Of a DNA stretch of 33,534 nt, positions 1 to 33,534 are shown piece by piece (position 1 is the stretch's first letter; each line of letters begins with the position of its first letter). The DNA comes from a virus, in IMG/VR virus record IMGVR_UViG_3300031576_000219, positions 1 to 33,534 of that record; one strand, given 5' to 3'. The position numbers and the translations under genes are program-made. Below the pieces are notes generated by a model that was not told where the DNA came from, ran no database searches, and saw only the letters and a list, made by a program, of their open reading frames with translations.

Positions 1-55
1 CCCGGCATCTCCGGATTTTTTCCGCTTCGAACACCCAAAACAGACTGAGGGCCCC

Positions 56-682
56 ATGGGCATGCATGATGTGAGGGGCCACTGGGGAAGCGTGGAGGTC
101 GAGCCGTCGGACGGCCAGGACTTCGCGGCGCCCGATCTGGCGACCGAGGCGCCGAGCCAGACCCGGGGAGGCCGGCCGACGACGGAGGAACTGATCGCGA
201 TGGCCGCGAGCGTGGGGGCGCGCGTGTATCAACTCGATCCAGACGCACCGATCGCGGGGCCGCTGGAGGAGGCGGTGCTCCGCTACCTGGAGGCGGCTGA
301 GGACAAGATCGAGGCGATCTACCATGTGCGGACGCGGCTTCTGGCGGAGGAGGAGCTGTTGAAACTCGAGGAGACGCGCCTTGCGGCACGGCGTCGGATC
401 GCCGCGCGACGACGGGAAGAGGTGGATGGCCTCGCGATTGGGCTGCTCAAAGCACATCGGCAGGCGTTGGGCCTCGATGCCAGGATCGCGTCCGCGACCG
501 TGACGGCGCGGTTGGTGCGGAATCCGCCGGCGGTGCAGATCGAAGAAGGTGCATCCTTCGAGCGCCGCTGGTTGCGGATCGTGGCAGAACCCGACAAGGA
601 GAAGATCCGCGGCGCGCTGGAGCTCGGGGAAGAAGTTCCTGGGGCCAGCTTGGTTTGCGGCGAACACATCAGGTGGAGGTGA
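56..682 (+). CDS. Gp157-like phage protein
   Basis: A 208-residue protein whose C-terminal two thirds resembles the siphovirus Gp157 family (recognised by pattern, not by search). A long charged helix or coiled coil at about residues 70-135 carries the family's E-x-K-I-E type start, followed by RNPPAV at 155-160 and a DK-x-x-I-x-x-A-L-x-x-G-x-x-V-x-GA block at 180-197, both hallmarks of the family. The N-terminal 50 residues are low in structure and look added. The biochemical role of Gp157 is not settled; relatives usually lie among early recombination and replication genes. ATG at 56 has a GAGGG ribosome site just upstream; an ATG two codons later is possible. It opens a rightward chain of overlapping genes, far from the other recombination genes at 27-32 kb, which suggests that the window was cut at an arbitrary point of the genome. 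Confidence 0.75.
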   Translation: MGMHDVRGHWGSVEVEPSDGQDFAAPDLATEAPSQTRGGRPTTEELIAMAASVGARVYQLDPDAPIAGPLEEAVLRYLEAAEDKIEAIYHVRTRLLAEEELLKLEETRLAARRRIAARRREEVDGLAIGLLKAHRQALGLDARIASATVTARLVRNPPAVQIEEGASFERRWLRIVAEPDKEKIRGALELGEEVPGASLVCGEHIRWR

Positions 683-685
683 GGC

Positions 686-1414
686 GTGGAGCGAGAGAAC
701 GGCAGACCGGTTCGTAGGACAAACCTCGTCGTGGACGCGGGCGTTCGCGGAGGTGCGGAACAAGAGCTCGTCGGCAGCGTGGACGAGATGGTCGCGCACA
801 TCGACGCGGTGCTGAACGAAGAGAAGCAACACGGGTACGCGGCGATTGCGCCGGAAGAGTTGTTGCGGGTGGAGAAGGGCGTACCCCACTACTTCCTGCG
901 GATGTATCGGGTGCCGTTCCTGATCCGCGCGATCCGCGGCAACCTTCCCAAGGTCCAGTTCGAGGGAATGATCCGCGCCGCCCTGATCGCCGCTGCGGAC
1001 GCGTTCGGGAAGCAGATCAGCGGCAACTGGCGGCCGGTCGCCGCCGAGATCAAGCAGACGGTGCGGCGGCGCTCGAGCCGGGTCGCGCGCGAGATCCCGC
1101 GAAGTGCCATCGGCAGACCTGGGCTCGACGCGTCCGGGCTCCCGACGCAACCGGGACCGCAGCGACGACTTCTCCAGGACCAGGAAGATCAAGACCTTCT
1201 GCTCGAGGTTGCGTTCGTGGATACGCTGCGCTCGAAGCCAATGGATCCGCTGTACGAAGAGCAGGGCCGCCGGGATGGGATGATGCGCGCCTACGTCGAT
1301 TCTGGCGGCCAGCTCACCAGCTTGCCGCTGCGTCTGCGACAGGAACGGGAGCGCGCCGTCGCGATCATCCAGCAGGGCGCCAAGGCGGAAAAGCGCGGAA
1401 CGAAGACGGAATGA
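686..1414 (+). CDS. Hypothetical protein, possibly early phage gene
   Basis: I do not recognise this 242-residue protein. It starts with GTG three bases after the previous stop, behind a purine-rich AGGTGGAGGTGAGG ribosome site. Residues 30-120 are mixed helical sequence with a hydrophobic stretch at about 90-108 (IRAALIAAADAFG), too polar to be a membrane span. The middle (about 120-175) is rich in Arg, Pro and Gly and is probably flexible. The C-terminus is basic. Its last four bases form an ATGA overlap with the next gene, so the two are probably translated together. The position between a Gp157-like gene and the terminase would suit a DNA-handling or regulatory role, but nothing in the sequence proves that. 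Confidence 0.7.
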   Translation: MERENGRPVRRTNLVVDAGVRGGAEQELVGSVDEMVAHIDAVLNEEKQHGYAAIAPEELLRVEKGVPHYFLRMYRVPFLIRAIRGNLPKVQFEGMIRAALIAAADAFGKQISGNWRPVAAEIKQTVRRRSSRVAREIPRSAIGRPGLDASGLPTQPGPQRRLLQDQEDQDLLLEVAFVDTLRSKPMDPLYEEQGRRDGMMRAYVDSGGQLTSLPLRLRQERERAVAIIQQGAKAEKRGTKTE

Positions 1415-1794
1415 ACGGTCCGAAGCCAGAGGCGATCCTGCTGCCGCGCGAGTCGGCAGAGGAGTTCTGCGCGCTCTATCAGGATTTGCTTCGCCGCCAC
1501 GCGGCCGATCCCGAAGAGCCGACGGCGCTCGAGCACTTCATCGTGCAGGAGCTCACGGCAACGTGCTGGCGGATCCGGCGGGCCGGCGAGGATTCAGAGG
1601 CCATCCTCGAGCAGGTCGTCAATCAGGCCTCCTACCGGGAGGGGCGGCACAACCAACTCGTGGAATCGGACGAGCGTGGCAGGCTGCGGGCGCTCGCGGC
1701 CCGGGAGATCGGGGCGATGTTGGAGATCAACCGGGCCCTCGCCGGGGCCATCCGCAGCATCACCCTACGACTACTGGAGGGCGGCCGTGAGTAA
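1411..1794 (+). CDS. Hypothetical helical protein with WRIRR motif
   Basis: A 127-residue all-helical protein starting at the ATGA overlap with the preceding stop. It has a pattern of F-x-x-L-Y-x-x-L followed by acidic residues and a basic Trp-Arg-Ile-Arg-Arg block at about residues 51-55, then an alternating charged helix to the end. I recall similar small phage and bacterial proteins of unknown function with a WRxRR block after an E-x-x-[IV]-V helix, but I cannot assign a family. The stop (TAA) lies inside the next gene's start region, so expression is probably coupled. Confidence 0.65.
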   Translation: MNGPKPEAILLPRESAEEFCALYQDLLRRHAADPEEPTALEHFIVQELTATCWRIRRAGEDSEAILEQVVNQASYREGRHNQLVESDERGRLRALAAREIGAMLEINRALAGAIRSITLRLLEGGRE

Positions 1795-2041
1795 GACGCG
1801 GGGCGCGCTGGCGCTCATGGAGCAGGCGGCGAACGATCCGAACCTCGAACTCTCCGGCGCCGCCATCGCGCTGTGCCGCGGCGTCCTACACGGCGCCATC
1901 CACGGCTCCCACACCCTGACCGCCGCCGGTGTCGGAGAGATGCTGCGTGGCCTCGCCGCGTTGCAGGAGACGGGCGGCTCTGGCGGCGACCTGCGCAGCG
2001 CCCTGGCGGACTTCGCGCAAAGAGGAGAGGTGATCCCATGA
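1787..2041 (+). CDS. Hypothetical small protein
   Basis: An 84-residue protein. The best start is GTG at 1787, overlapping the previous gene by 8 bases and preceded by CTGGAGGGCGGCC, which supplies a GGAGG ribosome site. A longer reading back to 1676 in the same frame would lie entirely inside the previous gene and has Arg/Gly/Pro-rich shadow composition, so I reject it. The protein is helical with an AIALCRGVLHGAIHG segment in the middle and a Gly-rich linker near the end. No family recognised. It ends in an ATGA overlap with the next gene. Confidence 0.6.
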   Translation: MSKTRGALALMEQAANDPNLELSGAAIALCRGVLHGAIHGSHTLTAAGVGEMLRGLAALQETGGSGGDLRSALADFAQRGEVIP

Positions 2042-2196
2042 CCCCAGATCCCGCCAGCCTGCCAGCCGGTCCTGACCGACTCCTCGCCGCCTCCGCCGCC
2101 TCCGCCGCCGTCCCCGCCTCCGCCGCCTCCGCCGCCCTCGCCGCCGCCCACGCGGCGGCCAGCCCGACGAGCGGGGCAGAGGAGGCGGGACCATGA
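2038..2196 (+). CDS. Alanine-rich small peptide
   Basis: A 52-residue reading frame that starts at an ATGA overlap behind AGAGGAGAGG and ends at another ATGA overlap with the next gene. Residues 17-45 are almost only Ala, Ser, Val and Pro, produced by a GCC/TCC repeat tract. Such sequence could be a linker-like helix or may simply hold the operon's translation together. The good ribosome site and the exact start/stop overlaps at both ends support real translation; composition gives no function. Confidence 0.5.
   Translation: MTPDPASLPAGPDRLLAASAASAAVPASAASAALAAAHAAASPTSGAEEAGP
2084..2159 (+). repeat. Low-complexity GCC/TCC tract
   Basis: About 75 bases built almost entirely from the units GCCTCC, GCCGCC and GCCGTCC. 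It encodes the poly-alanine core of the small peptide above. Slippage in such a tract would change the peptide's length and could break the frame. On the minus strand the tract keeps long reading frames open, which are shadows. Confidence 0.8.
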
Positions 2197-2438
2197 ACCT
2201 CCGTGCCGCGAGCAAACTTCCCCTTTCCCTTCGGCGGGTGCGGCTCTCGGCCCTCGTGACCGGGCTCGCACACGAGCAGGTCAAGCAGATGGCCGAAACA
2301 CACCGGCTGTCGAGCGAGAAAGCACTGGATGTTCTTGTAAGGCTCGGCGCCAGAGCCGCCGCGGCGCGACCGGAGCTCGTCGAGCGGCTGCTTGCGGAGG
2401 ACGGCGGTGCGATCCGCGCCTGGAACGAGGGGGCTTGA
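2193..2438 (+). CDS. Small helical protein upstream of terminase
   Basis: An 81-residue protein starting at an ATGA overlap with a GGAGGCGGGACC ribosome site. The N-terminal 20 residues are basic (R and K every few positions). Residues 25-60 form a helix-turn-helix-like or ribbon-helix-helix-like pattern (LAHEQVKQMAETHRL, then S-x-E-K-A-L-D-V-L-V-R-L-G), and the tail is acidic. It lies directly before the large terminase gene and overlaps its start by 32 bases, the usual place for a small terminase subunit. It is shorter than most small terminases (usually more than 100 residues), so a DNA-binding packaging or regulatory role is only a suggestion. Confidence 0.6.
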   Translation: MNLRAASKLPLSLRRVRLSALVTGLAHEQVKQMAETHRLSSEKALDVLVRLGARAAAARPELVERLLAEDGGAIRAWNEGA

Positions 2439-3999
2439 TCTCGGAAGTGCGGCATGGTTCGTGCCGCGGCTCCAGATCATCGGCCGAACGGGGCGCGTCC
2501 AGCGCCTCGCGCCCCTGGAGCCAGAGCAGGGCAAGTTCGTGCGGGCCTGGGGCGATGGCCGTCGCAAAATCTGTGTGCTCAAACCGAGGCAGATCGGCCA
2601 AACGACGATCACGCAGGCCTGCATCTTCCACGCCGCCTATGTCTCGCCAGATCCGATCGGGATTCTCACCCTCGGCCACGAGTCTGGCGCCTGTGCCAGG
2701 GTCAACCAGATGCACCGCCAGTTTGTGCGCGGCCTCCCGGGGCCGTTGCGGCCCCCGCTCGCGAAGGACAACGCGAACGAGATCGTCCTTGGCCACAACG
2801 GCGCGGTGCTGCGGCAGGTCATGGCCGGGGGCCGCGGACAGGCGCGGTCATTCACCTACCAGATGCTCGTTGCGACCGAGATGGCGTTCTGGCCCAGGGG
2901 CTCGGCGTCGGTGGCGGGGACCGATGTAGATCGCGATGTGTGGGCGTCCGCGCTCTCGACGCTCCATCACGGACCGCACACCCGTATCGTGGTCGAGAGC
3001 ACCGGGAACGGGCCATCCGGTGTCTTCTACGACATCGTGCGTACCGCGCGCGAGTCGAAGGAATGGCTGTTCCTGTTCTATCCCTGGCACTCGTTCGCCT
3101 CCTACACGATCGAGCCGCCGGAGGGTTACGCGCCGACGCCGGAAGAACGAGAGCTGCTGCAGCTCTATGGCCTCACGCCGGGACAGCTCGCCTGGAGGCG
3201 GCAGAAGCTCGTGGATGAGGGGATATCGGAACGTAGATTCCGCTGCGAGTATCCCTTCACCTGGGAAGATCCCTTCCTGCTGACGGAGAGCTCGTGGTTC
3301 GACGCCGAGCTCCTGAATCGGGTTCTCGCCAGGGTGCCCCACGCCTGGCGGCGAAACAGCCTCGATGGACCGCTGCGCGTCTATCACCGGCCGGAGCCAG
3401 GGCGACGGTACTTCGCGGGCTTCGACACAAGCGGCGGCACGGGACGAGACGATGCCGCGCTTGTGATCTTGCGGGACGATCTGGAGGTGGTGCTGGCCTG
3501 GTCCGACAACCGCAGCCCGCCCCACATGCAGGCGGACACGGCAACGAGCCTCTGCGGCACGTACAACGCGCTTGTGCTGACTGAGGAGAACAACTACGGC
3601 CGCCAGGTGATCGCGAGGATGGAGTACCTCGGGGCGAAGACCTGGAAGGACGACAAGGCGAAGAACTTCATCAGCCTCGGGGGTCGCGCCGGCCAGTCGA
3701 AGAAGATGGTTTACGGCTTCGCCCGGCATCTGATCAATGACGCCGTCGCCTGCAGCGCCGATGCGAAACTCCCGGCCCGGATCAACGACGAAGACCTGCT
3801 CGCGCAATTGCTTGTGGTCCGCGAAGACGAAGCTGGCGCAATCGAGGCACCGGCGGGCAGGCATGACGATCTGGCCGACGCCTACGTGTTCGCGCTGTGG
3901 TGCGGTCGCCACCACTTCGCCCCGGCCCCGACACCACAGGAGCCGGAGCGGGTTAGGATGGGGCAGATCCGAACCCTTCTTGGAGCCACGGGACGATGA
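2407..3999 (+). CDS. terL: Terminase large subunit
   Basis: Packaging motor ATPase plus headful nuclease, about 530 residues. Numbered from the GTG at 2407: a P-loop KPRQIGQTT at 59-67, Walker B-like VATEMAFW at 155-162, and the coupling motif ESTGNG at 197-202. The RNase H-like nuclease has FDTSGG with D340, TEENNYG with E393/E394, and RHDDLADA with D487/D488 and D491. The P-loop has Gln where the classic Lys stands; in many phage terminases the working Lys is the upstream one (here K59), so this need not inactivate the enzyme. Start choice: GTG 2407 has a perfect GGAGG at 2396-2400 with a 6-base gap. A TTG at 2392 is upstream in frame with no such site. ATGA overlap with the portal gene. 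It acts at the prohead portal. Confidence 0.95.
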   Translation: MRSAPGTRGLDLGSAAWFVPRLQIIGRTGRVQRLAPLEPEQGKFVRAWGDGRRKICVLKPRQIGQTTITQACIFHAAYVSPDPIGILTLGHESGACARVNQMHRQFVRGLPGPLRPPLAKDNANEIVLGHNGAVLRQVMAGGRGQARSFTYQMLVATEMAFWPRGSASVAGTDVDRDVWASALSTLHHGPHTRIVVESTGNGPSGVFYDIVRTARESKEWLFLFYPWHSFASYTIEPPEGYAPTPEERELLQLYGLTPGQLAWRRQKLVDEGISERRFRCEYPFTWEDPFLLTESSWFDAELLNRVLARVPHAWRRNSLDGPLRVYHRPEPGRRYFAGFDTSGGTGRDDAALVILRDDLEVVLAWSDNRSPPHMQADTATSLCGTYNALVLTEENNYGRQVIARMEYLGAKTWKDDKAKNFISLGGRAGQSKKMVYGFARHLINDAVACSADAKLPARINDEDLLAQLLVVREDEAGAIEAPAGRHDDLADAYVFALWCGRHHFAPAPTPQEPERVRMGQIRTLLGATGR

Positions 4000-5855
4000 C
4001 GGAAGCCGCCCAGGAAGTTCTCCGGCAACATGTGCAGTGGGTCGAGACGCATCGGCAGGGGTGGTTCGCGCGCCGCTCTGCGATGGAAGACGACTTCTGG
4101 CAGGGCGAGAGCCGGAACGGTGGCGGCTCCCGATTGCGCGTCGAGGGAGACGGCTTCGCGCTCGCCGGTCAGCCCGGAACGGGCTTCCACCACCTGACTC
4201 AAGTGAACCTGATCCGTCCCTGGGTGACGTCGTTCGTGGCGTCCCTCTACTACCGCGGCGTCCGCGTCTCGATCGAGCCCGACGCGATCCCGAGCGAAGA
4301 GGCCTCCCAGGAAGTGCGCGCGGAGAAGGCGCGAGGCATGCAGGCCGTGGCGAACCGTTTCCTCGCCACGTCCCAGGCCGAAGACGTCCTCGAACGCATG
4401 TTCGTCATGGGCCTGTGTTACGGCGGCGGCTGTGCGCCTCGGCTGTGCCTCGCCGCGGAAGAGCGGAGACCGAAGAAGCAGGAGGTGCTCGACCTCATCG
4501 GGATCGAGGCGGTTCCGCCCTGGGGCTGCGTGTGGGATCGGCGGACGCAGAGCCGGGACCGGCTGCGCTACATTGGCGCGCTCTACCAGATGCCGAAGGA
4601 GGACGCGGAAGCGATCTTCGGCGCCAAGGTGTTGGCCAAGGACGAGGAGATCGCGGGCCCGCTCATGGACGTGTTAGCCAACGGATTCTCCGGCGTGCCG
4701 GATCCCATGGCGCAGAAAGATCACGTCTGGATCTTCGAGCTCCTCGACTACATGACGCCGACGACGACCGACGGCAAGACGCTCCCCGGCACTTTCGCGA
4801 TCTACCTCGTGACGGGCCTCGGAATCGAAAACGGCCTCGTTGAGCTACGGAAGGGCGCGCCCCCCTACGCCTGGGCAGATGATCGCCCCGCAGCCTCGTT
4901 GATCCCATTTCTGCCAGAGCCCTTCCCGGAGTTCCCTCTCGACAGCATGGCGGGCGCTCAGTCGGTCTATGAGCTCAACGCCGAGCTGAACCGGGCCCTC
5001 ACCGTCGTTGCCGAGGCCTTCCGTCGCGATGCGGCGCGCGTGATCCTCTACCTGCGGGACAGGGGCGTGTCCGAGGAGGCGCTCGCGCAGATCGTGAGCG
5101 GGCAGGACTTGATCCTCGTCGGGCTCGACACGCAAGTTCTGGAGGGGCTCTTCAAGATTCTGGAAATGCCGCCTATTTCCAGCACTTTGCTTGAATACAT
5201 CCGGCAACTACAGAACGGGATCGACAGGACGCAACTTCTCGCTGACGTCACGCGCGGGAAGGCCGGCGAGTACCTGTCCGCCACGGAGGCCGCGAACCTC
5301 GTCAACTACTCGGAGACGACGATCGGGCGCGTCCGGAAACGGGCCGACGATGTGATCGAATCGCTCGTTGCGACCTACTTCCGGCATCTCGATGGAGCCA
5401 TGGAGGAGATGAGGCTCGACGAGATCGAGATCCTGGTCAACGGGAAGCCCGTCACGCTCGATCGGGAAGACCTGGCCCTCCGCTGGCAGATCCAGGCCAT
5501 CGACACCGTGAGCACGCCGGCCGCCGCGGCGCAGACGCGCACCGAGTTCATGGCGGCGCTTCCGTCGCTGATGCAGCTCGCGACGGCCGCCGATCCTAGC
5601 GGAGCCGCGTCCGCAGCCCTCGCGGCGCGGGCGCTCGATCAGATGGTGGAGCTCCTGAAACTCCCCGCGGCGTTCCGCGCCGAAGCGCTTATGCCGGCCG
5701 GTCCAGCGCAACCGGGGCAGCCCGCCCCGGAACAATCCCCCTCTTCCGGCGGACCGGCCGGCATCCCTGCCACGGACGTGGAGGCGCTTCTCCGCAGCCC
5801 GGCGGCCCAGGCCATCCTCAACGCCGCAGAGGCCGAAGGAGGCGCGCCGGCATGA
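3996..5855 (+). CDS. Portal protein
   Basis: A 619-residue protein in the portal position between terminase and scaffold. It forms the DNA entry ring at one capsid vertex and the docking site for terminase and adaptor. Family-like features: an N-terminal helical segment followed by NLIRPWVTSFVASLYYRG (about residues 70-87), the clip or wing region with an acidic patch, and a long stem-like helical part near 380-470 that contains TRGKAGEYLSATEAANL, a polar pattern often seen in podovirus portals. The C-terminal 60 residues are Pro/Ala/Gly rich and probably disordered. The start overlaps the terminase stop (ATGA), and the end overlaps the zinc-ribbon gene (ATGA). Length is in the normal range for podovirus portals. 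Confidence 0.85.
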   Translation: MTEAAQEVLRQHVQWVETHRQGWFARRSAMEDDFWQGESRNGGGSRLRVEGDGFALAGQPGTGFHHLTQVNLIRPWVTSFVASLYYRGVRVSIEPDAIPSEEASQEVRAEKARGMQAVANRFLATSQAEDVLERMFVMGLCYGGGCAPRLCLAAEERRPKKQEVLDLIGIEAVPPWGCVWDRRTQSRDRLRYIGALYQMPKEDAEAIFGAKVLAKDEEIAGPLMDVLANGFSGVPDPMAQKDHVWIFELLDYMTPTTTDGKTLPGTFAIYLVTGLGIENGLVELRKGAPPYAWADDRPAASLIPFLPEPFPEFPLDSMAGAQSVYELNAELNRALTVVAEAFRRDAARVILYLRDRGVSEEALAQIVSGQDLILVGLDTQVLEGLFKILEMPPISSTLLEYIRQLQNGIDRTQLLADVTRGKAGEYLSATEAANLVNYSETTIGRVRKRADDVIESLVATYFRHLDGAMEEMRLDEIEILVNGKPVTLDREDLALRWQIQAIDTVSTPAAAAQTRTEFMAALPSLMQLATAADPSGAASAALAARALDQMVELLKLPAAFRAEALMPAGPAQPGQPAPEQSPSSGGPAGIPATDVEALLRSPAAQAILNAAEAEGGAPA

Positions 5856-6334
5856 TCCGCACCTTCGACGCGAGATGCCGCTGCGGACAGCTCTACGAGG
5901 TGTTCGAGCGCGGCGGCACGTCCTCGGCGTGTCCGAGATGTGGCGCCTCCGGTCCCGAGAGCCGGGAGCGGTTGTACAGCCCCCTGGCCGTTGTCGGGAC
6001 AGGCGACGTCGCCGGCGTCGGTCGCATCTACCCGTACTTCGATCGCGGCCTCGGGCGCATGGTTCGGAACCGTCAGGAGCGCGACCGTGTGATGGTGCGG
6101 CGTGGCTTGCAGGAGTGGGAGCCGTCGGATCTGGAGCGCGCCGCGGCGAGGAACGCCAGCGCCTCGGCGGCCCGCAAGACCCGGATCGCGGCGCGGCAAG
6201 AGCAGCTCCGCACCGACCCGGCCTACGCGGACTACCGCAGGGCCGTGGACTCTGGTATGGTGGCCGAGCGGACGAAGAAAACCCAACAAGCGGCAGTCCG
6301 CGCCGCTGAAAAGGAAGCACGCAAATGCCGGTGA
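5852..6334 (+). CDS. Zinc-ribbon protein in prohead operon
   Basis: A 160-residue protein with an N-terminal zinc ribbon: a CRCG knuckle at about residues 9-12 and CPRCG at about 28-32, as in FmdB-type ribbons. The remainder is a charged helix rich in Arg, Glu and Ala that ends in a strongly basic tail. It starts at an ATGA overlap with an AAGGAGG ribosome site. Similar short ribbon proteins occur between portal and scaffold genes in other phages, with unknown role. Metal binding is expected from the four cysteines; a head-assembly or DNA-binding role is inference only. Confidence 0.7.
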   Translation: MIRTFDARCRCGQLYEVFERGGTSSACPRCGASGPESRERLYSPLAVVGTGDVAGVGRIYPYFDRGLGRMVRNRQERDRVMVRRGLQEWEPSDLERAAARNASASAARKTRIAARQEQLRTDPAYADYRRAVDSGMVAERTKKTQQAAVRAAEKEARKCR

Positions 6335-6465
6335 CCGCATCCCAGCGTCGTGCCCAGCAGGCCGCGAAGGTACGGCAGGATTGGAAGGCGAAGCACGAGC
6401 CCGTCTCCGAGCTCGTCAAGGAGAAAACGCCACCGACCGGGCCGGCCAAGAAGACCCGCAAGTAG
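6325..6465 (+). CDS. Small basic peptide, 46 residues
   Basis: A 46-residue reading frame rich in Lys, Arg and Gln (it begins MPVTASQRRAQQ and ends KKTRK). ATG at 6325 lies 10 bases before the end of the zinc-ribbon gene and has an AAAAGGAAG ribosome site. It ends with TAG 9 bases before the next ATG, whose ribosome site (TAGGAG) overlaps its stop. The position and ribosome sites argue for real translation. The basic, unstructured composition suggests binding to nucleic acid or to acidic head proteins. No family recognised. Confidence 0.6.
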   Translation: MPVTASQRRAQQAAKVRQDWKAKHEPVSELVKEKTPPTGPAKKTRK

Positions 6466-6474
6466 GAGCCAGCG

Positions 6475-6960
6475 ATGCCGCACGCCGAGACGAGCGCACT
6501 GGAAACCCGCGTCCAAGAGCAGGACACCGAGATCGCGGCACAGCGCCAGCAGACGATCGGGGCCGCGGCACCACGGGCGAAAGAGCCTCTCGAGCCCGAG
6601 GTGGTGAACCTCGTTGCGAAGATGCTCGGTTCCGCCGTCGTGGCGTTGACTGACGGACAGGTCACGCCGGCATTCGCGGAGACGAGCGAGCCGGTGGAGG
6701 CGCTCCCCGCCGATATCTTCGCCGGGCTCGCTGCGATCACGACGCTGTTCGAGCAAGTTCCGGAAGCGGAGGCCTACCGCTACGACATCGAGGAGGCCAC
6801 GGCAAGCAACGACGGCCTCGCGGAGCTCGCCAAGCGCCTCGACGCGGCGAGCAAGGACAAGGAGCTGATCCGCGCGATGAAGCGCCCGCAGAAGGCTGCC
6901 GCCCAGGAGAAGAAGCCCGTGGCGCCCGCCGAGGAGAATCTCGAGGAGTTCGTCCCGTGA
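6475..6960 (+). CDS. Hypothetical protein before scaffold
   Basis: A 161-residue protein with a clear TAGGAG ribosome site and a GTGA overlap at its end. The N-terminus (residues 5-35) is a Glu/Gln-rich helix likely to form a coiled coil. The middle (about 42-110) is compact and hydrophobic and starts EVVNLVAKMLGSAVVALTDGQ. The last 30 residues are Lys/Ala/Glu-rich. No family recognised. Its place before the scaffold suggests a head-assembly role, perhaps an accessory scaffold. Confidence 0.65.
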   Translation: MPHAETSALETRVQEQDTEIAAQRQQTIGAAAPRAKEPLEPEVVNLVAKMLGSAVVALTDGQVTPAFAETSEPVEALPADIFAGLAAITTLFEQVPEAEAYRYDIEEATASNDGLAELAKRLDAASKDKELIRAMKRPQKAAAQEKKPVAPAEENLEEFVP

Positions 6961-7997
6961 GCGCTCTCCCCGCGATCGTCATGCCGGCCCCATCGAAACC
7001 GTCTCTCCCTCCTCCACCACCCCCCGGCGCGCCCGGCTCAACCGGCGCGCCCGCCGCTGCAGCGAAGCCTCCCGGCACCGTAACGCCGCAACGGAAGGTG
7101 GAGGAGGGGGATCTCCCGCTGCAGCCGGAGGGGCAGCCGACCGACGCGAAGAAGGAGGAGGCGCCACCCGAAGATCAGGGCGCCGCAGCCATCGAGGCCC
7201 TCTTCGGAGACAACCCTCCCGACTTCTTGAAGGCACTCGACGCCCAACTCGAGCAGAGCGGCAAGAAGGGTTTCTCCGTCAGTCGCGTGGCGCTCTCCAA
7301 CCTTCCGATCGAGGCGCAGCAGCTTGTCGCCAACCTGCGGCGACTCGTGCTGACGAAGGCCTCCGATCACGCCCGCGAAGCCGCGGGCGCGAAGACGGAA
7401 CGCAAAGCCCTCGAAGACGAGCGGCGATCCCTGCAGGCGGAGCGCGCCAAGCTCTACAGCCTCTTCAAAGACCCGCGACTGGCCGAGCTCGCGAAGGCGC
7501 CGGAGGGAGAGGCGCCGGACCCGTACTCGCCGGAGGGGATCGATCATCGCGTGAAGCATGGTGTCGCGGAGCGCTTCGGGGACTTCCTTGCCCGCTTGAA
7601 GGTCGTCTCAGAGGAATCGGAACAGCAGGTCGCGGCAACCATGGAGACGGCGCGGCGCACGGCCGAGAAAGAGGAGCTGAAAACGGCCCTCGCGACACAG
7701 GAGGGCTGGTCAGATCCCGACGTGAAGGACTACGCGAAGAGGCTGGTAACGGCCCACAACATGCACTGGAAGGAGGCGTTCCCGATCGCGGTGGCGATGG
7801 TGCGAGGCGCCGAGCCGAAACAGTCGGCAGACGAACCCAACGCCAGATCGCAGACGCGGATGGTGCGCCGCGAGGCCGGCGCCATGCCTGAGACTCCGAA
7901 GGATCTCGACAGCTACGGGTTGCAGAAGTGGTACGACGCGCACCCCGGGACCCGGGCACGTGACATCGAGCGGTATCAGCATCGACTCGGGCGCTGA
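6957..7997 (+). CDS. Putative capsid scaffolding protein
   Basis: A 346-residue protein starting at GTG in a GTGA overlap. Residues 8-35 are Pro/Ala/Gly-rich and disordered, residues 45-75 are acidic, and a long charged helix at about 135-170 (with KTERKALEDERRSLQAERAKL) should form a coiled coil. The final 40 residues are basic and end in Tyr-Gln-His-Arg-Leu-Gly-Arg. Low complexity, a coiled coil, a basic C-terminus and position directly before the major capsid gene are the usual marks of podovirus scaffolds, which fill the prohead and leave it. Scaffolds diverge quickly, so this rests mostly on context. Confidence 0.7.
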   Translation: MSALPAIVMPAPSKPSLPPPPPPGAPGSTGAPAAAAKPPGTVTPQRKVEEGDLPLQPEGQPTDAKKEEAPPEDQGAAAIEALFGDNPPDFLKALDAQLEQSGKKGFSVSRVALSNLPIEAQQLVANLRRLVLTKASDHAREAAGAKTERKALEDERRSLQAERAKLYSLFKDPRLAELAKAPEGEAPDPYSPEGIDHRVKHGVAERFGDFLARLKVVSEESEQQVAATMETARRTAEKEELKTALATQEGWSDPDVKDYAKRLVTAHNMHWKEAFPIAVAMVRGAEPKQSADEPNARSQTRMVRREAGAMPETPKDLDSYGLQKWYDAHPGTRARDIERYQHRLGR

Positions 7998-8003
7998 TCT
8001 GGC

Positions 8004-8032
8004 TTGACATGATCTGCGCGGCTCGGTAGAGT
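8004..8032 (+). promoter_or_regulatory. Sigma70-type promoter for major capsid gene
   Basis: TTGACA at 8004-8009 and TAGAGT at 8027-8032 are separated by exactly 17 bases. The -35 box is a perfect consensus and the spacing is optimal. It lies in the only long gap of the late region (7998-8142), so transcription would begin near 8039 and give a leader of about 100 bases before the capsid gene. Extra capsid mRNA would supply the hundreds of copies needed per particle. Confidence 0.8.
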
Positions 8033-8074
8033 TCCAACAGCAAAGCAACAGCGTACGGCTTCGACACCCTCTCC

Positions 8075-8100
8075 TCCCGGGCTCTTCGGACATCCCGGGA
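8075..8100 (+). promoter_or_regulatory. Hairpin in capsid mRNA leader
   Basis: TCCCGGG at 8075-8081 pairs perfectly with CCCGGGA at 8094-8100 around a 12-base loop. There is no T tract after it, so it is not an ordinary terminator. It could protect the 5' end of the capsid message from decay or slow readthrough. The capsid ribosome site (GAGGA at 8133-8137) lies 33 bases downstream and is left free. Confidence 0.55.
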
Positions 8101-8142
8101 AGCGGCTCCAGGCGGCGCGCGACCCCCACCACGAGGATCGCC

Positions 8143-9177
8143 ATGCCTCTTCCCGCCGGGTTGTCCGAAGAGTTCCTCAGCACAACGTCGTTCAACTACT
8201 TGCAGAAGCGACGTTCTCTCCAATCGCAGCCCCACCCTCTGCTCGAGACGCTCCTCAAGGCGAAGCAGAAGAACGAGGGCGGCGACCTGCTCATCGTCCC
8301 GTTCGATGTCCGCCGCGTGAACCGTATCGGCGGCACGCGCTGGATCACCGGCTACGAGTCCGTGCTGATGGACTTCCAGCGGATCCACGAGGCCGGGAAC
8401 GTCGGGCAGGCCTTCACGGTCTATCCGATCCCCTGGTCGATGGTGGACGAGCAGAAGAACAGCAGCGCTCAGCGCCAGATCTCCCTCATCGAGGAGTACA
8501 CGAAGGACGTCCACGACGACGCCGAGGAGAACGCGGAAACGCATTTCCTCCAGGGCGGGATCACCGCGATGGCGGACTGGCAGACCTTCAACGGCGATGA
8601 CGTCGCGGACGGCTTCCTCGAGTCCATCGCGCCCGGTGCGCAAAACAACGTCGTGCAGGACTTCAACAAGGCCTCGTTCGCGGCGCTGCCGGGTGCGAAC
8701 AACCAGTTCGGGGACATCAACGGCACCTTCTCGACGGCGGGCCTCTCGACGCTGCGCGAGCACCAGGTTCGGCTCCGCTCGCTGACGAAGGGTGGCCGCC
8801 TCGCCGGCATCGCCTCCATCATGGGCGCGACGAACTACGGTCGCGCCGTGCAGGCCTCGGAGCGGTACACCGCGGGAGGCGCTGATGCCGTGTCCATGAT
8901 CGAGGAGATCAGCATCGGCGGGATCATGTACAAGATCTCGCGCTTCATGCCGAACGCCGGCCCCGTGACCGGGGTTGCCACGCAGGAGTGGAGCTTCCTC
9001 ACGATCGACCTCGAGGCGGCCTTCATCAAGGCGTTCGCGGGAATGAGCTTCGATCAGGAGCCGTTCCAGCGGATCCCGGGGACCGGGACGAGCATCGCAC
9101 TCGTCCACGTCGCCGGCCAGCTCGTCATCATCTTCTTCGGCAGCTGCGGCATCATCCGCGGCGGCGATACCTGGTAG
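8143..9177 (+). CDS. Major capsid protein
   Basis: A 344-residue protein, called by position (after scaffold, under its own promoter) and by pattern. An N-terminal segment leads to the strand GGDLLIVPFDVRR at about 46-58, then G-Y-E-S at about 70, a long amphipathic spine-helix region with VDEQKNSSAQRQISLIEEY at about 103-121, and an Asp-rich helix. The second half is Gly/Ala rich with the beta pattern of an HK97-type A domain. This is the arrangement of HK97-fold capsid proteins in many environmental podoviruses. Ribosome site GAGGA is five bases before ATG. Hundreds of copies would build the icosahedral shell. Confidence 0.85.
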   Translation: MPLPAGLSEEFLSTTSFNYLQKRRSLQSQPHPLLETLLKAKQKNEGGDLLIVPFDVRRVNRIGGTRWITGYESVLMDFQRIHEAGNVGQAFTVYPIPWSMVDEQKNSSAQRQISLIEEYTKDVHDDAEENAETHFLQGGITAMADWQTFNGDDVADGFLESIAPGAQNNVVQDFNKASFAALPGANNQFGDINGTFSTAGLSTLREHQVRLRSLTKGGRLAGIASIMGATNYGRAVQASERYTAGGADAVSMIEEISIGGIMYKISRFMPNAGPVTGVATQEWSFLTIDLEAAFIKAFAGMSFDQEPFQRIPGTGTSIALVHVAGQLVIIFFGSCGIIRGGDTW

Positions 9178-9186
9178 GAGCCCCCC

Positions 9187-9663
9187 ATGACCATGCCGAG
9201 CGTGAAATTCAAGCACGACGACGCGGACAACAACGCGACGTGTGATGGCCCGACCAGCTCCGACGCGAACTCGCCGTCCACTTGGGACGAGTTGTTCTTC
9301 GTGACGACCCTGGGGTTGATGGCGCGCGGGCGTTCCGTGTCCGTCGATACCGCGGGCGTCGCCTTCCCCGGCCGCGAGATCGTGGATGCACCGGCGTCCG
9401 CCAACACGCCGATTGTGGGGATCCTGATGGAGGTGCCGACCGCCGGTGACTGGGTGCGCGTGCGCCGGCGCGGGATCATCGACGAGGCCACGGACGGCTT
9501 CCGCGTGAACGTGCTCGATACCACGGCGGCGAACCTCTACCTCCGGCAGAGCGCCGTGGCGGGTCAGCTCAACACGGCCACGATCGGAACCGATCACGTC
9601 GTGGCGCTGAACCTTGCCCTCGCGACACCGACCGGATCGCCTCGGGTCGAAGTCCGCTGCTAG
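9187..9663 (+). CDS. Putative head decoration or minor capsid protein
   Basis: A 158-residue, mostly beta-strand protein directly after the capsid gene, with an AGGAG ribosome site 6 bases before ATG. Its Gly, Thr and Asp-rich strands, the segment GDWVRVRRRGIIDEA near residues 90-104 and the lack of long helices suit a small beta-barrel decoration or cement protein. No family signature is visible, so the role rests on gene order and composition. It is probably co-transcribed with the capsid from the promoter at 8004. Confidence 0.65.
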   Translation: MTMPSVKFKHDDADNNATCDGPTSSDANSPSTWDELFFVTTLGLMARGRSVSVDTAGVAFPGREIVDAPASANTPIVGILMEVPTAGDWVRVRRRGIIDEATDGFRVNVLDTTAANLYLRQSAVAGQLNTATIGTDHVVALNLALATPTGSPRVEVRC

Positions 9664-9692
9664 GGGGCATCCGCTCCCAGGAAGGAGCCACG

Positions 9693-11063
9693 ATGCGCCT
9701 CTCCGAGATCCGCACCCGCATCGAGCGCGCGCTGCAGCACGCGCCCGCCGTCGAAACGCATCGCGCCGAGCTGAACGATAGGATCAACGACGCCGAGCAG
9801 GCGTTGATGCAGGGCGGCCCCTGGCCCTTTCGGCAGCGACACATGTTGCTGCGCTGCAAGGCCGACGTCGTGTTGCCGCCGGGTTCGTACACATACAACA
9901 CCGCAATCGCCGGCGTCTACGGCTTCGAGTTCACACCGCCGGCGAGCTGGGACAACTTCGATCGCTTCTTCGGCGTCCTTGGAGCCCTGGTCACGATCAC
10001 GGGCGGGGTCTCCACCGCGATCAACACACGTTTCGTCGTCGAGCGCGCCCTCCAGGGTGCCGGGACCAACATCGCGTTGCGGCTCGATCCCAGGTTCTCC
10101 GGAAGCATCCTCACCGGAGCCGAGACCTTCACGATCCAGCATCTTCGCTACGGCCTGCCCCGGCACACGACAGACGTGCTGTCGCTCATGGACCGCGACA
10201 CGGATCGGGGTCCCATGCGCGAGATCAGCCTCGCCCGTGAAGCAGGCATGCTCCTCGACGCCACAGATCTCGGTGCGCCCGAGGTCTACATGCTCGATCC
10301 GAACCATCAGACGAGCTGGGACCGCTGGAGCGGGAACGCGTACCCACACGACTACAATGAGCCACCGCACTCAGCCCCAACAGCCGTGGGTGCGGTGGTG
10401 GGAGTGAGCACGCTGCCGCTCCTGCAACGATTCTCCTATCGGTACGCATGGCGCTACGCCGGCCTCTGGTCGCCGGCGTCTCCGCAGGTCGATGTGACCC
10501 TCACAGGAACGCAGAACCACATCAACCTCGCCGGGCTCGAAACCCTGTTCAGTGCGGCGCTCGGGCGGACACGCCAGCTCTTCCGTCGCCAGAACGAGGG
10601 GCCGTGGTTCGCGTTGTCCGAGATCACGGATCCGACCGTCGCCACGTTCGCGGACACCGGAGCATTCCTGTCGGCCAGCCCGAACCCAGTGGTCGTCACG
10701 CGGGAGCGGCACTACCACACCCCGGGTGGGCAGGTCTTCATCCGGTTGTGGCCGCGTCCCGACGCGGATCGCGTCCTCGAGCTGCGGTACGTCTCGGCGG
10801 TGCCCCTGCTCGAGGATGATTCAGATGAGCCAGAGTTCCCACAGCATCACGAGATCCTGGTACACGCCGTCGCCAGGGATCTGGCAATGCAGGCCGACGC
10901 GAATCGCCTCGCGAGCTACCATGCCGGCCGGTACGAGGAAATGTTGCGCCTCATGCGCCGCACCATGGGCGGGAACACCGGCCAGCGCAACGTGCGGGGC
11001 TCCGTTCTTGGCGGCGAGGGAGCGTCTCACATTCGCGTCGGGCGCCCGGTGATGAATGGGTGA
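9693..11063 (+). CDS. Head-tail adaptor with inserted beta domain
   Basis: A 456-residue protein. The C-terminal part (about 345-430) has the helical pattern of phage adaptor proteins of the gp4/gp6/tail-tubular-A type: an R-L-W-P-x-P-D strand, then VLELRYVSAVPLL, then a PQ-x-H-x-x-I-x-x-x-A-x-x-x-L-A helix. The N-terminal 50 residues are a matching helix. The 200-340 segment is beta-rich (FSYRYAWRYAGLWSPASPQ near 247-265) and looks like an inserted fibronectin- or Ig-like domain. The adaptor would form a 12-fold ring under the portal and carry the nozzle. AAGGAG ribosome site. It overlaps the nozzle gene by 8 bases. Confidence 0.75.
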   Translation: MRLSEIRTRIERALQHAPAVETHRAELNDRINDAEQALMQGGPWPFRQRHMLLRCKADVVLPPGSYTYNTAIAGVYGFEFTPPASWDNFDRFFGVLGALVTITGGVSTAINTRFVVERALQGAGTNIALRLDPRFSGSILTGAETFTIQHLRYGLPRHTTDVLSLMDRDTDRGPMREISLAREAGMLLDATDLGAPEVYMLDPNHQTSWDRWSGNAYPHDYNEPPHSAPTAVGAVVGVSTLPLLQRFSYRYAWRYAGLWSPASPQVDVTLTGTQNHINLAGLETLFSAALGRTRQLFRRQNEGPWFALSEITDPTVATFADTGAFLSASPNPVVVTRERHYHTPGGQVFIRLWPRPDADRVLELRYVSAVPLLEDDSDEPEFPQHHEILVHAVARDLAMQADANRLASYHAGRYEEMLRLMRRTMGGNTGQRNVRGSVLGGEGASHIRVGRPVMNG

Positions 11064-13065
11064 GCGGGAACGAACCCTCTCGGCACGTCCGATCGGAGGC
11101 ATGGACGAACGGTTCGCGCCCTCTCCGACCGCGGCCGGCCAGATCGTCAACATGCACCGATCCGCCGAGGGGCTCTGGAAAACCTGTGGAGGATTCGGGC
11201 CCGCTATCGCGGCCAGCGGGTTTTCCCAGCTCGGGCCGATCCACTCCTTGCACTGGTTCGCGCAGCATCAGGGCGGCCGACAGTGGCTCGTCTTCGAGCA
11301 CGAATCCGGCAACAACCTCATCCTGGCGTACCTGAACTTCCCGGCAGACCAGGTCACGACGATCCAGTCGGGGCGACGTCTGGTCCGTGGGCCATGGATC
11401 GGGACGTCCTACCTCGAGTCCGGTGACTGGATCGTCGCGCTGAACGGGTACGACACGCCGATCCGCTGGAACGGAAAGGAGCTCGTCGAGTTCGGTTTCT
11501 CGGCGCTGCCGCCGCCGCCCACGGTTCGTTTCGCCGGTTTCGATGCTGCCGACGCCACCTTCACCATACCGGCCGGCGGCCTCGACAACTTCGCTGGCCC
11601 GTTCCAGCGTGGCGTCGGAGAAGCCCAGGAGCCCTACGCCTACGGGTACGCGACCACATGGGTCAACGATCGCGGCATGGAGTCGCCGCCCTCTGCAATC
11701 ACCTGGATCCGTGGCGACAACCCGGACGGCACCGTGAACCTGATCGAGGGCCTCGGAAGCAACTTCGTCCACATGCCGGCCGCCCCGGCGCATGTCCGTG
11801 GGCAACGGCTCTACCGGACGCAGAACGTGCGGGACGTCTCGACTTCCGGGCAGCAGGGACACGCCCTCTACTTGGTCGAGGAGTTCGCCACGGGCGGCGA
11901 AGTTGCGTTCGTGGATGATGCCCCGGACAGCGAACTCGGCCTTCTGCTCAACCAGGATCTGCTCGGTCTGATGCCGCCCGGGGCGCGTTTCGCGCAGGTC
12001 TTCAAGGACACGCTCTTCACCGACGGGGGCGCCTCGGCACAGAGCCGCCTCCGGTACAGCGCGCCGCGCCTCGTCGAGCAGATGCCGGAAGTGAACTACC
12101 TTCTCTGTGGTGATGCCACGACGGGCCAGATCGTGGCGTTGAAAAGCACAAAAAACGCCCTGCTCGTCTTCAAGAGGCGAGGGATCTACTTGCTGAAGGG
12201 TGATCCCAGGGTCGGCTTCTTCACCGAGACCTTGACGGAAGATCTCGGATGCGCGGCGAGCCGAAGCGTGATCGAGCTGCCCGGCATCGGAACGCTGTTC
12301 CTTTCGGACGACGGGCCCTACGTTCTGGAGGGCGCCCTCGAAAACACCGGCACTCCGACGGCGCTCCGCTTCATCGGGCAGAACATCGCGGAAACATGGT
12401 TGACCCGCATCAACAAGAAGGCACTCGCCGCCGCGCGGGCCGAGCGCTTCCTGCGGGAGCGGGAGGTCTGGTTGCAGATCCCCGTGGGCGGCGACGACAG
12501 GGCCTCTCTGGGCCTCGTCCTGCACTACGATGCCGCGGCCTGGTCGCTTCGGGAGGGCTTCCCCTTCTCGTGCCTGGCCGAGGCGCGGGACCACCGCGGC
12601 CACCTCTTCGGTGGCTCCTGGGACTCCGCACACCGCGGCGTGCATGTCGTCACCCGCGGCTCGTCGGATCTTGACGGGGACCCGCTGCAGGCCACGTTTG
12701 GATCGTCCTGGGTCATGCTCGGCAAGCGCGAGGTCTGGCGCGAGGTCACGCTGCATGTCCTGGATCTGCACGCGGCGATCACGGTCGAGTGGCACGTCGA
12801 TCGCGAACCGTTGGATTGGAATCCGGGTCCCGCGGATCGTCTGGCCGATGACTACGAAACGACCCGCGATCGATGGGGCTCCGCCCGATGGGGCTCCGCC
12901 CGATGGTGGCCGCAGATTCCGACCTGGGTGCGTTGTTCGCTGCACAACGCCAGAGGTTTCGACCTTCAATGGCGTGCCCTGGGGGCAGACCTCGAACTCC
13001 TCGGCGCCGATCTTACACTCGTATCGCAAGGCGATATCAAGCCGCGAACGGACAGGATCGGCTGA
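11056..13065 (+). CDS. Tail nozzle protein (tail tubular B-like)
   Basis: A 669-residue, almost all-beta protein next to the adaptor. Repeating blocks with Trp, Gly-Asp turns and beta hairpins (GRQWLVFEHESGNNLILAY near 73-91, LESGDWIVALNGYDTPIRWNG near 119-139, LVFKRRGIYLLKGDP near 370-384) suggest the beta-propeller of podovirus nozzle proteins such as T7 gp12. These close the short tail below the adaptor and hold DNA until ejection. Family assignment is from pattern and order. Near the end there is an internal tandem repeat (RWGSA twice). It ends with a one-base overlap (TGATG) with the next gene. Confidence 0.75.
   Translation: MGERERTLSARPIGGMDERFAPSPTAAGQIVNMHRSAEGLWKTCGGFGPAIAASGFSQLGPIHSLHWFAQHQGGRQWLVFEHESGNNLILAYLNFPADQVTTIQSGRRLVRGPWIGTSYLESGDWIVALNGYDTPIRWNGKELVEFGFSALPPPPTVRFAGFDAADATFTIPAGGLDNFAGPFQRGVGEAQEPYAYGYATTWVNDRGMESPPSAITWIRGDNPDGTVNLIEGLGSNFVHMPAAPAHVRGQRLYRTQNVRDVSTSGQQGHALYLVEEFATGGEVAFVDDAPDSELGLLLNQDLLGLMPPGARFAQVFKDTLFTDGGASAQSRLRYSAPRLVEQMPEVNYLLCGDATTGQIVALKSTKNALLVFKRRGIYLLKGDPRVGFFTETLTEDLGCAASRSVIELPGIGTLFLSDDGPYVLEGALENTGTPTALRFIGQNIAETWLTRINKKALAAARAERFLREREVWLQIPVGGDDRASLGLVLHYDAAAWSLREGFPFSCLAEARDHRGHLFGGSWDSAHRGVHVVTRGSSDLDGDPLQATFGSSWVMLGKREVWREVTLHVLDLHAAITVEWHVDREPLDWNPGPADRLADDYETTRDRWGSARWGSARWWPQIPTWVRCSLHNARGFDLQWRALGADLELLGADLTLVSQGDIKPRTDRIG
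12871..12906 (+). repeat. Tandem 15-base repeat inside nozzle gene
   Basis: CGATGGGGCTCCGCC occurs at 12871-12885 and again at 12886-12900, followed by a partial third copy (CGATGG). In the nozzle reading frame it encodes RWGSA twice. Because the unit is 15 bases, gain or loss of copies keeps the frame, so this could be a length-variable loop. Confidence 0.85.
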
Positions 13066-13586
13066 TGGCGCGCGCGTATCCCGTCGAACGCTTCGCAACG
13101 GATCAGACGCTCCGCGTCGAGCGGCTCAATGCCGATCTGGATGGGGCTGCCGCGGAGATGAACGGCCACCTCGATCGCGACAACATCAACGCGGACGCCA
13201 TCGCGGCGGACAAGGCGGCGTTCAACACCTGGCACGGCATCCAGTTCGTCGAGGCGAGCGCCCCCCTCGCGCTCACGGCCGCCGCGGACTGGCAGACCGT
13301 GCTATCGACCACGGGCCTCGTGACGGATGACGGCCGCCTCCACGTCGAGGCCTCATTCAGTTTCGATGCCGCCTCCACTGCGCGCGGCGTGGGAGCCGCG
13401 ATCTTCCTCGACGGAGCCTTGGTCGCGGCGAGTCCGAAAGGACGTCTCGAGGTGAGTGGCGCCAACGCCGTGATCGCTGCCCCTCCGGTGGGAGCCGGAC
13501 CGCACACCGTGGAGTTGAAGGTTCACACGCAGGCGACGACAACGATCAATGGCCGCTCCCTCTTCTGCCATCAGGGGGCACGCTGA
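13065..13586 (+). CDS. Small virion protein, unknown
   Basis: A 173-residue protein starting at the TGATG junction with the nozzle stop. A longer same-frame reading from 12873 would run inside the nozzle gene and is not credible. Residues 5-55 are helical with many Asp, Asn and Ala; residues 60-170 are beta-rich with Ala/Gly/Val/Thr strands, like a small jelly-roll or fibre domain. It belongs to a run of three small genes joined by TGATG overlaps. A tail appendage or plug protein is possible; no family recognised. Confidence 0.65.
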   Translation: MARAYPVERFATDQTLRVERLNADLDGAAAEMNGHLDRDNINADAIAADKAAFNTWHGIQFVEASAPLALTAAADWQTVLSTTGLVTDDGRLHVEASFSFDAASTARGVGAAIFLDGALVAASPKGRLEVSGANAVIAAPPVGAGPHTVELKVHTQATTTINGRSLFCHQGAR

Positions 13587-14191
13587 TGGGCCGCGTCGAG
13601 TACGACCAGCTTCGTCCCGGGGCCGCTACGGCGGGGGCCCTCAACAGCATCCTGACAGAAGTTGCAACAGATTCCGGTCTGCTCTCGAATGCGAATTGGG
13701 CCGAGGAGGGCCTCGACAAGCGACCGTTCGCATCGTTGATCCAGGCACGCCGGGCCTTCATCCCGATCATACACGACGCCACCGCCACCCAGGGGCCCCT
13801 CGCCGCCGCCTTCGTTACCTTCAACCCCGGCGTGCTCTTTCGGACCGGCGCCTTCGTCCTCGCCGCCAACGAGACGCTACGTCTGCGCTTTACCAGCGAG
13901 TTTCCGAGCGGTCCCGTGCTCTTCGGCATCACTCCGACGCCGCCAGCGGACGTGCAGGTCCGCCTCGGTGGGCAGATCTCGGGGATCCCGTTCTTCAACA
14001 CGGCCTCGTTGCGACGATATCGCAACCTCAACACCGGTTTTGGTGCCCACGCGCGTTGTCACACGCAGATCTACCTCGTGGGGCCGACCAGCTTCGACTT
14101 TGTCGAGGTCCAGATTGCAGATCCCGGCCTCTCCACGGTACAGATCGGGGGCGCCGTCCTCGCCGGCATGATCTACGGGGGGATCGTCTGA
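13586..14191 (+). CDS. Small virion protein, unknown
   Basis: A 201-residue protein starting at a one-base TGATG overlap. The first 50 residues are helical and start MGRVEYDQLRPGAATAGALN, similar in style to N-terminal attachment helices of tail accessory proteins. The rest is beta-rich, with AFVLAANETLRLRFTSEFP near 90-108, and ends in a hydrophobic Gly-rich strand. It probably belongs to the tail tip together with its neighbours. No family recognised. Confidence 0.65.
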   Translation: MGRVEYDQLRPGAATAGALNSILTEVATDSGLLSNANWAEEGLDKRPFASLIQARRAFIPIIHDATATQGPLAAAFVTFNPGVLFRTGAFVLAANETLRLRFTSEFPSGPVLFGITPTPPADVQVRLGGQISGIPFFNTASLRRYRNLNTGFGAHARCHTQIYLVGPTSFDFVEVQIADPGLSTVQIGGAVLAGMIYGGIV

Positions 14192-14922
14192 TGCCCTACA
14201 CGCCCGGAACCGTCTTCGCGGATGGGACGACCATGGACGCCGCAGCGGTGCGGGCAGAGCTCGTGGCGATCCGGGCGTGGCAGAACGAGATCCTCGCCAC
14301 CGACATGGTGGCGGGGCAGCTCAACCGGACCCACATCTACAGGCCGGATGTTGCGGGCTTCCCGAAGCAGAATCTCGAAGCTCCGACGCAGGAGAAGTAT
14401 GAGGACTTCTTCGGCATCGCGGAAGAGCAAGTCGATAACGGCATGATCCCAGTCGCTGGCTCGACGCGACAGGTCCGCGCCGTCTGGCGGGAGCGGCGTT
14501 CGATCTTCCTCGCCGCGCTGCTCACCTCCGATCGCTGGGTGATCCCGCACATGGCGCGTCGCGTCGTGCTGGACGAGACTGCCGAGGTCGAGATCATCGC
14601 GACCTGGAATGCCTGGTGCGCGTACAACCCGGATCCCGTGTCCGCCAACCTAAGCTTCCTCTCCACCGCGGGCCGCTTCCGGCTGATCTACACGCCGCTC
14701 GGTGCGGCGCCGGTGATCTTGCCAGGAACGCGTCGCAAGATCAACCCGCACAGCAATAGCAGCATCGCGTTCTTCTCCGTGTACTCGACAGGAACACAGA
14801 TTCAGCTCGGGGCCGGAACCTACGACTTCGCGCTCGAGTACATCCGCGACGGCGCCGACAGCCGCGTGACACAGGTTATCATCGCGTCACCCACGATCGT
14901 CCTGAACGTTCAGAAGCTCTAG
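14191..14922 (+). CDS. Small virion protein, unknown
   Basis: A 243-residue protein with ATG at 14191 in a TGATG overlap. The same frame stays open back to 13549, but that stretch overlaps the previous gene and has Arg/Pro-rich shadow composition. N-terminus MPYTPGTVFADGTTMDAA resembles tail-tip proteins that begin with a short fold-over strand, then a helix (AAVRAELVAIRAWQNEI) and beta-rich sequence to the end. It has the same helix-then-beta plan as the two preceding genes, so the three may be structural partners. Confidence 0.65.
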   Translation: MPYTPGTVFADGTTMDAAAVRAELVAIRAWQNEILATDMVAGQLNRTHIYRPDVAGFPKQNLEAPTQEKYEDFFGIAEEQVDNGMIPVAGSTRQVRAVWRERRSIFLAALLTSDRWVIPHMARRVVLDETAEVEIIATWNAWCAYNPDPVSANLSFLSTAGRFRLIYTPLGAAPVILPGTRRKINPHSNSSIAFFSVYSTGTQIQLGAGTYDFALEYIRDGADSRVTQVIIASPTIVLNVQKL

Positions 14923-14931
14923 GAGGGCCTC

Positions 14932-15657
14932 ATGCCTGTACCGCTCGGACTCATCGGCGCCGGCGTGTTGTCGGGCGGCCTCGGCCTGGCACAGGGGATC
15001 TCCGGGGCGATCAAGACGGAGGAGGACAAGCGCCGAGAGGAAGAACTGGAGAAGCTCCTCGGCCTGCAGAAGACGGGGGGGCTCGGCCTCACCGGCGAAG
15101 AGCGGCGGCTACGCGAGCAACAGCTCGTGACCCCGGTACGTGAAGTGGCCTCCCAATTGCAGAGCCGCCAGGAAGCGGCCATCGGAGCCGGGGCCGGTGT
15201 TTCCGGCGCCGAGCTCTCCCGCCTGCGACAGGAGACGGGGCGCACGATCGCCGGCGCCCAGCAGGCCGCGGCGACCCAGATCCTCGAGGCCGACATCGCG
15301 AAGGAGCAGGCGCAGCGCGCCGAGATCGAGCGGCGTGCCGCGGACATCGAGGCACGGAAGAAGGAGCGACGCGCCTCGATCTTCGGCGGCTTGTCGCAGG
15401 CTGCTGCCGCCGCTGGCGAGATCGCGGGAGCGGTGCCGGAGGCGGCCCGCGCCGCCGGGCTCGCGGGTGCCCCGATCCGTGACACGGAGGCGTTTCGCTC
15501 CATCATGGAAGAGCAGGGGGTCCCGCTGGCTTCCCAGGAGGCCCTTCTCCGCATCGGTCCGCAGAAGCTTACCCGGATCTTGGACAATCTCCAGTCCGGC
15601 AACATCGGATCGGAAGAGCAGGAGCTCTACGACATCCTGACTCAGGTAGGAGGGTGA
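14932..15657 (+). CDS. Putative ejection protein 1 (internal virion protein)
   Basis: A 241-residue protein with an AGGAGG ribosome site. It opens with a hydrophobic glycine-zipper helix (LGLIGAGVLSGGLGLAQGI at about 5-23), which could enter a membrane. From 25 to 165 there is a long Ala/Arg/Glu/Gln helix or coiled coil, and a second Ala-rich stretch at 150-180. A membrane-active N-terminus plus long helices, as the first of three such genes after the nozzle, is the usual pattern of podovirus internal proteins (like T7 gp14) that are injected to build a channel in the host envelope. Assignment rests on this pattern and on context. Confidence 0.7.
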   Translation: MPVPLGLIGAGVLSGGLGLAQGISGAIKTEEDKRREEELEKLLGLQKTGGLGLTGEERRLREQQLVTPVREVASQLQSRQEAAIGAGAGVSGAELSRLRQETGRTIAGAQQAAATQILEADIAKEQAQRAEIERRAADIEARKKERRASIFGGLSQAAAAAGEIAGAVPEAARAAGLAGAPIRDTEAFRSIMEEQGVPLASQEALLRIGPQKLTRILDNLQSGNIGSEEQELYDILTQVGG

Positions 15658-15658
15658 A

Positions 15659-17290
15659 ATGCCGGAACCCCGTCAGGTCGGCGCCCCCGTCAACGTCTAC
15701 GACACGCCGATCTATTACGTGCCGCCGCCCCAGGAGCCGGTGAACATCGCCGCGGCGTTCTGGCACTCCTTCCAGGCAGAGCGGTCCCCCTGGGCGACGC
15801 AGCTCTTCCTCGCACGGCTGCGGGCGATGGATCCGCAGGCCCGGATCCAGGCTCTTCTCCGCGCCCGCGAGCTCGAGAACGATCGGGCCCGCCAGGAGAT
15901 GAATGCCCTCAACGTCGCGCGTCAGGCGAACGCGAGCCTCTATCGGACGCTCCTCCAGACTGCCGCCCAGGTCCGCGGCCAGGACGTGCAGGCCTCGATT
16001 GCCGGCGCCGAGATCGCCAGCCGGGAGAAGATCGCCGCAACGTCCGTCGAGTCGCCGCTGGGGCAGAGGTTCATCGCGGACGCCGGAGAAGCCGGCAAGG
16101 TGCTGGCCGAGGCTATGGTGCGCGCCGGTACCGCCTCTCCCGACGAGAAGCAGGCCGTGGCGCGCGAGGTCACAGACGCGGCGCGGGCGATGGACAACTT
16201 GATCGAGCGCGCCACGACGGAGACGGCGCTCTCCAACATCGAGCGGGGCGCCGTCGCGAACCAGATCCGCGCCCAGCTCCGCGGCCAGATCACGCCAGGC
16301 CAGGTCCAGATCCTCACGGAACGCGGCCTTCTTCACTTCCCCGCCGAGTTGCCATCGGAAGCGCACGCGGCGCCCGGCGGCCCCGGCTTCCCTGGTGTGG
16401 TTCGGGAGCTCGCCCGGACCTTCGGCCTCGAGCCGGAGCAGATCCGACCCGAAGACGAAGCACGCAGCGTCATAGTGCGCGGTCCGGCGCGCGCGATCCC
16501 GGCAGCGGAGCCCGCGGCGGAGCCGGCCGCTGTCCAACTGGACGAGTTCGGGCTGCCGATCGGGCTGCCACCGGAGCTCCTGGAAGAGCTGGCGGCACCA
16601 CGCGGGACCCGCCCGCCGTCCATTCCTGGGGGCGCGCCGGTCGAGGACTTCGTCAGCCGCATCGGTGCCGAGTACGAGAAGGCCGGTCGCGGCATCGGCG
16701 CCGTAGGCGAACCGATCTTCCGGCGCCCCGATCCTCGTGCCGCGGCACTCGAACAGGCCTTCGCTGGTGCCGAGACGTCGCAGGAGACCGTCGATCTGCT
16801 CGAGGCGCTGGCGAGCACCGGTCGCGGCAAGGGGCCGCCGGGCAGGCAATTGGAGAAGGCCCTTGTCGAACGGCCGGCAGAGCGGATCGGCCGCGAAGAG
16901 GCGCTCCGCGCCGCCGCGGGCGCCGCCGTGGCATCCGGCGGCGCCGAGCAACTTGCCCCGACAGAGGAAGAGGATCTCGAGGAGCTTACCGCAGTCCGTC
17001 AGCGACAGCCCGCCGCCCTCATGGAGGACGTCCGTGCGCTCGCAAAGCCGAAGCGCAAGCAGCCGGAGATCGGCTCTTTCACGGTGCCGGAAGCCAAGGC
17101 ACAGATCCTGGACGAGCTCTATACCCGCCTGGAGGCAGGGGGTACGACGACACCCGAGGAGGCGGCCGAACAGGAGCGTGAAGTCGAGGCGCTGCAGTTC
17201 CTCATGGGAACACCAACAGCGACGATCGAGGAAGAGGAGGACGAGAAGGAACGCCGTCGCCGCGAGGCCAGGAATGCCGGCGCCCGCTGA
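15659..17290 (+). CDS. Putative ejection protein 2 (internal virion protein)
   Basis: A 543-residue protein with a GTAGGAGGG ribosome site and a gap of one base after the previous stop. The N-terminal 45 residues include a short aromatic strand; residues 50-230 are helical and Ala/Arg/Glu-rich; the second half is low in order, Pro/Glu-rich, and carries several copies of a short acidic-leucine motif (ELLEELAAPRG, VDLLEALASTGRG, EDLEELTAVRQ, AQILDELYTRLEAG). The same motif continues in the next protein. Likely a middle ejection protein. Its end overlaps the next gene by 17 bases. Confidence 0.7.
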   Translation: MPEPRQVGAPVNVYDTPIYYVPPPQEPVNIAAAFWHSFQAERSPWATQLFLARLRAMDPQARIQALLRARELENDRARQEMNALNVARQANASLYRTLLQTAAQVRGQDVQASIAGAEIASREKIAATSVESPLGQRFIADAGEAGKVLAEAMVRAGTASPDEKQAVAREVTDAARAMDNLIERATTETALSNIERGAVANQIRAQLRGQITPGQVQILTERGLLHFPAELPSEAHAAPGGPGFPGVVRELARTFGLEPEQIRPEDEARSVIVRGPARAIPAAEPAAEPAAVQLDEFGLPIGLPPELLEELAAPRGTRPPSIPGGAPVEDFVSRIGAEYEKAGRGIGAVGEPIFRRPDPRAAALEQAFAGAETSQETVDLLEALASTGRGKGPPGRQLEKALVERPAERIGREEALRAAAGAAVASGGAEQLAPTEEEDLEELTAVRQRQPAALMEDVRALAKPKRKQPEIGSFTVPEAKAQILDELYTRLEAGGTTTPEEAAEQEREVEALQFLMGTPTATIEEEEDEKERRRREARNAGAR

Positions 17291-20200
17291 ATCCGAGGCA
17301 GAGGAGGCCGATCTGCTCGACGAGCTTGTCGCGGCCGGTCGGGGGCCGACGATCGCGAAGTTCGAGCGACCGGAAGAAGTGCAGAAACGCGCCGTCGCAA
17401 CGGCCCGGGAGCGCGAGGATCTCCTCGACGAGCTGACCCGAGAAACCCGCCGCCGCATCGAGCGACAGGGTGCCGTGCCCGTGGGCGTAGAGGCGCGGAT
17501 CGCGGAAGAGTATCGGGCCGCTCCGATCCCAGCAGAGCCCGCGGATCTGTTGACGTCCTTCGTCCAGGCGACACAACCCCGGCGGATCCGCGAAGACGCG
17601 CGCGTCACGTTGGCGGAGCTCCAGCGCGACGCCGCCCTCGATCTTGCCGTGCGCACTCCCGGGCTGCGACCGGCAGCAACCGCAGCGAAGGCGATCGGTA
17701 TTCCTGGGGCCGCCCCCATCGCAGAGGAGCTCGAGCAGCGCGCGCGTCAGTTCATGCGGAGTGACCTCCAGCTCGCGCTTGACACGGCGAAGCTGGTGGA
17801 GCCCCTGACTGCTTCCGGTCTCGCCAGCCGCCTCCTCGGTACGGAGAACCCGGAGAAGGCGGCGATCACGAAGGCCGAGCGTCTGATCAAGCACGCGGCG
17901 CCGGTGCAGCCGGGAGACGTCGGCGTCGCTCTCGAGAGCCCCGCCATGGCCGGCGTTCGGTTCGCCGGTACCGCGGCGCCGGCCGCGATTCAGGAGGCGG
18001 CCTTCGCCTTGCCGGTGACGGCCCTTCGTAAGGAGGGACGCGCCGTCAGTGGCACGACGCTGGCGCAAGACTTCGTCTCCCGCCTGCTCGAGGGAGAAAC
18101 GCCCGCCACGGCGTTGAAGGAGACCCTAGCCGGAGTCGATTACGGCTTCACTCGCCTCGAGGACGCGCTGCTCGGCACGACTCCGGCAGATCGCGGCCTC
18201 TACAGCGATCGCTCCCTCGAAACGAAGGGGGCATTGACCCGACCGCTTTATCAAGCATTGTACAAGACCGAGCTGGGTTATGGCTTTGGTGAGGACTTCA
18301 AGGCGACGGCGGCTGTGCGCGGGATGTCGCCCGGCCAACAAGCAGCGGCCTTCGGCGCCGGCTTTGCCGCGGATCTCCTGATCCCATGGGAGCTCCCCGC
18401 GACGAAGGCGTTGAAGGTCGCCAGGGTCGCATCCGCGGCGAACGATCTGTCTCGGGCCTTTGGCGCGGTCGGAGACCTGCCATCCGGGCAGATCTTAGCG
18501 GCGCTGCTTCGCGAGCGCCCCCAGGCGCCGGCGAAGGTCGTCGGAGACATGGTGGCGGCCCGCCTCGCCGCCGGCGAGCGTCCCGCAGATGTGCTCGGTG
18601 CCTTCGACGCGCCGACGGCAGACCTGATCAAGCAGATGCTCGACGAAGAGGGTGCCATCGGTGTGGTGGAGCGTGGCCCCCCACAGCCACCACAGGCGCC
18701 GCCGCTCGCGACGCCGGGGAACGAGCTTGCCGCGGCTCTCGGCGGTACGCGCGCCGCAGCGGCGCGTGCCGAGGAGGAAGTTGCCGGACGCTTCCGTAGT
18801 GCCGTCGCTTCCGCCCACGACCAAGCCCGCGGCGGGATCGCCGTGGCCGCAGAAGAGCTTGACGCGGCCCGGCGTCGGGCCTCCGATGATCTTCAACTGC
18901 CGCCGCCGCTGCCGCGCAGCTCTACCGAGTGGCGGGCGCAACGCGCCGCAGAGCTCCAGAAGGCAACAGACCCCGCCGAGATCCCGGAGGGTTACCGTGG
19001 TGCCCGCGGTGAAGCCGGAGAAGTGCTGCGGTGGCTCAATCCCGAGCAATCACCCGCGACGCCCCTGTACCGGCTCGTCGATGCCGATGGCAAGACGGTG
19101 GGACGCGGGGATTTGCAGCGGGTGCTGAGTTCGATGCTCTCCAGGCAACGGTATCGAGACGAGGTCTGGTTCGCAGACCACCGCCCCGTCAGCCATTGGC
19201 GGCGCCGCGCCAAGGCCGACGATCCAGGTCGCCCCCTCGGTTCTCTCGCCGTCGATCACGACTTCGTCTTGCCCGAGGAGGCCCTGTTCATCGACGAGCT
19301 GCGCCGCGGCCCGCGTGGGAAGATCCCGGAGCAGGCCCTGATCGAGCAAGGCGCCATCGATCTGCATGGGGCCGGGCTTGCCGATGGTGTCGTGCGAAGG
19401 ATGGTGCGCTCCTTCTTTGGCGACGATGTCCGCAGACTGCCACGCCGACCCCTTGACGAAGGACAACGCACCTTCGTCCGCGCCGTCGAGGACGCGACCG
19501 AGGCACGGATCCGCGGCCACATCGGCACCGATCTGGTGCCGCTCACCGCCACGGTGCGGGTGACCCCAGCCGAACGCGACATGATTTTGGCACGCCTGCG
19601 ACGCGAGCAGAAGAGCGCCGGGTACGATCCCGGCCGCGCCACCGTGAAGGACGGGATCGTGGAGTTCGCGGATCGGGCCGCAGCGGATCGGTTCTTCCGC
19701 GGACACGGGATCAGGCTGCCGGACCGTCCAACGACGGCCGAAGTGCGGGAGGCGGCGGCCCGGGTGCTCTACCGGCTGGCGGGACGTGCCACCGATGTCC
19801 GCTGGGCGATCCGTGGCACCCCCGCACTCTCAACGGCGCTCCTCTCCGCGGCGGCGGCGACACGCCCCGATTTGCTCTTGCAGGGCGGTGCCTCCTTTCT
19901 CACCCGTCTCGTCCCGGAGGGTCGTCTGGCCGCGCTGCCAGAGGAGACGCGTCGCATCTTCTCGGCGGTGCTGCGGGACGCGGAAAGCACCGGCGTCTCC
20001 GTCCTGCAGGAGGCCCGCCGTCGCATCGATGCTGGCGTCAGGGCGGAGGATGTGCTTCCCGACCTGCTCGAGGAGTACCGCCCCGTACCGGCGCGAGAGG
20101 GCGCGCTCGTCGAGGCCCTCACGGGGGAGCCGCCGAACACCCTTCCCGCTCTTCTGGCGGCCCGCCGCGCCATCCTCCGAGAGACGAGAGATCCCGCCGT

Positions 20201-22310
20201 GATCGGTCGCTTGGCTGAGGCGAAGACGCAACCCGTCTTGGCCGACGCTACCGCCGACTACGTCAACCACCGCACCCGGGACATGGTGCGGGAGGGACGG
20301 CGGGTATTGGAGGCGATGTTCAGCGACGAAGCGGCGGGGCGGATTTTCAGCCGCGACTCCAGGATCCTGCACAACGAGCAGCTCGTCCAGGTCTACCACG
20401 GCTTCCTGCGGCAAGGTCCCGCGGCTCCCGAGGTGACGCACGCGTTCGGCCAGATCGCCCCGGGGCTGGCGCCGGCGCGGACGGAACGGATCTATCAGCG
20501 CCTCCTCATCCTGTACCGCCGCGCGCAGCTCGAGAAGGAGATCGCGGCTCGCCTCGTCGAAGCACAGATCGGGGCCGCAGATCCGCGCACACAGAACGCC
20601 GTGCTCCGGGTCTTGCGCCGCGAGGACCTGCGCGACTTCACGCTGGGCGAGCGGGCGCTGGCCGCGAACATGGTGCGCCGCGTCGGCCTCGAGCCCGGTG
20701 CGCCGGTCGAGTTCGCGAAGTTCCGGGGCGTCCTCCTGCCCCGGGGCCTGGAGATGGAGTTGCGTGCCGCCATCGACCGCGGCTCCAGGCTCGGCAAGGA
20801 TTCCATCACCTCGGCGGCATTCTCGTGGATCTACGGGCTCTATAAGGACGCCCTGACGACCTTCAATCCCCGATATCTCGTCTCGAACGTGATCGGGATC
20901 CCGTTCATGGCGCTGGAAACGATCGGTGGCGACGGCCTTCTCCGGGCGGTGTCATCCCTTGGGCAGCATCCCGCGATGGCGTGGGAACTGGTGCGTCGTG
21001 CTAGCGGCAATCCGGCCCACCGCGCGCCGCGGCTTGATGCCCGCGTCTTCACGACTGATGCCGGACAGGTCTACACCGCCGACGAGCTGGAACGTCTCGT
21101 GGCGCGGTACGGGGTTGCCAACACCTACCAGCAACAGATCACGGCGCGGCAGCTTGGCGAGGAGATGGCGCGCCTCTCCGGGCAGTGGAATGTGCTCGGG
21201 CGGGTGCGGCTACGCGGCGCACCGGCAAAGGCCCGTCTCCTCGCGGCAGAGACGCGGGAGGCCTTGAAGCAGGTCGCCGAGATCCCGGAGCGGGGCTTCC
21301 GCGTCGGCGTCTGGCTCTCCGAGCTCAAGCGTGGCACGGCGCCGGAAGCGGCGGCTCAGGTGGCTCGGGACGCCGCCTTCGACTACAGCCGGCTCACCGA
21401 CACGGATCGCGCCATCGCGCGATGGGGGCTCGTATTCTGGGCGTTTCACCGCAAAAACCTGGACGCGTTCTTCACGCAGCTTGCCGACAATCCGCACCGT
21501 CTCGGTCGGCAGCTACGTCTCGCACGGGACCAGCGCAAGGCGTGGGGTGAGCTGCGGGGCACGCCGATGGATCCCGTGACGCTCTCGCAGCAGCGATCCT
21601 CTGATCTGGGCCGCCTCGTCCTCGACCGCATCGGAACGCCGAGCGGTTCCGACTGGACGGTGTCCACCTCCGGCGTGCTGACCCCCGTGGAGGGGCTGCT
21701 ACTCTTCCTCCAGCTTCTCGCCCTCTTCCCGAGCGACTTGAAGCGCAGCCGCGCGGCTGCGACGGCCATTTCCGGGCAGATCCATCCTCTGCTCGGGACA
21801 GCGGTGGAAACCCTGACGGATGTGGATCCCGGGACCGGGTATCGCGCCTCGGCGCCGCTCTCGAACGTGATCCCGACGTGGATGGTCGAGACGCCCGGCG
21901 TCGCGGAGTTCGTTCAGTGGGCGTTCGCGCCGCGGCAGGAGCCCCTTCCCTTCTCCGCGATCCACCGCGCCGCCGGGATCCTGCCCGACGGAACTCCCTA
22001 CGCGTGGGTGCCGGACGAGCAGGCGACGCAGTCGTGGCGGATCTTCGCGGCGATGGCACCGCGCGTCACCGAGCAGACGATCCCGGACACGCTGACCGCC
22101 GCGGCAGGCATGTTTCGCGACCTCGGCATCGACTACATGCAGGCCGAGCAGGGGCGTCTCGATCCGCGCGCTTCGACGCCGATTGATCTGCTCAGCCTCC
22201 TGTTTCACGTCGGGAGGGTGCGCGGTCCGATCGAGCAGGCGACAGCGCTGCGCTCCGCGGAAGCACGTGAGCTGCGGGGACGGATTGAAAGGGAACGCGA
22301 AACCCGATAG
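17274..22310 (+). CDS. Giant ejection protein 3, 1678 residues
   Basis: The largest gene in the window. ATG at 17274 overlaps the previous gene by 17 bases and has GAGG six bases upstream. The frame is open back to 16737, but that part overlaps the previous gene and has shadow composition. Residues 1-110 are charged and carry DLLDEL motifs. Residues 110-440 are helical. The 640-960 part has basic and acidic helices. The last third has FNPRYLVSNVIGIPFMALE (about 1198-1216), then a YSRLTDTDRAIARWGLVFWAF block (near 1370-1390) typical of large polyvalent phage internal proteins, and a hydrophobic LLLFLQLLALFP segment (about 1478-1489). I see no lytic transglycosylase or RNA polymerase motif. It would be stored in the head and injected with the DNA. 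Confidence 0.75.
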   Translation: MPAPAESEAEEADLLDELVAAGRGPTIAKFERPEEVQKRAVATAREREDLLDELTRETRRRIERQGAVPVGVEARIAEEYRAAPIPAEPADLLTSFVQATQPRRIREDARVTLAELQRDAALDLAVRTPGLRPAATAAKAIGIPGAAPIAEELEQRARQFMRSDLQLALDTAKLVEPLTASGLASRLLGTENPEKAAITKAERLIKHAAPVQPGDVGVALESPAMAGVRFAGTAAPAAIQEAAFALPVTALRKEGRAVSGTTLAQDFVSRLLEGETPATALKETLAGVDYGFTRLEDALLGTTPADRGLYSDRSLETKGALTRPLYQALYKTELGYGFGEDFKATAAVRGMSPGQQAAAFGAGFAADLLIPWELPATKALKVARVASAANDLSRAFGAVGDLPSGQILAALLRERPQAPAKVVGDMVAARLAAGERPADVLGAFDAPTADLIKQMLDEEGAIGVVERGPPQPPQAPPLATPGNELAAALGGTRAAAARAEEEVAGRFRSAVASAHDQARGGIAVAAEELDAARRRASDDLQLPPPLPRSSTEWRAQRAAELQKATDPAEIPEGYRGARGEAGEVLRWLNPEQSPATPLYRLVDADGKTVGRGDLQRVLSSMLSRQRYRDEVWFADHRPVSHWRRRAKADDPGRPLGSLAVDHDFVLPEEALFIDELRRGPRGKIPEQALIEQGAIDLHGAGLADGVVRRMVRSFFGDDVRRLPRRPLDEGQRTFVRAVEDATEARIRGHIGTDLVPLTATVRVTPAERDMILARLRREQKSAGYDPGRATVKDGIVEFADRAAADRFFRGHGIRLPDRPTTAEVREAAARVLYRLAGRATDVRWAIRGTPALSTALLSAAAATRPDLLLQGGASFLTRLVPEGRLAALPEETRRIFSAVLRDAESTGVSVLQEARRRIDAGVRAEDVLPDLLEEYRPVPAREGALVEALTGEPPNTLPALLAARRAILRETRDPAVIGRLAEAKTQPVLADATADYVNHRTRDMVREGRRVLEAMFSDEAAGRIFSRDSRILHNEQLVQVYHGFLRQGPAAPEVTHAFGQIAPGLAPARTERIYQRLLILYRRAQLEKEIAARLVEAQIGAADPRTQNAVLRVLRREDLRDFTLGERALAANMVRRVGLEPGAPVEFAKFRGVLLPRGLEMELRAAIDRGSRLGKDSITSAAFSWIYGLYKDALTTFNPRYLVSNVIGIPFMALETIGGDGLLRAVSSLGQHPAMAWELVRRASGNPAHRAPRLDARVFTTDAGQVYTADELERLVARYGVANTYQQQITARQLGEEMARLSGQWNVLGRVRLRGAPAKARLLAAETREALKQVAEIPERGFRVGVWLSELKRGTAPEAAAQVARDAAFDYSRLTDTDRAIARWGLVFWAFHRKNLDAFFTQLADNPHRLGRQLRLARDQRKAWGELRGTPMDPVTLSQQRSSDLGRLVLDRIGTPSGSDWTVSTSGVLTPVEGLLLFLQLLALFPSDLKRSRAAATAISGQIHPLLGTAVETLTDVDPGTGYRASAPLSNVIPTWMVETPGVAEFVQWAFAPRQEPLPFSAIHRAAGILPDGTPYAWVPDEQATQSWRIFAAMAPRVTEQTIPDTLTAAAGMFRDLGIDYMQAEQGRLDPRASTPIDLLSLLFHVGRVRGPIEQATALRSAEARELRGRIERERETR

Positions 22311-22313
22311 CCT
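22285..22313 (+). promoter_or_regulatory. Putative promoter for fibre and lysis block
   Basis: TTGAAA at 22285-22290 and TAGCCT at 22308-22313 are 17 bases apart. The -10 box is identical to that of the early promoter at 27051 and close to the capsid promoter. The -35 box lies in the end of the giant gene and the -10 box starts at its stop codon; transcription would begin near 22320, 12 bases before the next ATG. Pattern-based only. Confidence 0.5.
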
Positions 22314-22331
22314 GTAGGCCTGGAGCATCCC

Positions 22332-22724
22332 ATGACTCGTTTCTGGCGTCGTTCAGTCACCCTTTCGGGGACCCGCGCCGGTGGAGCCGGCTCCGAATTC
22401 ATCTCCACGGAGATCGCGCCGCCGGCCGGCGTCGGAACCGCCCGCGGCTTCCAGGTCCGGCTCGTCAGCGGTCCGATGACGGCGATCGTCCCCTTCCTGG
22501 TGACGAACGAGAACGCGCTGACCGCGACCCCGGCCGATGATGACGTCGCCGCGGAGTCCGCGAGCGTCGCGCTCACGGCATCGGCCACGAATGCGGATCT
22601 CGACAGCGACTTCGACAACCCCCGCGTGTTCGCGCGCGGCCTGCGAGCTGGCGGCAACGCCACCTTCTCCGGCAACGGCGCCTACTCGATCGTGTTCACC
22701 GCCTGGGGAGACACGCAGGGATGA
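22332..22724 (+). CDS. Small beta-rich virion protein
   Basis: A 130-residue protein at the head of the fibre block. The first 12 residues are basic and hydrophobic; the rest is beta-rich with Ala, Thr, Asp and Gly strands, no long helix and no cysteine, suggesting a small fibre or adaptor domain. The start has only a modest ribosome site (CTGGAG). It ends in an ATGA overlap with the next small gene. No family recognised. Confidence 0.6.
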   Translation: MTRFWRRSVTLSGTRAGGAGSEFISTEIAPPAGVGTARGFQVRLVSGPMTAIVPFLVTNENALTATPADDDVAAESASVALTASATNADLDSDFDNPRVFARGLRAGGNATFSGNGAYSIVFTAWGDTQG

Positions 22725-22897
22725 GTCACAAGTTGGAGATCGAGGATCTGCGGCACGAACTGCGGCGGCGCGCGCCACGGGGCCGCGCCGGACAACACGT
22801 CGTGATTGATGATCGCGGGCAGCACACGCCGGTAACGCCAGTGGTGGGAGCCTACGGCTGGGCGCTGACCCGGGACGGCCGCTGGATCGTGACGTGA
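22721..22897 (+). CDS. Small basic protein, 58 residues
   Basis: A 58-residue frame that starts in an ATGA overlap and ends in a GTGA overlap with the following fibre gene. Residues 1-20 are a charged helix (MSHKLEIEDLRHELRRR); residues 24-58 are strand-like, with VVIDDRG and ALTRDGRWIVT forming a beta hairpin pattern. Both overlaps fit the coupling used throughout the operon. Role unknown; a small tail-fibre companion or assembly factor is possible. Confidence 0.6.
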   Translation: MSHKLEIEDLRHELRRRAPRGRAGQHVVIDDRGQHTPVTPVVGAYGWALTRDGRWIVT

Positions 22898-23619
22898 ACG
22901 GCACCGCGCGACACCGTGATCTGCTCCTCGACGACAACCACATCGTCACGCGCTGGAGCTTTGTCACCGTCACGCTGCGGGACGCCGCCGCGTACACGAC
23001 GGCGGATCTCGGTGGCGTCGCCGAGGTTGGCTCCGCAGAGCCCTTCACGTACTACGTCCTCGTCGGGCTCTCGCCGCTCACCTGGTCGGCTCTCGGCGGA
23101 AGCGACCTCACCGCAGCGAACGTCGGCGGCGGCGCCGGGTTGTTCCGAGACAAGACCGGCTCCACGCTGAACCTCCGCTCGCTCCTGGCGGGCGTTGGGA
23201 TCGCCGTCTCATCCGCCGCAGACACGGTGTCCATCGCGTTCTCGCACGTTCTCGCCGCCGCCCTGAATGCCGCGAACTTCGCCGTCCACACGGTGCGGAC
23301 GGTCACCTACGCCGCCGAGGTCAACAACGGGACGAGCGGAGCCGCCGCCACGATCAACTGGACGGCCGGCCAGAAGCAGCGGGTCACGCTGGGCACGAAC
23401 ACCACGTTCGCGTTCATCGCCCCGCTGGGACCCTGCAACGTGGTCTTCAAGATCGTGCAGGACGGGACCGGCGGCAGATCCCCAACTTGGCCCACGGCCT
23501 GCCGCTGGGAGGGTGGCGTCTCCCCATCCCTGACGCCGACGGCGAACGCCACAGATCTCGTCGTGTTCTACTTCGATGGTACGCTCTACTTCGGTCAGTC
23601 CGCTCGCAACTTCATGTAG
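22894..23619 (+). CDS. Tail fibre-like protein
   Basis: A 241-residue protein starting at GTG in a GTGA overlap. The N-terminal third is beta-rich, the middle has an Ala/Thr repeat pattern typical of fibre shafts, and the C-terminal 75 residues (from QKQRVTLGTNTTFAFIAPLG) follow a recurring phage fibre or appendage domain with conserved Gly-Arg, a Trp-Pro turn, a Lys/Arg-Trp strand, an Asp-x-Val-x-Phe strand and an aromatic end. This suggests a receptor-binding or structural fibre part. It was recognised by pattern, not by search. Confidence 0.7.
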   Translation: MNGTARHRDLLLDDNHIVTRWSFVTVTLRDAAAYTTADLGGVAEVGSAEPFTYYVLVGLSPLTWSALGGSDLTAANVGGGAGLFRDKTGSTLNLRSLLAGVGIAVSSAADTVSIAFSHVLAAALNAANFAVHTVRTVTYAAEVNNGTSGAAATINWTAGQKQRVTLGTNTTFAFIAPLGPCNVVFKIVQDGTGGRSPTWPTACRWEGGVSPSLTPTANATDLVVFYFDGTLYFGQSARNFM

Positions 23620-23628
23620 GAGGTCGTC

Positions 23629-24105
23629 ATGTTCGTTGCTTTCGTCGCCGCCCTGCTCGCCTCGCCCGCGCTGGCCGAGAACACGATCAAGGTGTGCATC
23701 GAGCTTCCTTCCGGCACACTGCAGGTGAAGACGGCTCCGCTCGGGGCCGGCCAGTGCGACACGCTCGCCAGCCCCCACCAGGCCATCGGCGTCTGGTCCT
23801 TCTGGGAGCAACCTGTCGGCAACCAGCTCGCAGAGGAGTGGAGTGGACACGACCTTTTCGGCTGCTTCGACGCCAACGGCGACACCGTGATCCAGGAGCG
23901 GGATACCACGGGCGCCGACAAGGGCACACGTCGCAAGCCCTACACGCCGAATGCGGCACCGGGGCAGCTTCGCACCCTCCCGGATGCGGTTGCCGATACC
24001 GCTGCGGCCGGCGACGTCACCTGGGATGTGGCGAACGGTGGCGCCGGAGCCGCGTACGAGACGAAGCTCGCCTCCTGCCGAACTCTGGTCGGATTCCCGC
24101 CCTGA
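23629..24105 (+). CDS. Secreted protein with Ca-loop-like motif
   Basis: A 158-residue protein with a clear signal peptide: MFVAFVAALLASPALA, with predicted cleavage after A-L-A. The mature part has four cysteines (near residues 22, 42, 83 and 151), which could pair after export. A DANGDTVIQERD stretch (near 85-96) fits the D-x-N-x-D-(6 residues)-D spacing of dockerin or EF-hand calcium loops. A secreted protein inside a fibre/lysis operon is unusual for a phage. It could act outside the infected cell, for example in receptor masking or superinfection exclusion, but that is speculation. AGGAGG ribosome site 7 bases before ATG. Its stop overlaps a possible CTG start of the next gene. Confidence 0.7.
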   Translation: MFVAFVAALLASPALAENTIKVCIELPSGTLQVKTAPLGAGQCDTLASPHQAIGVWSFWEQPVGNQLAEEWSGHDLFGCFDANGDTVIQERDTTGADKGTRRKPYTPNAAPGQLRTLPDAVADTAAAGDVTWDVANGGAGAAYETKLASCRTLVGFPP

Positions 24106-25253
24106 TCCTATACCAGCCCGCGCTCGCGGTCCCCGGCGACTGGCGTGCCTGTGCCGCGCAGGAGTGGTCGAGTCTCCCCTGGGCGCCGGAGCCGACGCCG
24201 AGCCGTCACGACGCGCCCCCGGGCAGCGGCTACCTGAACGCGGTCTGCGTCGGTGGTGACGTCTGGGATGGGTTCGACCACATCGCCGTGGAATCGTTGG
24301 GGCAGGATCGGATCCAGATCACGGACTGGCACGACAGCCCCCAGGATTGGCCCCCAGGAACGCGCTGGGGACGTGTGACGACGCTCTACCCCCACGAGCC
24401 AGATCCCAGATTCAGCGGGGCCATAAACCGCAGCTACACGACCGAGGTGTATGCCGAGGAGCGGGCGCGGCTTCCCCCGTTCTCCTCCGCGGTCCGACCC
24501 TGGCACACCTTCCCGACGCCGAGGCCTTCGATCACGCGACACGGGATCTGGATTGCGGACGCCCTGCACGCGGAACATGCTGTGACGCGCGGGATCCGCG
24601 GCTGGCGCGAGTGGACGGCCGGCGTGCCCGAACACCTCCTGCGCGATGGTCATGTCGCGATACAACGCTCCATCGGCCGCTGGCCGAAGGCGAGGGGGAC
24701 CCGAACGTACTACCACAACGGCACCGCCCTGGTTTCCCCGCTTCACGTCGCCACGTTCGAGAACGCGCTCGTGCTGACGCCGACGGGTGCCGTGACCCAG
24801 AGCGTGACCGTCGGAACCGCAGGGGTTCTGGGCTGGGTCGCAACCGGGCCATCGGGCGAGCCGAACGCGGCGGCGTGGCCGGCAGGCACGTACCGACATC
24901 AGCTCGACGTCACGGCAACCGGTGTTGATCTGGCCTACGGGCTTCTCACGCTGGGTGCAGGAACCGGGCACTTCGCGCGCGTCAACGCTGCGCTTGGCCT
25001 CGAGATCGAAACACACGCGCAGAGCGAGGCCGCGTTCGGCGGCGCCGGCCTACGTCTCGCCACGTACGCCGCGGGCTGGGTGGCAGGTCTTGTTTCGGAT
25101 CGGCTCGAGGTGGCAATCGCGGTGCAACGGATCACCGGCCACGGCACGCAATCGCTGTTTCTCCAGGTCGGAGAGGCCGACGATTATGTTGACGGACCCT
25201 GGGCGGCGGCTCCCGCGGGGCCGGCCGCCGTCTTGCATGGGTGCAACACCTGA
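24102..25253 (+). CDS. Tail fibre or appendage protein, unusual start
   Basis: About 383 residues if it starts at CTG 24102, which forms a CTGA overlap with the previous stop just as ATGA and GTGA do elsewhere in this operon. The first standard start in frame is GTG 24288, but the sequence between (with ALAVPGDWRACAAQEWSSLPW) looks coding, so that GTG would cut the protein. There is no ATG, GTG or TTG nearby upstream. The C-terminal 120 residues form a beta-sandwich pattern (AGTYRHQLDV, then GAGLRL, then SDRLEVAIAVQR) I have seen in phage fibre proteins. A start read by frameshift from the previous gene is another option. Confidence 0.6.
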   Translation: MILYQPALAVPGDWRACAAQEWSSLPWAPEPTPSRHDAPPGSGYLNAVCVGGDVWDGFDHIAVESLGQDRIQITDWHDSPQDWPPGTRWGRVTTLYPHEPDPRFSGAINRSYTTEVYAEERARLPPFSSAVRPWHTFPTPRPSITRHGIWIADALHAEHAVTRGIRGWREWTAGVPEHLLRDGHVAIQRSIGRWPKARGTRTYYHNGTALVSPLHVATFENALVLTPTGAVTQSVTVGTAGVLGWVATGPSGEPNAAAWPAGTYRHQLDVTATGVDLAYGLLTLGAGTGHFARVNAALGLEIETHAQSEAAFGGAGLRLATYAAGWVAGLVSDRLEVAIAVQRITGHGTQSLFLQVGEADDYVDGPWAAAPAGPAAVLHGCNT

Positions 25254-25275
25254 CGGGTCGTGGTAGGCTGCGCGC

Positions 25276-26031
25276 ATGCAGGACCCCCGCGTCGTCCACC
25301 CGAGCAGCCGTGAAGCAGCCCCTACGCCCTTCATCGAGCTTCTGCGGGCGCGGGCGCACGGCTGGGCGTTTGTCCAGGACAACGCGCCGGCGCTACCGGC
25401 GATCACGGCCGGCGGACTTCTCGAGGGTTGGGTCGATAACAACATGTCGGCCGGCGCCTCCGTCACCTACGCGATCGGCGTCTACGGGCCACAGGTGAAC
25501 GCCTTCACCGGAGCCACCTCTGGCAACGTGGCCGGCTGGAGGGGTCGCGGCACGACCAGCCGCAACACGACTCCGGTGCTGAACCCAGAGTTCAGCGCCA
25601 TGATCTGGCCCCAGAGCGTGACCGATGTTCGCTACTTCTTCGGGCTGTACGATTTCGACGGCCTGATCTCGGCGGGTGCGGATGCGATCACGGCGGCACA
25701 CCTCGCCTTCCAGTTCAGCACGCCTCGCGGCGACACGAACTGGCAGCTCTCCAGGAGCAACGGGACGACGCAGATCCTTGTCGATACCGTCGTCCCGTTC
25801 CCGGGATCTGCAGATCCGTACCGTCCCATCGTCGAGTACGGCGGGAACGGCACCACGGCAAGGGCGCGGATCTACGGCCCGGATGGTACGACACTCCTCT
25901 ACGATTCCGGCACGCTCACGACGGGGCTTCCCCCGATCACGACCGGACTTCGCACCATGCTTGGCTGCCGCACCACGGCGGTGGCGTCGAAGCAACTGAG
26001 CTTCATGCACGCCGAGATCGCGATGGCGTAG
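25276..26031 (+). CDS. Tail fibre / receptor-binding candidate
   Basis: A 251-residue, beta-rich protein. The first 40 residues carry the linker that attaches it to the particle. Residues 55-251 follow the pattern of a phage head-of-fibre jelly roll: RYFFGLYD near 118-125, an H-L-A-F-Q-F strand, a GDTNWQL turn near 153-159, and an Ile-x-Tyr strand near the end. Such domains typically bind host receptors. The start ATG is preceded by GTGGTAGG, and a TAGGCT block just upstream looks like a -10 box but has no matching -35. Host-range changes would be expected here. Confidence 0.65.
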   Translation: MQDPRVVHPSSREAAPTPFIELLRARAHGWAFVQDNAPALPAITAGGLLEGWVDNNMSAGASVTYAIGVYGPQVNAFTGATSGNVAGWRGRGTTSRNTTPVLNPEFSAMIWPQSVTDVRYFFGLYDFDGLISAGADAITAAHLAFQFSTPRGDTNWQLSRSNGTTQILVDTVVPFPGSADPYRPIVEYGGNGTTARARIYGPDGTTLLYDSGTLTTGLPPITTGLRTMLGCRTTAVASKQLSFMHAEIAMA

Positions 26032-26041
26032 AGGAGACCCG

Positions 26042-26173
26042 ATGCCGGTTCGGAAGGTGAGGGGCGGCTACAAGGTACAGGGTACCAAGTCCAAGCCCAT
26101 GACGAAGAAGGCCGCGACGCGGCAACAGGCGGCGATCAAGATCGCGCAGGCGAAGCGAGGCAAGCGGCGGTGA
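26042..26173 (+). CDS. Very basic small protein, 43 residues
   Basis: A 43-residue frame with an AGAGGAG ribosome site, ending in a GTGA overlap with the endolysin gene. It opens MPVRKVRGGYKVQGTKSK; about one third of its residues are Lys or Arg and nearly all the rest are Gly, Ala, Gln and Thr. It resembles the small 'MPVRKV-type' phage peptides of unknown function that I have seen near lysis or structural genes. It may bind nucleic acid. Coupling to the endolysin is clear from the overlap. Confidence 0.6.
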   Translation: MPVRKVRGGYKVQGTKSKPMTKKAATRQQAAIKIAQAKRGKRR

Positions 26174-26637
26174 GTCTCATCGGCAAAGTCACCGAGCACT
26201 TCTCCTGGTCCGAACTCTGCCTCACCGAACATCGCGACTACGTCGAGCTGAACGCCAAGTTGCTCGAGGCGGACGACGAGGCGAGACGGGCGCTCTACGA
26301 GCTCTGCAGAACACTTCTCGAGCCGGTACGGAAGCGCTTCGGACCCGTGATCGTCCACAGCGCCTACCGCTGTGCCGCCCTGAACACGGAGATCGGGGGC
26401 TCCGTGACATCGCAGCACATCAACGGGGAGGCGGCGGACTTCCACTGTCTCACCGCGTCGCTGACCGAGGTGTTCGACTGGATCCGTCGCCATCCAGGCT
26501 TGCCGTTCGGACAGGTGATCCTCGAGGGACGGATCCCGTCGTGGATCCACCTCTCCCTCGGGGAGCCCTGGCGTCCGCGCAGTGCGTGCCGTCAAATATT
26601 GCGCTGGGACGGCGCGAAATACTCGATCGTGTCCTGA
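26170..26637 (+). CDS. Endolysin, M15 DD-peptidase family
   Basis: A 155-residue peptidase of the M15/VanY type that cuts D-Ala-containing peptide bonds in peptidoglycan at the end of infection. It has SAYRCAALN at 64-72, the metal motif S-Q-H-I-N-G-E-A-A-D with H83 and D90, and W-I-H-L-S with H127, giving the usual His-Asp-His zinc site. It starts at GTG in a GTGA overlap with the basic peptide. There is no signal peptide, so a holin must release it, and no convincing holin lies upstream. The only small membrane protein nearby is encoded on the opposite strand just downstream. Length is typical for phage M15 endolysins. Confidence 0.85.
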   Translation: MSLIGKVTEHFSWSELCLTEHRDYVELNAKLLEADDEARRALYELCRTLLEPVRKRFGPVIVHSAYRCAALNTEIGGSVTSQHINGEAADFHCLTASLTEVFDWIRRHPGLPFGQVILEGRIPSWIHLSLGEPWRPRSACRQILRWDGAKYSIVS

Positions 26638-26647
26638 TCGTGGGGCC

Positions 26648-26803
26648 TCAGCGCTCCTGACGCGCACAGGCTGCGATGGCGAGAAGAACGATCCCGAGTT
26701 CCGCGAGATCGAGCCCGCCCTCCACGGCACCGAACCCGCAGAGCAGCGCCGCGAACACGAGGGCGAAGATCCCGCCGATCCGAACATGCCCGGTGGCGCT
26801 CAT
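26648..26803 (-). CDS. Small two-helix membrane protein, holin candidate
   Basis: A 51-residue frame on the minus strand. Its start is in an ATGA overlap with the stop of the ribbon-helix-helix gene. Two hydrophobic segments are visible: IGGIFALVFAALLCGFGAV (about 9-27) and LAELGIVLLAIAACA (about 32-46), with a short acidic turn between and a charged C-terminus. A two-helix protein next to the endolysin would suit a pinhole or small holin, but it is encoded on the opposite strand, in the putative repressor operon, which would separate it from late expression. It may instead be a membrane protein tied to lysis timing or superinfection exclusion. Confidence 0.6.
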   Translation of the reverse strand: MSATGHVRIGGIFALVFAALLCGFGAVEGGLDLAELGIVLLAIAACARQER

Positions 26804-27015
26804 GTCGCGCCATCGTTGCCAGATGGGAGCGATCCGGGGAGCGGGAGCTCCGGCTGGAGGAAGCGATCCTGCAGTGGCGCCCAGCCCCGCGCCAGCGCCA
26901 TGCGGATCACGCCCGCCCTCGTCCAGTCACCGCCGGGATGCTCGGCCTTGAGCCGCGAGACGAGATCGCCGGCCCGCTCCCAGTCCGCGTGTGGGATCAG
27001 CATGTGATGATTCAT
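26800..27015 (-). CDS. Ribbon-helix-helix DNA-binding protein
   Basis: A 71-residue protein read leftward, starting at ATG 27015 behind GGAGCCCCC; a longer form to 27090 would run through the promoter. The core W-E-R-A-G-D-L-V-S-R-L-K, then W-T-R-A-G-V-I-R-M-A-L-A-R-G-W, has the alternation of a ribbon-helix-helix or similar short DNA-binding fold of the Arc/MetJ/CopG kind. It lies in the divergent promoter region and begins a two-gene leftward operon. By place and size it is a candidate phage repressor that could control both its own promoter and the early rightward one. Proof would need DNA binding. No repressor-cleavage domain is seen. Confidence 0.65.
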   Translation of the reverse strand: MNHHMLIPHADWERAGDLVSRLKAEHPGGDWTRAGVIRMALARGWAPLQDRFLQPELPLPGSLPSGNDGAT

Positions 27016-27027
27016 GGGGGCTCCATG

Positions 27028-27056
27028 TTGACGTGTTGTGGTGATCATGGTAGCCT
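27028..27056 (+). promoter_or_regulatory. Rightward early promoter
   Basis: TTGACG at 27028-27033 and TAGCCT at 27051-27056, with exactly 17 bases between. It faces the recombination/replication operon, and transcription would start near 27063. The -10 box is the same as in the promoter at 22285. It overlaps the leftward promoter at 27047-27074, so the two compete for polymerase. Confidence 0.7.
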
Positions 27057-27074
27057 GGTGGCGCGAGGTGTCAA
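27047..27074 (-). promoter_or_regulatory. Leftward promoter for RHH operon
   Basis: Read on the minus strand, TTGACA (27074-27069) is followed after 16 bases by TACCAT (27052-27047). The -35 box is a perfect consensus; the -10 box is weak. It faces the ribbon-helix-helix gene, whose start is 32 bases beyond the -10. Its -10 box overlaps the -10 of the rightward promoter, and a TGATCA palindrome lies at 27043-27048, so a repressor bound here could stop one or both. Confidence 0.6.
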
Positions 27075-27119
27075 GTATCTGCTGTTGCATTTCGTCGTGC
27101 CGAGCGCCGTCGCACTTGG

Positions 27120-28013
27120 TTGCGGATCGGGTTGGGTGGTCCGTCCGGCTCCGGCAAGAGCTTTACCGCCCTCCGTCTTGCCAGCGCCCTGCTTCCCCAG
27201 GCCGGCCGCGTCGCCGTGCTGGACTCGGAGCATGGCAGCGCGGAGCTCTACGCTGGGGCGCGGAACCCAGACGGTGGAGTTTTCGACTTCGACGTGATCC
27301 GTCTCGATGAACTCCACGGCAGCTTCGATCCGCGCAACTACGTCGCCGCGCTCGGGGCCGCGGCCCGGGGCGCGTATCCGGTGGTCGTGATCGACTCCCT
27401 CTCCCATGCCTGGAGCGGCGAGGGTGGCGTGTTGGAGCAGGTCGATCGGGCAGCGGACCGCATGAAGGGCAACAAGTTCGCGGGCTGGAAGGTCGGTACC
27501 CCGATGCAGAACAGGCTCATCGACTCGATCCTCTCGTATCCCGGCCACGTCCTGGTCACGATGCGATCGAAGATGGAGTACGTCCAGGAGAAGGAGGGTG
27601 ACCGGGTCGTGATCCGCAAGATCGGGCTGGCCCCGATCCAACGCGACGGCATCGAGTACGAGTTCTCGCTCTTCGCCGAGCTCGAGCAGGGCGGCGAGCG
27701 CTGCATCGTCACGAAGACGCGATGTTCTGACTTCGTCGATGCCGTGGAATCGAAACCCGGGGCCAGTTTCGCGCTTCGTCTGCTTGCCTGGTTCGAGCAG
27801 GCCCCGAGCGTCCAGGGGCGCGTCGAAGACCTCGGCGTGGAGTGGGACGAGCTGCTGGTTTGGTGCCGAGAGAAGGAGCAGCCACATCCTGATGCGCTAC
27901 CGCCCCAGCGCCAAGCGGATCTCCTGATCTGGTTGGACTCGGAGGAATGTCCGTTGCTTTCTGCCCGGCGCAGGAATGCGTCACGCAGAAGTACCGATGG
28001 GGAGACGACGTGA
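27120..28013 (+). CDS. Sak4-like RecA-family ATPase
   Basis: A recombination ATPase of the RecA/RAD51 core type (Sak4-like), used by phages for single-strand annealing and replication repair. Numbered from TTG 27120: Walker A GPSGSGKS at 7-14, Walker B VVVID with D92, and a DSEHGSAELYA block at about 35-45. From TTG 27120 the protein has 297 residues. The frame, however, carries a typical family N-terminus (AFRRAERRRTWLRIGLGG) further upstream, without any ATG, GTG or TTG; GTT near 27084 or GTA near 27075 would be the start, the latter behind GAGG. So 27120 is the first standard start but perhaps not the true one. The early promoter lies just ahead. Neighbours are small unknown genes. Confidence 0.75.
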   Translation: MRIGLGGPSGSGKSFTALRLASALLPQAGRVAVLDSEHGSAELYAGARNPDGGVFDFDVIRLDELHGSFDPRNYVAALGAAARGAYPVVVIDSLSHAWSGEGGVLEQVDRAADRMKGNKFAGWKVGTPMQNRLIDSILSYPGHVLVTMRSKMEYVQEKEGDRVVIRKIGLAPIQRDGIEYEFSLFAELEQGGERCIVTKTRCSDFVDAVESKPGASFALRLLAWFEQAPSVQGRVEDLGVEWDELLVWCREKEQPHPDALPPQRQADLLIWLDSEECPLLSARRRNASRRSTDGETT

Positions 28014-28456
28014 TCCATGAGGCAATGAGCGACGACGAGCTGGTGTGTGACTGCCCGTGGCAGACGCGCGAGTGCCTCGTGTGCCGCTGCGCGGACCTGT
28101 GCGCGGCGCTGGAGGGCAACATCATCCGCCTGGTCGGCACGGACGACGAGGCGAACGCGGCGCTGCGCATGCTGCGCCGACGGCAGCGACTCACGACAGA
28201 CCAGCCCGAGCTGGGCCGCCTTCTCGCCGCGATCCGCGAGTACGATCACGACGCTGGCCTCACGGAGCGCATCTTGGAGCACGGCATCGCGATGGGCGGG
28301 ACCATCGACCAGCGGCCCATGGAGGGACCCACGACGGAGGAGGGCGCAGCCCTGCGCGGCGAGCTCGAACGGGCGCGCGACGCGGAGCGTCGGCACTACG
28401 CGACGCCTGTTGCGCCCGGAGTGCTGGGCTGGGCGATGGAGGTGTCCGATGGCTGA
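28010..28456 (+). CDS. Cysteine-rich protein, possible zinc-binding
   Basis: A 148-residue protein if started at GTG 28010, which forms a GTGA overlap behind GGGGAGACGAC. ATG 27947 is possible, but it would overlap the previous gene by 67 bases and its GGAGG sits almost on the ATG. The N-terminus has four cysteines and a fifth nearby (CDCPWQTRECLVCRC at about 13-27), likely a zinc knuckle. Residues 35-105 are helical, with a DNA-binding-like LRRRQRL stretch. It lies between a recombination ATPase and a winged-helix gene, so a DNA-processing accessory role is plausible but unproven. Confidence 0.6.
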   Translation: MIHEAMSDDELVCDCPWQTRECLVCRCADLCAALEGNIIRLVGTDDEANAALRMLRRRQRLTTDQPELGRLLAAIREYDHDAGLTERILEHGIAMGGTIDQRPMEGPTTEEGAALRGELERARDAERRHYATPVAPGVLGWAMEVSDG

Positions 28457-29063
28457 CCTGACCGGGCCCGCGTTGGACGACGCGATCGTGGAGTGGTTGG
28501 CCCGCCGTGGGGACGCAGCGCGCTGTGTCGAGGTGGCGTCGGGGGCGGGGGTTCCGTACGTGCGGACCTACCAGGCATTGTATCGGCTGCTGATCGCCGG
28601 GCGTGTCCGGCGGGTGTTCCCGCCGCGCCCGCGTCGGCGGTGCGCGTGGTGGGAGGTGGCGCAGAGTGTTCCCGCCGACCTGTGGCCGCGCCTGCTCGCG
28701 GCGGGCGTGCGGTATCGGCCGGGGATGCTGCTCTGTCCGCCAGGCACCGCCCGGCTCCGCATCCTGGACGAGTGGGAGTGGGAGCGGGAGGCTGACGGCC
28801 CGATTGGCGCTGCCGCGTGGGTCCCCGACCTCGACGATCCCGCGACGTGCGGCTGTCTGCTCGCGGAGGTGCGGCGGCTCTCGGGCTGTCTGCACGTCCA
28901 CGCGTCTGGCGCGCAGTCCGTGAGCGCGGATCCGGTGGGCTGGCGTGTCTGGCGGCTGGACTTTGGCCGCAGCGGCGCCGAGAGCGCGGCCATCGGCGCT
29001 GGCAGCACCGAGGGTGGGGCGCTGATCGCCGCGCTTGCCTGGCTGGTCGGGGTGGCGTTGTGA
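28449..29063 (+). CDS. Winged-helix-like protein, early region
   Basis: A 204-residue protein with ATG at 28449 that overlaps the previous gene by 8 bases. The N-terminal 60 residues have a winged-helix pattern (ALDDAIVEWLARRG, then V-P-Y-V-R-T-Y-Q-A-L-Y-R-L, then GRVRRVFPP), the middle is Trp/Arg-rich, and the C-terminal part resembles a short domain often seen in small phage proteins (D-P-A-T-x-G-C-L-L-A, then a Gly/Ala-rich helix). It may regulate the early operon. Function not proven. It ends in a GTGA overlap. Confidence 0.6.
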   Translation: MADLTGPALDDAIVEWLARRGDAARCVEVASGAGVPYVRTYQALYRLLIAGRVRRVFPPRPRRRCAWWEVAQSVPADLWPRLLAAGVRYRPGMLLCPPGTARLRILDEWEWEREADGPIGAAAWVPDLDDPATCGCLLAEVRRLSGCLHVHASGAQSVSADPVGWRVWRLDFGRSGAESAAIGAGSTEGGALIAALAWLVGVAL

Positions 29064-29254
29064 CCGAGGACTGGCGCGACGAAGCACAGGTGGTGTGCTC
29101 CGTGGTCGCCCTCGCCGGCGGCCCCGCCGTGACCGTCGCGCTCGCCGCGCTGCGCCTCGGTCGCGACGCGATCGGGATCGACCTTGACCCGCGCTGTGCG
29201 GAGCTGGCGCAGCAGCGGATCGCGTGCGTGCGGCCAAGAGTGTGGCATATGTGA
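29060..29254 (+). pseudogene. Adenine/N4-type DNA methyltransferase C-terminal remnant
   Basis: A 64-residue frame starting at GTG in a GTGA overlap. It reproduces the end of the N4/N6-type DNA methyltransferase fold: the helix after motif I (A-L-R-L-G-R-D-A-I-G-I-D-L-D) followed by C-A-E-L-A-Q-Q-R-I. The SAM-binding motif itself (normally DPFAGSGTT) is replaced by ALAGGPAVT, so it cannot bind SAM normally. There is no catalytic D/N-PP-Y part. It is a fragment left after deletion or a protein reduced to a partner. The frame is open, so it may still be translated. Confidence 0.6.
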
Positions 29255-29309
29255 AACTAGATGCCGCACGACGGCGCGCGACCGGAAAACGCACGGCGCC
29301 TGACCGCCG

Positions 29310-29654
29310 ATGAGGATCGGTGAACTCTTCGCGGGGATCGGCGGATTGGGGGCAGCCGCCGAGCTCGCCGGCCTCGGGCGCACGGCCTGGCAGCACGACC
29401 TCCTCGGCGAGCGCGTGCGGGCGCGGCGCTGCCGGCTCGCGGCCAGGTGTCCGAGCCGCTGGCGCTCGCCGTGCGCCCCTGGCCGACACCGTGCAGCCGT
29501 GACGATCGGAGCGCCGGCGGACGGCTGCACACCCGCGGAGGGACCTCCCTCGCGGATGAAGCCGCGCGCCCTTGGGCGTCCCCGACCGCGAGCGACGTCC
29601 GCTCTGGATGGACGCAGGACGATCCGGAGCGGGCCGAGCGGCGCAATCTCGTAG
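29310..29654 (+). pseudogene. C5-cytosine methyltransferase N-terminal remnant
   Basis: Residues 1-31 are the start of a Dcm-type cytosine methyltransferase: MRIGELFAGIGGLGAAAELA (motif I, SAM binding) with a conserved Arg and Trp after it. From about residue 32 the sequence loses the family pattern and becomes Arg-rich shadow of another frame. The catalytic PCQ and ENV motifs are absent. The end of the same family resumes in another frame about 130 bases downstream. This is the stub left by an internal deletion; it may still be made as a short peptide. Confidence 0.6.
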
Positions 29655-29995
29655 GCGACCAAGTCGGTGGCGCGCGACTCTCCCCGGCGTGGGTTGAAGC
29701 TCTCCTCGGCTTCCCGGTGGGCTGGACGCTGCCGGACGGCCCGCGGCTCGCGATCGAGGCCACGCCGCGCTGGCCCCGCGGGCGCTACTCGGAGACCTGG
29801 GACCGCTCCGTCCCGTGGCCCGGCTACGACTGGGAGCCGCCGCGCACGCTGACGGGACCGCCGGTGCCGGGGCGGCCCGCGAGGCTGCGCGCGCTCGGCA
29901 ACGCCGTCGTGCCGCAACAGGGCGCGCTCGCGATCCGGACGGCGCTGGACGAGGCGCGGCGCGCGCCCGGGCTGTTCTGGAGTGCGCATGCCTGA
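29447..29995 (+). CDS. C5-cytosine methyltransferase C-terminal part
   Basis: A 182-residue frame with GTG at 29447. It carries the family's late motifs: the WPTPCSRDDRS segment near residue 12, a linker, L-S-P-A-W-V-E-A-L-L-G-F-P near 78-90, a Trp-x-Leu-x-Asp turn, and R-A-L-G-N-A-V-V-P near 148-156 (the motif X region). Motifs I, IV (PCQ) and VI (ENV) are missing, so it cannot methylate DNA alone. Either a deletion fused two parts of a gene, or this C-terminal piece is kept as a separate DNA-binding protein; the open frame and intact motifs allow that. Confidence 0.6.
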   Translation: MSEPLALAVRPWPTPCSRDDRSAGGRLHTRGGTSLADEAARPWASPTASDVRSGWTQDDPERAERRNLVGDQVGGARLSPAWVEALLGFPVGWTLPDGPRLAIEATPRWPRGRYSETWDRSVPWPGYDWEPPRTLTGPPVPGRPARLRALGNAVVPQQGALAIRTALDEARRAPGLFWSAHA

Positions 29996-30040
29996 GGCGC
30001 GCTCGGTCGGCCCATGGTACGGTGGCGACAGGAGCGGGCG

Positions 30041-30508
30041 ATGCCCAAGCCCGACGACGAGGACACGCCGATCCCGGATGATCTGCGGCTGGTGCGTGAG
30101 GACAGGTTGCTGCGCGTCGGATCCGACGTGGCGAAGCTGCTCGACATCTCTGGCGGCACCCGCGAGGACGTGCGCGTGCAGGGAGAGGTGATCCGGCAAC
30201 TGGCCGAGAGTTCGCAGACGACAGCGACGGCAACGCTCCGCCTCGTCGATCTGCAAGAGGAGCGAGCAAAGCGCGAACGGGATGCGGCGGCCTCGTCGGA
30301 CGCCGCGAGCACTGCGCGGTGGAGGTGGCTCTCGGACAACTGGAAGGTGCTCGTCGCGCTCTTGCTCGTTGTGTTCGCGCCGCAGCTCTTGCCCGTCGCG
30401 CTCGGTGCCATGGGGCTCCGGATCGCACAGCCCGTCTACGTCACCCAGGCGCCGGCGGGGGCGCCCGAGGAGGCCGCTGGTGGCCCCACGACGCCCGAGG
30501 GCGGGTGA
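30041..30508 (+). CDS. Single-span membrane protein with coiled coil
   Basis: A 155-residue protein. ATG 30041 has AGGAG six bases upstream; an upstream ATG at 30014 is less likely. Residues 1-45 are acidic; residues 46-95 are a Gln/Glu/Arg-rich coiled coil (EVIRQLAESSQTTATATLRL, then D-L-Q-E-E-R-A-K-R-E-R); residues 103-125 (VLVALLLVVFAPQLLPVAL) are one membrane span. A cytoplasmic coiled coil with a single span suggests an anchor. Its tail is Pro/Gly-rich. Holin, spanin or superinfection exclusion protein are possible, but no family is recognised. It overlaps the next frame by one base (TGATG). Confidence 0.65.
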   Translation: MPKPDDEDTPIPDDLRLVREDRLLRVGSDVAKLLDISGGTREDVRVQGEVIRQLAESSQTTATATLRLVDLQEERAKRERDAAASSDAASTARWRWLSDNWKVLVALLLVVFAPQLLPVALGAMGLRIAQPVYVTQAPAGAPEEAAGGPTTPEGG

Positions 30509-30797
30509 TGCCGGCAGACCCGCATCTCTATCCGCCGGACTGGCGCGCGACGTCGCTGGCCGTGCGTGAACGGGCCGGCTGGCGCTGCGAGTGCGAGGGA
30601 GAGTGCGGGCTTCACCGGGGCCGGCGCTGCGAGGAGCGCGGAGGCGAGCCGGCACGTGGCCGTGGCACAACGGCTGGCCGCCAACCCTCTCCGATGGGTG
30701 CGGTCACGCAGGCTGTTACGCCGAGACCGGTCTGGTCCTCGACGCGCTTGGGGTCCCGTGGTGCCGTTCACATGACCCGGATGAAGGCTTCCGCTGA
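30508..30797 (+). pseudogene. HNH endonuclease N-terminal remnant, frameshifted
   Basis: ATG 30508 begins a protein that matches the start of phage HNH nucleases: PPDWRATSLAVRERAGWRCE, then C-E-G-E-C-G-L-H-R-G-R-R-C (a zinc knuckle with four cysteines). After about 49 residues (G-E-P-A) the family pattern stops, before the catalytic His-Asn-His. The other two frames take over: one of them carries a different coding-looking segment with CGHAGCYAETGLVLDALG and WCRSHDP that ends at 30797. So a deletion seems to have joined the start of a nuclease to the end of another zinc protein out of frame. The nuclease frame stays open to 31617, through the next gene, but that fusion is unlikely to be real. 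Confidence 0.55.
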
Positions 30798-30853
30798 GCT
30801 CCAGACGCGTGTTAACGTGTCGGTGTTCGAGGGCAGCGGCCCGATCAGCCGCG

Positions 30854-30877
30854 CTCCGGGGGCACCCGCCCCCGGAG
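30854..30877 (+). promoter_or_regulatory. Perfect GC hairpin before initiator gene
   Basis: CTCCGGGGGC at 30854-30863 pairs perfectly with GCCCCCGGAG at 30868-30877 around a 4-base loop (ACCC). A run of T does not follow, so it is not a standard terminator. It lies 23 bases before the initiator's ATG and just upstream of its GGAG, so it could block or expose the ribosome site or slow transcription. Confidence 0.6.
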
Positions 30878-30900
30878 TTACCTCGGATGGAGCCCCCGAC

Positions 30901-31617
30901 ATGCCCTCTTCCGACAACGCCAGTGGCGTCGGTTCGGTGTCCCCGTTCGACTGGATCCGGCAGGTCCGCGCGATCCCGGCCAACACGCTGCCATTGGCCG
31001 ATCGGATGGTTCTGCTGATCTTGGCCTCTCACGCCGACGGTACCGGCACCTGTTACCCCGGCGTGCCGCTCCTCGCGGAGGAGTGCGGGATGAGTGAACG
31101 TGGCGTCCAGAAAGCACTCGCACGACTTCGTGCCACGGGCTGGATCGTCCATCGCGGGCGCGGGCCCCGTGGGGTGAACGTGGTTCACCTGAACATGGTC
31201 CGGGGTGAACGTGGTTCACCCCGGGGGGTGAACGTGGTTCGTCCAGGGGGTGAACGTGGTTCACCCAAAGAGTACAGGAAGAGTCCAGAGGAAGAGTCCA
31301 TCTCCCCCCCTACCCCCCTCCGGGGGGAGGATGAGAGTCCTCGCGTGAGGTCCATGGCCGCCAGGATCGCCCGCGCCTGTGCGGACTGGCGACCAGATCC
31401 GGGCGGGCTTCCCGGACCCGACACGCCGGAGACGCGGAATGCTCTGCGCGAGACGGCGGAGTTCCTCGCCGCCACGAGGCATCCGAAGCTCTTCCTGGAC
31501 CCCGATGTCGCGGGCAGCATCCGTCATTGGAGTGCCTGGCTACAACATGGGCGACAGCGTGACGTCGCTGCAGCCATGCGACTCGCACAGCGATTCGTCG
31601 CCGCAGATCGGAGGTGA
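30901..31617 (+). CDS. Replication initiator with HTH domain
   Basis: A 238-residue protein starting at ATG 30901 behind GGATGGAG. Residues 15-95 form a helix-turn-helix or winged-helix domain (PFDWIRQVRAIPANTLPL, then Y-P-G-V-P-L-L-A-E-E-C-G-M-S-E-R-G-V-Q-K-A-L-A-R-L, then GWIVHRGRGPRG), the usual DNA-binding part of phage initiators. The middle (about 90-125) is encoded by a set of palindromic repeats and reads as a low-complexity Gly-Val-Asn-Val-Val linker. The C-terminal 90 residues are helical. The plan of DNA-binding domain followed by iterons inside the gene is that of phage lambda O-like initiators. It ends in a GTGA with the resolvase frame. No helicase gene is seen. Confidence 0.7.
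   Translation: MPSSDNASGVGSVSPFDWIRQVRAIPANTLPLADRMVLLILASHADGTGTCYPGVPLLAEECGMSERGVQKALARLRATGWIVHRGRGPRGVNVVHLNMVRGERGSPRGVNVVRPGGERGSPKEYRKSPEEESISPPTPLRGEDESPRVRSMAARIARACADWRPDPGGLPGPDTPETRNALRETAEFLAATRHPKLFLDPDVAGSIRHWSAWLQHGRQRDVAAAMRLAQRFVAADRR
31173..31265 (+). repeat. Palindromic iteron array, putative origin
   Basis: The unit GGTGAACGTGGTTCACC is a perfect palindrome (GGTGAAC / GTG / GTTCACC). Full copies stand at 31173-31189, 31204-31220 and 31249-31265. A copy with two changes stands at 31227-31243, and a degenerate half-copy lies near 31188-31202. Spacing of the good copies is 31, 23 and 22 bases. Just downstream are two copies of GGAAGAGTCCA (31277 and 31290) and a C/G hairpin (31313-31327). 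This is the makeup of a replication origin bound by the protein encoded by the same gene. The repeats do not keep one reading frame, so they are selected as DNA, not as protein. Confidence 0.75.
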
Positions 31618-31619
31618 AC

Positions 31620-32237
31620 ATGATCGGACAGGATCTTTGGTTTGTGGGCGTAGATCCCGGTCACGTCAGCGGAGCGATCGCGATGGTCACGGCGAGCGGG
31701 CCCCAGGGCGGTCCCCGCCCGGCCGCCTGGGCATGCTGGCATCGTCACGGCGCGAACCGATGGCGAGTTCGATGGTCTTTGGAGATTGTCGGCGAGCGCG
31801 ACAGCCTGCACGGGGCCATTCGCTCGGCTCGGGAGATCGTTCTGAAGCGCCCGATCGCCGCTGTCGCCGTCGAGGGCATGTTCATCCCCCGCGACCAGAT
31901 GCGCATCAACCAACATCTGATCCGGCTGTACGAGGCGGCGGGGATGGCCCTGGCGCTCTTCGACACGCCCCCGAGCAGACCAACCGCAACGGAGTGGCGA
32001 CGCATGATCCTCGGGCTGTCGGCGGGAACCTGCGCTCGGGAGGCAGAGCGTGCCGCCGTCCTGTGGGCGGCGCGCATCTTCGGGCCGCTGCCCGAGTCGT
32101 TCGTGAAGGTCGAGCGAGGCGCTGTCAGCGAGGCGCTCGCCATCGCTGAGTACGCGCGCGTCAGCTCCACCTGGGATGCGAAGCTGGCACGCGCGGCCCG
32201 CCGTCCTACACCCCGATCGCGGCGAGGTAGTGGCTGA
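31620..32237 (+). CDS. RuvC-like Holliday junction resolvase
   Basis: A 205-residue RNase H-fold nuclease. ATG 31620 has GGAGG five bases upstream; GTG 31614 in the GTGA overlap is less likely because the ribosome site would overlap it. Motifs: V-G-V-D-P-G with D12, VAVEGMFIP with E85, and SEALAIAEYAR with E171, where most relatives have Asp. It would cut Holliday junctions and branched DNA during recombination or before packaging. The final 30 residues are basic. It ends inside the convergent gene on the other strand (32-base overlap). Confidence 0.75.
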   Translation: MIGQDLWFVGVDPGHVSGAIAMVTASGPQGGPRPAAWACWHRHGANRWRVRWSLEIVGERDSLHGAIRSAREIVLKRPIAAVAVEGMFIPRDQMRINQHLIRLYEAAGMALALFDTPPSRPTATEWRRMILGLSAGTCAREAERAAVLWAARIFGPLPESFVKVERGAVSEALAIAEYARVSSTWDAKLARAARRPTPRSRRGSG

Positions 32238-32616
32238 GCGCCCGCCGCAGCATGTCAGCCTTCGTGCGCCCGGTCCGGGCCGTCGCAGTCGCGAGCCTGT
32301 CAGCGAGAGGCGCGGGCAAAGCCAGGGACACCAAGCGCCGGGGCGCTGTCGGCGCGACAAGGAGAAGCGGCGAGTCGATGGGAACCAGGCACCGATCCGC
32401 GACGGCGATCGCCAGATCGGGGACCAGAAGACAAGCCAGCGCCGCACCGTCCGCTGTCAGCGCGATGCGGAAACGCCGTCGGCCCTGCCACAGGTCAAGC
32501 GGCACACCCTCGACGAGCACACGCTGCGGCAGGCCCCGCGCGAGCCGCTCCCATCCGCCGGTGCGGAGGGAGCGTCGCAGCGTCCGGGCCAGGGGCAGGT
32601 ACGCGTCAGAGCGCAT
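32206..32616 (-). CDS. Putative RHH-tailed regulator, leftward
   Basis: A 136-residue protein on the minus strand, starting at ATG 32616 with GGAGG six bases before it. The N-terminal 90 residues are Arg/Leu-rich and beta-helical. The C-terminal 38 residues (VSLALPAPLADRLATATAR, then T-G-R-T-K-A-D-M-L-R-R-A-L-S-H-Y-L) match the ribbon-helix-helix pattern of small DNA-binding regulators. It is the last gene of the leftward chain and overlaps the end of the resolvase gene. Likely a regulator. Not identified further. Confidence 0.65.
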   Translation of the reverse strand: MRSDAYLPLARTLRRSLRTGGWERLARGLPQRVLVEGVPLDLWQGRRRFRIALTADGAALACLLVPDLAIAVADRCLVPIDSPLLLVAPTAPRRLVSLALPAPLADRLATATARTGRTKADMLRRALSHYLAAIGV

Positions 32617-32818
32617 CTGTAACCTCCGCGTCGATCGCAACGGCGGGGCACGCCGCAGCAGAGCTGGCGACGCCGCACTCGGGCGACAGCGCTGCGAGCA
32701 GACACGCCGTCGCGCGCCCCTCGGCGTCCGTGCCGACCCACGCCCAACGGATCAGGGTGCCCGCGTGCAGGTGAGAGTCGAGACGATCGGCCGCAAGGGC
32801 CATCAGGGTCGGGGTCAT
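32606..32818 (-). CDS. Hypothetical small protein
   Basis: A 70-residue protein starting at ATG 32818 behind AGGAGG (8 bases). It overlaps the next gene by 11 bases. The pattern of an N-terminal helix, then L-I-R-W-A-W-V-G-T-D, then ATACLLAALSPE resembles small phage proteins of unknown role that I have seen in early operons. Two cysteines and a Pro-rich end are present. Starts MTPTL, like the 109-residue gene further right, suggesting an old recombination or duplication of starts. Confidence 0.55.
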   Translation of the reverse strand: MTPTLMALAADRLDSHLHAGTLIRWAWVGTDAEGRATACLLAALSPECGVASSAAACPAVAIDAEVTDAL

Positions 32819-32988
32819 AGTGCTGTCCTCCTGGTGGTGGTGTAGAGCGCTGTCAGAGACTCGATCGGCCCCCGCATCAGGGCGACGCGATGCCAGCGCG
32901 CTGCCTCGCCCTCGGGCCGCTCGCGGTGCGGCGCATCGCAGGCGGCACACCAGACGAGGCGACCGGATCCGGGATGGGAGCGGGCCAC
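32815..32988 (-). CDS. Small zinc-knuckle protein, 57 residues
   Basis: A 57-residue frame starting at GTG 32988. It has WCAACDAPHRE (C-x-x-C followed by His) near 13-23 and a basic rest; it ends in an ATGA overlap with the next gene. The overlap and the metal-binding pattern support real coding. The ribosome site before the GTG is weak. It overlaps, in another frame, the end of the MTHTV gene to its right. Confidence 0.5.
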   Translation of the reverse strand: MARSHPGSGRLVWCAACDAPHRERPEGEAARWHRVALMRGPIESLTALYTTTRRTAL

Positions 32989-33071
32989 TTATGGTACTCG
33001 GCCTGCCAGCGGCAGACCTGCTCCAGCGTCCCGGTGTAGGCGCCCTTCACGGAGTGGACGGTGTGGGTCAT
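32877..33071 (-). CDS. MTHTV protein, copy 1
   Basis: A 64-residue frame whose first 26 residues (MTHTVHSVKGAYTGTLEQV...) are identical to those of the second copy at 33404-33487. The 127-base repeat ends at residue 26; beyond it this copy reads on into Pro/Ala/Arg-rich sequence that overlaps the 57-residue zinc-knuckle gene in another frame. The shared part is real. The tail may be a chance continuation created where the two copies diverge. Confidence 0.4.
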   Translation of the reverse strand: MTHTVHSVKGAYTGTLEQVCRWQAEYHKWPAPIPDPVASSGVPPAMRRTASGPRARQRAGIASP

Positions 33072-33118
33072 TGGTCATCATGATGTTTCCTGGTTGTCGC
33101 GCCAGAAGTCTGGCGGGA
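32992..33118. repeat. 127-base direct repeat, copy 1
   Basis: Identical to 33408-33534 over its full length. It holds the start of the MTHTV gene and the end of the 109-residue gene. The left edge of the match is sharp (A at 32991 versus T at 33407); the right edge is only the end of the window. Confidence 0.95.
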
Positions 33119-33407
33119 GGGCCGCGATGCGGGCAGCGACGACCTCGGGCCAGGTGATGTGCGCGCGAATCGCACCCGTGATGCCGCAGGACACGCGATC
33201 CCACTGGTCAGCGAGCGCGAAGTCCTTCGCGTGGATGCACGCGAGCCAGGCCTCTTCCGCCCAGCGACGCGCGCGAAAGAGCCCCTCGAGTCGTGCCAGC
33301 ACTGGCAGACCCCCCGCGGCTTCGACGCAGTCACCGAGGACGTTCACCGGGCAACATGGCAACGCCAAGTGGGCGGTCGCATTCACGCCCTCCAGGGTCG
33401 GCGTCAT
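33078..33407 (-). CDS. Hypothetical protein, 109 residues
   Basis: A 109-residue protein on the minus strand, starting at ATG 33407 in an ATGA overlap with the stop of MTHTV copy 2 and ending just before MTHTV copy 1. It is helical with several Trp (WAEEAWLACIHAKDFALADQW near 54-73) and Cys residues. Its last 13 residues are encoded by the 127-base repeat, so the right edge of the window also carries the end of a second gene of this kind. No family recognised. Confidence 0.55.
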   Translation of the reverse strand: MTPTLEGVNATAHLALPCCPVNVLGDCVEAAGGLPVLARLEGLFRARRWAEEAWLACIHAKDFALADQWDRVSCGITGAIRAHITWPEVVAARIAALPPDFWRDNQETS

Positions 33408-33487
33408 TGGTACTCGGCCTGCCAGCGGCAGACCTGCTCCAGCGTCCCGGTGTAGGCGCCCTTCACGGAGTGGACGGTGTGGGTCAT
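33404..33487 (-). CDS. MTHTV protein, copy 2, 27 residues
   Basis: The second copy of the MTHTV peptide (27 residues), ending in an ATGA overlap with the 109-residue gene. The 127-base repeat covers its start and ends before its last two codons. In this copy the frame closes neatly at the next gene's start, so it is more likely to be the intact arrangement than copy 1. Confidence 0.5.
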   Translation of the reverse strand: MTHTVHSVKGAYTGTLEQVCRWQAEYQ

Positions 33488-33534
33488 TGGTCATCATGAT
33501 GTTTCCTGGTTGTCGCGCCAGAAGTCTGGCGGGA
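33408..33534. repeat. 127-base direct repeat, copy 2, at window end
   Basis: Second copy of the repeat, running exactly to the last base. 127 is a common largest word length of de Bruijn assemblers, so the sequence probably stopped because its last word had already been used inside the same contig. The start of the window does not match, so this is not a closed circle. Confidence 0.95.
33494..33534 (-). CDS. C-terminal end of a second 109-residue-type gene (partial)
   Basis: The last 41 bases of the window, read leftward, encode P-P-D-F-W-R-D-N-Q-E-T-S and a stop, identical to the end of the 109-residue gene at 33078. So a related gene lies to the right of the window and is cut off here. It supports a tandem duplication of this gene pair. 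Confidence 0.5.
   Translation of the reverse strand, partial: PPDFWRDNQETS

Follow-up and report, generated by a model that had tools for sequence, protein, structure and literature searches.

The window analysed here is the whole of a linear 33.5-kb IMG/VR virus record (33,534 bases, 68% GC), which has a phage terminase-like gene by PHROG profile match and derives from an uncultured tailed phage. The record is likely incomplete at its 33,534 end, where a perfect 127-bp direct repeat (32992-33118 and 33408-33534, the second copy being the record end) is probably an assembly-graph overlap (k=127) rather than biology. One of its genes (Table 1) encodes a protein that matches HTH_36 (PF13730) at 9e-15, with 54.7 bits against a curated cut-off of 25, and the PHROG replication-initiation families phrog_1032 (2e-16), phrog_270 (3e-14) and the O-like phrog_391 (5e-12), as expected of an HTH_36 phage replication initiator. 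Among Pfam profiles only HTH_36 clears its cut-off; Phage_rep_O (PF04492), which lambda O itself matches at 6e-36, is not matched. A profile comparison of the HTH_36 family with lambda O was not significant, and the family connects to lambda O via intermediate PHROGs. Searching with the window protein alone returned a single distant viral relative, a query taken from a contig of a human-gut phage returned none, a sequence search of solved structures with the initiator gave no match, and a fold search gave generic winged helices only, all above E=0.02.

In an AF2 model of the initiator, residues 15-97 form a confidently predicted winged helix (recognition helix 66-78) and residues from about 103 to 144 a disordered linker; the C-terminal helices that follow are of moderate confidence and probably contact protein. 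The neighbouring gene (31614-32237) overlaps the initiator stop and carries RuvC/RNase-H-like motifs (GVDPG, AVEG) by eye. It has no Pfam, PHROG or PDB sequence match, helicase-loader families included, so that no equivalent of lambda P is recognised beside the initiator.

Just after the DNA-binding domain, inside the initiator gene, stands a group of 17-base palindromes which an earlier note on this DNA had proposed as a replication origin. Its description of three perfect copies and one with two mismatches proved exact at 31173-31265, as did the range of 22-31 bases given for their spacing (31, 23 and 22 from start to start) and the degenerate half-copy between them. Across the 33,534-base record GGTGAACGTGGTTCACC is absent outside this interval, with 7 matches over both strands compared with 0.12 in shuffles. 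The copies were also said to fall in different reading frames, and they do so by alternating between two of the three: those at 31173 and 31227 share one frame (peptide VNVVH/VNVVR), and those at 31204 and 31249 another (GERGSP). An equally good palindrome family arose in 1 of 2,000 synonymous-codon shuffles, in which the protein is kept, and in 0 of 1,000 codon shuffles, which argues that the palindromes are not a peptide by-product. GC skew across the window has no clean switch at the putative origin and is uninformative.

On one side the palindromes adjoin a purine-rich segment, modest in its A+T content yet within the lowest 0.9% of the record's 40-mers by GC. The direct repeat previously reported here is real, with a length of 12 nt rather than 11 and starts at 31276 and 31289. 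The tight hairpin at 31313-31327 (CCCCCC-TCC-GGGGGG) is likewise present, and a second C-run, CCCCCCC-TA, lies upstream of it at 31304-31312. Given that the stability of the hairpin is not unusual against dinucleotide shuffles (z about -1), the case for it rests on recurrence and position. Palindromes, purine-rich segment and hairpin together start where the winged helix ends and cover most of the disordered linker; since most of this DNA encodes a disordered stretch, it could be kept as DNA in different reading frames.

Table 1. Features of the initiator gene and of the putative origin within it
Feature	Position	Strand	Basis or remark
Replication initiator gene	30901..31617	+	238 aa: winged helix, disordered linker, C-terminal helices
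HTH_36 winged-helix DNA-binding domain, residues 29-82	30985..31146	+	Pfam; AF2 pLDDT >90 over most
Recognition residues S65 E66 R67 G68 V69 Q70 K71	31093..31113	+	Covariation, AF2 model
Iteron 1, perfect GGTGAACGTGGTTCACC (GGTGAAC-GTG-GTTCACC)	31173..31189		Exact match
Degenerate half-iteron TGAAC-ATG-GTCC	31190..31201		By eye
Iteron 2, perfect GGTGAACGTGGTTCACC	31204..31220		Exact match
Iteron 3, two mismatches in right arm	31227..31243		Pattern match
Iteron 4, perfect GGTGAACGTGGTTCACC	31249..31265		Exact match
Putative DNA-unwinding segment	31266..31305		50% GC in 68% GC record; purine-rich
Direct repeat AGGAAGAGTCCA, 12 nt, at 31276-31287 and 31289-31300	31276..31300		Inside unwinding segment
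Hairpin element C7-TA-C6-TCC-G6	31304..31327	+	Either C-run can pair with the single G-run
C-terminal helical region, residues 147-237	31339..31611	+	AF2 model, moderate confidence

We evaluated the recurrence of the palindrome by searching DNA blind for pairs of GTGAACNNNGTTCAC within 5-35 bases, using a scrambled palindrome of the same design as a control. Pairs were found in 42 viral contigs and the scrambled palindrome in 0. In 26 of the 42 the repeats lie in or directly behind a winged-helix initiator gene, in various frames, and the proteins concerned are down to 16-20% identical with the window's; the remaining matches are 15 collagen-like coding repeats from two phage families and 1 outside any long gene. 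A 25-member initiator set (viral, some from bacterial genomes, plus the window's) contained 21 matches to phrog_391 (O-like) and 18 to HTH_36. At one locus (L055, 900-1424) the initiator stops just before the iterons and the repeats remain untranslated, with an A+T-rich stretch behind, which is a natural uncoupling of the DNA from the protein.

The word GTGAACNNNGTTCAC alone was rejected as a diagnostic, both because most pairs in bacterial chromosomes lie elsewhere, those inspected often beside TetR-type genes, and because collagen-like coding repeats also produce it. Pairs in actinobacterial chromosomes (L062-L122, e.g. L072, L089, L098, L111), several of them by TetR-like or efflux-like genes, are probably operators unrelated to replication. 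The collagen-like proteins (L026-L059, 15 contigs, two phage families) yield the same word by coding for GEQGSQG/GDQGNQG repeats.

Relatives chosen by protein motif only comprised 80 viral loci, 78 of them with enough sequence behind the domain. At least two copies of a locus's own palindrome stand behind the domain in 73% of these 78 and at least three in 45%, compared with 9.5% and 0.4% in synonymous shuffles of the same loci, 2.3% and 0% in codon shuffles, and 12.5% and 0.9% in non-overlapping neighbour genes; the helix-turn-helix coding DNA of these loci never held two or more copies. Over 272 genes from viruses and three bacterial phyla the corresponding figures are 70% and 46%. The earlier note had suggested looking for the repeats in homologues and named, as evidence against an origin, relatives that keep the protein and lose the palindromes. 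The opposite is seen, in that the palindromes persist while the encoded peptide varies.

The commonest spacing in relatives is 22 bp (21-24), then 17 and 39-45, and among 124 arrays of at least three copies there are 113 in which the dyad coincides with a base. Successive copies take all frame relations (138/106/78 by spacing modulo 3). Most named phages examined have the same layout with different words, including Morganella IME1369_02, Burkholderia KS9 and Thermus Cumys, and also Psychrobacter Y8A, Shigella SfIV and Parageobacillus JGon-2020a. Judged from these sequences, the origin layout is general among relatives. Across 24 close relatives the synonymous difference is 0.16 in iteron codons compared with 0.33 elsewhere (0.37 over the helix-turn-helix and 0.30 over the C-terminal part). 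It is also low, at 0.15, in the linker between the iterons that lies outside their arms, which suggests that the constraint spans the whole origin.

Iteron sequences vary widely across relatives and covary with the recognition helix. In 56 non-redundant genes (<70% domain identity) with half-sites registered on the dyad, the top mutual information falls on the exposed recognition-helix columns 44, 45, 46, 47, 49 and 50 (z 4-10), the buried column 48 between them has z 2.5 and nearly all other columns lie below the helix, although non-contact columns 12, 21, 28 and 33 sometimes reach z 4-6; all z values are from permutation and ignore phylogeny. The covariation persists when only genes not chosen by DNA pattern are used. 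Among such unselected genes, all 32 with Arg at column 46 (helix position 3) have G at position 5, compared with 3 of the 12 that lack this Arg (p=3e-7). All 12 with Arg at column 50 have C at position 3, where other residues mostly go with A, and 11 of the 14 with Arg/Lys at column 49 have G at position 6, where Ile/Met go with T.

The window positions that covary most with iteron bases are R67, Q70 and K71. Unselected genes that share the window's Arg have G5 in 37 of 38, those that share its Lys have A3 in 11 of 11, and those that share its Gln have T6 or C6 in 16 of 16 called; the window's iteron has G5, A3 and T6, as its S-E-R-G-V-Q-K residues predict. In a nearest-neighbour test limited to pairs of genes no more than 55% alike, the half-site bases are predicted correctly from contact residues in 73% of cases and from other domain residues in 49%, where guessing the commonest base gives 49-79% by position. 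That initiators and the words within their genes change together makes it very probable that the protein reads those words. A survey or recognition code of this kind was not found in the literature covered, which leaves most subscription papers outside, and a residue-to-base code linking initiators to the iterons of their own genes looks new as far as checked.

The A+T-rich segment recurs with the palindromes. In 63 non-redundant arrays, a set that takes in some DNA-selected loci, the 40 nt past the last iteron average 40% GC compared with 56% gene-wide. The dip lies 3' of the last iteron in 59 of the 63 (p=6e-11), is confined to that side and has a sharp end at about 40 nt. Short direct repeats occur in the unwinding segment of 19 of 63 relatives compared with 2 of 59 control stretches.

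Of 62 arrays, 24 have a stem of at least 6 bp behind the A+T-rich segment, compared with 8 that have one further downstream (p=0.002). A DNA-only search for the window's own hairpin design (C5+TA C6 loop G6) gave at least 119 viral stretches, of which 80 were taken, and in 58 of these the hairpin lies inside open frames of suitable size. Among the matches listed for the 58 frames, with overlap, are phrog_270 (27), phrog_678 (20) and phrog_9474 (19), and from Pfam HTH_36 (11), DUF1376 (7), DUF6291 (2), Phage_rep_O (1) and others; the Phage_rep_O locus (L452) has lambda-like CCCTC..GAGGG iterons. The motif starts in all three frames (32/22/4 among the matches listed) and is on the coding strand wherever tested (17 vs 0 and 8 vs 0); the 40 nt that precede it are lower in GC by 15 and 22 points. 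The 398 Pseudomonadota genomes contain the hairpin twice, both times in prophage-type initiator genes, and a reversed control pattern 9 times. Matches in Actinomycetota are confined to a single genome (G240, L521-L532), where a repeat of the form CCCCCTAGCCCCCC-TTGTCA-GGGGGG is dispersed in 12 copies.

Hairpins of the form CCCCCTA-CCCCCC-loop-GGGGGG were observed in initiator genes of unrelated families (L400-L479), on average behind an A+T-rich segment. The earlier note had given the hairpin a minor place; it is the part of the origin with the widest and least expected distribution, and a hairpin common to the origins of unrelated initiators looks new as far as checked. We see an even chance that this C-run/TA/C-run/loop/G-run hairpin is a shared functional element of phage origins, at the far edge of the unwinding segment and used by unrelated initiators (HTH_36, DUF1376, lambda O), acting as structured single-stranded DNA read by a common host factor or helicase-loading step. 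If so, two C-runs competing for one G-run would allow a switchable hairpin or triplex. As to its function, our guess is that it signals where helicase loading or priming takes place.

We compared the locus with known systems, using lambda O as a positive control. The same detector recovered the annotated lambda iterons at 39034, 39054 and 39078, the fourth being beyond its mismatch limit; iteron 4 is followed by 45 nt at 24% GC and then by an inverted repeat at about 39162. The inverted repeats of lambda are bound by O dimers and followed by 40 bp of A+T-rich DNA (reviews; PMC5043065), and a lambdoid plasmid no longer replicates once its iterons are altered with the O protein sequence left intact (PMC7466680). 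By analogy, other phages have been proposed to carry their origin within the initiator gene (PMC7157519, PMC7924643). The architecture is already known, and the window would have a lambda-type origin with a non-lambda initiator.

The earlier comparison with lambda's placement of its origin inside gene O is borne out, with iterons, A+T-rich segment and inverted repeat all in the initiator gene. Lambda and the Stx phages have four palindromic iterons of 17-19 bp, 20-24 bp apart (17 bp in the window, with one longer spacing of 31), and about 40 bp of A+T-rich DNA on the 3' side before the inverted repeat. Each unit is indeed a full palindrome; what the earlier note offered as a departure from many plasmid iterons is also a likeness to lambda. 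In contrast to lambda and Stx phages, the window has an HTH_36 rather than a Phage_rep_O initiator, an iteron unrelated to TCCCTC..GAGGGA, a degenerate half-site in its 31-bp spacing, a hairpin of the C-run/G-run type and no recognised P-like neighbour. Initiators of phrog_391, phrog_1032 and phrog_270 (Shigella SfIV gp41, Burkholderia KS9 gp46, Thermus Cumys gp50) share the winged-helix domain with their own palindromes directly behind it, but each has an iteron sequence of its own, which follows the recognition helix, and the window's C-terminal part matches none of them. HTH_36 Rep proteins with iteron-like repeats are also reported from Paracoccus plasmids (PMC3832669), and the passages covered of that source describe no in-gene position such as that of the window's repeats.

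Protein family, recurrence, covariation, A+T dip and reduced synonymous change support reading the locus as an origin within its initiator gene. From the sequence we consider it highly probable that this tailed phage has a lambda-type replication origin lying within its initiator gene, whose product would bind the repeats as dimers and open the A+T-rich stretch. We infer that each of the four 17-bp palindromes would be occupied by one winged-helix dimer whose recognition helices sit in the GGTGAAC half-sites. Counted from the dyad, R67 would lie on the G at 5, with K71 opposite the A at 3 and Q70 opposite the T at 6. With sites mostly about two helical turns apart, the dimers could assemble into a nucleoprotein complex and open the 40-nt A+T-rich stretch next to them (31266-31305). 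The hairpin would lie at the outer limit of the opened region and probably sets where on the exposed strand the helicase is loaded or priming occurs.

It is improbable that the palindromes are instead operators by which the winged-helix protein, or another regulator, represses the gene with no role in replication. This palindrome is also found next to TetR-type regulator genes on actinobacterial chromosomes and so can be an operator word, and the domain fold resembles MarR/ArsR-type repressors. However, the sites lie some 270 nt inside the gene, past the DNA-binding domain and not at a promoter; there are four of them at regular spacing, with the A+T-rich dip and hairpin on one side only, and the families matched are replication-initiation families.

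An origin of the iteron-plasmid type (RepA/RepE-like), with initiator monomers on direct repeats, would share with the window its repeats about 22 bp apart beside an A+T-rich segment and its winged-helix DNA binding, and the initiator has weak fold similarity to RepE and RepA-type winged helices. We judge it slightly less credible still. The repeats of iteron plasmids (RepA, RepE, pi) are non-palindromic, monomer-bound and in an origin usually outside rep, whereas iterons of that kind do not form the window's array, where every unit is fully palindromic about an odd dyad, like those of the great majority of relatives with at least three copies, and the covariation table fits two symmetric half-sites. 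Hardly any credence remains for repeats that are a by-product of a repeated linker peptide, with selection on the protein. Such an effect does account for the GEQGSQG coding repeats that make up 15 of the 42 viral matches, but in the window the copies lie in different frames with unrelated peptides and in relatives their spacing is spread over all three values modulo 3. Furthermore, synonymous shuffles of the same protein lose the palindromes, L055 retains them behind a stop codon, and the linker is disordered in the AF2 model.

Phage origins are rarely known beyond a few models. The lambda-type reading offers a rule for other phage genomes, in which a winged-helix initiator gives recognition residues, these give predicted iterons, and an A+T-rich stretch and hairpin would be sought behind them. 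The residue-to-base table (Arg at helix position 3 with G5, Arg at position 7 with C3, Arg/Lys at position 6 with G6) is testable by single mutations, and a hairpin common to unrelated initiators raises the question of its role in helicase loading or priming.
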